Shown: in pieces, positions 1-64,000 of the stretch | How positions within the stretch are numbered: position 1 is the first letter of the stretch | How the letters are laid out: every line of letters starts with the position of its first letter | From: Streptomyces sp. NBC_01235 | GTDB lineage: Bacteria; Actinomycetota; Actinomycetes; Streptomycetales; Streptomycetaceae | Length of the DNA: 64,000 bases | Direction: 5' to 3' | Assembly (NCBI RefSeq): GCF_035989285.1 | Contig: NZ_CP108513.1 | Span: 3,472,001 to 3,536,000 of the forward strand | Position numbers and translations under genes: made by a program | Notes under the pieces: generated by a model | Databases searched by the model: none | What the model was told of the DNA's origin: nothing | What the model saw: the letters and a program-made list of their open reading frames with translations, nothing else

Positions 1-1
1 G

Positions 2-493
2 GAGTCGGCGGGCGTGGACGTGGCGGCGGCCAACGCCCCGCGCATCCAGCTGCTGGGCTCGGGCACGGCGATCCACTGGGTCCTTCAGGCGCAGAAGCTG
101 CTCGCCGAGGAGTGGGGTGTGGCCTCCGACGTGTGGTCCGCGACCTCCTGGACCGAGCTGCGCCGTGACGCGCTGGAGGCCGACGAGGCCCTGCTGCGCG
201 GCGAGGAGCGCCTGCCGTACGTCCGGCAGGCGCTGCAGGGTGCCGAGGGCCCGGTCCTCGCGGTCTCCGACTACATGCGCCAGGTCCCGGACCAGATCGC
301 GCAGTGGGTCGAGCAGGACTACTCCTCGCTCGGTGCGGACGGCTTCGGTCTCTCCGACACCCGTGAGGCGGCCCGCCGCCACTTCGGCGTCGACGCGCAG
401 TCGATCGTCGTCGCGGCCCTGGCCCAGCTCGCCCGCCGCGGCGAGGTCAAGGCGACGGCCGTGAAGGAGGCGCGCGAGCGCTACGGCCTGTAG
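2..493 (+). CDS. aceE: Pyruvate dehydrogenase E1 component, C-terminal part (partial)
   Basis: The reading frame is open from the window edge, so only the last ~163 residues are present. Motifs such as SDYMRQVPDQIAQWV and DGFGLSDTREAARRHF, followed by a helical end, match the C-terminal transketolase-type domain of homodimeric (E. coli type) thiamine-diphosphate E1 enzymes. That enzyme decarboxylates pyruvate and passes the acetyl group to the lipoyl domain of E2 in the cytoplasm. The lipoate genes lipB and lipA lie 9 kb downstream, and they make the cofactor the complex needs. A GC hairpin follows the stop. The start and catalytic N-terminal region lie outside the window. Confidence 0.9.
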   Translation, partial: ESAGVDVAAANAPRIQLLGSGTAIHWVLQAQKLLAEEWGVASDVWSATSWTELRRDALEADEALLRGEERLPYVRQALQGAEGPVLAVSDYMRQVPDQIAQWVEQDYSSLGADGFGLSDTREAARRHFGVDAQSIVVAALAQLARRGEVKATAVKEARERYGL

Positions 494-504
494 ACAACGG
501 TTCG

Positions 505-540
505 ACGAAGGGGGTGCGGCGGCTGCCGTACCCCCTTCGT
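505..540 (+). terminator. Hairpin terminator after aceE
   Basis: Perfect 11-bp arms (ACGAAGGGGGT at 505-515, its complement at 530-540) enclose a 14-nt loop just after the aceE stop. No long U-tract follows, which is usual for Streptomyces terminators. Confidence 0.7.
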
Positions 541-568
541 TGTCGGTGGGTCCCGGCATCATGGCCCC

Positions 569-1570
569 ATGCGCGCTGCCCGCCTCATCAAGATGGTGCT
601 CCTCCTGCAGTCCCGGCCCGCCATGACCGCCGCCGAGCTGGCACGGGAGCTGGAGGTGTCGGAGCGTACGGTCACGCGGGACGCGCAGGCGCTGTCGGAG
701 GCGGGCGTGCCGGTGTACGCGGAGCGGGGGCGGGCCGGCGGGTACCGGCTGGTCGGCGGGTACCGGACGCGGCTGACCGGGCTGGGGCGCGGTGAGGCCG
801 AGGCGCTGTTCCTGAGCGGGGTGCCGGGGGCGCTCAGGGAGATGGGCCTGGAGGACGTCGCCTCGGCGGCGCGGCTGAAGGTGTCGGCGGCCCTGCTGCC
901 CTCCCTGCGGGACGCCCCGCGGGCGGCGGCCCAGCGGTTCCATCTGGACGCGCCGGCGTGGTTCAGGGAGCCGGAGACTCCGAAGCTGGTGACCGTGGTC
1001 GCGGACGCGGTGTGGGACGACCGGTGTGTGCGGGCGCGGTACAGGCGCGGGGACGGGGAGCCTCCGCGGGAAGTGGTGCGGGAGCTGGAGCCGTACGGGC
1101 TCGTGCTGAAGGCGGGGGTCTGGTACCTGTGCGCCCGGGTCCGGGGGGAGAGCCGGGGCAACGGGGTGTTCCGTACGTACCGCATCGACCGGTTCGTCGG
1201 CGTCGAGGACCTGAAGGATCATTTCAGCCGGGACGAGGAGTTCGACCTGCCCGGGTTCTGGGGTGAGCAGGCCGAGCGGTTCGCGCGCTCGATCCTGCGG
1301 GACGAGGTCGTCCTGCGGCTGTCGGAGGCGGGCGTACGCGGGCTGGCGCACGCGGTGGACCCGGTGGCCGCCCGGGACGCGCTGGCGACGGCCGGGGAGG
1401 CGGACGGGCGGGGGTGGGTCACGGTCGCACTGCGGGTGGAGTCGCAGGACGTGGCGCACACCCAGCTCACGGCGCTGGGGGCCGAGGCAGAGGTGATCTC
1501 CCCCGAGTCCCTGCGGAAGCGCTTCGCCGAGGACGCGGTACGGCTGACGGAGTTGTACCGGCGGGGGTGA
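569..1570 (+). CDS. WYL-domain transcriptional regulator (YafY/DeoR-like)
   Basis: 333 residues. The first ~60 form a winged helix (AELARELEVSERTVTRD) followed by the wing motif RAGGYRLVGGY. The middle and C-terminal parts are a WYL-type ligand-sensing region, with GVWYLCARV and FRTYRIDRFVGV. Such proteins bind DNA and sense nucleotides or small ligands; the target here is unknown. It stands alone between aceE and a DUF4240 gene. The start is the ATG at 569, with no strong ribosome-binding site before it. The last codons and stop have been tandemly duplicated just downstream (1552-1597). Confidence 0.85.
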   Translation: MRAARLIKMVLLLQSRPAMTAAELARELEVSERTVTRDAQALSEAGVPVYAERGRAGGYRLVGGYRTRLTGLGRGEAEALFLSGVPGALREMGLEDVASAARLKVSAALLPSLRDAPRAAAQRFHLDAPAWFREPETPKLVTVVADAVWDDRCVRARYRRGDGEPPREVVRELEPYGLVLKAGVWYLCARVRGESRGNGVFRTYRIDRFVGVEDLKDHFSRDEEFDLPGFWGEQAERFARSILRDEVVLRLSEAGVRGLAHAVDPVAARDALATAGEADGRGWVTVALRVESQDVAHTQLTALGAEAEVISPESLRKRFAEDAVRLTELYRRG

Positions 1571-1597
1571 CGATGTTGTACCGGCGGGAGTGACGAT
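1552..1597. repeat. 23-bp tandem duplication over the stop codon of the WYL gene
   Basis: Two 23-bp copies (1552-1574 and 1575-1597) differ by a single base (GGGGGTGA versus GGGAGTGA). Each contains a TGA, so the second copy lies outside the gene. Confidence 0.85.
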
Positions 1598-1681
1598 CCG
1601 GGTACGAATCCTCTGGAACCCCGGGAATCCCCGGCCTTCCAGGGTGCGTCCCGCACGGTGAGGCACGATGCTGGACGCGTG

Positions 1682-2203
1682 ATGGACGAGACGGAGTTCT
1701 GGGAGCTGGTGGACGCCTCCCGCGAGGCCGCCGAGGGCGATCCCGAGGAGCAGGCCGACCTGCTCGTGGAGCGGCTGGTGAGGCTGGACCCGGAGTCCGT
1801 GCTCGACTTCGCCCGGCACTTCGAGTCCCGCTACAACCGCGCCTACCGCTGGGACCTGTGGGGCGCGGCCTGGCTGTTGCTGGACGGGGCGAGCGACGAC
1901 GCCTTCGACTTCTTCCGGTGCTGGCTGATCGGGCAGGGCCGCGAGGTCTTCGAGGGCGCCCTGCACGGCGACCCGGACTCGCTCGCCGACCTGCTGGACG
2001 ACTTCGACGAGGAGATCGACGGCGACGGCGAGGAACTCGGCTACGCGGCCGACGAGGCCTACGAGCAGCTCACCGGGACCGTCGCCCCGGACCTGGGCAT
2101 TCCGCCGGCGCCCTCCGAACCCGAGGGCACACCCGTGGACTTCGAGAACGAGGGGTCGCTGGCCGAGCGGTATCCCCGGCTGTGGCAGCGCTTCAAGGAA
2201 TGA
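1682..2203 (+). CDS. DUF4240 domain protein
   Basis: 173 residues, a soluble acidic protein. The N-terminus MDETEFWELVDASR and the segment WDLWGAAWLLLDGASDDAF are typical of DUF4240, a family of unknown function common in actinobacteria and some toxin or immunity contexts. ATG 1682 is preferred over the in-frame ATG at 1658 because homologues begin at the MDExxFW motif. It appears to be a single-gene unit, convergent with the small membrane protein gene that ends at 2217. No catalytic motif is visible. Confidence 0.75.
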   Translation: MDETEFWELVDASREAAEGDPEEQADLLVERLVRLDPESVLDFARHFESRYNRAYRWDLWGAAWLLLDGASDDAFDFFRCWLIGQGREVFEGALHGDPDSLADLLDDFDEEIDGDGEELGYAADEAYEQLTGTVAPDLGIPPAPSEPEGTPVDFENEGSLAERYPRLWQRFKE

Positions 2204-2216
2204 ACCGCGTGGGCGG

Positions 2217-2492
2217 TCACAGCGCGAGCTTGCGGCGGGTGCTGTCCGTCGGGATGTAGGCCTGCGTCTGGTCGACCCGCACCGCGTGGTGCATCGGCGC
2301 CTTGTTGGCCTGCTCCAGGGCGGACGCGGTGGCCGCGGCCGGGCCCAGGACGACCGCTGCGACGGCGCAGAGCACGGTCCAGGGGCTGCGGGCGGCCCTC
2401 GCCCAGCCCGGCCCCTGCTGCGCGCTCTGCGCGTTCCCTGCGGCCCCCGTGGCCCCCGTGACCCTCGTGGACCGAGTACGGCTGCTGTTCAT
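2217..2492 (-). CDS. Small membrane-anchored or secreted hypothetical protein
   Basis: About 91 residues. A basic N-terminus (NSSRTRSTR) is followed by one hydrophobic stretch (WTVLCAVAAVVLGPAAATASA) that looks like a signal anchor or signal peptide, then a short polar tail. ATG 2492 is chosen because GGAGGTGGGG lies just upstream; the longer frame to 2525 has no such site. It is followed on the same strand by nothing close, and the amidase gene lies upstream. Function unknown. Confidence 0.55.
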   Translation of the reverse strand: MNSSRTRSTRVTGATGAAGNAQSAQQGPGWARAARSPWTVLCAVAAVVLGPAAATASALEQANKAPMHHAVRVDQTQAYIPTDSTRRKLAL

Positions 2493-2564
2493 GATCCCCA
2501 CCTCCGGTCGGCTTGTGTTGTACATGACCGTAGGACGCCGGTATGGGAGAACCCTGAAGGCCGC

Positions 2565-3515
2565 CTAAGGGGTTCCTGTGAGCGCCGGCGCGGCCGTTCG
2601 GCCCTGGAGGCGGGCGGCCCTCGCGCGGATCTCCGGCAGACGGGCGGTGAGGGCCTTGCCGGGACAACTGGTCATGTAGCCGTCGTTGTGGCCGGCCAGG
2701 GCGGGAAGGACGGCGGCGGTGCCCGAGGCGTACCGGCTGAGGCTGTTGCTGGAGGTGAGCCGGACGGTCGTGCGCGGGTCGATGTCGGACAGGCCGAGTT
2801 TCCAGGCGGTCAGGGCGGCGATCGCGTCGACCATCGCCTGCGGCACCGGAACCCCGGCGGTGAACGTGCCGAGTGCGGCGATGCCGACCGTGCGGTGGTT
2901 GAAGCCCTGGGTGTGGGCGCCGGTGACGGGGCGGTCGACGCCGCCCGCGCGGCCCTCGTAGATGGTGCCGCAGCGGTCGACGAGGAAGTTGTAGCCGATG
3001 TCGTCCCAGCCCCGGGCGTCGGTCTGGCCCACGTACAGGTAGCGGATGATGCGGGGCGCGTCGGCGCAGTCGTAGCCGTTGGGCGAGTCGGTGTGGTGGA
3101 CGAAGACGGCGACGACCTTGTCGTCGTAGCGCGGGGGCGGCTGCGCGTGCCGGGCCAGGCCGTCCAGCCAGGCGGCACGCGGCACGACCGGGGGCCGGGC
3201 CGCCTGGTGCGCGGTGGCGGGGCGGGCGGCGTCCGGATGGCCGGCGCGGGCGGCCGTGGCGACGTGGTCGACACCGCCCGCGCACAGCCCGAGGGCGGCG
3301 ACGGCGGCGAGCCCGGGCAGGCAGCCCAGGAGTACGAGGAGCGGGCCCGGTATCCGCGCCGGGAGCCGCCCTCGCGTTCCCCGCGGACCGCGGGAGGCCG
3401 CTCGGAGGGCACACATGGACACACTGTCGGCCGGTTCCGGTCCGTCCGCGATGTGGGCTGTGCCACCTGGTGGAACCAACCTCCCGGTGCACGCCGTTTT
3501 ACGAGGTACACGCAC
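2565..3515 (-). CDS. Secreted N-acetylmuramoyl-L-alanine amidase / peptidoglycan-recognition protein
   Basis: Up to 316 residues. After a hydrophobic segment (GPLLVLLGCLPGLAAVAALG) that would export or anchor it, the rest is an amidase_2/PGRP fold. AVFVHHTDS carries the first zinc-binding His, GYNFLVDRCGTIYEGRAGG is the family signature, and GHNDGYMTSCPGK supplies further zinc ligands. It should cleave or bind the amide between muramic acid and the stem peptide outside the membrane. The true start is uncertain: GTG 3515 and ATG 3416 are both possible and neither has a clear ribosome-binding site. ATG 3416 would leave a more ordinary signal peptide. Confidence 0.85.
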   Translation of the reverse strand: MRVPRKTACTGRLVPPGGTAHIADGPEPADSVSMCALRAASRGPRGTRGRLPARIPGPLLVLLGCLPGLAAVAALGLCAGGVDHVATAARAGHPDAARPATAHQAARPPVVPRAAWLDGLARHAQPPPRYDDKVVAVFVHHTDSPNGYDCADAPRIIRYLYVGQTDARGWDDIGYNFLVDRCGTIYEGRAGGVDRPVTGAHTQGFNHRTVGIAALGTFTAGVPVPQAMVDAIAALTAWKLGLSDIDPRTTVRLTSSNSLSRYASGTAAVLPALAGHNDGYMTSCPGKALTARLPEIRARAARLQGRTAAPALTGTP

Positions 3516-3615
3516 ACGTGGCCGGTTCCGGACGTAAGCGTGGGCGTGATCGATGGGTAGCTGATCACTGGGCCCTTCCCGCGCGTACTAGGGGATCCGA
3601 GAGAAAGGGGGCCGC

Positions 3616-4800
3616 GTGGACCTGCTCGACATCCTGCTGGCGCTGGTGATCCTGGCCTACGCCGGCTCCGGCTACCGGCGCGGACTGGTGGCCGGCTGTA
3701 TCTCGCTGGCCGGGTTCGTGGGCGGCGCGGTGATCGGCGTGTGGGTCCTGCCGTGGCTGATGAACCTGGTGACACCGGGGACGACGGCGGCCACCGTCAC
3801 CGCCGTGTTCACGGTCCTCGTCCCCGCGGTGGTCGGGCACGAGCTGGCGGGGCGGCTGGCGCTGCGGCTGCGCCGGGAGCTGGACCGGGGGCCGCTCAGG
3901 GTGGCCGACGGGGTCGGCGGGGCGGCGGCGAACGCGGTGGCGGTGCTGATCGTGGCGTGGGTGGCGGCGAGCGTGCTGGGCGCGTCCTCGTCGCCGGTGG
4001 TCACGTCGTCGATACGGGACTCACGGCTGTTGGGGGCCGTGCAGGACGCCATGCCGGACACCACGCCCACCTGGTTCTCGCGAGCCACGTCGGCGCTGAC
4101 CCAGGCGGGCTTCCCGCAGGTCTTCAACCCGTTCGAGAACGAGTCGACGGCCGAGGTCGCCAAGCCCACCGGCGACAGCGTCACGGCGAGCGCGACCAAC
4201 GCGGCGAAGATGAGCACGGTGAAGATCGAGGGCGTCTCGGGCGACCAGGGCCGCGAGGGCAGCGGCTTCGTGTACGCGGACGAGCATGTGATGACCAACG
4301 CGCACGTGGTGGCGGGCATCGACGATCCGACCGTACGGATCGGCGGGGTGGGGCGGTCGTTCGACGCGCGCGTGGTGCTCTTCGACCCGGACAAGGACGT
4401 GGCCGTGCTGTACGTGCCGGACCTGAGCGCCCCGGTCCTGAACTTCGACGACGACGCCTCGCGCGGGGACTCGGCGGTCGTCGCCGGCTATCCGCAGGAC
4501 GGCGACCTGAACCTCCAGGCGGCGACGGTCGCGAACCGGGTGAAGGCGACCGGACGGAACATCTACAACGACGAGATCGTCACCCGCGAGATCTACTCGA
4601 TCCGCTCCACCGTCCGCCCCGGCAACTCCGGCGGACCGCTGCTGACCACCGCCGGCCAGGTCTTCGGCGTCGTCTTCGCCCGCTCCACCTCCGACGACGA
4701 GACGGGGTACGTGCTGACGGCCGCCGAGGTCGCCGACGACGCCGAGCGGGCGTCGACGGCGACGGAGCCGGTGGACACGGGTGACCTGATCACGTCGTAG
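3616..4800 (+). CDS. MarP-like membrane serine protease (CvpA + trypsin domains)
   Basis: 394 residues from a GTG start with GAGAAAGGGG upstream. The first ~150 residues hold four hydrophobic helices of the CvpA family (MDLLDILLALVILAYAGSG onward). Residues ~200-385 form a chymotrypsin-like protease with the full triad: His230 (TNAHVV), Asp261 (DKDVAVL) and Ser338 (RPGNSGGPL). The Mycobacterium homologue MarP (Rv3671c) protects the cell during acid stress by processing a peptidoglycan hydrolase. The neighbouring peptidoglycan amidase on the opposite strand makes a cell-wall role plausible here, but that is inference. It is convergent with the GNAT gene. Confidence 0.9.
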   Translation: MDLLDILLALVILAYAGSGYRRGLVAGCISLAGFVGGAVIGVWVLPWLMNLVTPGTTAATVTAVFTVLVPAVVGHELAGRLALRLRRELDRGPLRVADGVGGAAANAVAVLIVAWVAASVLGASSSPVVTSSIRDSRLLGAVQDAMPDTTPTWFSRATSALTQAGFPQVFNPFENESTAEVAKPTGDSVTASATNAAKMSTVKIEGVSGDQGREGSGFVYADEHVMTNAHVVAGIDDPTVRIGGVGRSFDARVVLFDPDKDVAVLYVPDLSAPVLNFDDDASRGDSAVVAGYPQDGDLNLQAATVANRVKATGRNIYNDEIVTREIYSIRSTVRPGNSGGPLLTTAGQVFGVVFARSTSDDETGYVLTAAEVADDAERASTATEPVDTGDLITS

Positions 4801-4825
4801 GCAGGGGGACGTCACGTCGTGGACG

Positions 4826-5332
4826 TCACAGGGGGCGTCCCATGAACACGTCGTCCACGTACTTCCCGTCCAGCAGGAACTCCTCCGGCAGTACGCCCTC
4901 CACCACGAACCCCTCGGACTCGTAGAGCCCCCGGGCCGGGGTGTTGTGGCCGAGGACGCGCAGGGTGATGCGGCGGGCGCCCAGCCTGCGGGCCTCCTCG
5001 ACGGCCGCGCGGAGCAGTGCCCGCCCGACGCCCCGGCCGCGTGCATCGTCGAGGACTGCGAGGCCCTGGATCTGGCGGACGTGCCTGTTGCAGGCGAGTT
5101 CGGTGGGAAAGGCGAGGCGGATGTAGCCGACCATGCGCTCGTCGAGTTCGGCGACCAGGATGTCCTCGGGAGCCTGGCGCTCTCCGAAGAAGGGCCCGTG
5201 GGGCGGCTGCGGCTCGGGCATGACCGCGTGCAGAGGGGACCAGGTCAGACGGTCGACGAGGGCCAACGCCTCGTCGTCGGCGAGCACGGCGGTGCGTATA
5301 CGAGGTGCGGATGGTTCGGGCATGGCCGCCAC
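4826..5332 (-). CDS. GNAT-family N-acetyltransferase
   Basis: 168 residues with the GNAT fold. The acetyl-CoA-binding motif A reads LDDARGRGVGRALLRAAVEEA, preceded by the beta-strand IQGLAV and followed by LYESEGFVVEGVL near the C-terminus. The acceptor substrate cannot be told from sequence. The start may be 5332 or the in-frame ATG at 5323 (MPEPSAPRIRTA). It is divergent from the epimerase gene, leaving a 61-bp shared promoter region. Confidence 0.8.
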   Translation of the reverse strand: MAAMPEPSAPRIRTAVLADDEALALVDRLTWSPLHAVMPEPQPPHGPFFGERQAPEDILVAELDERMVGYIRLAFPTELACNRHVRQIQGLAVLDDARGRGVGRALLRAAVEEARRLGARRITLRVLGHNTPARGLYESEGFVVEGVLPEEFLLDGKYVDDVFMGRPL

Positions 5333-5393
5333 CCTAAAACGCGCGGCGCCGACCAGACCGGGGTTTTATCCGGTCACCGGGCAGGATGGCCGC

Positions 5394-6287
5394 ATGGAAC
5401 GTACGCGAATCGCGGTGGCCGGTGCGTCCGGCCTGATCGGCAGCGCCCTGGTGCGGTCCCTGACCGCGGACGGACACGAGGTGACCCGTCTGGTGCGCCA
5501 TGCGCCCCGGGGCGCGGACGAGGTGCGCTGGGACCCCGAGCGGGGGCAGGTCGACACGGCCGGGCTCGCCGGGTGCGACGTCGTGGTCAACCTGGCGGGG
5601 GCCGGGGTCGGCGACCGGCGCTGGAGCGAGGCGTACAAGAAGGTGATCCACGACAGCCGGGTGCACGGCACGTCGGCGCTGGCGAAGGCCCTCGCCTCGC
5701 TCGACGAACGGCCGCGGGTGTTCGTGAACGGCAGCGCGATGGGCCGCTACGGCGAGACGGGCGAGCGGATCGTGGACGAGAGCGCGCCCGCAGGCAGCGG
5801 CTTCCTCCCGGAGCTGTGCGTGGAGTGGGAGGCGGCGGCCGCTCCGGCCGAGGAGGCCGGCATCCGTACGGTCTTTCCCCGGACCGGGCTGGTCGTGGCG
5901 CGCGGGGGCGGGGCCTGGGGCAAGCTGTTCCCTCTCTTCGCGGCCGGGCTCGGGGGGCGGATGGGCGACGGCCGGCAGTACTGGTCGTACATCGCGCTGC
6001 ACGACGAGGTCGCGGCGATCCGGCACCTCATCGACCGCGACGACCTGTCGGGGCCGTTCAACCTGACCGCGCCCGAGCCGCTGACCAACCGTGAGATCAC
6101 CGCGGCGATGGGGCGGGTGCTGCACCGGCCGACGCTCTTCACGGTGCCTGCGCCGGTGCTGCGGACGGTGCTGGGCGAGATGGCCGGGGACGTGCTGGGC
6201 AGCGCGCGGGTGGTGCCGAAGCGGCTGCTGGAGTCCGGGTTCACCTTCGCGTTCCCCGGGATCGAGGACGCGATCCGAGCAGCCTGA
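5394..6287 (+). CDS. TIGR01777/YfcH-type NAD(P)-dependent epimerase
   Basis: 297 residues. It begins MERTRIAVAGASGLIGSALV, the GxxGxxG nucleotide-binding loop of an extended SDR. FVNGSAMGRYGETGE, PRTGLVVARGGGAWGKL and a C-terminal DUF1731-like end (VPKRLLESGFTF) place it in the TIGR01777 subfamily, whose substrate is unknown. The frame is open further upstream, but ATG 5394 starts the fold directly and sits after CAGGAT. It is divergent from the GNAT gene. Confidence 0.85.
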   Translation: MERTRIAVAGASGLIGSALVRSLTADGHEVTRLVRHAPRGADEVRWDPERGQVDTAGLAGCDVVVNLAGAGVGDRRWSEAYKKVIHDSRVHGTSALAKALASLDERPRVFVNGSAMGRYGETGERIVDESAPAGSGFLPELCVEWEAAAAPAEEAGIRTVFPRTGLVVARGGGAWGKLFPLFAAGLGGRMGDGRQYWSYIALHDEVAAIRHLIDRDDLSGPFNLTAPEPLTNREITAAMGRVLHRPTLFTVPAPVLRTVLGEMAGDVLGSARVVPKRLLESGFTFAFPGIEDAIRAA

Positions 6288-6448
6288 TCCCCCGCGTGAC
6301 CGCATGCGACCGCCGTGCGACCGTGCCCTGTCCATGCGCGACTGTTCTTGACCGATCACGGCCCTAACCTCGATCCGAACTCGGGCATCCCGGACTGCTG
6401 TTGGGGGCATGACGTCTCCAGCGGCCGCGCAACCTCGAGGAGGGGCAC

Positions 6449-7837
6449 GTGCTTGAGCCCGCGTACCAGGCAGACGTCGTCGTGGTGGGAGCCGGAGTCG
6501 CCGGACTCTCCGCGGCACATCGTCTGACCAGCGCAGGAGTAACGACCGCGGTCCTGGAGTCCGCCCCTTGGGTGGGCGGCCGCATGTCGACGGAGAAGGT
6601 CGACGGGTTCCGGCTCGACCGCATCGGACAGCTGCTGTCCACGGCGTATCCCGAACTGGCCCTGACACCGGGGCTGGACGCGCTCGTCCTGCGTCCGTTC
6701 GCGCCGGGGGTCCTGCTGCACAGCGACGGGCGCCATCACCGCGCGGGCGCGCAGGCGGGCGCGGGGAGCGCAAGGGGCGCACTGCACGCCGTACGCGCCC
6801 TGGCAAGCGCTCCCCGGCCGGGCGCGCTGCCCAGGCCGCGCGTCGGCGCCTCCGTGCCCGTGCGGGCGGGCGCGCCGCTGGGCAGCGCCGTGGACCAGGC
6901 CCGGTTGGGCGCCGCGCTCACCCGGATCGCGGCCACCCCCGCCGAACGACTGCTGCGCCGACCGGAGTTGCCGGCCGCGCGGGCCCTCGCCGCCCGCGGG
7001 CTGCCCGCCCGCACGATCGACGGGTTCCTGCGTCCGCTGCTCGCCGCGCTGCTCTGCGACCCGGACCTCACCACCTCCAGCCGGTGCGCGGACCTCGCGC
7101 TGCGCGCCTTCGCGGCCGGCCGGCTGTCGCTGCCGGAGGGCGGGGCCGAGGTGCTGCCGGAGCTGCTCGCGCGGACCCTGCCGCCGGGCACCGTGCACAC
7201 CGGCGTGCGGGTCACCTCCGTCTCCACGACCTCGGTGACCACCGCCGAGCACGGCGAGTTCCGCTGCCGTGCCGTCCTGGTGGCCACCGACGCGCGCACC
7301 GCGGCGGAACTGCTGCCCGGGCTGCGGGTGCCCGACTTCCACCCGGTGACGGTCGTCCACCACACCACGGACGAGCCGCCTCGGACGGGCGCCTCGCTGC
7401 TCCTCGACGCCGACCGGGGCGGGCCGGTCGCGCACACGGCCGTGGTCAGCCGGGTCGACCCGAGCCGGGCGCCCGGGGGCCGCGCACTGATCTCGTCCAC
7501 GGTCCTCGGCACACCGCCGCCCGGCGTCGACACCGCCGTACGCATGCACCTGTCCCGCCTGTACGGCACCTCGACCGCGCGCTGGGAGACGCTGGCCGTG
7601 CACCACACCGCCGAGGCCGTGCCGGCGATGCGGGCGCCGCACGACCTGCGCCGTCCCGTGCGCCTCCTGGCGGGCCTGTACGTGTGCGGCGACCACCGGG
7701 ACACCAGCACCGTCCAGGGCGCCCTGCACTCGGCGCACCGCGCGGCTGCGGCGATCGTCTCCGACCTCGGCGCCGCCGGTTCCCTGCACACGGCCGACCC
7801 CGTGCCGACGTCCCGCCAGGAGCAGGCAGCGGCGTGA
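6449..7837 (+). CDS. FAD-dependent amine-oxidase/desaturase-like oxidoreductase
   Basis: 462 residues from GTG 6449 with CGAGGAGGGG upstream. The Rossmann motif DVVVVGAGVAGLSAAHRL opens the protein, followed by STEKVDGFRLDRIGQLL. The C-terminal FAD motif is LYVCGDHRDTSTVQGALHS. This arrangement is shared by protoporphyrinogen oxidase, phytoene desaturase and flavin amine oxidases. No carotenoid or haem genes are nearby, so the substrate is unknown. The gene ends at a large palindromic element that also serves the convergent regulator gene. Confidence 0.8.
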   Translation: MLEPAYQADVVVVGAGVAGLSAAHRLTSAGVTTAVLESAPWVGGRMSTEKVDGFRLDRIGQLLSTAYPELALTPGLDALVLRPFAPGVLLHSDGRHHRAGAQAGAGSARGALHAVRALASAPRPGALPRPRVGASVPVRAGAPLGSAVDQARLGAALTRIAATPAERLLRRPELPAARALAARGLPARTIDGFLRPLLAALLCDPDLTTSSRCADLALRAFAAGRLSLPEGGAEVLPELLARTLPPGTVHTGVRVTSVSTTSVTTAEHGEFRCRAVLVATDARTAAELLPGLRVPDFHPVTVVHHTTDEPPRTGASLLLDADRGGPVAHTAVVSRVDPSRAPGGRALISSTVLGTPPPGVDTAVRMHLSRLYGTSTARWETLAVHHTAEAVPAMRAPHDLRRPVRLLAGLYVCGDHRDTSTVQGALHSAHRAAAAIVSDLGAAGSLHTADPVPTSRQEQAAA

Positions 7838-7843
7838 ACGGTG

Positions 7844-7969
7844 CCGTCCCTGGGGGCTCCGCCCCCCAGACCCCGCTGTCGGCCCTGAAGGGGCCTCGTC
7901 CTCAAACGCCGGACGGGCCGGATCGGGTGGGCGTGGGCCGGGGTCTGGGGGCGGAGCCCGCAGGGACGG
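7844..7969. repeat. Streptomyces-type palindromic element with ~30-bp inverted ends
   Basis: The ends at 7844-7874 and 7940-7969 are inverted copies of each other with about one mismatch and one indel, both built around GGGGGCTCCGCCCCC. The interior holds CCTCGTCCTCAAACGCCGG, a sequence I recognise as recurring between Streptomyces genes. It fills the gap between two convergent genes and probably acts as a bidirectional terminator. Confidence 0.75.
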
Positions 7970-7972
7970 AAG

Positions 7973-9508
7973 TCACCCCAGGGCGGCCACCTTGTCGCGG
8001 TAGGTGCGGACCGGGGCCGCGTCCCGGTACGGCTCCAGGCGACGCTCGAAGTCCCTGACGTACTCCAGGGCCCGCACGGACCGCATCTCCGCCGCCTGGC
8101 CCGCCGCCTCGGCGGCGAGCTGGCAGGCCTGGTCGAGCTCGCCGAGGCCGAGCCGGGCGGAGGCGAGTACGACGCGGCAGAACAGACGGCTGCGGGCGTA
8201 CGCGGCGGGACGCAGCTGGAGCGAGCGTTCGGCGTGCTGGGCGGCCGCCCGGAACTGCTGGAGGTCACGGTGGCAGTGCCCGAACTCGTCGGCCAGCTGC
8301 GCCTCGTCGAAGAAGCGCGCCCAGTGCGGCACCTCGTCCCCGGTCTTGGCCGCCTCCAGCGCGCGCTCGGCCCGCACGAGCGCGGCGGTCGAGGCGCGCA
8401 CCTCGCCCAGCACCCCGTGCCCGCGCGCCTCCGCCGCGTGCAGCAGCGCCTGCACGACGGGCGGGGCGCCCGTGCCGACCCCCTGCTGGGCCACCCGCGC
8501 GAGCTGCACCGCCTCGCGCCCGTGCCCGAGATAGACGGCCTGGCGGCTCATGGTGACCAGGACGAAGGAGCCGTACGCCCGGTCCGCGGCCGCCTGGGAG
8601 AGGCGCAGGGCCTGGACGAAGTAGCGCTGGGCCAGGCCGTGCGCGGCGATGTCGAAGGAGGTCCAGCCGGCGAGCCGGGTCAGGTCGGCGGCGGCGCCGA
8701 AGAGGCGGCGGCCGGTCTGCTCGCCGTAGGAGCCGCGCAGCATCGGCTCGCACTCGTGCTCCAGGTAGCGCACGAGGGCCTGCCGGGCGTGGCCGCCGCC
8801 GTACCTGTCGTCGAGGGTGCGGAAGAGCTCGCCGACCGAGCGGAGCGCGGAGATGTCGCCGCCGGTGACCCGCTGGCCGGGTCCGCGCTCACTGCCCTGG
8901 CCACGCTGCCGCGGGAGGGCCGCCGGCCCGGGCGTGACCTGGGCGGGCGCCGGCGTGGGGTGCGGGAACGAGGGCTGCGGGGACGAGGGTTGCTGGGGTG
9001 CGGCGGGCCTGGCGGACGGGCGGCCCTGGACGGGTACCCGGGCGGGCGGCTCGCTGCGGGCGACCTTCTCGTCGGCCCGCCCGATCAGCCAGTCGCGGCT
9101 CGGCACGACGAGCCCCGCCGGGGTGAAGGCGATCTTGCGGAGCTCGGCGTGGCTGCCGGAGTCCTTGCGCCAGAGCCCGCCGACGATGTCGATGGCCTCC
9201 TCGGGGGTGCCGGCGAACTCCAGGCCCGCGTAGACGGGGGCGCACGCGTCCAGACCGAGGTCCTGGGCCGTGAGCCGACGGCCCAGCCGCCGGGTGAAGA
9301 CCTCGGCGATGAGGGCGGGGGTGGTGCCCCGGGGCTGCTGCCCGCGCAGCCACCGGGTGACGGACGTCTTGTCGTATCTGAGGTCCAGCCCGTGTTCGAG
9401 GCCGAGCTGATCGACGCGACGGGCCAGTCCCGCGTTGGAGAAGCCCGCTTCTGCGATGAGCGCGGCGAGCTGGCGGTTGGGAGTGCGCTGCGCGGGTCGT
9501 TCCGTCAT
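7973..9508 (-). CDS. NsdA-like regulator (helix-turn-helix plus TPR-like repeats)
   Basis: 511 residues. The N-terminus has a helix-turn-helix region (LIAEAGFSNAGLARRVDQL, then DKTSVTRWLRGQQP). A Pro/Gln-rich linker lies at ~170-215, followed by a C-terminal helical repeat region (RALVRAERALEAA, QAAEMRSVRALEYVRDF) resembling TPRs. This architecture occurs in Streptomyces differentiation regulators of the NsdA type, which repress sporulation and antibiotic production. Whether this one does so is inference. It is divergent from lipB, separated by 246 bp that may hold both promoters. Confidence 0.75.
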   Translation of the reverse strand: MTERPAQRTPNRQLAALIAEAGFSNAGLARRVDQLGLEHGLDLRYDKTSVTRWLRGQQPRGTTPALIAEVFTRRLGRRLTAQDLGLDACAPVYAGLEFAGTPEEAIDIVGGLWRKDSGSHAELRKIAFTPAGLVVPSRDWLIGRADEKVARSEPPARVPVQGRPSARPAAPQQPSSPQPSFPHPTPAPAQVTPGPAALPRQRGQGSERGPGQRVTGGDISALRSVGELFRTLDDRYGGGHARQALVRYLEHECEPMLRGSYGEQTGRRLFGAAADLTRLAGWTSFDIAAHGLAQRYFVQALRLSQAAADRAYGSFVLVTMSRQAVYLGHGREAVQLARVAQQGVGTGAPPVVQALLHAAEARGHGVLGEVRASTAALVRAERALEAAKTGDEVPHWARFFDEAQLADEFGHCHRDLQQFRAAAQHAERSLQLRPAAYARSRLFCRVVLASARLGLGELDQACQLAAEAAGQAAEMRSVRALEYVRDFERRLEPYRDAAPVRTYRDKVAALG

Positions 9509-9754
9509 CTGCGGTGCGGTCTCCTGCCTCCCGGGCCTGTGACGTGCCCGGATGAAGTGCGCTGATTGCTGTGATCAGCCCTTTTGGCCTCATGAACGGC
9601 GCGAATGTAGCGGAGAGTAAGCAGCCCATCGCACATCTCGGCACTCATTCATCCGATCGTGTGAGGATTGGCCGCGGGGCTGACGCGGAGCGCGCGGACG
9701 TACAGTGGCTTGGGCGCGTTACGTGCCTGACGACTTTCCAGGGAGGCGCTTGCC

Positions 9755-10555
9755 GTGAGCGAGTTGCGGTTCGTCCGGATGGGGTTCGGCGGGGACGCCG
9801 TCGAGTACCAGGAGGCGTGGGACGAGCAACGCCGGGTGCACGCGGCCCGGTTCGCCGACGAGGTCCCGGACACCGTGCTGCTTCTGGAGCACCCCCCGGT
9901 CTACACGGCCGGCCGGCGCACCGCCGACGACGAGCGCCCCCTGGACGGCACCCCGGTCGTCGACGTGGACCGCGGCGGCAAGATCACCTGGCACGGGCCG
10001 GGGCAGCTGGTGGGGTACCCGATCCTGAAGCTGCCGCGGCCGGTGGACGTCGTGGCGCACGTACGACGCCTGGAAGAGGCGCTGATCCTTACGTGCGCGG
10101 AGTTCGGCCTGGAGACCACGCGGGTCGAGGGCCGCAGCGGGGTGTGGGTGCTCGGCGATCCCGTGGAGCTGCGCCCGTCGCTCGGCGGGCTGTCGCTGGA
10201 CTTCGACCCCCGGCTCACGGACGACCAGTTCGACCCGCGCCTGAACGGTCCCGAGTACGCCCCCTCCAACGCCGGCCAGCGCCGCGAGGACCGCAAGCTC
10301 GCCCAGATCGGCATCCGGGTCGCCAAGGGCGTCACGATGCACGGCTTCGCGCTCAACGTGAACCCGGACAACAAGTGGTTCGACCGGATCATCCCGTGCG
10401 GCATCCGGGACGCGGGCGTCGCCTCCCTGGCCAACGAGCTGGGCCGGGACGTGACGATCGAGGAGGTGCTGCCGGTGGCGGAACGGCACCTGAGGGACGT
10501 CCTGGAGAACGCGGAGCCGAAGCCCCGCGAGATCGAGAAGACACCGGCAGCCTGA
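9755..10555 (+). CDS. lipB: Lipoyl(octanoyl) transferase
   Basis: 266 residues from GTG 9755 with GGGAGG ten bases before. LipB moves octanoyl from acyl-carrier protein to the lipoyl domains of E2 and GcvH, the first step of lipoate synthesis. Signatures seen are [28 protein letters not shown] and the catalytic pair Lys191 ([14 protein letters not shown]) and Cys215 (IIPCGIRD). A ~40-residue stretch around residues 145-185 ([13 protein letters not shown]) is longer than in E. coli LipB. lipA follows after 73 bp, probably in the same operon. Confidence 0.95.
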
Positions 10556-10628
10556 CGCCCCAGCCGGCTTTCAAATCCACGGGCGTACCCTTAGGGACGC
10601 CGAAGAATCAATCGCTAGGGAGCCGGTC

Positions 10629-11594
10629 GTGTCCGCAGTCGCACCCGACGGACGCAAGATGCTGCGCCTGGAGGTCCGCAACAGCCAGACCCCCATCGAG
10701 CGCAAGCCCGAGTGGATCAAGACCCGGGCGAAAATGGGTCCCGAGTACACGAAGATGCAGAACCTCGTGAAGAGCGAGGGGCTGCACACCGTGTGCCAGG
10801 AAGCCGGCTGCCCCAACATCTACGAGTGCTGGGAGGACCGTGAGGCCACCTTCCTCATCGGTGGCGACCAGTGCACCCGGCGCTGCGACTTCTGCCAGAT
10901 CGACACCGGCAAGCCCGAGGCGCTGGACCGCGACGAGCCGCGGCGCGTCGGTGAGTCCGTCGTCACGATGGACCTGAACTACGCCACCATCACCGGTGTG
11001 GCGCGGGACGACCTGGCGGACGGCGGGGCCTGGCTCTACGCCGAGACCGTCCGGCAGATCCACCTGCAGACCGCCGAGCGGGAGGCGGGGCGCACGAAGG
11101 TGGAGCTGCTCGCTCCCGACTTCAACGCCGTCCCGGAGCAGCTCGCGGAGGTCTTCTCCTCGCGGCCCGAGGTCTTCGCGCACAACGTCGAGACGGTCCC
11201 GCGGATCTTCAAGCGGATCCGGCCCGGCTTCCGCTACGAGCGTTCGCTGAACGTCATCACGGCCGCCCGCGACTACGGGCTCGTCACCAAGTCGAACCTG
11301 ATCCTCGGCATGGGCGAGACCCGCGAGGAGGTCAGTGACGCGCTCCAACAGCTGCACGAGGCCGGCTGCGAGCTGGTCACCATCACGCAGTACCTGCGGC
11401 CCTCGGTGCGCCACCACCCCGTCGAGCGCTGGGTCAAGCCGCACGAGTTCGTGGAGCTGAAGGAGGAGGCCGAGCAGATCGGCTTCTCCGGCGTGATGTC
11501 GGGTCCGCTGGTACGGTCCTCCTACCGCGCCGGGCGCCTGTACCAGATGGCCGTGGAGAAGCGCGGGGCGTTCATCGCCACCCAGGCCGTCTGA
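10629..11594 (+). CDS. lipA: Lipoyl synthase (radical SAM)
   Basis: 321 residues from GTG 10629. LipA inserts two sulfurs into the octanoyl group using two [4Fe-4S] clusters. The auxiliary-cluster cysteines are in [13 protein letters not shown] and the radical-SAM CxxxCxxC is [20 protein letters not shown] and [16 protein letters not shown] are further family motifs. It works directly after LipB and supplies the cofactor for pyruvate dehydrogenase, whose aceE lies at the window start. A large hairpin follows 89 bp downstream. Confidence 0.96.
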
Positions 11595-11656
11595 CGCGAC
11601 GTCACCTCCCTTGCGCCGTACGGTCGCAAGCCGAGTGTGTGAATTCGCGCACAAGA

Positions 11657-11674
11657 CACTACTCGCCAGTAGTG
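11657..11674. other. Perfect 7-bp inverted repeat (CACTACT-4-AGTAGTG)
   Basis: An 18-bp dyad 62 bp after the lipA stop. It is more A/T-rich than its surroundings and has no U-tract, so it may be a protein-binding site or a small mRNA hairpin. Confidence 0.5.
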
Positions 11675-11682
11675 ACCGATAA

Positions 11683-11733
11683 GACGCGGTCCCGGCCGTC
11701 CTCGCAGATGAGGACGTACGTCGGGGCCGCGTC
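11683..11733 (+). terminator. Long hairpin, probable lipA terminator
   Basis: Outer arms (11683-11694 with 11722-11733) pair at nearly every position with one G-U. An inner stem GTCCTC/GAGGAC closes a 6-nt loop. A short T-rich run (AGCGTTT) follows. Confidence 0.6.
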
Positions 11734-11771
11734 AGCGTTTCGGCCCTGCGCATCAAGGCTTCATTCGTGTT

Positions 11772-11800
11772 TGACCGGTCGGTCACGCACTGGTAACACC
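11772..11800 (+). promoter_or_regulatory. Candidate HrdB-type promoter for the small gene at 11876
   Basis: TTGACC at 11772-11777, a 17-nt spacer, then TAACAC at 11795-11800. The spacing is ideal; the -10 is a moderate match. It would start a transcript ~70 nt before the small ORF. Confidence 0.5.
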
Positions 11801-11875
11801 AATCAGTGACGCTGCTATCACATCACGTAGACCACGCAGCCCCGTACCCGAAGCCGTCCGAGGGGGACACCCACC

Positions 11876-12088
11876 ATGCAGGCCGCGCCCGTTCGCGCCA
11901 CCGCGATCCCGACCTTCAGCACCGCACTGCGTGCCGTCGAGTCGCTGCTCATGAGCAGCGGCCAGCGCACCGCCCGTCGCAACGCCTGGACCTCCGTCCT
12001 GGAGGACCGCCGTCGTGCCAAGGACCGGGTCGAGGCGCAGCGCGTCCTCGAGGCGGTCACCTCACCCCTGACCTCCACCCGCCCCTGA
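11876..12088 (+). CDS. Small conserved basic protein of unknown function
   Basis: 70 residues (MQAAPVRATAIPTFS...). It is Arg/Ala-rich, predicted helical in the second half (LEDRRRAKDRVEAQRVLEAV), with no membrane segment and no cysteine. GGGGGA lies just before the ATG and a promoter-like pair ~75 bp upstream. From memory, a similar short ORF sits between lipA and the DUF4191 gene in other Streptomyces. Function unknown; a DNA- or RNA-binding role would fit the charge but is only a guess. Confidence 0.6.
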   Translation: MQAAPVRATAIPTFSTALRAVESLLMSSGQRTARRNAWTSVLEDRRRAKDRVEAQRVLEAVTSPLTSTRP

Positions 12089-12143
12089 CCATCCCCCTCC
12101 CCGCACCTCCCCTCCTGCCGTCGTAGGCGCTTCCGAGGCCACG

Positions 12144-12149
12144 TAGACT
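12144..12149 (+). promoter_or_regulatory. -10 box TAGACT, leaderless start for the DUF4191 gene
   Basis: TAGACT is a strong match to the Streptomyces HrdB -10. The ATG at 12157 begins 7 nt after it, so transcription would start at or next to the A of the start codon. No clear ribosome-binding site is present. Confidence 0.5.
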
Positions 12150-12156
12150 TCGTGGC

Positions 12157-12861
12157 ATGGCGAGAAGTGACAGCGCGGCGGACGCCGCTAACCCCGGGCG
12201 ACTGAAGCAGATCGCCCTGACGTACAAGATGACCCGTAAGGCCGACAAGACGATCGGTCTTGTCCTCGCGGGCGTCTTCATCCTCATCTTCGGCGTCTTT
12301 CTCGCGATCGGTTTCCTGATCGGCCACCCGGTCTACCTCGGCATCCTGGGCTTCCTGCTCGCCTTCCTCGGGACGGCGATCGTGTTCGGGCGCCGTGCCG
12401 AGCGGGCCGCCTTCGGTCAGATGGAGGGACAGCCCGGCGCGGCCGCTGCGGTCCTCGACAACATCGGCCGGGGATGGACGACGACCCCCGCCGTGGCGAT
12501 GAACCGCAGCCAGGACGTGGTGCACCGGGCCGTCGGCAAGGCCGGCATCGTCCTGGTCGCCGAGGGCAACCCGAACCGGGTGAAGAGCCTGCTGGCCGCC
12601 GAGAAGAAGAAGATGAACCGCATCGTCGCGGACGTCCCGGTGCACGACGTGATCGTCGGTACGGGCGAGGGCCAGGTCGAGCTGAAGAAGCTGCGCACCA
12701 CCCTGCTGAAGTACCCGCGCGTCCTGGCCGGCCCCCAGGTGACGGCCACCAACGACCGGCTGCGCGCCATGGGCGACCTGATGAGCAACATGCCGCTGCC
12801 GAAGGGGCCGATGCCCAAGGGCATGCGCCTGCCGAAGGGCGGCGGCGGCAAGGCCCGCTGA
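12157..12861 (+). CDS. DUF4191 integral membrane protein
   Basis: 234 residues. After a polar N-terminus (NPGRLKQIALTYKMTRKAD) come two membrane helices at ~residues 35-55 and 60-80 (IGLVLAGVFILIFGVFLAIG and GILGFLLAFLGTAIVF). A soluble C-terminal domain with VDNxxRGW-like and VVHRAVGKAGIVLVAEG motifs follows. It matches the actinobacterial DUF4191 family, which is usually found near lipA and an RDD gene, as here. Function unknown. It ends at a perfect bidirectional hairpin shared with the RDD gene. Confidence 0.85.
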   Translation: MARSDSAADAANPGRLKQIALTYKMTRKADKTIGLVLAGVFILIFGVFLAIGFLIGHPVYLGILGFLLAFLGTAIVFGRRAERAAFGQMEGQPGAAAAVLDNIGRGWTTTPAVAMNRSQDVVHRAVGKAGIVLVAEGNPNRVKSLLAAEKKKMNRIVADVPVHDVIVGTGEGQVELKKLRTTLLKYPRVLAGPQVTATNDRLRAMGDLMSNMPLPKGPMPKGMRLPKGGGGKAR

Positions 12862-12880
12862 GCCGCACGGCTTTCCCGGC

Positions 12881-12930
12881 GGTACGAGGAAGGGGCACCC
12901 GGAGTGATCCGGGTGCCCCTTCCTCGTACC
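12881..12930. terminator. Bidirectional terminator, perfect 22-bp stem
   Basis: Arms 12881-12902 and 12909-12930 are exactly complementary around the 6-nt loop AGTGAT. It lies between the convergent DUF4191 and RDD genes and would serve both. Confidence 0.9.
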
Positions 12931-12936
12931 GGAGGT

Positions 12937-12960
12937 TCAGATCCTCAGATCCTCAGATCC
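12937..12960. repeat. Three tandem copies of TCAGATCC
   Basis: Exact 8-bp unit repeated three times. The third copy overlaps the end of the RDD gene, whose stop is the TCA at 12953 read on the minus strand. Confidence 0.8.
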
Positions 12961-13420
12961 GCACTTCCACCGTACGGGCCAGCCGGTCGTGCAGACCTCG
13001 GCCGTCGCGGTCCCAGACCAGGGCCGGGACGGCCAGGCAGAGCAGGACCGTGCGCGCCAACGAGCGCAGGGGGCTGACGGCGCCGGTGTCGGCGGAGACC
13101 ACGCGCAGGCCGAAGAGCCGCTTGCCCGGGGTGAAGCCGACCGTGCCGACCGTCAGGACGCTCATCACGAGGAAGACGAGCAGGGCCCAGTTGCCGGTGG
13201 CGGGCCGGTAGCCGTCCGTGATCAAGCTGTATGCGATCAAGACGCCGAGGCCCCAGTCCACGGCCAGGGCGCCGAGCCGCCGCCCGGGGCGGGCGATCGA
13301 GCCCGGTCCCTCCTCCGGCAGACCGAGCCGCTCGCCCCGGTATCCGAAGTCGACACCTGCTTCCTCCGCGGCCGCGCGGGGCCCCGAGAGCCACGAGCCG
13401 ATTGCATCCCTGTTGTCCAC
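12953..13420 (-). CDS. RDD family membrane protein
   Basis: 155 residues. The RDD signature is present ([20 protein letters not shown]), with further hydrophobic segments ([19 protein letters not shown] and [18 protein letters not shown]) giving about three helices. [17 protein letters not shown] is the conserved loop. RDD proteins are small membrane proteins of uncertain function, sometimes linked to ion transport. It is divergent from glnA, sharing a ~200-bp control region that contains the GlnR site. Confidence 0.88.
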
Positions 13421-13483
13421 CCGACCACGGTACTGCGCCCGTTTCGCGATACGGACAGGTGGGGTACACCGGGCAGGGTCCGG

Positions 13484-13521
13484 TTAACTTGTGCGAAACA
13501 AATGGGTCACGCCCGAGAAAT
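13484..13521 (+). promoter_or_regulatory. GlnR binding site upstream of glnA
   Basis: Four half-elements repeat every 11 bp: TTAAC (13484), GAAAC (13495), GTCAC (13506) and GAAAT (13517), each separated by 6 nt. This matches the known gTnAc-n6-GaAAc arrangement of GlnR, the OmpR-type nitrogen regulator, as two a/b pairs. A -10-like TAGGGT at 13532-13537 follows, as expected for activation. Confidence 0.85.
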
Positions 13522-13531
13522 CACCCGTCCC

Positions 13532-13537
13532 TAGGGT
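13532..13537 (+). promoter_or_regulatory. Candidate -10 element of glnA (TAGGGT)
   Basis: Eleven bases after the GlnR site, giving a ~75-nt leader before the glnA ATG. The -35 region overlaps the last GlnR element and is weak, consistent with an activator-dependent promoter. Confidence 0.45.
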
Positions 13538-13617
13538 CGACGACAGCGTGTGCCACCGCACTGGCCGCACGAACGAACTACCACCCCGGCTCGACGGCCG
13601 GGAGTAGGAGGAGCTGG

Positions 13618-15027
13618 ATGTTCCAGAACGCCGACGAGGCCAAGAAGTTCATCGCGGACGAGGACGTCAAGTTCGTCGACGTCCGCTTCTGCGACCTGCC
13701 GGGCGTCATGCAGCACTTCACGCTGCCCGTCGAGGCGTTCGACCCGGACGAGGAGCTCGCCTTCGACGGCTCGTCGATCCGCGGTTTCCAGGCCATCCAC
13801 GAGTCCGACATGGCACTGCGGGCCGACCTGTCGACCGCGCGCGTGGACCCGTTCCGCCGTGACAAGACGGTGAACATCAACTTCTTCATCCACGACCCGA
13901 TCACGGGCGAGCAGTACTCCCGTGACCCGCGCAACGTGGCCAAGAAGGCCGAGGCGTACCTGGCGTCGACCGGTATCGCCGACACCGCGTACTTCGGTCC
14001 CGAGGCCGAGTTCTACGTCTTCGACTCCGTGCGCTTCGCGACCGGCGCGAACGAGTCCTTCTACCACATCGACTCCGAGGCCGGCGCCTGGAACACCGGT
14101 GCGCTGGAGAACAACCGCGGTTACAAGGTCCGCTACAAGGGCGGCTACTTCCCGACCCCGCCGGTCGACCACTTCGCCGACCTGCGGGCGGAGATCTCCC
14201 TGGAGCTGGCCGCGTCCGGCCTCCAGGTCGAGCGCCAGCACCACGAGGTGGGCACCGCCGGCCAGGCCGAGATCAACTACAAGTTCAACACGCTGCTCGC
14301 CGCGGCCGACGACCTCCAGCTCTTCAAGTACATCGTGAAGAACGTCGCCTGGCGCAACGGCAAGACCGCGACCTTCATGCCGAAGCCGATCTTCGGTGAC
14401 AACGGCTCGGGCATGCACGTCCACCAGTCGCTGTGGAGCGGCGGTTCCCCGCTGTTCTACGACGAGGCCGGTTACGCGGGCCTGTCGGACATGGCCCGCT
14501 ACTACATCGGCGGCATCCTCAAGCACGCCCCGTCGCTGCTGGCCTTCACCAACCCGACGGTGAACTCCTACCACCGTCTGGTCCCGGGCTTCGAGGCCCC
14601 GATCAACCTGGTGTACTCGCAGCGCAACCGCTCGGCGGCCATGCGTATCCCGATCACGGGCTCCAACCCGAAGGCCAAGCGCGTCGAGTTCCGTGCGCCC
14701 GACTCCTCCGGCAACCCGTACCTCGCCTTCTCGGCGCTGCTCCTCGCGGGCCTGGACGGCATCAAGAACAAGATCGAGCCGGCCGAGCCGATCGACAAGG
14801 ACCTCTACGAGCTGGCTCCCGAGGAGCACGCGAACGTCGCGCAGGTCCCGACCTCGCTCCCGGCCGTCCTCGACTCCCTCGAGCGCGACCACGAGTTCCT
14901 GCTCGCCGGTGACGTCTTCACGTCCGACCTGATCGAGACGTGGATCGACTTCAAGCGCACGAACGAGATCGCCCCGCTTCAGCTGCGTCCGCACCCGCAC
15001 GAGTTCGAGCTGTACTTCGACGTGTGA
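13618..15027 (+). CDS. glnA: Glutamine synthetase type I
   Basis: 469 residues, the usual GSI length. It makes glutamine from glutamate, ammonia and ATP as a cytoplasmic dodecamer. Seen motifs are the GS signature [10 protein letters not shown], the ATP-binding [16 protein letters not shown] and the adenylylation loop with Tyr397 ([11 protein letters not shown]), the same residue number as in E. coli. Activity is therefore probably also controlled by GlnE. ATG 13618 is chosen because GGAGGAG precedes it. Transcription is likely controlled by GlnR through the upstream site, and a hairpin follows the stop. A second, type II synthetase (glnII) lies 16 kb downstream. Confidence 0.98.
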
Positions 15028-15047
15028 TCGGACCGTGAGCCGTCCGG

Positions 15048-15078
15048 CGCCCCCGCTCTGTTTCTCAGGGCGGGGGCG
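15048..15078 (+). terminator. glnA hairpin terminator
   Basis: CGCCCCCGC (15048-15056) pairs perfectly with GCGGGGGCG (15070-15078) around a 13-nt loop, 20 bp after the glnA stop. Confidence 0.75.
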
Positions 15079-15136
15079 TCGTCGTATGGTTTCTGGCACT
15101 GTTGTTCGAGAACGGCGTGACGGGGGAGACACGGGG

Positions 15137-15394
15137 ATGCCCGAACAGGACGACGCGGAGCGGGAGTTCGACCTCAAGTGGGCGGACGACGCGACGCACA
15201 AGGAACCTTCCGCGCGGGCCCGCATGCTGGCCGCCCGCTGGAAGGAGAACCCTCCCGAACCGGTCCCGTTCCGCGGTGACCCCGGCCCGGTCGCACCACG
15301 CCGCTCGTCCTGGGCGTCGACCGCGCTCGTGCTGGGCTGTGTGATCGCGACGATCCTGCTGCTGGGGTACGTGCGGTTCAGGGCGCCGTACTAG
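15137..15394 (+). CDS. Small single-pass membrane protein
   Basis: 85 residues from ATG 15137, with GGGGGAGAC upstream; the longer in-frame start at 15035 would overlap the glnA terminator. It is an acidic N-terminal cytoplasmic part (PEQDDAEREFDLKWADD) with a C-terminal helix (STALVLGCVIATILLLGYV) ending at the last residues, so a tail-anchored topology is likely. It is found next to glnA in other Streptomyces as far as I recall. Function unknown. Confidence 0.7.
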   Translation: MPEQDDAEREFDLKWADDATHKEPSARARMLAARWKENPPEPVPFRGDPGPVAPRRSSWASTALVLGCVIATILLLGYVRFRAPY

Positions 15395-15422
15395 ATCGGC
15401 GCCGTAGGACGACGGCGCCGAT
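15395..15422 (+). terminator. Hairpin directly after the small membrane protein gene
   Basis: Perfect 11-bp stem ATCGGCGCCGT / ACGGCGCCGAT with a 6-nt loop, beginning at the base after the stop codon. Confidence 0.8.
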
Positions 15423-15533
15423 CGGAACACCGGGAATCCACCTTACTGCCAGGGCTGTTGGGCTGCGCGGTGCTACTTTTGTGCCTCTTCGCTCACCGTC
15501 GGTGTCCAGGTCAACACAAGAACGGTTGGTCCG

Positions 15534-18296
15534 GTGACAACAGCCCGTCCTTCGCGTACCGCCGTCGTCGTGACAGCGCTTCCCGTGGAGTTCTCCCCGT
15601 TGCTGGACCGTCTCAGGTCCGAGCACGCCCGGCCCAAGGGGCAGCGGAGAGTCAACGCCACCGTGGTGCAGTCCTTCGAGCTCGACGGCGTCTACGCCTC
15701 CTGGACCGTGCACCTGGCCCAGGTGGGCGTGACGAACGTCGTCGCCGCGCTGGGGACGCACGGTCTCCTGGAAGTGCTGCGGCCGGACGTCGCGCTCCTG
15801 GTCGGGATCGCGGGCAGCCTCAAGGACGACATCCCTCCGGGGGACGTCGTGGTCGCCACCAAGGTGTACGAGATCCACGGCGCCAAGGTGTCGGCCGAGG
15901 GCCGCGGCGCCCGTCCCGACGCCGTGGACACCTCGCTGTCCCTGTGGCAGACGGCGCTGTACGCGGACGTCCGCAGCAAGTGCCACTTCAAACCGATCGC
16001 CTCCGGCGACGTCGTGCTCGACGCCAAGTCCGGGGACATCCGGAGCCGGCTCAGCAGCACCTACCAGGATGCGGCCGCCCTGGAGATGGAGGGTTTCGGT
16101 TTCTGCAAGGCGGCCCAGCGCCACCGTACGGAAGCCCTGGTCATCCGCGGGATCAGTGACCGTGCGGACGGCGAGAAGGGCGCGGCCGACGCCGAGGGCG
16201 GCCAGCAGCGGGCGGCCGCCAACGCGGCGGAGGTGGCCGTCGCCGTGCTCCTCCAGCACCAGCCCGAAGGCACCGACACGTCGGCGCCGAAGAAGAAGCT
16301 CCCCCCGCGCCCTCCGGAGCGCCCCCGGCGCCCCGGGGGAACCAGCGGCCGCACCCCGCGCCGGCCGTACGCGGCGCGGTGGCGCGCCGACCGCTGGAGG
16401 AACGGCGGGAAGAACGGCTGGAAGGGCCGGGCGAAGCTCTGGGTGCCCCTCACCGCGGCGGCCGTCGCCCTCGGGATCGTCCTCCAGTCGTGCGGGAACG
16501 GTGGGACCGACGGCGGGGACGCCAAGCCGCTCTCCGGGTCGGCCTCCCCCGCCCTGCCGGCCTGTGATGCGGCGAACACCGCGCCCCTCACCATCGCCGC
16601 CTCCGTCGACAAGTCGGAGCCCATGCGGCGGGCGGCCGAGGCCTACGGCAACCGGGTCGCGGGCGGGAAGTGCCTGGCGATCAAGGTCGAGGACAAGAAC
16701 TCGGGCGACGGGATGCGCGCCCTGGTCGGCGGCTGGAGCGAGTCGGACGGGACGAAGCCGGACGTGTGGGCGCCGGCCGGGACTACGTGGCTGTCGCTGG
16801 CCAGGGCCGCGGCGAACGGGAAGAACGCGCGGCAGTTCCCGGAGCGGGCGGAACCGATCGTGCAGAGCCCGCTCACCATCGCCATGCCGAAGCCGATGGC
16901 CGAGGCGCTGAACTGGCCCGAGCGGCGGTTCACCTGGGCACAGCTGGCCGAGTGGGCGAAGAACGCCGACGGATTCTGGGCGGGTCACAAGAAGCCGGAG
17001 TGGGGGCCCTTCAAGCTCGGCAAGACCAACCCGGGCTACTCCACGTCCGGGCTCAACGCGACCGTCGCCGCCTTCTACGCCACGACGGGCACCAGTGGTG
17101 AGCTGGGCATCCCGCACATCGACGATCTCGGCAACCGCGCGTTCGTCAAGACCATCGAGCAGGCCGCGGTCCACTACGGCGACACCACCCTGACCTTCCT
17201 CTCCAACCTCCGCGAGGCGGACCGCAGCAGTCCCCAGAAGGCCATGTCGTACATCTCCGCCGTAACGCTGGAGGAGAACACCGTGGCGGCCTACAACGCG
17301 GGCTATCCCTGTGGCGCGCTCAGCACGGCCGACGACTGTGCGAAGACCACCCCGCCGGACACCCCGCTGGTCTCGTTCTACCCGAAGGACGGCGTCCCGT
17401 TCTCCGACCACCCCTATATCGAGCTGAACGGGATGAGCTCCGCCAAGAAGGCGGTTGCCGACGACTTTCTCCGGTACCTGCAGAGCCCCCAGGTCTACGG
17501 CAAGCAGTTCGCCCCCTACGGCTTCCGCACCCACGAGGGCACGATCCCCCAGGGGTCCGCGCAGCTCGTGGAGGCCAACGGAGTCCTGCCCAAGGCGCAG
17601 TTCACCCGTATGCCGATGCCCAGGGGCGACGTCCTCAGCCATCTGCTGGAGGTCTGGCCCACGCTGCGCCGACGCGCCAACGTCCGCATCGTCATCGACA
17701 CCTCGGAGTCGATGAACGACGTGATCCCCGGCACCGGCGACACCAAGATGGAGCGCCTGAAGCAGGCCCAGGCCACGCTGTTCGGCGAGTTCACCGGCAC
17801 CGACCGGGTCGGTCTGTGGAAGTTCTCCGACGCCTTCGTCCTCGGCGGCGACACCGACTACAAGGAACTGGTGCCCCTCGGCCCGTACAACCAGAAGCTG
17901 GCCGCAGGCACGCGCGCGGAGCTGCTGGCCGAGAACGTCCACAGCCTGGAGCCGGAGGGCGCGACCGGTCTCAACGACACCCTCGACGCCGCGACCAAGG
18001 CCATGCGGGACGACTACGACCCCCAGGCCATCAACGCGATCGTGCTGCTCACCGACGGCCACAACGAGGACGTCGGAAGCCTGACGCAGGCGGAGCTGCT
18101 GAAACGGATCGGCGACCCGGCCCAGCACCAGATCCGTGTCTTCACCATCGCCTACGGGAGCGAGGCCGACGAGGACGACACGAACGGCAGGAGCGCCCTC
18201 GAGGAGATCGCGAACGCCAGCGGCGGGAAGGACTACGACGCCAAGAGGGCCGAGACGATCGAGCAGGTCATCACCAGCGTGATCTCCAACTTCTAG
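15534..18296 (+). CDS. Four-part fusion: nucleoside phosphorylase/nucleosidase - membrane helix - solute-binding domain - vWA domain
   Basis: 920 residues in one frame from GTG 15534. Residues ~8-240 are a phosphorylase/MTA-SAH-nucleosidase fold (LLVGIAGSLKDDIPPGDVV, ALEMEGFGF with Glu184 and Glu186, RGISDRAD with Asp209). Residues ~245-300 are a Pro/Arg/Lys-rich linker. Residues 302-319 form a membrane helix (LWVPLTAAAVALGIVLQS), followed by a Gly-rich spacer. Residues ~345-705 resemble an extracellular solute-binding protein (DVWAPAGTTWLSLARAAA, YIELNGMSSAKKAVAD, FLRYLQSPQVYGKQFAPYGF). Residues ~716-920 are a vWA domain with a complete MIDAS (Asp722-x-Ser724-x-Ser726, Thr811, Asp841). The topology would put the nucleosidase inside the cell and the binding and vWA domains outside. 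Solute-binding/vWA proteins and effector-like nucleosidase domains are each known; I do not know this combination. Confidence 0.85.
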   Translation: MTTARPSRTAVVVTALPVEFSPLLDRLRSEHARPKGQRRVNATVVQSFELDGVYASWTVHLAQVGVTNVVAALGTHGLLEVLRPDVALLVGIAGSLKDDIPPGDVVVATKVYEIHGAKVSAEGRGARPDAVDTSLSLWQTALYADVRSKCHFKPIASGDVVLDAKSGDIRSRLSSTYQDAAALEMEGFGFCKAAQRHRTEALVIRGISDRADGEKGAADAEGGQQRAAANAAEVAVAVLLQHQPEGTDTSAPKKKLPPRPPERPRRPGGTSGRTPRRPYAARWRADRWRNGGKNGWKGRAKLWVPLTAAAVALGIVLQSCGNGGTDGGDAKPLSGSASPALPACDAANTAPLTIAASVDKSEPMRRAAEAYGNRVAGGKCLAIKVEDKNSGDGMRALVGGWSESDGTKPDVWAPAGTTWLSLARAAANGKNARQFPERAEPIVQSPLTIAMPKPMAEALNWPERRFTWAQLAEWAKNADGFWAGHKKPEWGPFKLGKTNPGYSTSGLNATVAAFYATTGTSGELGIPHIDDLGNRAFVKTIEQAAVHYGDTTLTFLSNLREADRSSPQKAMSYISAVTLEENTVAAYNAGYPCGALSTADDCAKTTPPDTPLVSFYPKDGVPFSDHPYIELNGMSSAKKAVADDFLRYLQSPQVYGKQFAPYGFRTHEGTIPQGSAQLVEANGVLPKAQFTRMPMPRGDVLSHLLEVWPTLRRRANVRIVIDTSESMNDVIPGTGDTKMERLKQAQATLFGEFTGTDRVGLWKFSDAFVLGGDTDYKELVPLGPYNQKLAAGTRAELLAENVHSLEPEGATGLNDTLDAATKAMRDDYDPQAINAIVLLTDGHNEDVGSLTQAELLKRIGDPAQHQIRVFTIAYGSEADEDDTNGRSALEEIANASGGKDYDAKRAETIEQVITSVISNF

Positions 18297-18436
18297 CGTG
18301 ATCTCCCGCTCGTTCCTCCCCCGCTCGTGCTCCTTCTCGTTCCTTTACTCTCCGCAGGGCCGATCTCGGTCTGTCCATGGGCGGCGCAGGCGCACAATGG
18401 GCAGTGGGACGAGTGCCTGACTGCGGGGTGATGCAG

Positions 18437-19357
18437 ATGCAGAGCCGTTTCCGGAGCGATCGGCGGCTGACCGTGCGGATGACGGTCACGTTGTTCCTGC
18501 TCGGGCTGCTGTACGTGGCCTTCGTCGCCGCGTTGATCGTGTTGCTGAAGTCGTGGCTGCTGGTCGTGGTGCTCGTGGGGGCCCTGTTCGTCGCGCAGTT
18601 CTGGTTCTCCGACCGGATCGCCCTGTTCGCGATGCGCGGGCGGGTCGTGGAACGGGACGAGTATCCCGAGCTGCACGCCGTCGTGGACCGGCTGTGCGCC
18701 ATCTCGGACGTGCCGAAGCCCGTCGTCGCCGTGTCCGATATGGACATGCCCAACGCGTTCGCCACCGGACGCAATCCGCACAACGCCGTGCTGTGCGTGA
18801 CGACAGGGCTGCTCAGGCGGCTGGAGCCGGCCGAGCTGGAGGGTGTGCTCGCGCACGAGCTGTCGCACGTGGCGCACAAGGACGTGGCCGTGATCACGGT
18901 CGCGTCGTTCCTGGGCGTGATCGCGGGGCTGATCGTGCGGTTCGCGTTCTACTCCCAGCTGTTCGGCGGCGGGCGCAGGGACCAGAACACCGCCGTCGTC
19001 TTCGCCGCCGTGATGGCTGTCTCCGCGGCCGTGTACGCGCTCAGCTTCCTCCTCATCCGGGCCCTGTCCCGGTACCGGGAGCTGGCGGCGGACCGGGCGG
19101 CCGCGCAGCTGACCGGCCGTCCCTCGGCGCTGGCCTCCGCGCTGACCAAGGTCTCCGGCGACATCGCCCGCATCCCGACGAAGGACCTGCGGACGGCCCA
19201 GGCCTTCAACGCCTTCTACTTCACCCCGGCGACCGGCCGGGAGCCCGGTATCGAGCGGTACTTCTCCACCCACCCGAGCCTGGAGCAGCGGCTCGAGCAG
19301 CTGGGGCGGATCTCCGCCGAGCTGGGCGAGGCGGCCACTCCGGGGAAGGCGGGCTGA
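18437..19357 (+). CDS. htpX: HtpX-like zinc metalloprotease
   Basis: About 306 residues. Two helices near the N-terminus (VTLFLLGLLYVAFVAALIVLL and LLVVVLVGALFVAQFW) precede the M48 catalytic motif HELSH, with the third zinc ligand in YRELAADRAAA. Two more helices flank it. HtpX is a membrane-bound quality-control protease that works with FtsH on misfolded membrane proteins. ATG 18437 is preferred because GCGGGG lies 8 nt upstream; ATG 18431 and an earlier in-frame start also exist. The PspAB-like gene follows after 5 bp, so the two are co-transcribed. Confidence 0.9.
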   Translation: MQSRFRSDRRLTVRMTVTLFLLGLLYVAFVAALIVLLKSWLLVVVLVGALFVAQFWFSDRIALFAMRGRVVERDEYPELHAVVDRLCAISDVPKPVVAVSDMDMPNAFATGRNPHNAVLCVTTGLLRRLEPAELEGVLAHELSHVAHKDVAVITVASFLGVIAGLIVRFAFYSQLFGGGRRDQNTAVVFAAVMAVSAAVYALSFLLIRALSRYRELAADRAAAQLTGRPSALASALTKVSGDIARIPTKDLRTAQAFNAFYFTPATGREPGIERYFSTHPSLEQRLEQLGRISAELGEAATPGKAG

Positions 19358-19362
19358 GGCGC

Positions 19363-19968
19363 ATGGGCCTGCTGGACATCCTGCTCGGCCGGACGAAGCC
19401 GGTCGTGCCCGACCTCGATCAGCTGTTCGCGCTGCCGTCCGCGGCGGTGACGCTGGAGGCGGCGGCCGGCTTCACCCCGACCGGGCACGGTGCCGTGTGC
19501 TTCGCGACCGTGGAGGGCTCGGCCTTCGAGCAGACGCACCGCGAGGTCCAGGCCCTGCTCGACGCCGACACCGAGCGCACCGGTCCCCCGGTGCGGCTCG
19601 TGCGCGACGGCTACGGCTACTCCTGGCTGGTCTCGCAGCGCGCCCCGGACGAGCTGTCCGCCCTGGTCAACGATCTGCACGCGGTGAACAGCGCGATGGA
19701 GGTCAACGGCTTCGGACCGCAACTGCTGTGCTCCCTCGCCGGTTTCGAGGAACAGGCGGGCGGGGCGGAGGCCGAGGGCGGGCGTCGGCTGGCGCTCGTG
19801 TATCTGTACAAACGCGGCTCGTTCTACCCGTTCGCGCCGCTGCCCGGTGGTGGGCAGCGGCGCGACAACCCGCTGGAGTTGCAGGTGAAGGCCGCCCTTG
19901 CCGGCGACCTGCGGATCGAGCAGGACCTGAGCCGCTGGTTCCCGGTGTGGGGAGCCCCCGGCCTCTGA
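19363..19968 (+). CDS. PspA-associated protein PspAB-like
   Basis: 201 residues, cytoplasmic, beginning MGLLDILLGRTKPVVPDLDQLF, the conserved start of the actinobacterial PspAB family that is usually encoded beside htpX. No membrane segment or catalytic motif is seen. The start lies 5 bp after the htpX stop, indicating an operon for membrane-stress response. pspA itself is not in this window. The next gene is convergent and ends 10 bp away. Confidence 0.8.
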   Translation: MGLLDILLGRTKPVVPDLDQLFALPSAAVTLEAAAGFTPTGHGAVCFATVEGSAFEQTHREVQALLDADTERTGPPVRLVRDGYGYSWLVSQRAPDELSALVNDLHAVNSAMEVNGFGPQLLCSLAGFEEQAGGAEAEGGRRLALVYLYKRGSFYPFAPLPGGGQRRDNPLELQVKAALAGDLRIEQDLSRWFPVWGAPGL

Positions 19969-19978
19969 GCCGGCCTTG

Positions 19979-20260
19979 CTACTTGCTGCGCTCCCGCTCG
20001 TAGCGACGCTCCCACTTGGCCTGAAGGTCACGGCGCGCACGGTAGGCCTTGTACGAGGTCGGCGCGGTGCCCGGGCCCGGGGTGGAGCCCGGCGAGGAGG
20101 TCGAGGACGACGAGCCGCGCCCGGACTGCACGTACACGTAGAGCAGGGCGACGGCGGCGAGCCAGTAGAGGGGGTTTCCGAATCCCAGGACGACCAGGAC
20201 GAAGGTCCCGGAGATGATGATGATGCCCATACCAGTCAGCGTAGGGAGGCTGTCACTCAC
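19979..20260 (-). CDS. Small membrane protein with charged C-terminal tail
   Basis: 93 residues from GTG 20260, preceded by GGAGATG. A long hydrophobic region (MGIIIISGTFVLVVLGFGN, then LYWLAAVALLYVYVQ) makes two short or one bent membrane helix. A Ser/Thr/Pro/Gly linker and a strongly charged tail (LQAKWERRYERERSK) follow. The GTG overlaps the TGA of the upstream remnant ORF (GTGA), suggesting past translational coupling. Function unknown. It is convergent with the PspAB-like gene. Confidence 0.65.
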   Translation of the reverse strand: MSDSLPTLTGMGIIIISGTFVLVVLGFGNPLYWLAAVALLYVYVQSGRGSSSSTSSPGSTPGPGTAPTSYKAYRARRDLQAKWERRYERERSK

Positions 20261-20469
20261 CGTGCATCTCCTTTTCCCGGGCCCCGGTCGACCAGGTGAT
20301 CCAGGAACCGGCAGGCCGCCGCGACCTGTTCGCCGTCGCCGTCGACCAACCACACGCGCCGTACGACACCGCCGTCGCGTTCCTCGACCACCCGCACACC
20401 GGCCTCCCCGAGCCCGCACCCGGACAGCCCGACGAGACCTGCGCCTCCACCGCCACGGCGCCCGCGCAC
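20257..20469 (-). pseudogene. Possible N-terminal remnant of a tyrosine recombinase
   Basis: A 70-codon minus-strand ORF contains VWLVDGDGEQVAAACRFLDHLVDRG. This resembles the start of the SAM-like DNA-binding domain of phage-type integrases, in which DHL is followed by RGxSPxT. The reading then ends abruptly after GPGKGDAR. No catalytic domain follows. The rest of the 20261-20699 interval holds no convincing gene, only low-complexity GACCC-type repeats near 20560. The similarity is short, so this is tentative. Confidence 0.35.
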
Positions 20470-20699
20470 ACGTCGCTCGAAGGTGTCCGGACAAGGAGAT
20501 CCTGGGCCGCTGCGCCTTCACCCGCGCCGACTCGGGCGCCGGCTTGCGCCCCTCCCCGACCCGACCCGACCTGACCCGAGAAGCGGACGCTCCCGGCGCC
20601 CCGATGGCAGCACCAACGTCATGAAGTGGTGGCGGCGCAAGCCCGCACGGCCCGTGGACACCGACCCCGACCTCGCTCACATTCGGCAAGAGCCGGGCG

Positions 20700-21392
20700 T
20701 CACGCCGGCGGCCGGGTGAGTTTGGCGGCCACGGCGTCGAGGACCCAGTCCAGGCCGGTCGCGAAGGATGCCTCGGCGTCCACGTCCGTGCCGTCGTACA
20801 CGGCCTTGGCCAGCGCCGGGAAGCGGCCCGTGGCCAACATTCTCGTCACATGCGGGCCGGAGGCGCGCTGCCAGTCGTGCTTGGACAGGCCCGTGGCGCG
20901 CTCGGCCCGCAGGTTCGCGATCTCGCGCCTGATCGCGCCGATGAAGTAGGCGCTGACAGTCTCCACGGCGCGCATGACGGTGTCGATGTCGGCGAGGCCG
21001 TCGAGGGCGGCCAGCGTGGCCTCGGTCACGGCAAGGCGGTTCGGGCCCAGGGCCGGGCGACCGCCGAGAAGGTCGGCCAGCCATTCGTGACGGAGAGCGG
21101 CCTGCCTGGTGCGCTGGGCGAGGATGCGCAGCGCCTCCCGCCAGTCGCCGGGCTGCTCCTCGGGGCGGATCTCGGCGTGGACCTCGTCCACCATGAGGTC
21201 GAACAGTTCCTCCTTGGTGGAGATGTATCTGTACAGCCGCATCGGGCCGGCGTCCAGGCGGGCGGCGACCTTGCGCAAGGACACCGCGTCCAGCCCGCCC
21301 TCGTCGGCCAGCGCGATGGCGGCGGCGACGATCCGCTCCCGGTCGAGCGGCACGGGTTGATTCGGCGGCTCCGGCCGGTCCCACACAGTCAT
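20700..21392 (-). CDS. TetR-family repressor
   Basis: About 230 residues. The N-terminal helix-turn-helix is IVAAAIALADEGGLDAVSLR followed by VAARLDAGPMRLYRYISTKEEL, with a TetR_C-type ligand domain afterwards. The start is ATG 21392, or GTG 21398 two codons earlier. It is divergent from a TetX-like monooxygenase, and the 53-bp gap contains an imperfect dyad. This is the usual layout for a repressor that controls its neighbour and itself, induced by the neighbour's substrate. Confidence 0.88.
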   Translation of the reverse strand: MTVWDRPEPPNQPVPLDRERIVAAAIALADEGGLDAVSLRKVAARLDAGPMRLYRYISTKEELFDLMVDEVHAEIRPEEQPGDWREALRILAQRTRQAALRHEWLADLLGGRPALGPNRLAVTEATLAALDGLADIDTVMRAVETVSAYFIGAIRREIANLRAERATGLSKHDWQRASGPHVTRMLATGRFPALAKAVYDGTDVDAEASFATGLDWVLDAVAAKLTRPPA

Positions 21393-21411
21393 GGTCACAT
21401 CGTACTGTTGC

Positions 21412-21442
21412 GATGCACCGTACTGAAGAAATACAGTGTATC
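21412..21442. promoter_or_regulatory. Candidate TetR operator
   Basis: GATGCACCGTACT (21412-21424) and AATACAGTGTATC (21430-21442) are inverted half-sites matching at 10 of 13 positions with a 5-bp centre. They lie between the divergent TetR and monooxygenase starts, and the right arm ends 3 bp before the monooxygenase ATG. Confidence 0.55.
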
Positions 21443-21445
21443 GAC

Positions 21446-22570
21446 ATGAGACATCGCATCGCAGTGGTCGGGAGCGGTCCTGCCAGCCTCTCCTTCGCCC
21501 GCGTCCTGCACCGCCATGACTACCCCGTCACCGTCCTCGAACGCGATCCCGCCCCCGACGCCCGCCCCCCGGGCGGCACGCTGGACCTGCACGAAGGGCT
21601 GGGCCAGCTCGCGCTGGACAAGGCGGGGCTGCTGGCGGAATTCCAGGCGCTCTCGCGTCCCGAGGGACAGGCCATGCGCATCCTGGACACGGCCGGGACC
21701 GTCCTGCGCGACTGGCGACCCCGTCCAGATGACCGGGCCAATCCCGAGATCGACCGCAGGCAACTCCGTGACCTGCTGCTCGGCCCTCTCGACGTCCGGT
21801 GGGGGCAGGGCGTGACACAGGTGGTGCCGGGTACCCGGGACGGCGCACTCGTCCATTTCGAGGACGGGCGACAGGAGACGTTCGACCTCGTGGTCGGCGC
21901 GGACGGCGCCTGGTCCCGGACCCGCCCGGCAGTCTCGCCGGTGACGCCGCACTACACCGGCGTCACCACGGTCGAGACCTCCCTGGACGACGTCGACACC
22001 CGCCACCCCGACCTCGCCCGGTTGATCGGCGACGGCTCCGTGGCTGTGTACGGCGTGAACCGAAAGCTCGTCGCCCAACGCAACAGCGGCGGCCACGTCA
22101 AGGTGTACGCCCAGTTCCGCGCGCCGCTGGACTGGCACGCGAACCTGGACCTGGCCGACGTCGAGGCCGTGCGATCGAGTCTGCTGGCTCTGTTCGGCGG
22201 CTGGGCCGCTCCCGTCCTCGACCTCCTCCGCCACGGCACCGCTTTCGTCCACCGCCCCCTCTACGTCCTGCCCGTGTCCCACACCTGGGCCCACGTCCCC
22301 GGGGTGACGCTGCTGGGCGACGCCGCCCACCTGATGCCCCCGTTGGGGGCGGGCGCGAACCTCGCGATGCTGGAAGGCGCCGAACTCGCCGAGTCCATCG
22401 CCGCCGCCCCCGGTCCTGGAGATCTGGACGAGGCCGTCCGCGCCTTCGAGGAACAGATGTGGGCACGGGCCGGCAGGTGGGCGAAGATCACGACGGCCGG
22501 TCTGGAACGCCTCGTGGGCCCGGACCCCGCCGAAGCCCTCGCCCTCTTCGACCAAGTCCAGCCATCCTGA
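21446..22570 (+). CDS. FAD-dependent monooxygenase, TetX-like
   Basis: 374 residues. The N-terminal FAD motif is HRIAVVGSGPASLSFARVL and the second is VTLLGDAAHLMPPLGAGANL, typical of aromatic-ring hydroxylases. PGGTLDLHEGLGQLAL closely matches the substrate-side motif of Tet(X) and its soil relatives. The family hydroxylates tetracyclines, anthraquinones and other polyphenols, so detoxification of an aromatic antibiotic is a reasonable inference. ATG 21446 is used because the Rossmann fold begins there. It is paired with a divergent TetR gene and followed by a broken transporter. Confidence 0.88.
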   Translation: MRHRIAVVGSGPASLSFARVLHRHDYPVTVLERDPAPDARPPGGTLDLHEGLGQLALDKAGLLAEFQALSRPEGQAMRILDTAGTVLRDWRPRPDDRANPEIDRRQLRDLLLGPLDVRWGQGVTQVVPGTRDGALVHFEDGRQETFDLVVGADGAWSRTRPAVSPVTPHYTGVTTVETSLDDVDTRHPDLARLIGDGSVAVYGVNRKLVAQRNSGGHVKVYAQFRAPLDWHANLDLADVEAVRSSLLALFGGWAAPVLDLLRHGTAFVHRPLYVLPVSHTWAHVPGVTLLGDAAHLMPPLGAGANLAMLEGAELAESIAAAPGPGDLDEAVRAFEEQMWARAGRWAKITTAGLERLVGPDPAEALALFDQVQPS

Positions 22571-22659
22571 CTGCCAAGCGCGAGAGCACCAGCACTCACA
22601 GCTCGCCACGGCTTCACGGGACAGTACGGCACCGCCGCGGTCCCTTCCGGCAAGACCAC

Positions 22660-23290
22660 CGCCCGCACGAACCCCGCCACAGGGCGGGCCGAAGCTCTGC
22701 ACGAACCCGCAGAGCCGGACCACGGTGGCGCCGTCCCGGCCGCGCATGCTGATCATCGTCAGGCCCGGCGGGAAGGAACAGTTGGCCACGCCCAGCAGGA
22801 ACGCCCACAGCCAGGGCGCGGCGGCGGGGGCGGCCCACAGTGCCGCGTAGCCGGCCAGGCCGCACGGGCCGATGGCCGCCGCGATCCCGCTCTGGTCGCG
22901 CAGCTTTCCGGCCGCGGCGGACCGCGCGAAGGACAGGGGTACGCCGAGGAGCGAGGTGCCGGAGAGCAGCAGGCCCGCGGTCCCGGCGGACAGTCCGGAG
23001 TCCCGGAACATCTGGGGCAGCCGGCCGATGGCGACGTAGGCGGAGCTCGCCTGGAGCCCGAAGGAGGCTGTGAGCGCCCGGGCGGTGGGGTCACGGGAGA
23101 TCCGGCTCCGGGGGCGTGGCGGCGGTTCGTCGCCGTCGTCCGCCGTGTCCGTCGCCGCAGTACCTGCCGCCGCGTGCGCCGTGTGCGGCGCCGCGTCCCT
23201 CGTCGGCTCGGGGTGGCGGGCGAGGGCGATCCAGGGAGGGACGGCCATGGCGGCCGGAACCGCCCAGGCCCCCAGTCCTTACCGCCAGTC
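22660..23290 (-). pseudogene. MFS transporter fragment (CynX/NimT-like), broken at both ends
   Basis: The minus strand reads through hydrophobic segments characteristic of the second half of a CynX-type major facilitator: GLGAWAVPAAMAVPPWIALA (loop before helix 7), SAGTAGLLLSGTSLLGVPL and WLWAFLLGVANCSFPPGLTM. An in-frame TAA precedes it at ~23288. Similarity stops near 22660 (LCGFVQSFGPP), where the frame runs into unrelated sequence antisense to the monooxygenase. About half of a 12-helix transporter is missing. The remaining sequence at 22571-22659 shows nothing recognisable. Confidence 0.7.
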
Positions 23291-23323
23291 GCCGCCGAAC
23301 GAGGATCCCCCACACCCTCGGCA

Positions 23324-23329
23324 TACCCT
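23324..23329 (+). promoter_or_regulatory. -10-like TACCCT, possible leaderless start
   Basis: TACCCT lies 6 nt before the ATG at 23336, and no ribosome-binding site is visible, so the hydrolase mRNA may begin at its start codon. Confidence 0.35.
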
Positions 23330-23335
23330 CGGCAC

Positions 23336-24079
23336 ATGAGCGAACTGACCTCTTTCACACACGAGTTCGACGGTGAACGGCTCAGCGGCATCCAGGGCGG
23401 CGGTGACGGTGACGGCGGTGGTCCGGGAGGGGCCACCGCCGTCCTGCTGCACGGGGCGGGCAACGGCAGCAAGGAGCGACTGCTTCCGGTGATCCGGGAG
23501 TTCACGTCCCATGGCTGCCGCGTCCTCGCCTTCGACTTCTCCGGGCACGGCGAAAGCAGCGGCGCCCTCGGGGAGTTGAGCCTGCGCCGGCGCTTCGAGC
23601 AGGCGGTCTCCGTGATCGACGCCCACGTTCCGGCGGACGGGCCGCTGGTGCTCGTCGGGTTCAGCATGAGCGGACAGACGGTGGCCGACCTCGCCGCGCT
23701 CTACGGCGCCCGGGTGACGGCCCTGGGGCTGTGCTCGCCCGCGGTGTACGCGGCCGAGGCGTGGAACGTGCCGTTCGGGGAGGGTGACGGGGAGTTCAGC
23801 GCGATCATCCGCAGTCCGGGGAGCTGGCGGGAGGCGCCCGCGCTCGACGTGCTGCGGGCGTACGAGGGCCGTGCGGTGCTCGCCGTGCCGGGCACCGACA
23901 CCGTGATCCCGCCGGAGGTGACCGAGGCCGTCCAGGAGGCGCTCGCCGCCCGCGCCCGGTACACGAGGTTCGAACTCCCCGACGCGGGCCACCGGTTGGG
24001 CCTGTGGTTCCATGACCACGCCGACGACCGAAGGGAGTTCGTGACGTCCCTGATGTCCCCGCAGCCGGTACGGAACTGA
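23336..24079 (+). CDS. Alpha/beta-hydrolase
   Basis: 247 residues. VLLHGAGNGSKE is the oxyanion-hole strand and loop, VLVGFSMSGQ is the nucleophile elbow with Ser, and PDAGHRLG near the C-terminus carries the catalytic His. An acidic residue in VPGTDTVIPPEV completes the triad. The substrate is unknown. A Gly/Asp-rich insert (GGGDGDGGGPGG) near residue 20 is unusual. ATG 23336 has no ribosome-binding site but a -10-like box just before it. It ends at a block of 19-bp repeats. Confidence 0.85.
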   Translation: MSELTSFTHEFDGERLSGIQGGGDGDGGGPGGATAVLLHGAGNGSKERLLPVIREFTSHGCRVLAFDFSGHGESSGALGELSLRRRFEQAVSVIDAHVPADGPLVLVGFSMSGQTVADLAALYGARVTALGLCSPAVYAAEAWNVPFGEGDGEFSAIIRSPGSWREAPALDVLRAYEGRAVLAVPGTDTVIPPEVTEAVQEALAARARYTRFELPDAGHRLGLWFHDHADDRREFVTSLMSPQPVRN

Positions 24080-24083
24080 TCCG

Positions 24084-24159
24084 CCGGTACCGAGCCGAGC
24101 TGCCGGTACCGAGCCGAGCTGCCGTTACGGAGTTGGGCTGCCGTTACGGAGTTGGGCTC
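24084..24159. repeat. Four tandem 19-bp repeats between convergent genes
   Basis: Two exact copies of CCGGTACCGAGCCGAGCTG (24084-24102, 24103-24121) are followed by two copies of CCGTTACGGAGTTGGGCTG (24122-24140, 24141-24159, the last base differing). A fifth degenerate copy seems to precede them inside the hydrolase end. The block runs up to the stop of the DUF2252 gene. Confidence 0.9.
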
Positions 24160-25498
24160 AGATCCCCGGCGTGGCCGTCACCAAGCCCGCGTCGATCGCC
24201 GCGCCCAGGGCCGCGTGGTCGGCGGCGGTCTGGGCGGCGTAGGCGAGGGCGAAGTCGGCGACGGCGCGTTCGAAGGTTTCGGAGCCGCCCAGGTAGCCGG
24301 CGATGGCGAGACGATCACCGGAGCGGGCGTGCGCGCGGGCCAGGGCGGTGCCGCACAGCCGGGCGTACACCAGGAGGTCGGCCGGGGACATACCGGCGAC
24401 GTCGGCGGAGCCCTTCATGTCGCGCAGCTGGCGCCAGTAGAAGGCGCGGCCCTGCGGCCCGGTCATCCAGCCCAGGAAGATGTCGCCGGCGGCCTGGAGC
24501 AGCCGCTGCCCGGCGACGACCCGGTGGCCGGGATGGACGTACGGGCCGTTCGGCAGGTATTCCTCGAGGACGGACGCGCGCGCCTCCTTGATCTGGAGGA
24601 ACAGCGGATCGTCGGTGTCGCGCCCGGTGAGCAGCACGACGAAGCAGCGGGTGCCGACGCTGCCGACCCCGACGACCTTGCGGGCGGCGTCGACGAAGCG
24701 GTAGCGGTCCAGCAGCACGCGGCGCTCCTCGGCGAGGGTGGAGCGGTAGTCGCTGAAGATCTTCCGCAGCGCGGCGCCGTCGGCGGCGCCGGCCGGTTCG
24801 AGCAGCGGCGGGTCGTGGACGATGCGGCGGTGTCCGCCGACGACCTCCGTGAGCTTGCCGACGGCCTGGAGGCTGGTGCGGCGCCGGGCCCGGGTGAGGC
24901 TGGCCTCGACGCGCTTGCGGTGGCGGGCGGAGCGGAGCAGGGGCAACAGCCGGTCGACGTCGATCCGCTCGTACCAGACGGCGAGCTCGCCGAGCCGGGA
25001 CAGCCGGCTCATGGCAGTGCGGTAGGCGGCCACCGACTCCAGGGCGGCGCGGTGCACCCTGGTCTCGGGGTGGCCGTTCTCGCGGGCGGCCACGGCGACG
25101 GAGACGGCGAGCCGTTTGACGTCCCACTCGAAGGGGCCCGGGAAGGTCTCGTCGAAGTCGTTGAGGTCGAAGAGCAGCGCCCGCTCCGGGGAGGCGTACA
25201 CCCCGAAGTTGAGCAGGTGCGCGTCACCGCACAGCTGGACGGTCAGGCCGGTGTGCGGCTGTGACGCCAGATCGGCGGTCATGACGGCTGCCGAGCCGCG
25301 CAGGAAGGCGAACGGCGAGGCGGCCATCCGCCCGTAGCGGATCGGCAGCAGCTCGGGCAGCCGGTCCCGGCCCTGCCGCTCCAGCACGGCGACGGGGTCG
25401 GCCCGGTCGACGGGCGGGAGCCAGGCCGCGTGGGCGGAACGGGGGACGCGTTTACGGGCGTCCCTGCCGCGCCGGCCACGGTCGGCGGGGGCGTTCAT
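24158..25498 (-). CDS. DUF2252 family protein
   Basis: 446 residues. The family hallmark QLCGDAHLLNFGVYASPER followed by FDLNDFDET is present; it resembles the catalytic and metal-binding loops of kinase-like aminoglycoside phosphotransferase folds. SVGTRCFVVLLTGRD is another conserved block. The N-terminus is basic (DRGRRGRDARKRVPRSAH). Its function is unestablished; phosphotransfer is an inference from the fold. It is the only gene on this strand locally and faces the hydrolase across the 19-bp repeats. Confidence 0.88.
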   Translation of the reverse strand: MNAPADRGRRGRDARKRVPRSAHAAWLPPVDRADPVAVLERQGRDRLPELLPIRYGRMAASPFAFLRGSAAVMTADLASQPHTGLTVQLCGDAHLLNFGVYASPERALLFDLNDFDETFPGPFEWDVKRLAVSVAVAARENGHPETRVHRAALESVAAYRTAMSRLSRLGELAVWYERIDVDRLLPLLRSARHRKRVEASLTRARRRTSLQAVGKLTEVVGGHRRIVHDPPLLEPAGAADGAALRKIFSDYRSTLAEERRVLLDRYRFVDAARKVVGVGSVGTRCFVVLLTGRDTDDPLFLQIKEARASVLEEYLPNGPYVHPGHRVVAGQRLLQAAGDIFLGWMTGPQGRAFYWRQLRDMKGSADVAGMSPADLLVYARLCGTALARAHARSGDRLAIAGYLGGSETFERAVADFALAYAAQTAADHAALGAAIDAGLVTATPGI

Positions 25499-25755
25499 CC
25501 GCGTCTCCTGCGCATCACGCCTGCCTCCCGGTCCTCACGGCACCTGCGGCTTCCTGTTCGCAGTGAAGGACGGGAGGGGGACGTCCGCATGTCGGGTACG
25601 CCAAACGGGTGACGACGGTGGCGGGCCCGACTGTCAGTGGCGTCGGGCAGGATGCGGACAGGGACGAGCGCCGGACAACCGCATGCCGACCGGACGACCG
25701 GACGGCCGAACGGGACGGCGGCATGACGGCACGGCGACGACGGGTGGAGGCCGGG

Positions 25756-26940
25756 ATGGGTGACGGGCTGCGGTACATCGGGGTGGCGGAGCGGCGGGCC
25801 AGACTGGCTCTGCGGCACCGGCTGGCCCCCGAGGCACGGGTCGCGACGCCCGAGGCGGTGGCCGACGCGCTCGTCGCCCTGCACGGCAGCGACCCGGCGA
25901 CGGTGTACCTGGCGGTCGGCGCCCGCCTCGCCGACCCGGCGGCGACCGTGCCGGAGACCGACCGGGCGCTGTACACGGACCGGACCCTCGTGCGCATGCA
26001 CGGGATGCGGCACACGGTCTTCGTGTTCCCGACGGAGCTGACGGCCGTCGTGCACGCCTCGACCGGCCTCGCGGTCGCCGCCCGGGAGCGGGCCTCCCTG
26101 GTGAAGGACATGGCGAAGGCCGGCGCCCCGGACGCGGCCTGGCTGAAGGAGGTCGAGGAGTCGGCGCTGGCCGCCCTGGCCCGGCTCGGCCAGGCGACGG
26201 CGGCCGAGCTGTCCCGCGAGGAGCCGCGCCTGCGGGAGCAGTTCGTGTACGCGGCCGGGAAGAGCTACGAGGGCGTCCACACCGTGGTGACGCGGCTGCT
26301 GAGGGTGCTGGGCGTGGAGGGCAAGGTGGTCAGGGGACGCCCCCTGGGCTCGTGGACGTCGAGCCAGTTCCGCTGGGCCGTCGCCCCCGAGCACCCCGAA
26401 CTTCCGCTGGCGGACGCCCAGTCGGAGCTGCTGAGACACTGGCTGACGGCCTGCGGCCCGGCCACGGAGGCGGACCTCAAGTGGTGGACGGGCTGGCGGG
26501 TGACGGACGTCCGCCGGGCGCTGACGGCGATCGGGGCGCGGGCGGTGACGCTGGACGAGGGCACGGGGTACGTCGTCGAGGGGGACGAGGATCCGGTGAC
26601 CGGCGCCGGGGAACCGTGGGCGGCCCTGCTGCCCGCCCTCGACCCGACCGCGATGGGCTGGCAGGGCCGGGACTGGTACCTGGCCCCGGAGCTGCGCCCC
26701 GCCCTGTTCGACTACAGCGGGAACGTGGGGCCGACGGTGTGGTGGGACGGCCGGGTGGTGGGCAGTTGGGCCCAGCGCCCCGACGGGGAGATCGCGTGGC
26801 GGATCCTGGACGAGGAGGGCGTGGGCACGGAGGCGAGGGCGGCGATCGAGGCGCGGGCGGAGCGGTTGGGGGCGTGGCTGGGGGCGACCCGGGCGACCCC
26901 CCGGTTCCGGACGCCGGTGGAGAAGGAGTTGGCGGGGTGA
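25756..26940 (+). CDS. Winged-helix DNA-binding protein, AlkZ/HTH_42-like
   Basis: 394 residues from ATG 25756 with GGAGG upstream; in-frame ATGs at 25723 and 25609 are less likely. ERRARLALRHRLAP and LHGSDPATVYLAVGARL at the N-terminus, MHGMRHTVFVFP, and GYVVEGDEDP further on match the HTH_42 (YcaQ/AlkZ) superfamily of winged-helix glycosylases that unhook DNA crosslinks. The QxQ catalytic motif of YcaQ is not evident; LHGSDP occupies that region. DNA binding is therefore well supported, glycosylase activity less so. Confidence 0.8.
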   Translation: MGDGLRYIGVAERRARLALRHRLAPEARVATPEAVADALVALHGSDPATVYLAVGARLADPAATVPETDRALYTDRTLVRMHGMRHTVFVFPTELTAVVHASTGLAVAARERASLVKDMAKAGAPDAAWLKEVEESALAALARLGQATAAELSREEPRLREQFVYAAGKSYEGVHTVVTRLLRVLGVEGKVVRGRPLGSWTSSQFRWAVAPEHPELPLADAQSELLRHWLTACGPATEADLKWWTGWRVTDVRRALTAIGARAVTLDEGTGYVVEGDEDPVTGAGEPWAALLPALDPTAMGWQGRDWYLAPELRPALFDYSGNVGPTVWWDGRVVGSWAQRPDGEIAWRILDEEGVGTEARAAIEARAERLGAWLGATRATPRFRTPVEKELAG

Positions 26941-26995
26941 CCCCTGGCACGCCGGTGCCGGGCGCCGTCACGAACGACGGCGCCCGGCACCCGCC

Positions 26996-27316
26996 TCACC
27001 GCGAGTAACGCAACAGCGCCCGCACCATGTGGCACGTGGTGTCCGACGGCGGGTGAACGCCGATCAGTTGTGCCGTGCTGCGGATCTTCTCGTTGCGGGC
27101 CTGGTTGGGCATGTACACCCCCAGGTCGAGCAGGGCTATGGCAAGGCGCATCGCCTTGAGGCGACGGTTGTGCATGACATACCAGTCGCGCGGACGCCCG
27201 GGCGGCAACGGCCGCTTCTCGACGGGCACATAGGGCAGATCGAGCTGGACGGAACGCTTCGCGGTGGACTGGGTCGCGGGCGGCTTCGGCTTCAGTGCGG
27301 CAGCGGGCACAGGCAT
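26996..27316 (-). CDS. Conserved Streptomyces protein of unknown function
   Basis: 106 residues, basic. An unstructured Pro/Lys start (VPAAALKPKPPATQS) leads into a conserved core (GRPRDWYVMHNRRLKAM, LGVYMPNQARNEKIR, VHPPSDTTCHMVRALLRYSR). It has no membrane segment. ATG 27316 is preceded by AGGAGG-like sequence (CGACAGGAGGATGCCTGTG region). It is divergent from the ArsC-family gene, with a hairpin and an SOS-box-like sequence in between. Function unknown. Confidence 0.7.
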   Translation of the reverse strand: MPVPAAALKPKPPATQSTAKRSVQLDLPYVPVEKRPLPPGRPRDWYVMHNRRLKAMRLAIALLDLGVYMPNQARNEKIRSTAQLIGVHPPSDTTCHMVRALLRYSR

Positions 27317-27360
27317 CCTCCTGTCGCGGTCAGGGCCCCGCCGGCACCTCCGGCGGACCC

Positions 27361-27376
27361 TCGAACACTGCTTCTA
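27361..27376. promoter_or_regulatory. LexA-box-like sequence upstream of the 106-aa gene
   Basis: TCGAACACTGCTTCTA matches the actinobacterial TCGAAC-n4-GTTCGA pattern at 10 of 12 defined positions. A TAGAAT that could be a -10 for the minus-strand gene lies next to it. The match is incomplete, so this is a candidate only. Confidence 0.3.
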
Positions 27377-27397
27377 TTCTACTGCCCACCACTGACA

Positions 27398-27421
27398 AAA
27401 GCCCCTGATCACAGGGGCTTT
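27398..27421. terminator. A/T-flanked perfect hairpin in a divergent promoter region
   Basis: AAAGCCCCTG-ATCA-CAGGGGCTTT: a 10-bp perfect stem with A-run and T-run ends, the form of an intrinsic bidirectional terminator. It lies between two divergent genes where no upstream transcript should need ending. Confidence 0.6.
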
Positions 27422-27437
27422 CGGCGCCTTCGACCGC

Positions 27438-27443
27438 TACCGT
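27438..27443 (+). promoter_or_regulatory. -10-like TACCGT, possible leaderless start
   Basis: TACCGT lies 7 nt before the ATG at 27451; no ribosome-binding site is present. Confidence 0.4.
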
Positions 27444-27450
27444 GTGACCC

Positions 27451-27810
27451 ATGGAGATCTGGATCAACCCCGCCTGTTCCAAGTGCCGCAGCGCCCTCAC
27501 CCTCCTCGACGCCGAGGGCGCCGACTACACCGTCCGCCGCTACCTGGAGGACGTACCGAGCGAGGACGAGATCAGGGAGGTGCTCGACCGCCTCGGCCTG
27601 GAGCCCTGGGACATCACCCGCACCCAGGAGGCGGCCGCCAAGGAACTCGGCCTGAAGGACTGGGCGCGGGACGAGAGCGCGCGCGGACGCTGGATCACCG
27701 CGCTCGCCACGCACCCCAAGCTCATCCAGCGCCCGATCATCACGGCGGACGACGGCACCGCACTGGTGGCACGCACGGACGACGCGGTACGGGACGCTCT
27801 GTCCCGTTAG
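27451..27810 (+). CDS. ArsC/Spx-family protein (arsenate reductase-like)
   Basis: 119 residues. It begins MEIWINPACSKCRSALTLL, with Cys9 and Cys12 forming CxxC, then DVPSEDEIREVLDRLGLEP and HPKLIQRPIITADDG, the thioredoxin-fold ArsC/YfgD/Spx pattern. Lone ArsC-family proteins without an ars operon, as here, often have no proven arsenate role. The conserved LIQRPI and following residues support an ArsC-type reductase. The mRNA may be leaderless. Confidence 0.85.
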   Translation: MEIWINPACSKCRSALTLLDAEGADYTVRRYLEDVPSEDEIREVLDRLGLEPWDITRTQEAAAKELGLKDWARDESARGRWITALATHPKLIQRPIITADDGTALVARTDDAVRDALSR

Positions 27811-27862
27811 CCGGTTAGTCAACGGTTCGTCGGGCGACGGGAGTCGAGGTGCGCCACGCTGT

Positions 27863-27868
27863 TACCCT
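27863..27868 (+). promoter_or_regulatory. -10-like TACCCT, possible leaderless start
   Basis: TACCCT lies 8 nt before the ATG at 27877, with no ribosome-binding site. Confidence 0.4.
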
Positions 27869-27876
27869 CCGCCGCC

Positions 27877-28668
27877 ATGACCTTCGGTGATCAAGGATTC
27901 CCGTACGGGCCGCCGGACCCGTACGCCCGGTTCATGGCCGAACAGGAGCGGATACGCAAGCGCCGACGGGCCCGGCGCACGGCCCTCACCGGGACCGGTG
28001 TCGCCCTCTGCGTCGTCATCGCCGCCGGTGCCGCGCTGATCGGAGACGGGGACGAAGCCGACCGGAGCGTCTCCGCTCCCTCGGCGACCGGCGCCCCGTC
28101 CGTGAACATCAGCCTCCCCTCCGACGCCCCGAGCGCGCTCCCCTCGCTGCTCGCCCGCCCGGTCATCCGGCCGGAGCAGGCGTTCCCCTCGACGAGCGTC
28201 CGACTGACGGACGGTTCCCGGTACACCCGCGTCGACCTGGCCACCACCACCGACTGCACCCGGGGCATGTCGCCCGAGCTCGCCCAGCTGATCGAACAGG
28301 GCGAGGGGTGCTCCCGGTTGACGGCGGCCCTGTTCACGGACGCCGGCCGGCGCTCGCAGGTGACGGTCACCGTGCTGAGCTTCGAGCGGGTCGAGGACGC
28401 CGCGCGGGTGTTCGCGATGGCCTCGATGGCCCCGGTGAGGTACCAGGTGGTCTCACTCGACCCGCCCCCAAAGGCCGGTCTGCCGACGGTCCCGCCGGGC
28501 TCGTCCGGGGTCTTCCGGCGGGTGATGACCGTCCGCTCGGTGGTGTTCGCGAACGGGCAGTGGGGTGACGGCGCGGAGACCGGGGAGGCCGAACTCACCG
28601 CTCAGACGGAGGGGTTGCTCCGGCACGTCGACAACACGGTGGTGGCGTACGAGGACGGGAAGGGATGA
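27877..28668 (+). CDS. Membrane-anchored extracytoplasmic protein of unknown function
   Basis: 263 residues. A Gly/Pro/Tyr-rich cytoplasmic start (FGDQGFPYGPPDPYARF) and a basic patch (RIRKRRRARRTAL) precede one membrane helix (GTGVALCVVIAAGAALIG). The rest is extracytoplasmic, with a Ser/Ala/Pro linker and a soluble domain containing two cysteines (TTDCTRG, GEGCSRL) that may form a disulfide. The family is not recognised. It stands upstream of another secreted-protein gene. Confidence 0.65.
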   Translation: MTFGDQGFPYGPPDPYARFMAEQERIRKRRRARRTALTGTGVALCVVIAAGAALIGDGDEADRSVSAPSATGAPSVNISLPSDAPSALPSLLARPVIRPEQAFPSTSVRLTDGSRYTRVDLATTTDCTRGMSPELAQLIEQGEGCSRLTAALFTDAGRRSQVTVTVLSFERVEDAARVFAMASMAPVRYQVVSLDPPPKAGLPTVPPGSSGVFRRVMTVRSVVFANGQWGDGAETGEAELTAQTEGLLRHVDNTVVAYEDGKG

Positions 28669-28780
28669 ACCATTCCCCTGTGACGCACACCACTTCCAGT
28701 GACTCCTGTAACCGCTGAGCAACCCCGTTCGGTATCTCGTACATAGCGGCGTACGCTCCCCTACCTCTCAGGAGGCGCGC

Positions 28781-29476
28781 ATGTCGCGCAGGAGAAGTCT
28801 CGGTACGAAGAAGAAGGTCGCGCTGCTGGTGAGCGCGGCGGCGGTGGCGGGAGGCGGCGCCTTCGTCATGGCGAGCACCTCGAACGCCGCGCAGAGTCAG
28901 GGCCCCAAGACCCTGTCCGCCGCGGACTCGACCGTCTGCCAGGGTCTCGCCACCGCCCTCGGCAACAACCAGAAGTTCATCGACGGGCAGCGGGCCGCTC
29001 CGGACGCGCAGTCCGCGGCCCGGATCGCCAACCGCGAGGCCGTCATCGCGCAGATCAAGGTCCAGCAGAAGGCGTCCGGGTGCGTTGTTGGGGAGTCGGC
29101 TCAGGACTCCCAGGCGACGCAGCCTTCGCAGGCGGCGTCCAACCCCGCGGGAAACACCGGTAACGCCGGCAACGCTGGCAATGCGGGCAATGCGGGCAAT
29201 GCGGGCAACGGCGGTGCCGCCGCCTCGGGCCGGCAGGTCTGCAACGGTTCCACGGTCACCCTCTCCGGGGAGGGCGGTGCCCCGGCCGCGTCGAGCAACC
29301 AGTTCCCGGCGGGTACCAAGCTGAAGGTCACCAACCTGGACAACAACAAGTCCACGACCGTCGAGGTGACCTCGGTCTCCGGCAGCTGCGTCCTGCTCAA
29401 CAACGCGGCCTTCGAACTGGTCCGTGAGCCCGGCAAGTTCCTCATCCGCCGGGCAGTGATCGAGAAGGTGGGGTGA
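28781..29476 (+). CDS. Secreted protein with GNA repeats and a beta-barrel-like C-terminus
   Basis: 231 residues with AGGAGG upstream. A Tat/Sec-like signal region (KKKVALLVSAAAVAGGGAFVM) is followed by a helical domain with CQGLATALGNNQKFID and a cysteine (ASGCVV). Next comes a low-complexity tract of six or so GNA/GNT triplets (residues ~126-146, DNA 29155-29215). The C-terminal ~85 residues (GTKLKVTNLDNNKSTTVEVT) look like a double-psi beta-barrel of the RlpA kind, without the usual catalytic Asp being obvious. A comparable head-plus-repeat design recurs in the DUF1996 protein at 38166. Confidence 0.7.
   Translation: MSRRRSLGTKKKVALLVSAAAVAGGGAFVMASTSNAAQSQGPKTLSAADSTVCQGLATALGNNQKFIDGQRAAPDAQSAARIANREAVIAQIKVQQKASGCVVGESAQDSQATQPSQAASNPAGNTGNAGNAGNAGNAGNAGNGGAAASGRQVCNGSTVTLSGEGGAPAASSNQFPAGTKLKVTNLDNNKSTTVEVTSVSGSCVLLNNAAFELVREPGKFLIRRAVIEKVG
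29155..29215. repeat. 9-bp coding tandem repeats (GGCAATGCG type)
   Basis: About six units of AACGCCGGC/AATGCGGGC encode Gly-Asn-Ala in the secreted protein. Exact central copies suggest recent slippage. Confidence 0.75.
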
Positions 29477-29479
29477 GAC

Positions 29480-30325
29480 TCAGGAACGAAGAAACCCACT
29501 GAGGCGCCGACCCGTTCCGGAAGGCGTGGCAGGCGGCAGCGCGTGGTGCGACACGTCCGGCAGGACGACCGTCTCGACATCGCGCAGCGTCTCGCCCGCC
29601 CGGGTCCCCACCTCGTACGCGTCATGGGTCCTGCTGTTCGCGGCCACGAACAGCAGGACCGGCACGTCCAGGTTCCGCAGCGCCTCGGGCGTCGGACGCG
29701 GACCCGTCACCGGCTTCCCCGACGGGAAGCCCGCGGCCGCTTCCTGCAGGCGGAGCCAGTCGGGGTCCAGGACCGCTCCCCCGGTCTCCCACTCCAGGAA
29801 GGCGCGCACCCGGCGCGGGGTGGGCCGCAGCAGCATCGGCAGGGCGTGGAGCAGATACGCCGTCTCGTACCCGGCGAAGCACTGGGTCGGGTCGAGGAGG
29901 AACAGGCGGCGTACGCGCTCGGGGGCCCGCAGGGCCTGGTGCAGGGCGATCCAGGCGCCGTAGGAGTGCCCACCGACGTCGGCCCGCTCGACGCCGAGCC
30001 CGGACAGCACCGCGTCCAGCCACTCACCCAGGTCGGCGACGCTCCGCAGGCCCCCTTGGGCAGTGCGCCCCGCCGCCCCGATCAGGTCCACGGCGTACAC
30101 CCGCCGGATCCGGGCCAGGTCGGCCACCTGGGCGTACCAGGAGGCGGAGGTCGCTCCCCCGCCCCCCGGCAGAAGCAGCAGCGGGGGCGCGTCACGCGGA
30201 CCGCAGACGTTGACGTACGTCGCGCCGAAGCGCGTGGCGACCGTCATCGCCTCCCGGTCGGCGGGCCACTTGGCCATGACCTTGTCGTAGGCCGCCTGGA
30301 AGACGGCGTCGTCGTACACACCCAT
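29480..30325 (-). CDS. Alpha/beta-hydrolase
   Basis: 281 residues from ATG 30325 with CGGGAGGC upstream. LLLLPGGGGATSASW is the oxyanion loop, VGGHSYGAWIAL the nucleophile elbow (Ser), and PDVSHHALPPATP carries the catalytic His. The acid residue is probably in FVAANSRTHDAYEVG. It is divergent from a MarR gene across a 33-bp palindrome, so it is probably the gene that MarR controls. The substrate is unknown. Confidence 0.85.
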   Translation of the reverse strand: MGVYDDAVFQAAYDKVMAKWPADREAMTVATRFGATYVNVCGPRDAPPLLLLPGGGGATSASWYAQVADLARIRRVYAVDLIGAAGRTAQGGLRSVADLGEWLDAVLSGLGVERADVGGHSYGAWIALHQALRAPERVRRLFLLDPTQCFAGYETAYLLHALPMLLRPTPRRVRAFLEWETGGAVLDPDWLRLQEAAAGFPSGKPVTGPRPTPEALRNLDVPVLLFVAANSRTHDAYEVGTRAGETLRDVETVVLPDVSHHALPPATPSGTGRRLSGFLRS

Positions 30326-30340
30326 CGAGCCTCCCGTATC

Positions 30341-30373
30341 ATCTCGTCCAGCGAGACACTCGCTCAACGAGAT
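30341..30373. promoter_or_regulatory. 33-bp composite palindrome, candidate MarR operator
   Basis: ATCTCGT (30341-30347) pairs with ACGAGAT (30367-30373), and inside it AGCGAG (30350-30355) pairs with CTCGCT (30359-30364), around a 3-bp centre. Only two bases on each side are unpaired. It lies between the divergent hydrolase and MarR genes, 15 bp from the hydrolase start. Confidence 0.75.
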
Positions 30374-30412
30374 AGTAGCCGAGCAGGACAACAGCCGCGG
30401 GAGCACAGCCAC

Positions 30413-30865
30413 ATGCCGACGACCGAGGATCCGGAGCTGGAAACCGTCCACCTGCTGCGCGCGGTGACGGTCGAACTCGGGCTGCACAGCGCCCGGTTCG
30501 CGAACCGCAACGGCATGCACCCGACCGACGTACGCGCCCTGATCGCCCTCATGGACGCCCGGCGCGCGGGCGAGGAGATGACGGCGGGGCGGCTCGGCGC
30601 CGCGCTCGGGCTGAACTCCGCGGGCACGACCGCCCTCGTCGACCGTCTGGAAGGGGCCGGTCACGTCCGTCGGACGCGCGGCGCGGCGGACCGGCGCAAG
30701 GTCGTCATCGAGGTGGACGACCGTGCGATCGCCCTGGGCCAGGCGTTCTTCGGTCCGCTCATCGAGCAGGTGGCGGAACTGCTCCAGGGGTACGACGAGC
30801 GGGAGCGGGCGGCGATCCGGGGCTTCCTGGACGGCGTACGGCAAGCGGCGACCGAGGAGAGGTGA
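30413..30865 (+). CDS. MarR-family transcriptional regulator
   Basis: 150 residues. The winged helix runs from HPTDVRALIALMDAR through AGRLGAALGLNSAGTTALVDRLEGAGHVRR, and the wing is RGAADRRKVVIEV. It should bind as a dimer to the palindrome in the divergent promoter region and release it when a ligand binds, probably a substrate of the neighbouring hydrolase. ATG 30413 follows CGGGAGCA. It is a single-gene transcript. Confidence 0.88.
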   Translation: MPTTEDPELETVHLLRAVTVELGLHSARFANRNGMHPTDVRALIALMDARRAGEEMTAGRLGAALGLNSAGTTALVDRLEGAGHVRRTRGAADRRKVVIEVDDRAIALGQAFFGPLIEQVAELLQGYDERERAAIRGFLDGVRQAATEER

Positions 30866-31014
30866 CCCGGTCCCGCGTCCTCTGCCCGGCGTCTCGCCAC
30901 ATCTCAATCCCATCGCATACGAGACCCCCGGCAGCCGCCCCTCTGCGACCGCGAACGGCAACTCCCGGCCGGGGCGGCGGCCTCACACCGTGAGCCGCGC
31001 CACAGAACCACCAG

Positions 31015-31052
31015 GTAACACGGGGTTCACATTCGAGCAATGATCGGGAAAT
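31015..31052 (+). promoter_or_regulatory. GlnR binding site upstream of glnII
   Basis: Four 5-mers at 11-bp spacing: GTAAC (31015), TTCAC (31026), GCAAT (31037) and GAAAT (31048), each followed by 6 nt. This is the same a/b arrangement as upstream of glnA, 100 bp before the glnII start. Confidence 0.8.
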
Positions 31053-31151
31053 CGCCTGTTGACAAGCTGCCGGGCAAACAGGCGGCGCCCCAGTGCCGCA
31101 GCGCCGCAGCACCCGCAAGTGCGTCAGACACACCCCCGAAGGAAGTGGCCC

Positions 31152-32183
31152 GTGACCTTCAAGGCTGAGTACATCTGGATCGACGGCACCCAGCCGACGG
31201 CGAAGCTCCGTTCCAAGACGAAGATCATGGCAGGTGAGCCCGCCGGTCTCGACGCGCTGCCGATCTGGGGCTTCGACGGGTCGTCCACGAACCAGGCCGA
31301 GGGCCACTCCTCGGACCGTGTCCTCAAGCCGGTCTTCACCTGCCCCGACCCGATCCGTGGCGGCGACGACGTCCTCGTCCTGTGCGAGGTCCTCAACATC
31401 GACATGACGCCGCACGAGTCCAACACCCGTGCCGCGCTCACCGAGGTCGCCGAGAAGTTCGCCGGTCAGGAGCCGATCTTCGGCATCGAGCAGGAGTACA
31501 CGTTCTTCCAGGACGGCTACCCGCTCGGCTTCCCCAAGGGCGGCTTCCCGGCCCCGCAGGGCGGCTACTACTGCGGCGTCGGCGCCGACGAGATCTTCGG
31601 CCGTGAGGTCGTCGAGGCGCACCTGGACAACTGCCTCGCCGCCGGTCTCGCGATCTCCGGCATCAACGCCGAGGTCATGCCCGGCCAGTGGGAGTTCCAG
31701 GTCGGCCCGGTCTCCCCGCTGGAGGTCTCCGACCACCTGTGGGTGGCCCGCTGGCTGCTCTACCGCACCGCCGAGGACTTCGGCATCTCCGCCACCCTCG
31801 ACCCGAAGCCGGTCAAGGGCGACTGGAACGGCGCCGGCGCGCACACCAACTTCTCCACGAAGGCGATGCGCGAGGGCTACGACGCGATCATCACCGCGTG
31901 CGAGTCGCTCGGCGAGGGCTCGAAGCCGCTCGACCACGTCAAGAACTACGGCGCCGGCATCGACGACCGTCTGACGGGTCTGCACGAGACCGCCCCGTGG
32001 AACGAGTACTCCTACGGTGTCTCCAACCGTGGCGCCTCGGTCCGTATCCCGTGGCAGGTCGAGAAGGACGGCAAGGGCTACATCGAGGACCGCCGTCCGA
32101 ACGCCAACGTCGACCCGTACCTGGTGACGCGTCTGATCGTCGACACCTGCTGCTCGGCGCTGGAGAAGGCCGGCCAGGTCTGA
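31152..32183 (+). CDS. glnII: Glutamine synthetase type II (eukaryotic-like)
   Basis: 343 residues from GTG 31152 with GAAGGAAG upstream. The short GSII length and motifs WGFDGSSTNQAEGHSSD, GIEQEYTFFQ, GQWEFQVGP and NGAGAHTNFSTKAMRE identify it. It makes glutamine in the cytoplasm as an octamer or decamer, and is heat-labile and not adenylylated. Streptomyces carry it in addition to glnA and induce it under nitrogen limitation via GlnR, consistent with the upstream site. A hairpin terminator follows. Confidence 0.97.
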   Translation: MTFKAEYIWIDGTQPTAKLRSKTKIMAGEPAGLDALPIWGFDGSSTNQAEGHSSDRVLKPVFTCPDPIRGGDDVLVLCEVLNIDMTPHESNTRAALTEVAEKFAGQEPIFGIEQEYTFFQDGYPLGFPKGGFPAPQGGYYCGVGADEIFGREVVEAHLDNCLAAGLAISGINAEVMPGQWEFQVGPVSPLEVSDHLWVARWLLYRTAEDFGISATLDPKPVKGDWNGAGAHTNFSTKAMREGYDAIITACESLGEGSKPLDHVKNYGAGIDDRLTGLHETAPWNEYSYGVSNRGASVRIPWQVEKDGKGYIEDRRPNANVDPYLVTRLIVDTCCSALEKAGQV

Positions 32184-32200
32184 TCCCCGGTTTTTCCCCG

Positions 32201-32233
32201 AAGGGGCGCCCACTGTCACGGTGGGCGCCCCTT
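32201..32233 (+). terminator. glnII hairpin terminator
   Basis: Perfect 13-bp stem AAGGGGCGCCCAC / GTGGGCGCCCCTT with loop TGTCACG, 18 bp after the stop. Confidence 0.85.
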
Positions 32234-32238
32234 CTGCG

Positions 32239-32244
32239 TATCGT
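32239..32244 (+). promoter_or_regulatory. -10-like TATCGT, possible leaderless start
   Basis: TATCGT lies 8 nt before the ATG at 32253, directly after the glnII terminator; no ribosome-binding site is present. Confidence 0.4.
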
Positions 32245-32252
32245 GCGCTGCC

Positions 32253-34067
32253 ATGGGGAGCGACGGGGTGGACCGGCCGGGACCGGTGTACGCGTTCGGA
32301 CTGGCGCGGGACGTGCCCGGTCTGATGCGGGCGTTGGAGTCCGGGGACGCGGCCGAACGCGAGGAGGCGTTGGACTGGCTGGGCTCCGCGATCTGGCGCG
32401 GTGAGGAGGAGTTCTACGCGGCCACCGCCCGTGCCGTGCCCCGGCTGGCCCGGCTCGCCGTGGAGCTGCCCGGCCACCGGACCGACCTGCTGGAACTGCT
32501 GGGCGACCTCGCGAGAAATGCCGAGTTGTACGACGGGCGGGAACCGGTCCGGCAGACCGTGGCGGAGGCGCTGTCGCCCCTGCTCCCTTTCGCGCACGAC
32601 GCCGACACGGACATACGAAGCGCCATGGTGCTGCTGATCGCCGGGTGCGGCCGGGAGCACACCCTGCCACTGCTGCCACTGCTGCGGACCCGGCTCGCCG
32701 AGGAGAGCGACCCGCTGGTGCGAGGCCGGGTGGTGACGGCGCTCGCACTGCTGGACGACAACGGCGACGGCCGGCTGCACGAGCTGCTGGCCGATCCCGA
32801 GCCCCGGGTCGCGCTCGCAGCGGCCGAGGACCTGCTGCGCACCGCCGAACTCCCCCTGCCCGGCACGCTGGTGGACCACTGCGCGCGGGCGTTCGCGGCC
32901 GACCCGCACGAGCCGGAGAGGGTCCTGTGGCCCGAGCCCCACAAGCTGTTCACCGACCGGCTCCTGGAGGACCCGGAGGCCGCGCTGCGGGCCCTCGCCG
33001 GGGGCGTGCCGCTCGCCCTGGAGATCGCCGACCACTGGCGCGACCGCGAGGCCGACGTGCTGCCCTGGGCGCTGCGTGAGATGGAGGGCGAGGCCTGGGA
33101 GCTGTCCCGACTGGCGCAGCTGACCTGCGCCCTGCCGCCGGAGCTGCACGCGCGCGTGCGGGAGCACGTCCTGCCGTACCTGACCGCGGACGGTCCGGCG
33201 CTGCGAGCGGCGGCCCTCACCGCGCTCGCTCGGACCCGGGCACCGGGGGCCGTCGAGGAGGCCGTACGGCTCGTCGAGGAGGCACCCCACCCGTACGACA
33301 CCTTCCGCGCCGCCACCGCGGTGGCCGAGGAGTTCGGGGCGGAGGCACTGCCCGTGGCACGGGCGGTGCTCCGGCGCCTCGACGACGCTCCGCCCTACCT
33401 GCTGGAGCTGCTCGAGCGCTTCCCCGAGGTGGCGGTGGACGCGGTCGAGGAGCTCACCCGGCTGCTCGCCCGCACGGGCACCGGATACCCGCCGGCGGCG
33501 GTGGCCGTGCTGGGCCGGCTGGGGCCCGCCGCGGGTGACCTGGCCGAGCGGGCGCTGCGGGCCTGCGTGACCGAGCGCGAGCATCCCTCGGTCTCGGCGG
33601 TCGCCGCCGTCGCCCACCACCGGGTGAGCGGGGACCCCGAACTCGCCCTGTCCTTCTTCCGGCAGGAGATGACCGCCGGATCAACGGGCCTGGTGATGGA
33701 GTGGGCGAGTGAACTCGGCCCCGCCGCCGCCCCGTTGCTGCCGTTCATCGAGCCGGAGCTCGCCGACGGGTGGCCCCTCGCCGCCCTGGCCGTCTGGCGC
33801 GTCACGGGCCGCACCGAGGACACCGTGGAGCCCTTGGCGCGGCAGGCCGTCGAGTGGAGGAGGTTCTACCCGGGCCGGCCCCACCCCTTGGTGACGCTGA
33901 CGGAGATGGGCCTCGTCCCGCGCTTCGCCGTGGACCCGCTGCGGCAAGGAGCCGACGCTCCGCAGCGGATCGTCCCCGACCTCATGTGCGGCGACGCCCT
34001 GCACCCGGACTACGTGGTCCGCGACGCCGTCCGGAACCTGCTGGCGACCGCGCGGGTCGTCGACTGA
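32253..34067 (+). CDS. HEAT-repeat-like protein
   Basis: 604 residues, all alpha-helical and rich in Leu, Ala, Arg and Glu. Paired helices recur (AEREEALDWLGSAIW, DLLELLGDLARNAE, LVRGRVVTALALLDDNGDGR, LRAAALTALARTRAPGAVEEA), in the manner of HEAT/armadillo repeats across nearly the whole length. There is no signal peptide, membrane helix or catalytic motif. Such solenoids usually mediate protein contacts. It stands between glnII and the winged-helix gene, without evidence of a functional link. Confidence 0.75.
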   Translation: MGSDGVDRPGPVYAFGLARDVPGLMRALESGDAAEREEALDWLGSAIWRGEEEFYAATARAVPRLARLAVELPGHRTDLLELLGDLARNAELYDGREPVRQTVAEALSPLLPFAHDADTDIRSAMVLLIAGCGREHTLPLLPLLRTRLAEESDPLVRGRVVTALALLDDNGDGRLHELLADPEPRVALAAAEDLLRTAELPLPGTLVDHCARAFAADPHEPERVLWPEPHKLFTDRLLEDPEAALRALAGGVPLALEIADHWRDREADVLPWALREMEGEAWELSRLAQLTCALPPELHARVREHVLPYLTADGPALRAAALTALARTRAPGAVEEAVRLVEEAPHPYDTFRAATAVAEEFGAEALPVARAVLRRLDDAPPYLLELLERFPEVAVDAVEELTRLLARTGTGYPPAAVAVLGRLGPAAGDLAERALRACVTEREHPSVSAVAAVAHHRVSGDPELALSFFRQEMTAGSTGLVMEWASELGPAAAPLLPFIEPELADGWPLAALAVWRVTGRTEDTVEPLARQAVEWRRFYPGRPHPLVTLTEMGLVPRFAVDPLRQGADAPQRIVPDLMCGDALHPDYVVRDAVRNLLATARVVD

Positions 34068-34146
34068 CACCGACTGCGCACCACGGAAGCGTCCAAGCTG
34101 TGAGAGAAGGCTCCTGCAACGGGCGGGTGTCTGCTTCAATGGGCCC

Positions 34147-34269
34147 ATGGCCAGCTTCCAGAAGTACACCGCGACGGGTCGCCATGACCTCGAGCCCTTC
34201 TGGCCTTCCCGTCAGCACCACGACTTCGACCGGGTGTGTTGCCGCGCGACGAACGCGTCGGCCCTCTAA
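34147..34269 (+). CDS. Possible 40-residue leader or small protein
   Basis: An ATG-to-TAA ORF begins MASFQKYTATGRHDLEPF and ends with FDRVCCRATNASAL. It contains a His/Arg-rich stretch and a Cys-Cys pair, and lies 82 bp upstream of the winged-helix gene in an otherwise empty 284-bp interval. Streptomyces leader peptides often share an Arg/His/Asp/Cys composition of this kind. There is no strong ribosome-binding site. No other function can be proposed from sequence. Confidence 0.35.
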   Translation: MASFQKYTATGRHDLEPFWPSRQHHDFDRVCCRATNASAL

Positions 34270-34351
34270 AGCCGTACACCCCGGCCTTCGGCCGACGCGA
34301 GACGACGTACGTCCTTCCCGACGAACCCTCGCGCGAAAGAGCTGACCTCTC

Positions 34352-34930
34352 ATGGCGACCACTCGTTCTCTCTCCTCCGCCGCTCTCCCCTCCCCCGTCT
34401 CCCCCGTCCAGAACGCCGCCCGGCACCGACTGCGGGCCGTCGATCCGGACGAGGTGGTACAGGTCGCGGATCTCCTGCCGCCCGGCGCCACCTGGCTGCC
34501 CGCACCGCAGCACACCCTGCCCAGCCTGCCGGGCCGGCCGCCGATGGTCGGCTACCTGGTGCTGATCCCGGCGGACCAGCAGCAGCCGTTCCAGCCGGTC
34601 CCGGTACCGGCGGCCATCCCGGAGCCGGATGCCGGCGAGCCGCTCGTGCGGATCGACTCCGTGCAGCGCACTGCCGAGGTGGACGGGCAGCAACTCGACC
34701 TCACCTACCTGGAGTTCGAGCTGCTCGCGCACCTGGTGGCGTACCCGAACCGGGTGCACACCCGCGACCAGCTCGTCACCACGGTGTGGGGCTACGGCCA
34801 CGTCGGTGACGGCCGCACGGTCGACGTCCACATCGCCCGGCTGCGCCGCAAGCTGGGCGCGCGGTACCGCCAGTCGATCCAGACGGTGCGCCGGGTCGGC
34901 TACAAGTTCACCCCGCCGACCGGCCACTGA
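34352..34930 (+). CDS. Winged-helix DNA-binding protein (OmpR-type effector domain without receiver)
   Basis: 192 residues. The first ~100 are Pro/Gln-rich and not a receiver domain (PPGATWLPAPQHTLPSLP). The last ~90 are a Trans_reg_C winged helix: DLTYLEFELLAHLVAYP, TRDQLVTTVWGYGHVGDGR, VDVHIARLRRKLG and VRRVGYKF. Because it lacks a phosphorylation domain, its activity must be controlled in another way. The Ser/Pro-rich N-terminus could be a sensing or linker region. A small ORF lies upstream. Targets are unknown. Confidence 0.85.
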   Translation: MATTRSLSSAALPSPVSPVQNAARHRLRAVDPDEVVQVADLLPPGATWLPAPQHTLPSLPGRPPMVGYLVLIPADQQQPFQPVPVPAAIPEPDAGEPLVRIDSVQRTAEVDGQQLDLTYLEFELLAHLVAYPNRVHTRDQLVTTVWGYGHVGDGRTVDVHIARLRRKLGARYRQSIQTVRRVGYKFTPPTGH

Positions 34931-34990
34931 CCCTCTGCCCTCAGCAGAGGACGGTTCCGTCCCGCAACCCGGCCGGGCAGAGTCACCGGC

Positions 34991-36028
34991 ATGAGACTTC
35001 TGGTGCTGGGTGGTACGGAGTTCGCGGGACGGGCCGTCGTCGAGGCGGCCCTCGGGCGCGGCTGGGAGGTCACGGTTCTCAACCGGGGGCGGCACACACC
35101 CGCCCCCGGCACCCGGTCGCTGACCGGCGACCGCACCACGCCCGGCGGCCTCGACGCACTCGACGAGGGGGACTGGGACGCCGTCGTCGACACCTGGTCG
35201 GCGGCGCCCCGCGCGGTGCACGAGGCGGCGCGGCTGCTGCGGGGCCGCGCCCGCCGGTACGTGTACGTGTCGAGCTGCTCGGTGTACACCTGGGCCCCGC
35301 CCGCCGGGTACACCGAGGACGCGGCCGTCGTCGAGGGCGCCGAACCCGACGCCGAGCAGACCGACTACGCCCGGGACAAGCGCGGCGGCGAGCTGGCCGT
35401 CGTCGACGCCTTCGGCGCGGAGCACTCCGTCCTCGTACGGGCCGGGCTGATCCTGGGCCCGTACGAGAACGTCGGCCGGCTGCCCTGGTGGCTGTCCCGG
35501 ATCGCCCGCGGCGGCCCGGTCCTCGCACCCGGTCCGCGCGACCTGCCCCTGCAGTACGTCGACGTCCGCGACCTCGCGGAGTGGATCCTCGGGGCGGTCG
35601 AGCGGGAGCTGAACGGGCCGTACAACCTGATGAGCCGCCAAGGGCACGCCACCATAGGCGAGTTGCTCGACGCATGCGTCCGGGTGACCGGTTCGGCGGC
35701 CGAACTGCGCTGGATGGCCCCGGAGGTCATCCTCGACGCGGGCATCGAACCGTGGACCGAGCTGCCCGTGTGGGTGCCGCCGGGCAGCGACATGCACGAC
35801 GCCCTGCACGCGGCTGACGTCTCACGGGCCGTCGCGACAGGGCTCGACTGCCGTCCGGTCGCGGAGACCGTCGCCGACACCTGGAGCTGGCTGCGGTCGA
35901 TCGGCGGGACGGCACCCCAGCGCCCCGACCGCATCCGCAAGGGCCTGGACCCGGAGGTGGAGGCGAAGGTGCTCGCGGTCGGCACGGGTGGACCCGACCT
36001 GGAGGGTGTATCTGACACCACCCCCTGA
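34991..36028 (+). CDS. NAD-dependent epimerase/dehydratase (atypical SDR)
   Basis: 345 residues. The NAD(P)-binding loop is RLLVLGGTEFAGRAVVEAAL, a GGTxFxG type. YVYVSSCSVYTWAPP holds the strand and Ser region, and YARDKRGGE has the Tyr and Lys of the YxxxK motif. The family includes isoflavone reductase-like and CSP41-like SDRs; the substrate is unknown. It follows the winged-helix gene by 60 bp and precedes the sensor kinase gene by 52 bp, possibly all co-transcribed. Confidence 0.82.
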   Translation: MRLLVLGGTEFAGRAVVEAALGRGWEVTVLNRGRHTPAPGTRSLTGDRTTPGGLDALDEGDWDAVVDTWSAAPRAVHEAARLLRGRARRYVYVSSCSVYTWAPPAGYTEDAAVVEGAEPDAEQTDYARDKRGGELAVVDAFGAEHSVLVRAGLILGPYENVGRLPWWLSRIARGGPVLAPGPRDLPLQYVDVRDLAEWILGAVERELNGPYNLMSRQGHATIGELLDACVRVTGSAAELRWMAPEVILDAGIEPWTELPVWVPPGSDMHDALHAADVSRAVATGLDCRPVAETVADTWSWLRSIGGTAPQRPDRIRKGLDPEVEAKVLAVGTGGPDLEGVSDTTP

Positions 36029-36080
36029 TCCGGGGCCTCGGCCCAGTGCCCCCCGCCCGCGGTGCGGCCAGACTGATGGC

Positions 36081-37352
36081 ATGAACACCAACACTCAACG
36101 CGGCGGCGCCCGCGCCCGCATCCGTGAGGTGGTGCTGGCCGCCGTACAGGGGCTCGTGCTGGCGATCGTGCTCCTGCCCATAGGCGTCCTGTGCTTCATC
36201 CTGACCCTGGTGTCCATAGGTCTTGTCCCGATCGGCATCGGCATCGTCACCACCCCGGCGGTCCTGACCGCCGTACGGCGGGTCGCGGACACCCGGCGAG
36301 AGCTCGCGGCCGAGTGGGGCGGGGTGCGGATCCTGTCGGCATACCGGCCACTCCCCGAGGGCGCCAACCCGTGGACGCGCACCTTCGGGATGCTGCGTGA
36401 TCCGCAGACCTGGCGGGACGTGCTGTGGCTGCCGGTGGACATGACGGCGGGCTTCGTCACGGCCCTCCTCCCGGCCGTCCTGCTCTTCTACCCCATCGAG
36501 GGGTTCGCGGTGGCGGCTGGGTGGTGGCGGGTGCTCGCGGACGGCGGGACCTACTGGTACGGCTTCGTGCCGGTCACCGACCAGCCGTCCGCGCTCGGCG
36601 CGGCCGCCACCGCCGCGGTGCTGCTGGTCGCCGCCTACCGCCTCACCCCGCGCTTGTTGACCGTCCACTTCCGGCTCACCCGGGCCGTCCTCGGCGCGAG
36701 CCACGGTGAACTCACCGAGCGCGTACGGGTCTTGACCGAGACCCGGCGGGACGCCGTGGACACGTCCGCCGCCGAACTGCGGCGCATCGAACGGGATCTG
36801 CACGACGGCGCCCAGGCCCGGCTGGTGGCCATGGGCATGGACCTCGGCACCGTCGAGATGCTCCTCGACAAGAACCCGGAGAAGGCCAAGGAGCTGCTCG
36901 CGCAGGCCCGTCAGTCGTCCGCCGAGGCGCTCTCCGAACTGCGCGACCTGGTGCGCGGCATCCACCCGCCCGTGCTGGCCGAGCGTGGACTGGGCGACGC
37001 CGTAAGGGCGTTGGCACTGCGGCTGCCGGTCGCCACGGAGGTGACCGTGGAGCTCCCGCGCCGGGCCGAGGCGCCCGTGGAGTCGGCGGCCTACTTCGCG
37101 GTGAGCGAGGTGCTCACCAACGCGGTCAAGCACTCCGGCGCCGACCGGATCTGGGTCGACCTGCACCACGCGGACTGCCATCTGCGGATCTCCGTCACCG
37201 ACAACGGAAAGGGCGGCGCGCTCGTCGGGGCCGGTTCGGGCCTGGCCGGCATCGAGCGGCGGCTGGGTACATTCGACGGCGTCCTGGCCGTCAGCTCCCC
37301 CGCCGGCGGTCCCACCATGGTGACCATGGAGATCCCTTGCGTGTTGTCCTAG
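36081..37352 (+). CDS. Sensor histidine kinase (NarL-partner type)
   Basis: 423 residues from ATG 36081. Two membrane-helix groups occur in the first ~210 residues (AVQGLVLAIVLLPIGVLCFI, GIGIVTTPAVLTAV; FVTALLPAVLLFYPIEGF; GAAATAAVLLVAAYRL), forming a putative sensor of the DUF/"Sensor" type. The phosphoacceptor is in RRIERDLHDGAQARLV (HisKA_3), and the ATPase domain has SEVLTNAVKHSGAD and TDNGKGG. It overlaps the response regulator gene by 16 bp, so the pair is translationally coupled. The stimulus is unknown, but a membrane-embedded sensor suggests envelope stress. Confidence 0.92.
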   Translation: MNTNTQRGGARARIREVVLAAVQGLVLAIVLLPIGVLCFILTLVSIGLVPIGIGIVTTPAVLTAVRRVADTRRELAAEWGGVRILSAYRPLPEGANPWTRTFGMLRDPQTWRDVLWLPVDMTAGFVTALLPAVLLFYPIEGFAVAAGWWRVLADGGTYWYGFVPVTDQPSALGAAATAAVLLVAAYRLTPRLLTVHFRLTRAVLGASHGELTERVRVLTETRRDAVDTSAAELRRIERDLHDGAQARLVAMGMDLGTVEMLLDKNPEKAKELLAQARQSSAEALSELRDLVRGIHPPVLAERGLGDAVRALALRLPVATEVTVELPRRAEAPVESAAYFAVSEVLTNAVKHSGADRIWVDLHHADCHLRISVTDNGKGGALVGAGSGLAGIERRLGTFDGVLAVSSPAGGPTMVTMEIPCVLS

Positions 37353-37993
37353 CCGAGGACCTCTTCCTGCTGCGGGACGGTCTCGTCCGGCTGCTGGAGG
37401 CCTACGACTTCGAGATCGCCGCCGCCGTAGAGAGCGGGCCCGAACTGGAGCGGGCCCTCGCCGAACTGGAGCCGGACGTCGCCGTCGTCGACGTCCGGCT
37501 TCCGCCCACGCACACCGACGAGGGCCTGCAGTGCGCCCTGGAGGCCCGCCGCAGGAAACCCGGGCTGCCGGTGCTGGTCCTCTCCCAGCATGTCGAGCAG
37601 CTGTACGCGCGCGAGCTGCTCGCCGACGGCAGCGGCGGGATCGGCTATCTGCTGAAGGACCGGGTGTTCGACGCGGAGCAGTTCGTGGACGCCGTTCGGC
37701 GGGTCGCGGCGGGCGGTACGGCGATGGACCCCCAGGTGATCCAGCAGCTGCTGGCCCGGCGCTCGGGTGACGGAGAGGGGCCGGTGGACCGGCTCACTCC
37801 GCGCGAACGGGAGGTCATGGAGCTCATGGCGCAGGGCAGGTCGAACGCGGCGATCGCCGCCAAAATGGTCGTCACCGAGCGGGCCGTCGCCAAGCACACC
37901 GCGAACATTTTTCTGAAGCTGGGTTTGGAGGTCTCCGACGACGACAACCGCAGGGTACTGGCGGTGCTGGCCTATCTGGACCGGGATCGGTGA
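37337..37993 (+). CDS. LuxR/NarL-type response regulator
   Basis: 218 residues. The receiver has Glu7-Asp8 and the phosphoacceptor Asp52 (VAVVDVRLPP), then a GGIGYLLKDR switch Lys. The HTH is LTPREREVMELMAQGRSNAAIA through VTERAVAKHTANIFLKL. The start is an unusual TTG (37337), with GGAGAT at 37328-37333 as ribosome-binding site inside the kinase gene. It should be phosphorylated by the overlapping kinase. Targets are unknown. Confidence 0.92.
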   Translation: MRVVLAEDLFLLRDGLVRLLEAYDFEIAAAVESGPELERALAELEPDVAVVDVRLPPTHTDEGLQCALEARRRKPGLPVLVLSQHVEQLYARELLADGSGGIGYLLKDRVFDAEQFVDAVRRVAAGGTAMDPQVIQQLLARRSGDGEGPVDRLTPREREVMELMAQGRSNAAIAAKMVVTERAVAKHTANIFLKLGLEVSDDDNRRVLAVLAYLDRDR

Positions 37994-38165
37994 GCAGTTC
38001 AACTGCTGTGCACTGTGAGGGCGTTGAGGGTGGTTTGTCGTACGGACCTCTCATCAATTTCTGAGAAGGCTGAACACCTCTGGGGCGACGTTCGTAAGTG
38101 AGGGGGCAGCTTCACTCCTGTCGGGCGCCTCGATGCTGCCCCGCAAGGAAGTCAGAGGAGTTCAG

Positions 38166-39719
38166 ATGGGACGCAACACACGTAAACGCCGTTCGTCGGT
38201 GACCACCAAGGTCGTGGCAGCATCGGCGGCCCTAGCGCTCGGTGGGGGCGGGCTGATCTGGGCGAACTTCTACGCCTCGGCAAATGATTCGAACAGCTCG
38301 GGCCAGAACTCGACCTATGCCGCCACCGCGGGTGCGCAGGTCGCCACCATCTCCTGCCCCGATGTGGGGCAGAAGCTGACGAACGTTCCGGACCGGGCCA
38401 AGCAGGGTGTCGCGACCGAGCTGGCGAACCTCGACAAGCAGATCACCGAGGCCTACACCCGGCTCGCCTCCACACGCCAGGCCCAGGCGGGCGACTCCGG
38501 GTTCGTCCAGAACGCGATCGTCGGCCCCCTCAAGGAGAAGCGGGCCGCCACGATCGACCGCATCCGGATCGACATCCAGCGCGTCGGCGGCCAGTTCAAC
38601 AACCAGCTGAGCCAGCTCGCGGCCTGCACCACGCAGGCGGCGAACACCAACGCGGGCCAGGCGGGCGGCCAGCAGCAAAACGGCGGCCAGCAGCAGAATG
38701 GTGGCCAGCAGCAGAATGGTGGCCAGCAGCAGAACGGCGGCCAGAACAACGGCGGTAACGGCCAGCAGCAGAACGGCCAGGGCGGCAACGGCCCGGTCGC
38801 CGCTGACTTCGTGGACATCACGAAGGTCCAGGGCAACGCGCAGCTGGGCGTGGGCCAGAACGGTCTCCCCGCGAACGGCAACAGCGGTTCCAGGGGCACC
38901 TTCACCTCGAACTGCGGCACCAACCAGAACAAGAACCACAACACCGACAACGTGATCGTCGCCCCCGGTGTCGCCAACGGCGCCCACCACCTGCACGACT
39001 ACGTCGGCAACCAGAACAACGACGCCTTCGCGAGCGACCAGGAACTTGCCGGGGCCGGCACCAGCTGCCAGAACCAGGGCGACAAGTCCTCGTACTTCTG
39101 GCCGGTCATCCGTGTCCAGGACGGCACGCAGGACTTCGACCAGAACAACGACGGCGGCGGCAAGGAGGGCAACGTCGGCAAGATCCTGCTGCCGGCCCAG
39201 GCGCAGCTGAAGTTCGTCGGCAACAAGAAGGGCAACGTCGTCGCGATGCCGACGGCCCTGCGCATCATCACCGGTGACGCCAAGGCCTTCGTCAACGGCA
39301 ACGCCAACGCCAACGTGAACTGGAGCTGCACCGGCTTCGAGAACAAGGTGCAGCTGGAGAACCAGTACCCGATCTGCCCGCAGGGCAGCCAGGTCGTCCG
39401 CACGACCAACTTCCAGAGCTGCTGGGACGGCAAGAACATCGACAGCGCCAACCACCGCACGCACGTGGCGTTCGCCCAGGCCGACGGCACCTGCGCCAAC
39501 GGCTTCAAGGCGATCCCGCAGCTCCAGGTCCGGCTGGTCTACAACGTTCCGGCCCCGAAGCTCCAGAACGGCACGGTGGTGAACCCGTACGCGGTGGACA
39601 CCTTCCCGGAGAACCTGCACAAGCCGATCACCGACCACAACGACTTCATCAACTTCTTCTCCACGAACCTGATGAACAAGATGGTCAACTGCATCAACAC
39701 CGGCAAGAAGTGCAAGTGA
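38166..39719 (+). CDS. Secreted DUF1996 protein with Gln/Asn/Gly repeats
   Basis: 517 residues from ATG 38166 with GAGGAG upstream. A basic N-terminus and hydrophobic segment ([17 protein letters not shown]) export it. Residues ~50-165 are helical ([18 protein letters not shown]). A QQQNGG repeat tract spans ~167-208 (DNA 38664-38790). The C-terminal ~300 residues are DUF1996 ([37 protein letters not shown]), with several His and Cys residues. DUF1996 is known in fungi and actinobacteria without a clear activity. It is followed by a strong bidirectional terminator. Confidence 0.85.
38667..38745. repeat. 18-bp coding tandem repeats (GGCCAGCAGCAGAAYGGY)
   Basis: At least four near-exact 18-bp units encode QQQNGG-type repeats in the DUF1996 protein, so copy number may vary between strains. 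Confidence 0.8.
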
Positions 39720-39729
39720 CGGTCTGACC

Positions 39730-39768
39730 GCACACTGAAGGTCGCACGCTGAAGACCGCACACCGAAA
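39730..39768. repeat. Three imperfect 14-bp repeats (CGCACACTGAAG type)
   Basis: CGCACACTGAAG, CGCACGCTGAAG and CGCACACCGAAAG are spaced 14 bp apart immediately before the terminator of the DUF1996 gene. Confidence 0.6.
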
Positions 39769-39802
39769 GGCCGGCGGTGAGGAATCCTCACCGCCGGCCT
39801 TT
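39766..39802. terminator. Bidirectional terminator with 18-bp stem
   Basis: Perfect 18-bp arms (39766-39783 and 39785-39802) with AAA and TTT ends lie between the convergent DUF1996 and lipoprotein genes. Confidence 0.9.
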
Positions 39803-39834
39803 GTGCTGCCCGCTTTCAGTCAGCGGGCGTTGAG

Positions 39835-40275
39835 TCAGTGAGCGGAGTGCGAGGCGCCTTCCGAGGGCTCGTGCGAGGTGTGCGCGGAGTGGTCGGTGCC
39901 CTCCTCGATGTCACCGCCGAGCGTCTTGCGCAGTGTCGTCACGGTGCTGGTCTCCTCGCCCACGGCCACCCACTTGCGACCGACCAGGTAGTGACCGCCG
40001 TAGTCCTTGGCCCCGTTGATCCACTCGCGCTGGCCGCGGTCGGTGGCGAACGTCAGCAGGATGAACTTGCCGACGTCGTTCTTGCAGAGCGCCTGGCGCA
40101 GCTCGTCGGCGTCGGTCTGCATGTCGGGCGTGCACTTCACCTGGGCAGCGATGTGCTCCAGACTGCCGGTCGCCGTCTGCGGAACTGCGGCCTCCTTGTC
40201 GCCGGAAGCGCATCCCGCCAGCAGCAGCGCCGCCGCGGCGGCCGCCGTCGCGAGCATCGGTCGGGTCACCTTCAT
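39835..40275 (-). CDS. Lipoprotein of unknown function, His-rich tail
   Basis: 146 residues. The signal peptide ends in the lipobox LLAGC (Cys22), so it should be lipid-anchored outside the membrane. The body (HIAAQVKCTPDMQTDADELR, CKNDVGKFILLTFATDRGQRE) has a likely disulfide pair. The last ~25 residues are rich in His, Ser and Glu (DHSAHTSHEPSEGASHSAH) and could bind metal. It is divergent from the TPR-like gene. Function unknown. Confidence 0.8.
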   Translation of the reverse strand: MKVTRPMLATAAAAAALLLAGCASGDKEAAVPQTATGSLEHIAAQVKCTPDMQTDADELRQALCKNDVGKFILLTFATDRGQREWINGAKDYGGHYLVGRKWVAVGEETSTVTTLRKTLGGDIEEGTDHSAHTSHEPSEGASHSAH

Positions 40276-40376
40276 CTGTTCCTCCCTGCAAGAGCCTCGC
40301 TCTGGATACGGCTCCCGCGTGCGGTGCGCTCAAAATACCGGTGCCCCACCCGGCACACCCGTGCGAGAGTGTGCCG

Positions 40377-40886
40377 GTGAACCATGACTGGGAAGATCGC
40401 GTGACCGCCGCCTGGGCCACCTTCGACGAGTACCCGGAGGAGCGGGCCGCCGACTTCCGCGCCGTGATCGACGCGCTCGTCGCCGAACTCCCCGAGGGCA
40501 GCCCGCTCGGCCCCTTCGAGCAGGCCTGCGCCTGGGACTCGACCGGCCACAGCGACAAGGCGGCACCCCTCTACCGGGAGGCGCTCGCCCGTGGCCTGAG
40601 CGACGTCAGCGGTTACAAGGGACGTCGGGCGAAGATCCAGCTCTCCAGTTCCCTCCGCAACATCGGACAGGCCGAGGAGGGCGTCAAGCTCCTCACCCCC
40701 GAACTGGACGGCCCGTCCGACGAGTTGGACGACGCCGTACGCGCCTGTCTGGCGCTGTGCCTGTCGAGTCTGGGCCGCGACCGCGAGGGCCTGTCCCTGG
40801 TCCTCGGCGCGCTGGCGCCCCATCTGCCGCGCTACCAGCGCTCGATGGCGAACTACGCACGGGCGCTGACCGACCCGCAGGAGTGA
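40377..40886 (+). CDS. Small TPR-like protein
   Basis: 169 residues from GTG 40377. HDWEDRVTAAWATFDEYPEER, FEQACAWDSTGHSDKAAPLYREAL and YKGRRAKIQLSSSLRNIGQAEEGVKLL match the TPR_5 tetratricopeptide family of short soluble proteins. It has no catalytic or membrane features and probably mediates protein contacts. A -10-like GAGAGT 6 nt before the GTG hints at a leaderless mRNA. The start could also be a few codons upstream. Confidence 0.72.
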   Translation: MNHDWEDRVTAAWATFDEYPEERAADFRAVIDALVAELPEGSPLGPFEQACAWDSTGHSDKAAPLYREALARGLSDVSGYKGRRAKIQLSSSLRNIGQAEEGVKLLTPELDGPSDELDDAVRACLALCLSSLGRDREGLSLVLGALAPHLPRYQRSMANYARALTDPQE

Positions 40887-40936
40887 CTCACCCGGACGGC
40901 CGGTGACCAACCACCACCGCGCTCGTTCTGCTGGAC

Positions 40937-42898
40937 GTGCAGTCACAGGATGTCGCCCCGCGCCCCGCACCCGGTTCGTCCACCGACAGGATCGTCGACG
41001 TCGAGCAGGCCGAGGCCGCGCTCGTCGAGCACTACCCGCGTCTGGTCCGGCTCGCCCATCTGGTGCTGCCGCCCGGCCTCGGCCGCGGCCGGCGCGTCCT
41101 GACCGCCCACGCCCTCGCCCAGCGCGCCCTGCCCCGGGGCCGCGCCTGCGCCCCCGTCATCCCGGCCCAGTCCACCGGCCGCGACGGCGATCTCGGGTAT
41201 GCCTACGTCCGCCTCCAGGTGGTCCGTACGGCGCTGGAGGCGGGGCTGCCGCTGCGGCTGCGGGCGTGGCCCAAGCGCGCCCAGCTCCCGCCGCTGCTCC
41301 CCCAGGTGTGGGGCCTGCGTCTCTTCCCGCGCTCCGGCGGCGCCGACGAACTCGCCCTGGACCAGCGGCTGTCCGCCCTGTCGGGCCCGGCCCGGGCCGC
41401 CTATGCCCTGCGCGGCCTGGAGAAACTCCCCGACGGCGACGTGCGCGAGGTACTCACCGAGGCCGGCGTCGGGGACGTCGACGCGGCCCTGCGCGAGGCC
41501 GGCCGGGTCCCCGCCGCGCAGTACGCGCTGCTCGACTCCTGCGAGTTCGACGCCTGCTCGCTCCAGGCCCGGCCCACCGATCTGATGCGCCGCCGCCGGC
41601 ACACCAGGGCCGCGCTCGCCGCCGCCGCGGCCCTCGCCGTGTGCGGCGCCCTGGTCGCGCTGCCCGGCGGCGGCTGGGGACCCGACGGCGCGGCCGCCCC
41701 GGTGTACGCGCAGAACCCGGCCGCCGAGGCCGCACTCGACCCCGGGCGGCTGGTGAAGGTCTCCCCCGCCGCCTGGAAGACCTCCGCGCGCACCGACTTC
41801 TCGGTCTGGCCCGCGCGCGGTCCCCTCACCGGCGACAGCGCGCTGCTGCGCCGCGCCCTCGCCGTCTGGGCCCGCCCCGGCGAGAAGGTCCGCGTCTCCG
41901 CCACCCCGGACACCCCCGTCGGCGGCCCCGCCGGACCGCCCCAGCTCCTCTACGCGGGCGACGTCGACAACGCGCGCGTGGTGATCCTCTACGACGGTCT
42001 GCGCATCGCGCGCTACGCCGAACCGAAGGACGGCACGGCCGGGGCGGCCCTGGACTTCGCGCGGGTCGACGGCGCGACGGACGCCGAGGCCAACGCGCTG
42101 GTGCTGGAGCGGGCCGACGGCAACGTCCGCTATCTGACGGCGCCCTGGGTGACGAAGGCCGGCGAGCGGGACCTGTCGAAGCCGGGCGCCGGGGTGATGG
42201 ACCTGACGCTGACGGACGGGATCACCTCACCGCTGGCCAGCCCGGCCACCCAGACGGGTACGTGCACGACCTGGAACGTGCTCCAGCTGACCGTCCCCCC
42301 GTCTCGACTTCGTTCGACCGGGGGCACCCCCGTCTCCGGCACCCACCTCCTCAGCGACCTGGGCGAACTCGTCCCCGCCCGCCTCACCGCCGGCCGCCCG
42401 GGCTCCCCCGAGGAGGCGACCGGCACGCAGGCGCTGCGGACCTGGGCGCCGTTCGCCTGCTCGCTGGCCGACGCACGCGGGCAGGGCGTGCGGACGGTCA
42501 ACGCGTGGGCGTACACGCGCCAGCGGCTGCCCGACGCGAGCGGGCAGGCGGCCTGGGTGTGCACGCGGGCCGAGACCTGGCGGGGCGACGGGAGCCGGGT
42601 GCTGGCCCAGTTCCACACGCCGGGCGGGCTGTTCGGGGCGGCCGTGGCGAAGGCCGGGGACGTACCGGCGTGCGGGCCGCGCGATCCGCACGTGCTGGCC
42701 GGGGTGCTGTGGAAGTCGAAGGGCGGCGACTGGTATCTGCTCGCGGCCGGCGACAAGGCCACGGCGTCCATCCGGTCGACGGGCGGGGTGCGCGGGTCCG
42801 GGCAGGGCAACGTGCTGACGGTGCCGGCGACGCAGGGTGCGCAGGCCGGCCTGAAGGGCAGACTGGCGGACGGGCGGTCGATCAGCGGGCTGCGCTGA
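40937..42898 (+). CDS. Sigma-factor-like domain fused to membrane helix and extracytoplasmic domain
   Basis: 653 residues from GTG 40937. Residues ~20-200 resemble a worn sigma-70/SigJ-like region, with AALVEHYPRLVRLAHLVLPP (region 2-like) and LSALSGPARAAYALRGLEKLPDGDVREVL (region 4-like). A basic stop (DLMRRRRHTR) and one helix (AALAAAAALAVCGALVALPG, ~residues 222-241) follow, then ~400 extracytoplasmic residues with four or more cysteines (TGTCTTWNVL, WAPFACSLAD, AWVCTRAE, VPACGPRD). A Streptomyces palindromic repeat lies in frame within it (42292-42334). The architecture suggests a membrane-bound regulator rather than a working sigma factor; this is inference. Confidence 0.7.
   Translation: MQSQDVAPRPAPGSSTDRIVDVEQAEAALVEHYPRLVRLAHLVLPPGLGRGRRVLTAHALAQRALPRGRACAPVIPAQSTGRDGDLGYAYVRLQVVRTALEAGLPLRLRAWPKRAQLPPLLPQVWGLRLFPRSGGADELALDQRLSALSGPARAAYALRGLEKLPDGDVREVLTEAGVGDVDAALREAGRVPAAQYALLDSCEFDACSLQARPTDLMRRRRHTRAALAAAAALAVCGALVALPGGGWGPDGAAAPVYAQNPAAEAALDPGRLVKVSPAAWKTSARTDFSVWPARGPLTGDSALLRRALAVWARPGEKVRVSATPDTPVGGPAGPPQLLYAGDVDNARVVILYDGLRIARYAEPKDGTAGAALDFARVDGATDAEANALVLERADGNVRYLTAPWVTKAGERDLSKPGAGVMDLTLTDGITSPLASPATQTGTCTTWNVLQLTVPPSRLRSTGGTPVSGTHLLSDLGELVPARLTAGRPGSPEEATGTQALRTWAPFACSLADARGQGVRTVNAWAYTRQRLPDASGQAAWVCTRAETWRGDGSRVLAQFHTPGGLFGAAVAKAGDVPACGPRDPHVLAGVLWKSKGGDWYLLAAGDKATASIRSTGGVRGSGQGNVLTVPATQGAQAGLKGRLADGRSISGLR
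42292..42334. repeat. Streptomyces palindromic repeat inside a coding region (copy 1)
   Basis: CCCCGTCTCGACTTCG and CGACCGGGGGCACCCCCGTC form a GC-rich palindromic unit. It is the inverted relative of the element at 43144. It adds about PSRLRSTGGTP to the sigma-like protein without shifting the frame. Confidence 0.75.
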
Positions 42899-43143
42899 GA
42901 CTCCCAGCGCACGACGAGGTGCTGCCGCATCTGCGGGAGCGGGGACTCGACCTGCCGCCGTACACCGCGCGGGTCGACTGGTTCTTCGAGAGCCTCGTAC
43001 GTCTTCGTCGCCGGGGGCATCGGGATCACGCCGATCGTGCCCACGCTGCGGGCGCTTCCCGAAGGCGCCGAGTGTCGGCTGGTTTTCGCCGGTCGTACGC
43101 GGGCCTCGATGCCGTTCCTGGAGGAGCTCCAACGGTTCGGCGG

Positions 43144-43185
43144 GATGGGGGTCCCCCGCTCGAGCGAAGCCGGGAGTGGGCGAGG
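43144..43185. repeat. Streptomyces palindromic repeat (copy 2) inside the pseudogene
   Basis: GGGGGTCCCCCGCTCGAGCG and AAGCCGGGAGTGGGCGAGG: same unit as 42292-42334 in the opposite orientation. It lies where the reductase frame is lost. Confidence 0.75.
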
Positions 43186-43216
43186 GTGACGGTGGTGGAG
43201 GGTGACGGTGGTGGAG
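43185..43216. repeat. 16-bp tandem duplication causing a frameshift
   Basis: GGTGACGGTGGTGGAG occurs twice in a row (43185-43200, 43201-43216). Removing one copy restores the reading RVTVVEGRPDL of the reductase. Confidence 0.8.
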
Positions 43217-43693
43217 GGTCGGCCGGATCTCGACGCGCCGCCCGCGGACCTGCCCGAGGGGACGGCCGTCTGCTGCTGTGGTCCGGAGGGGCTCATGGCG
43301 GCGGTGCGGGAGCGGGTGCCGCACGTCCGGCTGGAACGGTTCGCGGCTCACGGTTCGGTACGGCGACACATTCGAGGTCGAACTCTGGTGCCGCGCACGG
43401 GTGTTGACCATCCCTGCCGACTCGAGGGCACTGGCCGCCGTACGCGCCGAGCTGCCGGACACCGCCTACTCGTGCGAGCAGGGTTTCCGCGGGACCTGCC
43501 CACAGGGAGTGCCGGAGGGCGAGGTGGACCACCGGGACGAGTTGCTCACCGACGCGGAGCGCGGCGACTCGATGCCGATCTGCGTCTCGCGGGCGCGAGG
43601 TGAGCGACTGGTGCTGGACATGTGACGGCAGCTGTGACCGATCAGGGTGAACACCTGGGTCGGTCCGGTCCGTTCGGGGCCGGATCCGATCGG

Positions 43694-43699
43694 TAAGGT
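43694..43699 (+). promoter_or_regulatory. -10-like TAAGGT, possible leaderless start
   Basis: TAAGGT lies 6 nt before the ATG at 43706. An inverted GACCGATC...GATCGGT pair surrounds the region (43637-43696), possibly an autoregulatory operator. Confidence 0.4.
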
Positions 43700-43705
43700 G
43701 TTCGT

Positions 43706-44395
43706 ATGACTACCGGGGTTCGTCGCAGAATGGGAGTCGAGGAGCGTCGGCAGCAGTTGATCGGCGTCGCCCTCGAGCTGTTCGCCCAGCGCTCGCCCGA
43801 CGAGGTCTCCATCGACGAGATAGCCGCGGCCGCGGGCATCTCCCGCCCCCTCGTCTACCACTACTTCCCCGGCAAACTCAGCCTGTACGAGGCCGCGTTG
43901 AAGCGGGCGTCGGAGGATCTGGCAAGCCGGTTCGCCGAGCCGCACGACGGGCCGCTCGGCGCCCGGCTGCTGCGTGTGATGCGCCGGTTCTTCGACTTCG
44001 TCGACGCGCACGGCCCGGGCTTCTCGGCCCTGATGCGCGGCGGCCCGGCGGTCGGCTCCTCGACGACGAACGCGCTCATCGACTCCGTACGCCAGGTCGC
44101 CTACGAACAGATCCTGTCGCACCTGGGCATCACCGACCCGCCGCCGCGACTCGAACTGATCGTCCGCTCGTGGATCTCGCTCGCCGAGTCGACGGCGTTG
44201 ATCTGGTTGGACGGGCGGCGCATCCCGCGCGAGGAGCTGGAGATCCAGCTCGTGCGCGACTTCGCCGCACTGACGGCCGTCAGTGCCGCCTACGACGACG
44301 AGCTGCGCACACTGCTGCGCCCCGTGCTGGGCGGCGAGCCGGCCGACGGCGCCTTCGGCGACCTGGTCACCCGGCTCATCGCACTCGCCTCCTGA
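43706..44395 (+). CDS. TetR-family regulator
   Basis: 229 residues. The helix-turn-helix reads LIGVALELFAQRSPDEVSID then IAAAAGISRPLVYHYFPGKLSLY. The C-terminal ligand domain is helical (RVMRRFFDFVDAHGPGFSAL). It lies just downstream of the decayed reductase, and the next gene is convergent, so no clear target is present. The 80 bp before the ATG contain GATCGG-type inverted motifs that may be its own operator. Confidence 0.88.
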   Translation: MTTGVRRRMGVEERRQQLIGVALELFAQRSPDEVSIDEIAAAAGISRPLVYHYFPGKLSLYEAALKRASEDLASRFAEPHDGPLGARLLRVMRRFFDFVDAHGPGFSALMRGGPAVGSSTTNALIDSVRQVAYEQILSHLGITDPPPRLELIVRSWISLAESTALIWLDGRRIPREELEIQLVRDFAALTAVSAAYDDELRTLLRPVLGGEPADGAFGDLVTRLIALAS

Positions 44396-44411
44396 GCCGG
44401 TCGGTTCGGCA

Positions 44412-44520
44412 GCGCCCTGAAAGGGGCGCGGGGCTGTGTCGATATGCGGCTCCGCCGCGCGAGCGCGACCAGCCACGATGGTGCCGCAGACGATCGACCG
44501 CACATCGCGCCACTTCCAGC
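44412..44520. repeat. Common Streptomyces intergenic repeat with hairpins
   Basis: GCCCTGAAAGGGGCGCGGGG then GCGGCTCCGCCGCG and GCGACCAGCCACGATGG make short nested stems. I recognise this arrangement as a recurring Streptomyces intergenic element. It lies between the convergent TetR and tautomerase genes and may terminate both. Confidence 0.7.
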
Positions 44521-44527
44521 GGAGCGC

Positions 44528-44890
44528 CTAGCTCTCGAACTTGCGGTACGACGGGTCGAGGTCGCGGACCTCGGCGGAGGCGTGCAGCACGAAACCGTCC
44601 TGCGACACGTGCTCGCGCAGCAGCTCCAGCACGGCCTCGGTCAGCTTCGTCTTGGTCTCGTCGGTGCGGCCGGCGAGGAGCCCGAGCGTGACGTGGACGA
44701 CCGCGTGCCCCCGCTCCTCGGGGTCGTCGTAGCCGAACGCGGTGAATTCCGCGGGGCGGAACAGGGTCTTGCAGGCCTCCGGCTTGGCGGCCGCGATCTC
44801 GACCACCGAGGTGTGCAGGGCTCGCGCGAAACCGGACCGGTCGAAGGCGGGCGCCATCGTGGTCGAGTAGTCGACGGTGATCTGCGGCAT
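44528..44890 (-). CDS. 5-carboxymethyl-2-hydroxymuconate isomerase-like tautomerase
   Basis: 120 residues. It begins MPQITVDYSTTMAPAFDR with the catalytic N-terminal Pro of the tautomerase superfamily, then HTSVVEIAAAKPEACKTLFR and VHVTLGLLAGRTDETKTKLTEAVL. This is the CHMI (HpaF) length and pattern; CHMI isomerises a ring-cleavage product of homoprotocatechuate. No other hpa genes are present, so its substrate here is open. A partly decayed reductase lies 1 kb away, so the region may once have held an aromatic-degradation set. Confidence 0.85.
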   Translation of the reverse strand: MPQITVDYSTTMAPAFDRSGFARALHTSVVEIAAAKPEACKTLFRPAEFTAFGYDDPEERGHAVVHVTLGLLAGRTDETKTKLTEAVLELLREHVSQDGFVLHASAEVRDLDPSYRKFES

Positions 44891-44926
44891 GGGTACTCCT
44901 GTTCTAGGAACAAAACAAGGCTCAGC

Positions 44927-46552
44927 CTAGGGCCTGCCCTGGTTCGTCAGCCGCAGGGCCAGCATCGCGATGTCGTCGTCCCGGTCGTGACCGAAGTGGG
45001 TGAGGAGGGTGTCGCACAGGGCGTCCAGGCCCGGCATGGCGCCGGTGGCCGCCGCCCGGAGGTGCTCCATCGAGACCGCGAGGTCGGTGCCCCGGGTCTC
45101 GATCAGACCGTCGGTGACCATGAGGAGCCTGTCGGTGGGCTCCAGGAACAGTTCGGTGGGCGGCGGGTGGGGCACGCCCAGGCCGAGCAGGGGGCCGGCC
45201 GCCTTGGCGTAGTCGGCGCTGCGGTTGTCCCGGACGATCAGCGGCGGGACATGGCCCGCGTTGGCGATGCGGGTGCGCCCGGTGCCGGGGTCGATCAGGG
45301 CCAGGCAGACGGTCGCCGTGATCTCGGGGTGGTAGCGCTGGAGCATCCGGTCCAGGCGCTCGGCGAGCACGGCCGGGTCGCTCTCGTCGACGCAGTAGGC
45401 GCGCAGCGCGTGCCGGATCTCGACCATCACGGTGGCCGCCTCCAGCGAGTGGCCGACCACGTCGCCGACCGCGGCCAGCACCCCTTCGTCGGTGGGCAGG
45501 GCGGCGTAGAAGTCGCCGCCGATCTCGGTCTCCCGGGACGCGGGCACATAGCGGACGACGACGTCGACGCCCGGCAGCTCGGGCAGCCGGGGAAGGAAGC
45601 TGTGCTGAAGGGTGAGCGCGACGTGCCGCTCTATCTGGTACATGAGCAGCGGCTCGGCGGCGAGCACGGTGGCCTGGGCGAGCCGGGCCAGCAGGGACTC
45701 CTTCTCGGGGTCCACCCGGCGGACCCCGCGGGTGGGCGTGGCCAGGCACACCGAGGCCCGGCCGTCCTGGGTGGGGATCAGCACCAGCCGGGCGTCGTGC
45801 TGCACCCCCGGCCGGAAGAACCCGGCGGGCCACAGTGGCGCGGGCACCGTGGTGATCCGCACCCCCGCCTGCCCATGGGTGAGCCGCCGCAGCAGCTGGA
45901 CCACGGCCCGGTGGGCGCCCGCGTCCGGCAGCGCGAGCGAGGTGCGGTTCCGGGAGGTCCCGCGGTACAGGTCGTCGTCCGGTCCGAGGACGAAGACGGC
46001 GGCGGGCGTGCCGGTCAGCCGCGCGGCGCCCTCGGCGGCGGCGTCGGCGAGTTCCTGCGGGGAACGCGCCGCCTGGATGGTGACGATCGCCTCCGACAGC
46101 AGCGCCAGCCGCCGCGCCGCCGCCTGGTCGTCGGCCCGCAGCCGCGCGGCCCGCACCGCGGCACGGACCACCGCGTCGATCTCCTCGGGCTCGGCGGGCA
46201 TCGCCAGATGGGCCTCGGCGCCCGCGCCCAGTCCCTCGGCGCGGTCGCCCGGGGCCACCTCGCCGGCCGAGAAGTGCACGACGGGCAGTCCGGCCATGTG
46301 CGGCCGGGCCTTGAGCCGACGGCACAGCTCGAAGCCGCTCATGTCCGGCAGGCCCACGTCGACGAGGGCGACGTCCGGCAGGGTGCCCTTGCGCAGCCGT
46401 ACGTCCAGCTCGACGAGCGCCTCGCCGCCGGTGCCGACCGCGACGACCTGGTGGCCGGCGCGGCGCAGCACTCTCCCCAGGGCGAACCGGCCGGCCGCCG
46501 TGTGGTCCACGACGAGCACGGTCGTGCCGGTCCGTCTGCCACTGACGTCCAT
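44927..46552 (-). CDS. Receiver - GAF-like - SpoIIE/PP2C phosphatase
   Basis: 541 residues. An N-terminal response-regulator fold has the phosphoacceptor Asp65 (VALVDVGLPDMSG), but the acidic pocket reads LVVDHTAAG (one Asp, then His), and the usual Lys near the end is Met (HLAMPAEP). Residues ~150-310 are GAF-like. Residues ~320-540 are a SpoIIE-type PP2C with GGDFYAALP, AAVGDVVGHSLEAA, ANAGHVPPLI and TDGLIETRG. It would dephosphorylate a Ser/Thr-phosphorylated anti-sigma antagonist, a common Streptomyces stress-control step. No partner genes are adjacent. Confidence 0.9.
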   Translation of the reverse strand: MDVSGRRTGTTVLVVDHTAAGRFALGRVLRRAGHQVVAVGTGGEALVELDVRLRKGTLPDVALVDVGLPDMSGFELCRRLKARPHMAGLPVVHFSAGEVAPGDRAEGLGAGAEAHLAMPAEPEEIDAVVRAAVRAARLRADDQAAARRLALLSEAIVTIQAARSPQELADAAAEGAARLTGTPAAVFVLGPDDDLYRGTSRNRTSLALPDAGAHRAVVQLLRRLTHGQAGVRITTVPAPLWPAGFFRPGVQHDARLVLIPTQDGRASVCLATPTRGVRRVDPEKESLLARLAQATVLAAEPLLMYQIERHVALTLQHSFLPRLPELPGVDVVVRYVPASRETEIGGDFYAALPTDEGVLAAVGDVVGHSLEAATVMVEIRHALRAYCVDESDPAVLAERLDRMLQRYHPEITATVCLALIDPGTGRTRIANAGHVPPLIVRDNRSADYAKAAGPLLGLGVPHPPPTELFLEPTDRLLMVTDGLIETRGTDLAVSMEHLRAAATGAMPGLDALCDTLLTHFGHDRDDDIAMLALRLTNQGRP

Positions 46553-46636
46553 GTGTCAACCCTCGGACTCACCGATGGAGCAGACCTGGTTCAAGGCCTG
46601 CTCCACCAAGGTAATGCCCCTGTCCAGGGCGCCCGT

Positions 46637-49600
46637 CTAGGGCGTCGTCCGGGAGAACACCGCCACGGTCCGGCCCGGCACGGCGAACGTGCCGGATTCC
46701 GCCTCGTACGACGAGGTCTTGACGGTGGCGTCCGTCCCCGCCGCCTGCACCGGGTGCAGCCGGTATCCCGTCCCGGCGAGTGCGTCGACCGTCTGCTCCT
46801 GGGTGGTCGGCGTCGCGTTGAACACGACGACCAGGTCGCCGAGCTCCATGGTGATGACTCCGGGCGTCTCGTCCTTGCCGGACAGCGGGAAGGACAGCGC
46901 CGACTGCACCTGCGCGGCCGTCCCGAGCGAGAACGTCTTTTCCGTCGTACGGATCCTCAGCAGGTCCTGGTACGCGGCGGAGGTCGCGGTGATCTGCGGG
47001 CAGCCCACGCCGACGGTGGTCAACAAAGGCTTGGCGTAGGGCCACTTGGACGCGTTGTCGGCGGCCGGCGGCAGTCCGCGCCCGAAGCCGTTCCCGGCGG
47101 CGCAGTTCCAGTGGATCGCGTTGAACCAGTCCCCGCTGTCGAAGGAGTTGCGGTCCAGGGACTTGGAACGCAGCAGGTCGGTGCCCGCCTGGGACAGCGC
47201 GGGTCCCTGGGAGAGGGCGGCGGTGGCCAGGGCGAGGACCTGCATACGGGAGCGGTCGGACGCGGAGGTGCCGGCCGGCAGCTTGTAGGCGAGGGCGTCG
47301 AACAGGGACTCGTTGTCGTGCGCGTCGACGTAGGCGAGGGCGTCGCCGGGCGCGTCGGCGTAGCCGGCCGGGGCGCCGTTGTAGTCGACCCCGGCGCCGG
47401 TGACCTCATGGCCGTCCGTGTCGGTGAAGCGGTACGCGGCGAGGTTCCCGGAGAGACCGACCTTGATGAGGTCCTGGTAGTGCAGCAGCCGCGCCTTCTG
47501 CTGGGCCGAAGTGCCGTTGCTCGTGGAGGAGTTGGGGTCGGTGTACAGCCCGGACGCGAAGCCCTGGACGCCCGGGTCCTCGTCGAACGGCCCGCCGCCG
47601 CGCACGGCGTCACGGGCGCGGTCGGAAAACGTTGCGACACCGGTTCCCGCCATGTTCTTCTGCGTGGCCTGCACGAACCGTGCGTCGTCGGCGACCTCGC
47701 CGAAGTTCCAGCCCTCGCCGTACAGGATGATCTTCCTGCCGTCGACGCCGTCCTTGGCGAGGGTCAGCGCGTCGAGCGCCTTGCGCACCGCCAGGATGTT
47801 GGCCTTCGGGTGGTGCCCCATGAGGTCGAAGCGGAACCCGTCGACCTTGTACTCCTTGGCCCAGGTGACGACCGAGTCGACGACCAGCTTGCCCATCATG
47901 GCGTTCTCGGTCGCCGTGTTCGCGCAGCACGTACTCGTGGCGACCGACCCGTCGGCGAGAAGCCGCTGGTAGTAGCCGGGCACGATCCGGTCCAGGACGC
48001 TGGCCTGGGCCTGACCGCTCGCCGCGGTGTGGTTGTAGACCACGTCCATGACGACCCCGAGGCCGTCCCGGTTCAGCGCCTGGACCATCTTGCGGAACTC
48101 GACCGTACGGGCCGTCCCGTCCGGATCACTGGCGTACGAACCCTCGGGGACCGTGTAGTGGTAAGGGTCGTACCCCCAGTTGTAGGCGTCCTTCGCGGCG
48201 CTCGCGGCCACGCACTCCTGCTGCTTCTCGGAGGCCGCCGGGTAGGAGGCCAGGTCACAGTCGGTGACCGCCTGGTCGGCCTTGTTCTCGGGGATGGTGG
48301 CGATGTCGAAGACGGGCAGCAGGTGGACGTACGACGTGCCCGCCGCCGCCAGTTCCCGCAGGTGCTTCGAGCCGTCGCTGTCCTTGTCGGTGAAGGCCAG
48401 GTAGGCGCCCCGGTCCTTCGCGGGGACCGTCGGGTCCGCGACGGAGAAGTCCCGGACGTGCAGCTCCTGGATCCGGGCGTCCTTCAGCGGGACGGCCTTC
48501 GGCTTACCGAGCGCCGACCAGCCGCCGGGGGCGAGGGACCTGTCGTCGAGGTCGACGACCAGACTGCGCGCCGAGTCGGTGGTGAGGGCCACCGAGTAGG
48601 GGTCGGTGACCTTGTTGGTGACGACCTTGCGGACACTGGGCGCCCACACGGTCACGACGTACCGATAGGCCTTGTTCTTCCAGGACTTGGGGCCGGTGAC
48701 GGACCAGACGCCGGTGCCGGCGTCCCGCTTCATGGCGACCGTGGAGCCGTCGAGCTCCAGTGACACCTTTTGCGCCGTCGGCGCCCAAACGGCGAGCGTG
48801 GGACGGCCGTTGTGGAAGGTCGGGCCGAGTCGCGCCGTGGCCGCGCCGGCATAGAGGTCGTCCAGCACGCCCGCGATCTGCACGCCGGTCGCCGCCGACA
48901 CCGCGCCGTTCACGGCCCGTTGGGTGGCGACGACCTGGCCGCTCAGTGCCTCACGCACCCGGTCCCGGTCGCGCGGGTCGACGGACCAGGCGGTGTAGGC
49001 CTTGAGGTGCGGGTACTTGGCCTTCTGGGCGTCGGTGAGAGCGGTCTTCGTCAGCCGCAGCCACTTGGCGGCACCGGTGAGCCTGCCGTCCGCGACGGCG
49101 ATCACACCGTCCCGGCTGTACAGCAACTGGGTGGAGGCGGCGGCCTCGGAGCCGTTCCAGGCCACCGTGTTCCGGTCGATCCAGACCGCCTTGGAGGTGC
49201 TCAGGTCCAGCGCCGCGGCGGAACCGGCCGGCTGCGGGAGCAGGTACTTCTCCTGGCCGTTCAGCAGCCACACCTCGTGGCCGTTCGCGGTGAGATCCAG
49301 CGACTGGTCGGAGGGGAGGTCCTTGTCGTCGCCCTTGTGGAGGATGTAGCTGAGGCTGGTGGCACCGGCGGTGAGCGGCACCTCGAAGACCGCGCCGTAG
49401 GCGTCGGTCCGCACCGGCTTCAGCGGGTGCGACCACTCGGTGGGGTTCGCGGCTCCCGTCCAGACGTGCAGGCCCCAGCCGTCGTAGTTCCCGTCGGCGC
49501 GGTGGTAGTGCAGGACGGCCTTGGCGGTGTCCTGGGCCGGGTAGTCGTCGGGCTTCTCCGTCCGTACGGCCTCCTTGCCCTGCTCGATCCAGACCTCACC

Positions 49601-52057
49601 GGTCTTCGTGACGTCGATCGTGCGGTCGGCGGAGACGTCCTTGGTGCCGTTCTTGTCGATCACCAGGAAGCCGACGCTGGAGGCCCCGGGCTTCAGCTTG
49701 ACGTAGGCGAAGGCCCCGTACGCGTCCCGGCCGACGAAGGGGTGGCTGTCGGGCCAGTTCGTCGACTCGCCGTCGGCGAGGTCGCCCCAGGCGTACAGGC
49801 CCCAGTCGGTGTAGTCGCCGTCGGTGCGCTGGTAGTGGACGATCGCGTAGTCGCGGGAGGAGGCGGTGGGGATCTCCTCGGCGGGCGGGGTACCGGTGAC
49901 GGACTCCGCCGTGGCGCTCGCCGTCCGCCCGGCCGAGTCGATCACGACCGCCTTGTAGCGCAGGGCAGTACCCGCCGGTACGTCCTTGCCGATGGTCTGG
50001 GTGACCTTGTAGGGGGCGTGGTCGGCGGAGCCGAGGGTCTGCCACTTGCCGGTGCCGACCTGGGCGGCGAAGACGACCCGGTTGAGCTGCCCGCCCTCGA
50101 CGTCGGCGCTCAGCTCGACGGTGCCGGTGGCTCCGGTGGCCGGGGCCTTGAGGGTGAGCGTCGGCTGGGTGGCGGGCTTGGCGAGACGGCCGGCCGCCTT
50201 CAGGACGATCGCGGAACCGGCCGGGACGGTGACGGTGATCTTCTTGTCGGCGCCGGCCTTGGCGGTGGCGTCGGTGCCGTAGATCCCGGCGTACGTCATG
50301 TTCGCCGAGCCGGCGGCGAAGGTCGCCGTCTTCGCCTCGTCCGAGTTGTTGAAGGCGACGACGTACTCGGTGCCCGACTTGGCGTCGGTGCGCGAGAAAG
50401 CGTAGACACCCGCGCCGTCCGCCGCGTACCGCTCGGTCTGGACACCGTCCGTGAGGGCCGGGTTGGCCTTGCGGAGCTTGGCGAGTGCGGCGATCTGCCG
50501 GTACAGCGGGGCGCTCGTGTCGTAGGCGTCGCTCGCGTGGGTGCGGTCGGTGCCGATCTCGTCGTCGTCGAGATAGTCGGTGACCTTGGACGCGAACAGC
50601 GTCTGGCGAGCGTCCTTGTCACCGCCCGAGCCGGTGAAGCCCTGCTCGTCGCCGTAGTAGACGACGGGGTTGCCGCGGCTGAGGAACATCAGCTCGTTGG
50701 CGAGCTTGTCCTTGGCCAGGAGTTCCGCATCCGTGGCCTTGGGGTTGTCCTGGTTCAGGAAGTACCCGATGCGGCCCATGTCGTGGTTGCCGAGGAAGGT
50801 GACCTGCTCGTACGCGTTGGCCTTGTCGGTCGTGTACTTGTAGTCGTCGCCGAAGACCGAGGCCAGCTTCTGGGCGCTGCCGCCCTGCGAGGCGTACTGC
50901 CGGGCCGCCTCCTGGAAGGGGAAGTCGAGCGTGGCGTCGAGGCGGCCCTGGGTGACGTACGGCGAGGTGATCGACGTGTCGGCGGAGTAGACCTCACCGA
51001 ACATGAAGAAGTCGTCGCGGCCCTGCCTGGCCGCGTACGCGTCGAGCGCCGTCGCCCACTGGGTCCAGAACTCCATGTTCACGTGCTTCACGGTGTCGAT
51101 CCGGAAGCCGTCGATGTCGAAGTCCCTGACCCAGCGCTGGTAGATCTTCTCCATCCCGCTGACGACCTCGGGACGCTCGGTCCACAGGTCGTCGAGACCC
51201 GAGAAGTCTCCGTATGTGGTCGACTCGCCGGCGTACGTCGAGTCGCCGCGGTTGTGGTACATCGTGGGGTCGTTGAGCCAGGACGGGACCTTGGCGTTCT
51301 TCTTCGCGGCGGCGACCGTCGGGGTGCGCGGGAAGGAGTCGGCGTCGACGGCCGGGAACCTGTTGCCGCCGCCGTCCGCGTAGTCGGCGTCGTCGAAGGG
51401 CTCGCCGTCCTCGGTCAGGTACGGGAACGCCCCCTTGGACAGGTAGTCGTAGGACTTCTCTTCATAGTCGACGACATCGGCGGTGTGGTTGGTGATGACG
51501 TCGAAGAAGACCTTCATGCCCTTGGCGTGCGCCTTGGAGACGAGGGTCTCCAGGTCCTTGTTGGTGCCGAAGTGCGGGTCGACCTGGGTGAAGTCGGTGA
51601 TCCAGTAACCGTGGTAGCCGGCGGAGGCGTTGTTTCCCGTCCCCTGCACGGGCTGGTTCTTGAAGATCGGGGCCATCCAGATGGCGGTGGTGCCGAGGCC
51701 CTTGATGTAGTCGAGGCGCCGGGTCAGGCCCTTGAGGTCGCCGCCCTGGTAGAAGCCCTTGTCGGTGGGGTCGTAACCGGTTGTGAGACGTGAACCGGTC
51801 AGTCCGCCGGTGTCGTTGGAGGCGTCCCCGTTCGCGAAACGGTCCGGCATGACGAAGTAGAACTGCTCACGCGTGTCGTCGTGCCGGGCGGGGGCCGAGG
51901 CCAGCTTCGCGTCGGAGGGCGGCGGGGGCGGGCTGTCCGCGTGGGCCGCGAGGGGCTGGACGAGGGCTGCGGCGAGCGCGGTCACGGTGACGGCCGCGAC
52001 CCGTCTGGCGTGTGTCGCGGTGCGGCGCGTCGAGGGCGCCGGCCATCTCGGTATCAC
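46637..52057 (-). CDS. pulA: Secreted amylopullulanase (alpha-amylase + pullulanase)
   Basis: 1806 residues from GTG 52057 with AAGGAG upstream. The signal peptide ends near AHA-DSPPPPP (~residue 41). Residues ~65-620 are a complete GH13 alpha-amylase: Asp321 (GFRIDTVKH), Glu355 (MFGEVYS), Asp426 (LGNHDMG). Two CBM41-like starch-binding repeats follow (HYQRTDGDYTDWGLYAW and HYHRADGNYDGWGLHVW), then an N-domain (LAVWAPTAQKVSLELDG) and a pullulanase: YNWGYDPYHYTVPEGSYA, Asp1411 (GFRFDLMGHH), Glu1448 (YGEGWNFGE), Asp1581 (DAHDNES). It should cut alpha-1,4 and alpha-1,6 bonds of starch. It is divergent from a CBM20 amylase and shares its control region. Confidence 0.95.
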   Translation of the reverse strand: MIPRWPAPSTRRTATHARRVAAVTVTALAAALVQPLAAHADSPPPPPSDAKLASAPARHDDTREQFYFVMPDRFANGDASNDTGGLTGSRLTTGYDPTDKGFYQGGDLKGLTRRLDYIKGLGTTAIWMAPIFKNQPVQGTGNNASAGYHGYWITDFTQVDPHFGTNKDLETLVSKAHAKGMKVFFDVITNHTADVVDYEEKSYDYLSKGAFPYLTEDGEPFDDADYADGGGNRFPAVDADSFPRTPTVAAAKKNAKVPSWLNDPTMYHNRGDSTYAGESTTYGDFSGLDDLWTERPEVVSGMEKIYQRWVRDFDIDGFRIDTVKHVNMEFWTQWATALDAYAARQGRDDFFMFGEVYSADTSITSPYVTQGRLDATLDFPFQEAARQYASQGGSAQKLASVFGDDYKYTTDKANAYEQVTFLGNHDMGRIGYFLNQDNPKATDAELLAKDKLANELMFLSRGNPVVYYGDEQGFTGSGGDKDARQTLFASKVTDYLDDDEIGTDRTHASDAYDTSAPLYRQIAALAKLRKANPALTDGVQTERYAADGAGVYAFSRTDAKSGTEYVVAFNNSDEAKTATFAAGSANMTYAGIYGTDATAKAGADKKITVTVPAGSAIVLKAAGRLAKPATQPTLTLKAPATGATGTVELSADVEGGQLNRVVFAAQVGTGKWQTLGSADHAPYKVTQTIGKDVPAGTALRYKAVVIDSAGRTASATAESVTGTPPAEEIPTASSRDYAIVHYQRTDGDYTDWGLYAWGDLADGESTNWPDSHPFVGRDAYGAFAYVKLKPGASSVGFLVIDKNGTKDVSADRTIDVTKTGEVWIEQGKEAVRTEKPDDYPAQDTAKAVLHYHRADGNYDGWGLHVWTGAANPTEWSHPLKPVRTDAYGAVFEVPLTAGATSLSYILHKGDDKDLPSDQSLDLTANGHEVWLLNGQEKYLLPQPAGSAAALDLSTSKAVWIDRNTVAWNGSEAAASTQLLYSRDGVIAVADGRLTGAAKWLRLTKTALTDAQKAKYPHLKAYTAWSVDPRDRDRVREALSGQVVATQRAVNGAVSAATGVQIAGVLDDLYAGAATARLGPTFHNGRPTLAVWAPTAQKVSLELDGSTVAMKRDAGTGVWSVTGPKSWKNKAYRYVVTVWAPSVRKVVTNKVTDPYSVALTTDSARSLVVDLDDRSLAPGGWSALGKPKAVPLKDARIQELHVRDFSVADPTVPAKDRGAYLAFTDKDSDGSKHLRELAAAGTSYVHLLPVFDIATIPENKADQAVTDCDLASYPAASEKQQECVAASAAKDAYNWGYDPYHYTVPEGSYASDPDGTARTVEFRKMVQALNRDGLGVVMDVVYNHTAASGQAQASVLDRIVPGYYQRLLADGSVATSTCCANTATENAMMGKLVVDSVVTWAKEYKVDGFRFDLMGHHPKANILAVRKALDALTLAKDGVDGRKIILYGEGWNFGEVADDARFVQATQKNMAGTGVATFSDRARDAVRGGGPFDEDPGVQGFASGLYTDPNSSTSNGTSAQQKARLLHYQDLIKVGLSGNLAAYRFTDTDGHEVTGAGVDYNGAPAGYADAPGDALAYVDAHDNESLFDALAYKLPAGTSASDRSRMQVLALATAALSQGPALSQAGTDLLRSKSLDRNSFDSGDWFNAIHWNCAAGNGFGRGLPPAADNASKWPYAKPLLTTVGVGCPQITATSAAYQDLLRIRTTEKTFSLGTAAQVQSALSFPLSGKDETPGVITMELGDLVVVFNATPTTQEQTVDALAGTGYRLHPVQAAGTDATVKTSSYEAESGTFAVPGRTVAVFSRTTP

Positions 52058-52153
52058 AGGCGGGAACTCCTTGCGATTACGGCTCTCTTGGGTCCGACCC
52101 CGATGCCGCGGGACGGCTTCGTCGCCGGGTGCCCGCGTGACCGTATCGCTGAC

Positions 52154-52191
52154 GCAAGGTTTACAGCAAGAGCCTTGCAATTCACAGCAAG
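52154..52191. promoter_or_regulatory. GCAAG/CTTGC cluster between pullulanase and amylase genes
   Basis: GCAAG occurs at 52154, 52166 and 52187, and CTTGC at 52174-52178; GCAAG-AGC-CTTGC makes a direct inverted pair. Elements of this type (TGCAAG/CTTGCA) are the known MalR/Reg1-type sites of Streptomyces amylase and malE promoters, and the same motif recurs upstream of malE and malR here. Confidence 0.65.
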
Positions 52192-52300
52192 AACTTTCAC
52201 CTGGACCTTGACGTGCCCTTCTCAACTCCCCCACGCTCACCACTTGTTGAAACCCGAACCCGGAATCGAAACCCCCCGGGAAACCCTTTCGGAGCCGCAG

Positions 52301-54370
52301 ATGACCACCAGACACCACCCCCCGGGTGTCCTACGGCGCACAGCCAGTGCCGCGGCCGCCGCCGCACTGGCCCTCGCCGGAGCGATCGCCCTGCCCGCCG
52401 CCTCCGCCCGGGCGGACACCACTACCTCCGGCGACGTGATCGCCAACCTGTGGGAGTACAACTGGAACTCGGTCGCGTCCGAGTGCACAGACGTGCTCGG
52501 ACCGAACGGCTACGGCGCGGTGTGGGTGGCCCCGCCGGCCGAGTCGCTGAAGCAGTCCACCTACTACTGGTGGGACGTCTACCAGCCGTACTCGTACAAC
52601 CTGAACGGCCGCTTCGGGACGGCGGCCCAGTTCGCGTCGATGGTCACGGCCTGCCACAACGCCGGCCTCAAGGTCTACACGGACGCGGTCGTCAACCACA
52701 CCGCCGCGCAGACCGGCGTCGGCTACAACGGCACGACGATCACCAACAAGTACGACACCCCGGACTGGGACCCGGCCGACTACCACACCTCGGCGGAGTG
52801 CAACGACTCCGACCTGATCATCGACGACTGGTCCAACCTCAGCGAGATCCAGAACTGCGAACTGCTGGGCCTGCCCGACCTGAAGACCGAGAACGACCAC
52901 GTCCGCTCGGGCATCGCCGCCTACCTGAACAAGCAGATCGCCCTGGGTGTCGACGGTTTCCGCATCGACGCCGCCAAGCACATGCCGGTCGCCGACCTCA
53001 ACGCGATCTGGGCGAAACTCGACAACACGACGTCGGGCGCGGACCCGTACGTCTTCCAGGAGGTGTACCCGGGCTCGACCCCGGCGGCCTCCGACTACTA
53101 CGCCTCGGGCGACGTCCTGGACTTCACCTACGCGAGCAGGCTGAAGTCGGCGTTCCAGGGGAACGTCAGCGACCTGTCCTCCCTGGAGAGCGGCGGCATC
53201 CTCCCGGCCGCCGACTCGGTGTCCTTCGTGACCAACCACGACACCGAGCGCAACGGTCTGCACTTGAGCTACAAGGACGGCGACACCTACCGGCTCGCCA
53301 ACGTCTTCGAGCTGGCCTACAAGTGGGCGACCCCGACGATCTACTCGGGCTTCGAGTGGTCCTCCTCCGACCAGGCCCCGCCGAACTCGAACGGCTTCGT
53401 CACGAACACCGACTGCTCCAGCGGCTGGTACTGCCTCCAGCGCGACACCGCGATCGCCGGCATGGTGAAGTGGCACAACGCGGTGGGCTCGGCGGCCGTC
53501 GCCAACTGGTCGACGAAGTCGTCGAACGTGATCGGCTTCGCCCGCGGCACCGGCGGCTACATCGCCCTCAACAACGGTTCCTCGGCGGCCACGTACACCT
53601 TCGCGACCGGCATGGCCGACGGGACGTACGCGAACGTCGTCGACAACGGCGCGACGACGGTGACGGTGACGGGCGGGAACGCCACGCTCACCGTTCCGGC
53701 GAAGAGCGCGATCGCCTTCTACAACGGCGCGTTCACCCCGTGCACCACCTGCGAGCCCGGCGACGGCGGATCGACGTCCACGGTGAGCGCGACCTTCAAC
53801 GAGTACGCGTCGACGACGAGCGGCACGAACGCCTACGTGGTCGGCTCGATCGCGGCGCTGGGCGGCTGGGACACGTCCAAGGCGATCCAGCTGTCGTCCG
53901 CCGGCTACCCGATCTGGTCGGGGGAGGTGAGCGTGCCGATCAACACGTCGTTCGAGTACAAGTACGTCAAGAAGGACTCGTCCGGGAACGTGACCTGGGA
54001 GTCCAACGCCAACAGGTCGGCAGCGAGCACGACTTCGGCGCTCACTCTCGACAACTCCTGGAACGTGGCGAGCGCGAGCGCCACCGACGTCACCTTCAAC
54101 GTCAGCGCGACGACGAGTCTGGGCACCAACGTCTACGTCGTCGGGTCCCTCGCCTCCCTGGGCTCCTGGAACACGAGCGACGCGATCCCGCTGTCGTCCG
54201 CGTCGTATCCGACGTGGAGCAAGACGGTCATCGTCCCCAAGAGCACGGCCTTCGAGTACAAGTTCCTGAAAAAGGACAGCTCGGGGAACGTGACCTGGGA
54301 GTCCGGGACGAACCGCTCGTACACGACGGGCAGTTCGTCCGGATACTCGACGAGCGACACCTGGAAGTGA
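52301..54370 (+). CDS. Secreted alpha-amylase with two CBM20 domains
   Basis: 689 residues from ATG 52301 with GGAGCC upstream. The signal peptide ends near SARA-DTTTSG (~residue 37). The GH13 catalytic domain has VNHTAAQ, Asp223 ([12 protein letters not shown]), Glu254 (VFQEVYPG) and Asp314 ([10 protein letters not shown]). After a CEPGDGGSTST linker come two tandem CBM20 starch-binding domains, VSATFNEYASTTSGTNAYVV and VTFNVSATTSLGTNVYVV, each with SFEYKYVKKD- or FEYKFLKKD-type motifs. It hydrolyses internal alpha-1,4 bonds of granular starch. The second CBM20 is a clear duplication of the first. Confidence 0.95.
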   Translation: MTTRHHPPGVLRRTASAAAAAALALAGAIALPAASARADTTTSGDVIANLWEYNWNSVASECTDVLGPNGYGAVWVAPPAESLKQSTYYWWDVYQPYSYNLNGRFGTAAQFASMVTACHNAGLKVYTDAVVNHTAAQTGVGYNGTTITNKYDTPDWDPADYHTSAECNDSDLIIDDWSNLSEIQNCELLGLPDLKTENDHVRSGIAAYLNKQIALGVDGFRIDAAKHMPVADLNAIWAKLDNTTSGADPYVFQEVYPGSTPAASDYYASGDVLDFTYASRLKSAFQGNVSDLSSLESGGILPAADSVSFVTNHDTERNGLHLSYKDGDTYRLANVFELAYKWATPTIYSGFEWSSSDQAPPNSNGFVTNTDCSSGWYCLQRDTAIAGMVKWHNAVGSAAVANWSTKSSNVIGFARGTGGYIALNNGSSAATYTFATGMADGTYANVVDNGATTVTVTGGNATLTVPAKSAIAFYNGAFTPCTTCEPGDGGSTSTVSATFNEYASTTSGTNAYVVGSIAALGGWDTSKAIQLSSAGYPIWSGEVSVPINTSFEYKYVKKDSSGNVTWESNANRSAASTTSALTLDNSWNVASASATDVTFNVSATTSLGTNVYVVGSLASLGSWNTSDAIPLSSASYPTWSKTVIVPKSTAFEYKFLKKDSSGNVTWESGTNRSYTTGSSSGYSTSDTWK

Positions 54371-54411
54371 GCGGACTCACCAGGTGGAGTTCGTCTGCGT
54401 GAGCAGTCCCA

Positions 54412-54447
54412 GCCGCCACGGCATTGTGCTGTACGGGCCGTGGCGGC
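54412..54447. terminator. Hairpin between convergent amylase genes
   Basis: GCCGCCACGGC (54412-54422) pairs perfectly with GCCGTGGCGGC (54437-54447). The remaining bases of 54371-54551 show no gene. Confidence 0.7.
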
Positions 54448-54551
54448 CGGGTCCAGGCCCTGGTAGAGGTACCGGAGGCGGCACGGGTTGACGGTGAGGT
54501 CTGGTCGGTGCCGGTGCGGACCGAACAGTGCGCGGTACGCGAGGAGGAAAC

Positions 54552-55940
54552 TCAGCAGCTCGACCTGCCGGCGTAGATCGCCAGGGCCGTGTCGGCGCCG
54601 AGGGTCGCCGTGAACCGGCCCGAGCTGTTCACGGTCACGCTCGTGTTGTTCTGAACGTTGCAGTAGACGCCTGCGGGGAGGGACGTCTGATACGTCCGGC
54701 CGAGGGAACCGCTCTCGTGGTTGATGGCGACGTACCCCTTGTTCCCCCGCCCGAAGGCGATCGCGTCGCCCCCGTTGTCCCACCAGTCGGTGACCGACTC
54801 GCCCCGGGTGGCGTTGCGGAAGGCGACCATCGACTTGATCTCCGGCCAGGCGTGCTGGCACTTCCAGCCGTCCTGCCAGCAGGCGGTCACCGCACCGCCG
54901 TTGGGCGGCCCCGCGTCCGCGTCGGACCACTCGTATCCGGAGTTGATGTCCGGGGCGCCGTACGGATGGGCCAGCATGAAGACGTTGGCGAGCGTGTAGT
55001 TCGCCCCGTCCTTGTAGTTGAGGGTCGACCCGTTGCGCTCGGTGTCGTGGTTGTCGACGAACACACCCGCGACGGAGCCGCTCATGTACCCCCAGCCCTC
55101 GCCGTAGTTCTTCAGGTAGGCGAGGTTCTCGTTGTTGAAGACCCGCTTGAGGTCGTAGGCGTAGCGGAACTCCTGGACGTCGCCGTTGCCCGTGTACTCG
55201 GTGGGCTGGACCGCCTCGCCGCTGCCGTAGATGACCTCCTGCTTCCAGTACACGCTCGTGTCGGTCAGCCGCGACTTGATGTTGGCGAGGTCGGCGGTGT
55301 CGATGTGCTTGGCCGCGTCGATGCGGAAGCCGTCGACGCCGAGGGTGAGCAGGTCGTTCATGTACCCGGCGATGGTCTTGCGGACGTACTCCTCACCGGT
55401 GTCCAGGTCCGCGAGGCCGACGAGTTCGCAGTGCTGGACGTTCCAGCGGTCGCTGTAGTTGGTGACCTGCGAGGTGCAGTCGTCGAAGTCGGCGGAGGAG
55501 TAGAGGCCCGGGTAGTTGTACTTCGTGTACGAAGACCCGCCGGTCCCGGTGCCGCTGCCCGCCGACATGTGGTTGACGACGGTGTCGACGACGACCTTCA
55601 CACCCGCCGCGTGGCAGGTGTTCACCATGTTCTGGAACGCCGTACGGTCCCCGAGCCGCCCCGCGATCTTGTAGCTGACCGGCTGGTACGACGTCCACCA
55701 CTGCGAGCCCTGTATGTGCTCGGCGGGCGGGGAGACCTGGACGTATCCGTAGCCGGCCGGGCCGAGCGTGTTGGTGCACTCCTTGGCGACCGAGGCGAAG
55801 TTCCACTCGAAGAGGACGGCGGTGACGTCCTTCGTGCCGGGCGGGGAGGCGTACGCGGCGCCGGGGACGAGGACGGCGGCCGCGGCGGCCGCGGCGGCCG
55901 TGAGGGCGACCGCCCCTGAAACGATTCTGCTGCTTGCCAT
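54552..55940 (-). CDS. Secreted alpha-amylase, catalytic domain only
   Basis: 462 residues from ATG 55940 with AAGGAA upstream; a second in-frame ATG lies six codons earlier (55958). The signal peptide ends near [13 protein letters not shown]13 residues are Asp208 ([12 protein letters not shown]), Glu235 (WKQEVIYG) and Asp299 ([11 protein letters not shown]). It has [18 protein letters not shown] at the start and a short beta-rich C-domain ([13 protein letters not shown] type). Unlike the neighbouring amylase it has no starch-binding domain, so it may act on soluble starch. It is convergent with that gene. Confidence 0.94.
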
Positions 55941-55964
55941 GTGGGGTTCCTTCGTCATTGAAGG

Positions 55965-56056
55965 CTCTTGCTGAAATCTTTCAGAAACCTTGCGGTGGCG
56001 AGATGTTAAAGGCCCGTCACCCAAAAGGGCAGCGGGCCGTGTGAAAGATCTGCAAG
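55965..56056. promoter_or_regulatory. CTTGC/TGCAAG elements upstream of the second amylase
   Basis: CTCTTGCTG at 55965-55973, CCTTGCGG at 55988-55995 and CTGCAAG at 56050-56056 lie in the 137-bp gap between the amylase start and the AraC gene. They match the MalR/Reg1-type motif of the malE region, though less regularly. Confidence 0.5.
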
Positions 56057-56077
56057 AAGTTACCGAGTGACGGACCG

Positions 56078-57067
56078 TCAGGCAGGGGTCTTCATCAGCG
56101 CCTGGATCCGGTACTCGCTGGGAGAGACCCCGTAGGCGGCCCCGAAGGCGCGGGTGAAGTCCGAGGCGCGGGGGAAGCCCCAACGGGCGCCGACGGCGTG
56201 GATCGGCGTGGCGCGCAGCGAGGGGTGCGCGAGGTCGCGGCGGGCCCCCTCCAGCCGTTGGGTGCGGATCCAGGCCGCGACGCTCTCTCCATCTGCCTCC
56301 TGCTGGAAGATCCGGTGCAGGTAGCTGAGGGAGATGTGGTGCGCGGCGGCGATCACGGGGGGTGTCAGCTCGGGGTCGTGCAGGTTCTGCCGGATGAACG
56401 CCCGGATGCGCTCGGCCATGGCCCGTCGGCGGGTCTCCGGCGACAGGGCGGCCTCCGCTTCGAGAAGCTGGGCGAACCAGGCCGACAGCAGGTCGAGCAC
56501 CACCGTACCCAGGCGTGCCGCGTCGGACGGCTGGAGGGTCTCGGCCTGACGGTCCAGAGCGACGAGGAACTCCGCCAGCATGGCGCCCATGCCCTCCCGC
56601 CCGGGCAGCCCCCGACCGAGCAGCTCCCGTACCCGGTGCGGCGGCAGAGGGAGCAGCACCTTGGGGAAGTCCACGCCCACTCCCCTGAGGGCACTGCGGT
56701 CCCGGTCGTCCGTCGGCCGCAGGTCGAAAGGCTGTGAGCCGTCTGTCAGATGCAGGTCACGTGGGCCGAAGGTGTCGGTCCGTCCGGCGTGGTCGAGCAT
56801 CAGCGCTCCGTCGAGCAGCAGCGTGAGGTGATACGTCCCGGGGTCGGACCGGCGCGCCGTCTTCGGGCTCCGCCAGTAGCGCGTCGGCAGAAACGACAAC
56901 GGCAGCACGGTCACCGGCCCCAGCTCCATGACCCGGCCCTCGGCCCAGAAGTCGGCGGCGTGGGCACTGGCCATCTCGCTCGAGCGCGTCCGACCGACGA
57001 CTTCCCGCCAGTGTTCGAACCTCTCCCCCGCAGGCACGTCCTCGCTCCGAAAGACGGTCCCGATCAT
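56078..57067 (-). CDS. AraC-family transcriptional regulator
   Basis: 329 residues. The N-terminal ~200 residues are a ligand or cupin-like region of the AraC_binding_2 type ([45 protein letters not shown]). The C-terminal HTH_18 reads [21 protein letters not shown] and [20 protein letters not shown]. It sits on the same strand upstream of the amylase gene but with the amylase control region between them, so regulation of the starch genes is possible but unproven. A start at ATG 57067 fits. Confidence 0.85.
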
Positions 57068-57133
57068 CGCGCGCCCTCTCCGCTGCCCCCTGCCGGTGTT
57101 GTTGCCGACATCCTTCCACGCAGGGTGAGCACG

Positions 57134-57192
57134 AGGGCCTGCCCCTTCCCTCAGGAGCGGCAGGCCCTGTCCTCAGGGGTGGCAGGCCCTGT
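57134..57192 (-). terminator. Hairpin and direct repeat after aglA
   Basis: AGGGCCTGCC (57134-57143) pairs with GGCAGGCCCT (57159-57168). A 21-bp imperfect tandem repeat ending in GGCAGGCCCTGT covers 57150-57170 and 57172-57192. It lies just beyond the aglA stop. Confidence 0.6.
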
Positions 57193-57201
57193 GACGGTCC
57201 G

Positions 57202-58890
57202 TCAGCCGGTCGTCCACCACACCGTCGTGTCGGCCGGAACCTTCGCCTCCCCGTCCGTCTCGGCCACCTCGCCGCTGGCGAGCAGGACACGGCCGTACGC
57301 CGGGATCCGTACCGACTCCCCCGTCGTGTTGGCGACGCACACGAACTCCCCGCGCCGGAAGGCGAGGACGCCCTCCGGGGCCTTCAGCCACTCCACCGAG
57401 TCGCCCGCGCCCAGGTCGGGCTGGGAGCGGCGGGCGGCGAGGGCCGAGCGGTAGAGCTCCAGGGTCGAGCCCGGGACCCCCGTCTGGGCCTCCACGCTCA
57501 ACTCGCCCCAGTTGGCCGGCTGGGGCAGCCAGCTGCCGCCGTCACCGAAGCCGTAGGACGAGCCCTCGCGTGTCCACGGGATCGGGACGCGGCAGCCGTC
57601 GCGGAAGCCGTCCTGGCCCGCCCCGCGGAAGTAGGCGGGGTCCTGGCGGACTTCGTCGGGGAGGTCGACGACGTCCGGGAGGCCGAGTTCCTCGCCCTGG
57701 TAGACGTACGCCGAGCCGGGGAGCGCCAGCATCAGCAGCGTCGCCGCCCGTGCGCGGCGCAGCCCGAGCTCGCGGTCACCCGCCGTACGGATCTGGGTGC
57801 CGAGGCCGGGCGGGTTGGCGAAGCGGGTCGTGTGGCGGGTGACGTCGTGGTTGGAGAGGACCCAGGTGGCGGGGGCGCCGACCGGGCGCATCGCCTCCAG
57901 GGTGCGGTCGATGACCTGTCGCAGCTCCTTCGCGTCCCACTCCGTGGCCAGGTACTGGAAGTTGAAGGCCTGATGGAGTTCGTCGGGACGGACGTAGTTC
58001 GCCGTTCGTTCCACCGTCGGCGTCCAGGCCTCCGCCACGAAGATGCGCTCGCCGGAGTACTCGTCGAGGATCAACCGCCACTGGCGGTAGATCTCGTGGA
58101 CGCCGTCCTGGTCGAAGAACGGCATGACATCGTTGCCCAGCAGCTTGAGTTGCTCGTGGGAGCCGAGGTCGGGCAGGCCTTCCGCCTTCACCAGGCCGTG
58201 GGCGACGTCGATGCGGAAGCCGTCGACGCCCATGTCGAGCCAGAAGCGCAGGATGGAGCGGAACTCGTCGCCGACGGCCGGGTGTTCCCAGTTGAAGTCG
58301 GGCTGTTCGGGGGCGAAGAGGTGGAGGTACCACTCGCCGGGGGTGCCGTCCGGCTCGGTGACCCGGGTCCAGGCCGGGCCGCCGAAGATGGACTCCCAGT
58401 CGTTGGGCGGGAGTTCGCCGTTCTTCCCCCTCCCCTGGCGGAAGTGGTAGCGGTCCCGGAGGGACGAGCCGGGGCCTTCCCGCAGCGCCCGCTTGAACCA
58501 CTCGTGCTGGTCGGAGGAGTGGTTCGGGACCAGGTCGACGATGATCCTGAGGCCGAGTTCGCGGGCGTCACGGATGAGGGCGTCGGCGTCCAGGAGGTTG
58601 CCGAACATCGGGTCGACCTCGCGGTAGTCGGCCACGTCGTAGCCGGCGTCGGCCTGCGGGGAGGCGTAGAAGGGGCTGAGCCACACGGCGTCCACGCCGA
58701 GGTCGCGCAGGTGGGGGAGGCGGGAGCGTACGCCTTCCAGGTCGCCCATGCCGTCGCCGTTGCTGTCGGCGAAGCTGCGCGGGTACACCTGGTAGATCAC
58801 CGCGTCCCGCCACCAGTCGCGGCGCTTGGCGACGGTGGCGACGGCCGAGGTGGGGGTGGGGGCCGGGGCTGCGGAGGGCTGCTGGCTCAT
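57202..58890 (-). CDS. aglA: Cytoplasmic alpha-glucosidase of the maltodextrin system
   Basis: 562 residues from ATG 58890 with AAGGAC 7 nt upstream; an in-frame ATG at 58923 lacks such a site. WWRDAVIYQVYPRSFADSNG, GDLEGVRSRL and PNHSSDQHEWF place it in the GH13 exo-alpha-glucosidase group. Catalytic residues are Asp228 (GFRIDVAHG), Glu287 (FVAEAWTP) and Asp349 (LSNHDVTRH). No signal peptide, so it should hydrolyse imported maltose and maltodextrins to glucose. It follows malG with a 190-bp gap containing a long hairpin, at the end of the malEFG transcript. Confidence 0.93.
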   Translation of the reverse strand: MSQQPSAAPAPTPTSAVATVAKRRDWWRDAVIYQVYPRSFADSNGDGMGDLEGVRSRLPHLRDLGVDAVWLSPFYASPQADAGYDVADYREVDPMFGNLLDADALIRDARELGLRIIVDLVPNHSSDQHEWFKRALREGPGSSLRDRYHFRQGRGKNGELPPNDWESIFGGPAWTRVTEPDGTPGEWYLHLFAPEQPDFNWEHPAVGDEFRSILRFWLDMGVDGFRIDVAHGLVKAEGLPDLGSHEQLKLLGNDVMPFFDQDGVHEIYRQWRLILDEYSGERIFVAEAWTPTVERTANYVRPDELHQAFNFQYLATEWDAKELRQVIDRTLEAMRPVGAPATWVLSNHDVTRHTTRFANPPGLGTQIRTAGDRELGLRRARAATLLMLALPGSAYVYQGEELGLPDVVDLPDEVRQDPAYFRGAGQDGFRDGCRVPIPWTREGSSYGFGDGGSWLPQPANWGELSVEAQTGVPGSTLELYRSALAARRSQPDLGAGDSVEWLKAPEGVLAFRRGEFVCVANTTGESVRIPAYGRVLLASGEVAETDGEAKVPADTTVWWTTG

Positions 58891-58957
58891 GGCGTCCTTG
58901 GTACGTAACGGGGTTGTGGTCATGGGGTGTTGGGGGGGGCAGGCGGCGGGTGGATGA

Positions 58958-59028
58958 GGCGGCCGCGGTGTCAGCGGGGTCTGGGGGTCTCCCCCGGCCG
59001 GAGGCTGGGGGAGGACACCGCGGCCGCC
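58958..59028 (-). terminator. Long hairpin between malG and aglA
   Basis: 15-bp perfect arms GGCGGCCGCGGTGTC and GACACCGCGGCCGCC (58958-58972, 59014-59028) flank a loop that itself holds a GGGGGTCTCCCCC-type Streptomyces repeat. It may end the malEFG transcript or limit aglA expression. Confidence 0.65.
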
Positions 59029-59077
59029 ACCCGCGCGGTCAGGCGCGCGGGATTCTCAGGTGGGTCACCAGGGCCGC

Positions 59078-59986
59078 TCAGCCCTTGGTGCCGCCCGCCG
59101 TGAGGCCGGTCACCAGGTTCTTCTGCACGAGGTAGAAGAACAGGGCGGCGGGTATCGCGATCAGCACCGCGGTGGCGGCCATGAGGTTGCGCTGGGCGTC
59201 GTGCTCGCTGACGAAGGACTGCAGGCCGACGGCAAGCGTGTACTTGTCGTCGCTGAGCATGAACGTCGAGGCGAAGGCGACCTCGCTGAAGGCGGTGAGG
59301 AAGTTGTAGAAGGCGGCCACCGCGAGGCCGGGCTTGGCCAGCGGGAGGATCAGCCGGAAGAAGGTGCCGAAGGGGGTGAGCCCGTCGACGCGTCCCGCCT
59401 CGTCGATCTCGAAGGGGATGGTGTCGAAGTACCCCTTGAGCAGCCAGGCGCTGTACGGGATGACCGTCGTGCAGTAGACGAGGATCAGGCCGAGGTAGTT
59501 GTCGATGAGCTGCAGGTCGGACAGGATCTGGTACATCGGCACCATCAGCACGGCGACCGGGAACATCTGGGTGACCAGCAGCACCCACATGAACTTCTTG
59601 TAGCCGGGGAAGCGCATGCGGGAGACGGCATAGCCGGTGGTGGCGGCGATGAGCACGCCGATGGCCGTGGTGCCGAGCGTGACGATCAGGGAGCTCTTCA
59701 GCCAGTCGAAGAACTGGGTGTGCTCGATGACGAACGTGTAGTTGTCGAACGTCATCTTGTCCCAGATGCCACCCGGGTGCAGGTAGTCGTCCTTGTCCGG
59801 GCCGAGGGACAGGTAGACGAGCCAGCCGATCGGGAAGAGCGCGATCAGGCTCGCGACGATCAGGACGGCGTGGGAGGCGAGGGAGCCGGCGAGGCTGTTC
59901 TCGCCGCGGCGCCGGGCCCGGCGCGGGCCCTTCGCGGAGCGCTGTTCGCTCACGGGGGAGGAGGTCTCGGCTGTGGTGGTACTCAT
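59078..59986 (-). CDS. malG: Maltose/maltodextrin ABC permease MalG
   Basis: 302 residues. A charged cytoplasmic start (RRARRRGENSLAG) leads to six membrane helices. The EAA loop that contacts the ATPase is DEAGRVDGLTPFGTFF then LPLAKPG. LFPIGWLVYLSLG and MFPVAVLMVPMYQIL are typical permease segments. It pairs with MalF to form the channel; no ATPase gene is present, so a shared ATPase such as MsiK is likely, as is known in Streptomyces. It follows malF by 13 bp. Confidence 0.94.
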   Translation of the reverse strand: MSTTTAETSSPVSEQRSAKGPRRARRRGENSLAGSLASHAVLIVASLIALFPIGWLVYLSLGPDKDDYLHPGGIWDKMTFDNYTFVIEHTQFFDWLKSSLIVTLGTTAIGVLIAATTGYAVSRMRFPGYKKFMWVLLVTQMFPVAVLMVPMYQILSDLQLIDNYLGLILVYCTTVIPYSAWLLKGYFDTIPFEIDEAGRVDGLTPFGTFFRLILPLAKPGLAVAAFYNFLTAFSEVAFASTFMLSDDKYTLAVGLQSFVSEHDAQRNLMAATAVLIAIPAALFFYLVQKNLVTGLTAGGTKG

Positions 59987-59999
59987 GGGAACTCCTGCC

Positions 60000-61004
60000 T
60001 CAGATCGCGAGCTGCTGCTCGTTGCGGTTCAGCCAGCGGCGGTAGAACGAGGTGAAGACGATCAGGATGGCCAGCAGCAGGATGCCGTAGGCGGCGGACT
60101 GTGCGAAGTCACGCGGCTGCTGTCCGAAGCCGAGGTAGTACGCCCAGGTGACGAGGATCTGCGCGTCCGGTGCGGTGGTGCCGAACAGCAGGAAGATCAC
60201 GGCGAACTGGTTGAACGTCCAGATGATGCCGAGCAGGACGACGGTGGAGCTGACGGACCTCAGTCCCGGCAGGGTGACGTACCGGAAGCGCTGCCAGGCG
60301 CTCGCGCCGTCCATCTCGGCGGCCTCGTAGAGGGAGGCGTCGATGGCCTGCAGACCGCCGAGCAGCGAGATCATCATGAACGGCACACCGCACCAGGTGT
60401 TGACCATGATCGCGGCGAACCGCTGCCAGAAGGTGTCCTCCAGCCACAGCGGTGTCGGCAGATGCAGGCTGTCGAGCGCGGAGTTGATGATGCCGCCGTC
60501 CGCGAGCATGAAACGCCAGCCGAAAACGGTGACGAAGGTGGGCACCGCCCACGGCAGGACCAGGATCAGCCGGTACACCGTGCGCCCGCGCAGCTTCTGG
60601 TTGAGCAGGAGCGCCAGTCCGAGTCCGATGCCGTAGTGCAGGGCGACACAGGCCGCCGTCCACACGATCGTCCAGATGAAGTGCGACCAGAAGCGGTCGT
60701 AGGCCGTCGGGCCCCACAGGATGTCGGCGTAGTTGTCGAGGCCGATGAACTTGTAGGTGGCATCGATGTGGTTGACGCCGATGGTGCGCGCGGTGTTGAG
60801 GCTGTTGGCGTCGGTCAGCGTCAGGTAGAGGCCGTACACCAGGGGGTACAGGACGAGGACGCCGAGGACGATCGCCACCGGCGCGATCATCGCGTACGCG
60901 TACCAGTGCTTGTGGTAGCCGTGCTTCAGGCGCGTGACCGGCCCGGGCCTCGGCTCACGGTCACCGCGGCGCTTGCCGGTCGCGCGGTCGATGGCGACTG
61001 TCAT
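60000..61004 (-). CDS. malF: Maltose/maltodextrin ABC permease MalF
   Basis: 334 residues. A basic N-terminus (RATGKRRGDREPRPG) is followed by about six membrane helices, with YAMIAPVAIVLGVLVLYPLV first. An EAA-type loop reads YEAAEMDGASAWQRFRYVTLP. It forms the membrane channel with MalG. The gene lies between malE and malG in one operon, with a hairpin after malE that may reduce expression relative to the binding protein. Confidence 0.94.
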   Translation of the reverse strand: MTVAIDRATGKRRGDREPRPGPVTRLKHGYHKHWYAYAMIAPVAIVLGVLVLYPLVYGLYLTLTDANSLNTARTIGVNHIDATYKFIGLDNYADILWGPTAYDRFWSHFIWTIVWTAACVALHYGIGLGLALLLNQKLRGRTVYRLILVLPWAVPTFVTVFGWRFMLADGGIINSALDSLHLPTPLWLEDTFWQRFAAIMVNTWCGVPFMMISLLGGLQAIDASLYEAAEMDGASAWQRFRYVTLPGLRSVSSTVVLLGIIWTFNQFAVIFLLFGTTAPDAQILVTWAYYLGFGQQPRDFAQSAAYGILLLAILIVFTSFYRRWLNRNEQQLAI

Positions 61005-61065
61005 GGTTCGACACCTTCTGGATCTTCACGCTGGGTCTTCGAGGGGGTGTACGGCTCACAGGCCG

Positions 61066-61113
61066 GTGGCCGCCGGATCTCTCCCCCCATGGTGTGGGAG
61101 ATCCGACGGCCAC
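61066..61113 (-). other. Stem-loop between malE and malF
   Basis: Two 16-nt arms (61066-61081, 61098-61113) pair at 15 positions. It lies in the 116-bp gap after the malE stop, a location where binding-protein operons often carry mRNA-stabilising or partly terminating hairpins. Confidence 0.6.
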
Positions 61114-61120
61114 GCGGGGC

Positions 61121-62398
61121 TCACTTGCTGAAGTCCGGCACCAGCTTGGCGATGGCGAGTTCAGCGTTGCTCAGGCCCTTGTCGAGGCTCTCCTTGCCAC
61201 CCGCGACCTTGGGCAGTTCGGTGTCGAGCGGACCCCACAGGGAGCTGTACTCCGGCAGCGCGGGGCGCGGCTGGGCGGAGGACAGGACGGTCTGGTAGCC
61301 GGCGATGGCCGGGTCGGCCTTGACGTCGGCGGTGTAGGCGTCGTCGCGCGTCGGCAGCGTGGAGTTCTTCTGGGCGATGGTCGCCTGGGACGACGCCGAC
61401 GTCATGAAGTTGACGAACTTCAGCGCGGCGGCCTGGTGGGCCTTGTCCGAGCCGGCGTAGACCGAGAGGTTGTGGCCGCCGGTCGGGGCGCCCGCCTTGC
61501 CGGTGGAGCCGGCCGGGACGGTGGCGATGCCGAGGTTGGCCTTGTCCTTGAAGGCGCTGCCCTTGTAGAAGTTCGTGATCTCCCAGGGACCCTGGATGAT
61601 CGCGGCGACCTTGCCGTTGACGAACGCGTCCTGGATGTGGGCGTAGGCGTCGGCGGTGGTGTCGGCCTTGTGCAGGCCCTTGCCGTCGAACAGGCCGAGC
61701 CAGGTGCCGTACGCCTTCTTCGCCGCCGCCGAGTTGACGGTGATCTTCTTGGCCTCGGCGTCGACGGTGTCGGTGCCCTCGCCGTAGAGGAACGGCTGGG
61801 CGTAGTAGCCCGCGGTGGCGGCGCCCCAGTAGCCGTCCACACCGGTCTTGGCCTTGATGGTGGCGGCGGCGGTCTTCAGCTCGTCCCAGGTCTTCGGGGC
61901 GGCGGTGATGCCGGCCTTCGCGAAGAGGTCCTTGTTGTAGACCAGCGCGAGCGTGTCGGTGACGATCGGCACGCCGTACGTCTTGCCCTCGTACTTGGCC
62001 TGCTCGACCAGGTTCGACTTGAACTTGGCCTGGTCCTTGAGGGCGTCGGTGCCGTCCAGCGGCAGGAAGTAGCCCTTCTTGGCGAAGGCGGGGGTCCAGC
62101 CGACCTCGGAACGCAGCACGTCGGGCGCGCCGGAGGCGCCGGCGGCGGTGTCGAACTTGTTCTGCGCCTGGTCGAAGGGCACGTTGACGTACTTGACCTT
62201 GACGTCCTTGTTGGCGGCCTCGAACTGCTTGACCAGGGCCTGGTACGTCGGCGCCTCATTGGTGGCGTTGGAGGTGTCCCACCAGGTGATGGTGACCGGC
62301 CCCGATGAGTTGTCGCTACCGCTGTCGTCCCCGCCGCAGGCCGTCGCCGCGAGGGCGAAGGACGCCACCAGCGCGGTGGCCGCTATGCCACGCCGCAT
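61121..62398 (-). CDS. malE: Maltose/maltodextrin-binding lipoprotein MalE
   Basis: 425 residues from ATG 62398 with AAGGAG upstream. The signal peptide ends at a lipobox-like LAATAC (Cys21), so it is membrane-anchored. The mature part (VTITWWDTSNATNEAPTYQ, KYVNVPFDQAQNKFDTAA, DGYWGAATAGYYAQPFLYG, KVAAIIQGPWEITNF) is a family 1 sugar-binding protein. It captures maltodextrins released by the amylases and delivers them to MalF-MalG. TGCAAG-type sites in the malE-malR gap suggest repression by MalR. Confidence 0.95.
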   Translation of the reverse strand: MRRGIAATALVASFALAATACGGDDSGSDNSSGPVTITWWDTSNATNEAPTYQALVKQFEAANKDVKVKYVNVPFDQAQNKFDTAAGASGAPDVLRSEVGWTPAFAKKGYFLPLDGTDALKDQAKFKSNLVEQAKYEGKTYGVPIVTDTLALVYNKDLFAKAGITAAPKTWDELKTAAATIKAKTGVDGYWGAATAGYYAQPFLYGEGTDTVDAEAKKITVNSAAAKKAYGTWLGLFDGKGLHKADTTADAYAHIQDAFVNGKVAAIIQGPWEITNFYKGSAFKDKANLGIATVPAGSTGKAGAPTGGHNLSVYAGSDKAHQAAALKFVNFMTSASSQATIAQKNSTLPTRDDAYTADVKADPAIAGYQTVLSSAQPRPALPEYSSLWGPLDTELPKVAGGKESLDKGLSNAELAIAKLVPDFSK

Positions 62399-62531
62399 GA
62401 GTTTCTCCTTGAGGGTGAAAGCCCGTATAGCTACAGGAAGCGGTCCCGTCCGCCGTCCCTGCCGACTCCGACGCGCCGTTGCCGCCGCCGGGCGACGTGA
62501 ACGTAACAGCGATGTAAGCGGCACGAAAGAC

Positions 62532-62552
62532 CTTGCAGAAAAAAAGTGCAAG
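62532..62552. promoter_or_regulatory. Candidate MalR operator near malE
   Basis: CTTGCAG at 62532-62538 and TGCAAG at 62547-62552 form an inverted pair in the malE-malR interval, matching the Streptomyces MalR/Reg1 element. Confidence 0.7.
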
Positions 62553-62660
62553 AGATCTCCGAAGTTATCCGCACGTGACCCCTGTGTGACCTCCCCTCGA
62601 CCGCCGTGAGACCGTTGTTGTCGCGGTTGAGCGGCCCCGCAGCGGGGCACGCGACTGCTG

Positions 62661-62684
62661 TGCAAGACTCTGCAAGCTCTTGCC
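62661..62684. promoter_or_regulatory. Candidate MalR operator near malR
   Basis: TGCAAG at 62661 and 62671 are direct repeats spaced 10 bp, followed by CTTGCC at 62679-62684. Another TGCAAG is at 62765. Together with 62532-62552 they occupy the divergent control region 62399-62799. Confidence 0.65.
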
Positions 62685-62799
62685 ATCACTTTCACGAGGG
62701 AGCGCGATGACGCAGCAGCCCGGCGCGGGCCGTTCACCAGGTCGCCCACGGCGTCCGATCGGTGTGCAAGACAGCACCCGACCGGTACAGTCCACCCCT

Positions 62800-63834
62800 G
62801 TGACCACACGGCTTGCCGACATCGCTGCGCAGGCGGGGGTGAGCGAAGCGACCGTCAGCCGCGTCCTCAACGGCAAGCCTGGCGTCGCCGCCACCACCCG
62901 TCAGTCCGTGCTCGCCGCTCTGGACGTTCTGGGCTACGAGCGCCCCGTCCGGTTGCGCCAGCGCAGCGCGGGACTGGTCGGCCTCATCACGCCGGAGCTG
63001 GAGAACCCGATATTCCCGGCCCTGGCCCAGGTCATCGGCCAGGCGCTGACCCGCCAGGGCTACACCCCGGTCCTCGCCACCCAGACCCCGGGCGGCTCCA
63101 CGGAGGACGAGCTGACCGAGATGCTGGTCGACCGCGGCGTCGCCGGCATCATCTACGTCTCCGGCCTGCACGCGGACACGACGGCCGACATGCAGCGCTA
63201 CGAGCAGCTGCGCGCCCAGGGCGTCCCCTTCGTCCTGGTGGACGGCTTCTCCCCCAAGGTGCAGGCCCCCTTCATCTCCCCCGACGACCGGGCGGCGATG
63301 ACCCTGGCGGTCACCCACCTCGTCTCCCTCGGCCACACCCGCGTGGGCCTGGCCCTGGGCCCCAAGCGCTTCGTCCCGGTCCAGCGCAAGATCGAGGGCT
63401 TCGTACGGGCGATGCAGGACCAGCTGCGTCTGAGCCCGGAGACGATCGAGACGGACCTGGTCCAGCACTCCCTCTACACCCTGGAGGGCGGGCAGGCGGC
63501 CACCACGGCCCTGATCGACCGGGGCTGTACGGCGATCGTCTGCGCCAGCGACATGATGGCGCTGGGCGCGATACGAGCGGCCAGGCAACGCGGCCTCGCG
63601 GTCCCGCAGGACATCTCGGTGGTGGGCTTCGACGACTCCCCGCTGATCGCCTTCACCGACCCGCCCCTCACCACGGTCCGCAAGCCGGTCCCCGCGATGG
63701 GCCAGGCCGCCGTCCGCACCCTCCTGGAGGAGATCGGCGGGACTCCTGCGCCGCACAGCGAGTTCGTGTTCATGCCGGAACTGGTGGTACGCGGTTCGAC
63801 GGCTTCGGCGCCCGGGGACCGGAATCGTCCGTAA
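62800..63834 (+). CDS. malR: LacI-family repressor of maltose/starch genes
   Basis: 344 residues from GTG 62800. TTRLADIAAQAGVSEATVSR and VLNGKPGVAATTRQ form the LacI helix-turn-helix and hinge. The core has GLVGLITPELENPIFPALAQ, CASDMMALGAIRAAR and ISVVGFDDSPLIAFTDPPLTT. The length equals what I recall for Streptomyces MalR/Reg1, but an upstream ATG at 62707 with GAGGGAG would give a longer protein. It is divergent from malE and probably represses it, the amylases and itself in the absence of maltodextrin. Confidence 0.92.
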   Translation: MTTRLADIAAQAGVSEATVSRVLNGKPGVAATTRQSVLAALDVLGYERPVRLRQRSAGLVGLITPELENPIFPALAQVIGQALTRQGYTPVLATQTPGGSTEDELTEMLVDRGVAGIIYVSGLHADTTADMQRYEQLRAQGVPFVLVDGFSPKVQAPFISPDDRAAMTLAVTHLVSLGHTRVGLALGPKRFVPVQRKIEGFVRAMQDQLRLSPETIETDLVQHSLYTLEGGQAATTALIDRGCTAIVCASDMMALGAIRAARQRGLAVPQDISVVGFDDSPLIAFTDPPLTTVRKPVPAMGQAAVRTLLEEIGGTPAPHSEFVFMPELVVRGSTASAPGDRNRP

Positions 63835-63957
63835 GACGGAGAAACCGGGTTCCCCCAGTGCGCCAGGAGGAGCCGCGGGAGTCCGCCCGCTGTAGAACGT
63901 GCGAGGCGAACCCGACCGGGGGATGATCGGGCCAAGAGGGCTTTTCTGGCAGACTTT

Positions 63958-64000
63958 ATGTCTATGGGTGAATCGACTGTGACGCCGCGGGAAGGCCGTG
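63958..64000 (+). CDS. Start of a gene that continues past the window (partial)
   Basis: From ATG 63958, MSMGESTVTPREGR is open to the edge; a second in-frame ATG is at 63964. Only 14 residues are visible. The 123 bp between malR and this start contain no other feature I can support. Confidence 0.35.
   Translation, partial: MSMGESTVTPREGR

What the first reader, a model, noticed from the sequence alone, without database searches (positions are those of the whole stretch)
15534..18296. One polypeptide joins a nucleoside-phosphorylase domain, a membrane helix, a solute-binding domain and a vWA domain
Seen: a single uninterrupted 920-codon frame with an MTA/SAH-nucleosidase-type domain (GIAGSLKDDIPPGD, LEMEGF, ISDRAD), a basic Pro-rich linker, one helix at 302-319, a solute-binding-protein-like region and a vWA domain with a complete MIDAS. 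Known: solute-binding/vWA proteins occur in actinobacteria, and stand-alone phosphorylase domains of this type have been proposed as effector or signalling domains in conflict systems. Inference: ligand or metal-dependent binding outside the cell could be coupled across the membrane to nucleoside or nucleotide cleavage inside, making a one-protein sensor-effector. This is the best candidate in the window for an undescribed system.
Basis: partly seen in the sequence, partly recalled or inferred. Interest (0 to 1): 0.88.

Follow-up and report, generated by a model that had tools for sequence, protein, structure and literature searches.

The report
Membrane sensor fused to nucleoside-cleaving enzyme
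A Streptomyces gene encodes one protein that spans the cell membrane, with a sensor-like outer part whose nearer enzyme-free relatives often sit beside envelope-damage response genes and an inner enzyme of a type that immune-like proteins use to break down nucleosides or nucleotides, so it may be a one-protein alarm that ties envelope damage to cell shutdown.

Summary
In detail: 15534-18296 (+) is one intact 920-codon gene, PNP domain / basic linker / one membrane helix / solute-binding domain / vWA. It is not a frameshift fusion: 58 other database proteins share the plan, and catalytic, MIDAS and four ectodomain Cys positions are invariant in 45 of 45 non-redundant members.

It belongs to a modular receptor family. 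The same ectodomain carries, instead of PNP, an EACC1-associated caspase (EACC1 gene adjacent in the one locus seen), a Ser/Thr kinase, a helix-turn-helix or other N-termini. The same PNP family is joined to NACHT, NB-ARC-TPR, CATRA and trypsin modules.

Apparently new: versions without a recognised effector have PspM and/or PspA genes within 5 kb downstream in 35 of 69 loci, effector-fused versions in 0 of 26. The commonest Streptomyces plain lineage, more distant from the window protein, has none (0 of 15).

Best reading: an envelope-stress ectodomain wired to a conflict-type nucleosidase. Topology and active site are well supported; ligand, substrate and role are inferred. New variant of a known kind.

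The parts
15534..18296 (+). PNP-TM-SBP-vWA receptor gene, 920 aa, GTG start
15561..16250 (+). PNP_UDP_1 / MTA-SAH-nucleosidase-fold domain, residues 10-239; invariant E19, E186, R205, S208, D209, D212, K215
16269..16433 (+). Basic, Pro-rich cytoplasmic linker, residues 246-300
   Evidence: lowest mean conservation of the six regions measured; pLDDT under 50 for 253-332
16437..16487 (+). Single membrane helix, residues 302-318, N-terminus inside by charge
   Evidence: hydropathy and charge, more positive before than after the helix in 60 of 60 PNP-type proteins
16587..17495 (+). SBP_bac_11 solute-binding domain, residues 352-654; Cys 344, 380, 593 and 602 of the ectodomain invariant
   Evidence: Pfam E 8e-17; Cys 45 of 45
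17679..18230 (+). vWA domain, residues 716-899, complete MIDAS (D722, S724, S726, T811, D841)
   Evidence: Pfam E 1.5e-11; 45 of 45
15137..15394 (+). Small membrane-type protein (c16), upstream edge of the insertion site; not part of the receptor
18377..19357 (+). HtpX-like M48 peptidase, downstream edge of the insertion site; not part of the receptor
   Evidence: Pfam Peptidase_M48 E 1.7e-33; c16-htpX-pspAB order kept in 10 of 12 fetched loci that lack the receptor
19363..19968 (+). PspAB-like gene, label recalled (no NCBIfam match at E 0.001); neighbour at this site only

Best explanation
The gene encodes a stand-alone, single-pass membrane receptor-effector. Outside the cell, a solute-binding domain plus a metal-dependent (MIDAS) vWA domain reads the state of the cell envelope, or a molecule released when it is damaged. 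Inside, a PNP-fold nucleosidase of the kind found in conflict and NLR-like proteins releases the base from a nucleoside or, more likely, a nucleotide. I propose that ligand or metal binding changes the ectodomain's dimer state, which brings two PNP subunits together; MTA nucleosidases are dimers in which each active site borrows residues from the partner (recalled). The result would be nucleotide depletion or a signal that stops growth, perhaps in phage or toxin attack. Shown by computation: fold of the PNP part, intact active-site and MIDAS residues, topology by charge, shared ectodomain with swapped effectors, Psp neighbourhood of many effector-free relatives. Inferred: sensing of envelope state, dimer gating, substrate, outcome.
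For: Domains, fold and invariant residues. N-in topology by charge in 60 of 60 PNP-type proteins. Constant ectodomain with swapped N-termini: in a quick tree of 130 SBP-vWA domains the fused forms lie together on one side of a branch (100*; one plain-labelled row, P0162, lies inside), the PNP forms are one group (99*), and 8 label changes explain 7 N-terminal types, 62 when shuffled. Effector-free SBP-vWA has PspM and/or PspA on the same strand within 5 kb downstream in 35 of 69 loci with at least 3 kb downstream (30 of 42; 5 of 27 added), against 0 of 26 distinct effector-fused loci; Fisher p 6e-7 without correction for relatedness. Four sampled Psp-linked relatives (L029, L038, L055, L057) are 36-44% identical to the window's ectodomain and two PspM-linked Streptomyces ones about 36%, the Psp-free Streptomyces lineage 29-31% (three sampled). 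In L038 the order is ClgR-like, SBP-vWA, PspM-like, PspA. The caspase version L020 has an EACC1 gene immediately upstream (PF19953, 72.8 bits, cut-off 23.6); P0158, also from S. adustus and probably the same protein, matches caspase_w_EACC1 at 214 bits, cut-off 140. The PNP family also occurs with NACHT, NB-ARC-TPR, CATRA and trypsin. R127 (44 of 45) and K215 (45 of 45) are kept, where the two distinct MTA nucleosidases printed show M or L, and A; this suggests a charged 5' group on the substrate. A PNP effector that cleaves ATP is known in Detocs (PMC11249213, passages read).
Against: No activity, ligand or phenotype data. The Psp link belongs to effector-free relatives; the window protein has no PspA or PspM gene beside it, and the neighbouring htpX and pspAB-like genes are there with or without it. 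The link is far from general: 34 of 69 plain loci lack it, among them 0 of 15 for the commonest Streptomyces plain lineage, 0 of 5 weaker phylum matches first left out, and the window genome's own plain copy. The loci are related to one another, so p overstates independence. The PspM and ClgR matches in L038 are below NCBIfam's cut-offs (45 of 80 bits; 112 of 170), and my PspM and PspA profiles were built from 10 and 7 of the loci counted. The ectodomain changes more slowly than the PNP (mean identity 0.63 against 0.49), unlike a sensor in an arms race. PADLOC on 8 neighbours of PNP-type genes at other sites gave no convincing defence gene; the glnA site was not scanned for defence genes.
Confidence: 0.5

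Rival explanations
1. A ligand-specific conflict receptor of the EACC1 kind: the ectodomain recognises a particular non-self molecule outside (phage, rival's product, signal) and the PNP is the effector; the Psp link of some plain relatives is no longer relevant.
For: Caspase version beside an EACC1 gene; PNP family in NACHT, NB-ARC and CATRA proteins; no Psp genes beside fused versions (0 of 26); patchy presence, at least 7 of 392 Streptomyces genomes.
Against: The ectodomain is conserved over much of its length (SBP 131 of 346 and vWA 69 of 205 columns at 95% or more). A variable recognition face was not looked for in three dimensions.
Confidence: 0.25
2. A nutrient or metal receptor: the SBP binds a small solute and the PNP tunes nucleoside or SAM-cycle metabolism; the glnA neighbourhood would hint at nitrogen control.
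For: SBP_bac_11 is a solute-binding family; glnA lies two genes upstream in the window; the best NCBIfam match is MTA/SAH nucleosidase, 70 bits. At other sites transporters are near: an ABC transporter family member in L012 and L013, an MFS gene just upstream in L013 and L015, which share a site.
Against: The NCBIfam match is far below its cut-off of 169 bits. 6 of 15 distinct loci are not at the glnA site. Kinase and caspase versions fit metabolism poorly (inference).
Confidence: 0.13
3. The protein is processed: cleavage near the helix (LQSC resembles a lipobox) splits a free cytosolic PNP from a lipid-anchored SBP-vWA, so it is two proteins after maturation, or cleavage is the activating step.
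For: A hydrophobic-x-S-C motif near the helix end in 30 of 60 PNP-type proteins; linker at low model confidence.
Against: Present in only half; Q at -2 is unusual for a lipobox (recalled); a 300-residue N-terminal part ahead of a lipobox would be odd.
Confidence: 0.06
4. Dead remnant or annotation artefact.
For: None found.
Against: Catalytic and MIDAS residues kept in 45 of 45 relatives, down to about 54% ectodomain identity to the window; clean insertion at an otherwise conserved site.
Confidence: 0.01

Closest known systems
EACC1 two-gene conflict system (System 4 of Kaur et al. 2020, PMC7159879; section 33 and passages read)
   Same: Membrane-linked; enzyme domain at the N-terminus; variable C-terminal part that can be a TM helix with an outer PBP domain, or a vWA. 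A caspase-SBP-vWA gene with an adjacent EACC1 gene was found here.
   Different: The window protein has PNP in place of the caspase and no EACC1 gene seen beside it; the ectodomain is the constant part and the N-terminal part is swapped.
PNP effectors of Detocs, CBASS and NLR-like systems (Rousset et al. 2023, not read; cited in PMC11249213 and PMC10952713, passages read)
   Same: PNP-superfamily domain as an effector in defence proteins; the Detocs one cleaves ATP to adenine and ribose-5'-triphosphate.
   Different: No outer sensor in the passages read; the window's PNP gets 70 bits from the MTA nucleosidase model and 49 from the PADLOC effector model.
Actinobacterial Psp envelope-stress response, ClgR-PspA-PspM (PMC11237479, passages read)
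   Same: Many effector-free SBP-vWA genes lie shortly before PspM and/or PspA genes (35 of 69); in four loci a ClgR-like gene lies upstream.
   Different: The window protein is outside such an arrangement and carries an enzyme domain; 'vWA' and 'von Willebrand' do not occur in that paper's text as searched.
MTA/SAH nucleosidase and futalosine hydrolase
   Different: 15-24% identity in the structural matches; extra conserved R127 and K215; not free-standing; score below equivalog cut-offs.

Membership tests
MTA/SAH nucleosidase (NF004079 equivalog) | Score above the curated equivalog cut-off | tested here: not met
   70.4 bits, cut-off 169
PNP/UDP phosphorylase superfamily (PF01048) | Pfam gathering score and fold | tested here: met
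   75.1 bits, cut-off 25.1; MTAN fold
PNP/UDP phosphorylase superfamily (PF01048) | Catalytic Glu, Glu and Asp (E. coli MTAN E12, E174, D197; numbering recalled) | tested here: met
   E19, E186, D209 in 45 of 45
EACC1 two-gene system | Adjacent EACC1 gene | tested here: inconclusive
   The one small upstream frame scanned (15035-15394) has no Pfam match; other short frames were not scanned
EACC1 two-gene system | Caspase or cyclase domain in the second gene | tested here: not met
   PNP instead; the L020 locus has caspase and EACC1 gene
Psp envelope-stress operon | Operon with PspA or its partner | tested here: not met
   No PspA or PspM within 5 kb downstream on the same strand in 17 of 17 PNP-type loci examined, 3 of them duplicates; the one PspA of the genome is about 35 kb away
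ATP-cleaving PNP effectors (Detocs and others) | ATP cleaved to adenine and ribose triphosphate | not testable with these tools
   Needs an assay; R127 and K215 suggest a charged substrate
vWA with MIDAS | DxSxS, T and D metal ligands | tested here: met
   45 of 45

The most novel reading that the evidence does not exclude
A class of actinobacterial one-protein transmembrane immune receptors: an ectodomain shared with the Psp envelope-stress system detects envelope breach by phages or toxins and directly switches on an interchangeable inner death or signal enzyme (PNP, caspase or kinase), so that damage sensing rather than non-self recognition drives bacterial immunity.
Probability: 0.27. Interest if true: 0.88.

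Novelty: new variant of a known kind. Interest (0 to 1): 0.7.

Why it matters
The bacterial immune receptors I know best read molecules inside the cell. Here the same outer sensor is paired by evolution with a protease, a kinase, a DNA-binding-type domain or a nucleosidase, and its nearer effector-free forms often sit with envelope-stress genes. If the sensing step is real, it links envelope-damage response to conflict effectors in multicellular bacteria, gives the actinobacterial Psp system a candidate outer sensor, and makes both directly testable in ordinary Streptomyces strains.

Tried and rejected
Frame fusion by sequencing error: rejected. Repeated independent capture of PNP from NLR-like proteins: not supported; a single origin of the SBP-vWA-linked PNPs is not rejected (AU p 0.59). 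An early sign of a PNP swap in the window's own clade disappeared with a careful tree. One conflict remains, around P0020 (AU p 0.0009 in the ectodomain, 0.028 in the PNP), but the groups were chosen after seeing trees, so I do not claim recombination. htpX and pspAB as operon partners of the receptor: weakened, since 10 of 12 fetched loci without the receptor still have c16-htpX-pspAB (of the other two, one contig ends and in one htpX was not found). Conserved partner gene of the PNP-type: none adjacent across its different sites; a SpoIIE/GAF-type family (c21) recurs within 10 kb in 4 of the 5 other-site loci examined (L012, L014, L015, L019; not L013) at varying distance and strand, and an ABC-transporter family (c17) in L012 and L013. 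Defence island: PADLOC on 10 proteins, 8 of them neighbours of PNP-type genes at other sites; the mad3/mad8 matches fall on ABC-transporter family members (L012 one by Pfam) and the QueC match is weak. Nearest solved structures of the ectodomain: by sequence only vWA matches; the Foldseek and VIA lists were filled by the PNP domain, so the SBP fold was hardly tested. Structure of the ectodomain alone: not obtained. Literature: searches; from the listings and the passages read I saw no description of effector-swapped SBP-vWA receptors or of SBP-vWA beside Psp genes, but the library is partial, few papers were opened and no supplements were read.
Full report

Is it alive? In 45 non-redundant PNP-SBP-vWA proteins, E19, E186, R205, S208, D209, D212 and K215 are kept 45 of 45, R127 44 of 45, M185 33 of 45 with Thr in 12. 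The MIDAS residues and four ectodomain cysteines are kept 45 of 45; the linker has no column at 95%. That the first set corresponds to E. coli MTAN E12, E174 and D197 is recalled numbering; the alignments cover all but E19. In the two distinct MTA nucleosidase sequences printed there, M or L stands opposite R127 and A opposite K215. R127-P128 lines up with the stretch that, as I recall, reaches into the partner's 5' pocket. This is why I favour a charged, nucleotide-like substrate and dimer gating; both are inference.

How common? 133 of 392 Streptomyces genomes have some SBP-vWA match at E 1e-20, most at 30-38% identity; at least 7 of 392 have the PNP-fused form, the window's own included (I looked for the PNP only in the long, close matches). 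The window's genome has one fused and one plain copy. In a phylum-wide draw, 24 of 346 genomes had a match at 1e-40.

A modular family. Protein searches (best 120 listed in each) and a genome scan (281 stretches encode a relative, 80 kept) were sorted by what precedes the ectodomain: PNP 71, helix-turn-helix cluster 37, Ser/Thr kinase 22, caspase 6, and small numbers of others including a TCAD9 match (P0169). These counts include near copies and, for loci, repeats of database proteins. In a tree of 130 ectodomains (30 of the plain ones drawn at random; the commonest Streptomyces plain lineage was not in it), the fused forms lie on one side of a branch (100*) with one plain-labelled row (P0162) and four unlabelled rows among them, PNP forms are one group (99*), and 8 changes explain 7 labels against 62 when shuffled. 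It is a quick tree; long branches (P0049, P0181, L044, L050) are uncertain.

The PNP elsewhere. A search with residues 1-250 found 61 proteins, 42 of them (P0196-P0237) other than SBP-vWA proteins. Pfam confirms NACHT (P0196 above cut-off, P0197 just below), CATRA (P0199) and trypsin (P0198, with VMAP-M matches below cut-off); a kinase match in P0212 is below cut-off. Six more carry a precomputed NB-ARC label. 20 of the 80 loci (L067-L086) matched only in the PNP region. Of the 7 I read, 6 have a separate PNP gene followed by a STAND-type NTPase gene (Pfam NB-ARC and TPR checked for L085), and L083 joins PNP, an AAA/NB-ARC-type NTPase and TPR in one 1600-residue protein (NB-ARC itself below cut-off). 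So the enzyme part is a conflict-type module. A PNP effector that cleaves ATP is known from Detocs (PMC11249213, passages; PMC10952713, one table passage). Kaur et al. had proposed PNP as a signal-generating domain in vWA-MoxR systems (PMC7159879, passages).

The ectodomain elsewhere. In many plain loci the next genes are a PspM-like membrane coiled-coil protein and PspA (PF04012, E 2e-41 and 7e-29). In Planosporangium (L038) the order is ClgR-like (NF041677, 112 bits, cut-off 170), SBP-vWA, PspM-like (NF047839, 45 bits, cut-off 80), PspA. With local profiles (built from 10 PspM, 7 PspA and 3 ClgR proteins of these same loci), 30 of 42 plain loci with 3 kb or more downstream carry PspM (29) and/or PspA (23) within 5 kb on the same strand; 14 further plain loci had too little sequence. 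That set held loci and the own copy but no other Streptomyces plain locus, and left out six weaker places. I therefore fetched 28 more and counted the 27 with enough sequence: 0 of 15 for the common Streptomyces plain lineage (14 places picked across the list plus G067), 0 of 5 for the other omitted places, and 5 of 7 for closer Streptomyces copies, which have PspM but no PspA. All told 35 of 69 plain loci. Fused loci: 0 of 30, of which 4 are the same locus fetched twice (L100=L007, L104=L012, L105=L014, L106=L025, by shared sequence or contig length), so 0 of 26. Fisher p is 6e-7 for 35 of 69 against 0 of 26, not corrected for relatedness. By sequence the window's ectodomain is nearer to Psp-linked copies (36-44% in six sampled) than to the Psp-free Streptomyces lineage (29-31% in three sampled). 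'Plain' means no N-terminal domain recognised; a few members have long unassigned starts. A ClgR-like gene upstream was seen in 4 loci (L038, L041, L043, L047). Two Psp surveys do not contain 'vWA' or 'von Willebrand' in the text searched (PMC11237479 and PMC9239133).

Bridge to a known conflict system. In Streptomyces adustus (L020) an EACC1 gene (PF19953, 72.8 bits) ends within a few bases of the start of the caspase-SBP-vWA frame, and P0158, also from S. adustus and probably the same protein, is a caspase of the EACC1-associated type (214 bits). Kaur et al. described such caspase proteins with an outer PBP domain or a vWA. The window protein is therefore a cousin in which PNP stands in place of the caspase. 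L020 is the only caspase locus I could read, so how often EACC1 goes with this ectodomain is unknown.

Site. In Streptomyces the gene sits after c16 (which follows glnA) in 9 of 15 distinct PNP-type loci (window, L007, L008, L009, L010, L011, L016, L101, L103), mostly followed by htpX and the pspAB-like gene (htpX not called in L011 and L016), and elsewhere in 6 (L012-L015, L019, L102). 10 of 12 non-carrier loci fetched show c16-htpX-pspAB without it; two of these (L091, L092) have about 1.5 kb of other sequence in the gap, in L092 a 477-codon frame without a Pfam match. It is thus a clean single-gene insertion at a permissive site. A membrane metallopeptidase and PspAB are Psp-linked genes in the literature (PMC11237479 passage), but their presence here does not depend on the receptor.

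How it most likely works. Ectodomain reads envelope state or a released solute; change passes through one helix and a flexible linker; two PNP domains pair and cleave a nucleotide; growth stops or a signal is made. Steps shown: layout, intact active sites, swapping, Psp association of many nearer relatives. Steps inferred: everything dynamic. Against: half of the plain loci, and the commonest Streptomyces plain lineage, lack any Psp link; slower change of the ectodomain than of the PNP (0.63 against 0.49 mean identity); no defence neighbourhood found where looked for; no data on ligand or substrate.

Verdict. Observation confirmed; interpretation improved rather than overturned. New variant of a known kind, with one association (part of the SBP-vWA family with Psp genes) that I did not find in print in the searches named.

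Noticed in passing
L038:9326-13593, L041, L043, L047, L023, L029 and others: Effector-free SBP-vWA genes directly precede PspM-like and PspA genes, in four loci after a ClgR-like gene: a candidate outer sensor of the actinobacterial Psp system.
   Followed up: partly
L150-L154: Closer Streptomyces plain SBP-vWA copies have a PspM-like gene within 5 kb downstream but no PspA there, while the commoner Streptomyces lineage (L128-L141, L146) has neither.
   Followed up: partly
L069, L072, L074, L076, L080, L085 (about 9400-12930): Two-gene arrangement: PNP gene of roughly 290 codons followed by a STAND/NB-ARC-TPR-type gene; in L074 and L085 a divergent membrane-protein gene of about 179 codons precedes it.
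   Followed up: partly
L083:8342-13141: One 1600-residue frame joins PNP, an AAA/NB-ARC-type NTPase and TPR repeats, an NLR-like layout.
   Followed up: partly
L092:2326-3759 and the same gap in L091: A 477-codon frame (no Pfam match) fills the c16-htpX gap in L092, with a similar gap in L091: the site may be a small insertion hotspot.
   Followed up: partly
L018:9653-15663: Umezawaea helix-turn-helix-SBP-vWA gene lies directly before a DnaK-GrpE-DnaJ-like chaperone cluster (labels from reading the sequence).
   Followed up: no
L027 and L061, after 11827: Kinase-SBP-vWA genes of Lentzea lie near a repeated set of genes (c51-c54) that resembles a conservon (label recalled).
   Followed up: no
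P0015: A 645-residue Streptomyces protein with an ectodomain 86-87% identical to the window's but no PNP annotated; a wrong start or a lost effector.
   Followed up: no
P0019, P0020: Some PNP domains diverge far more than their ectodomains (P0019: 42% against 78% identity to the window); P0020 has conflicting trees.
   Followed up: partly
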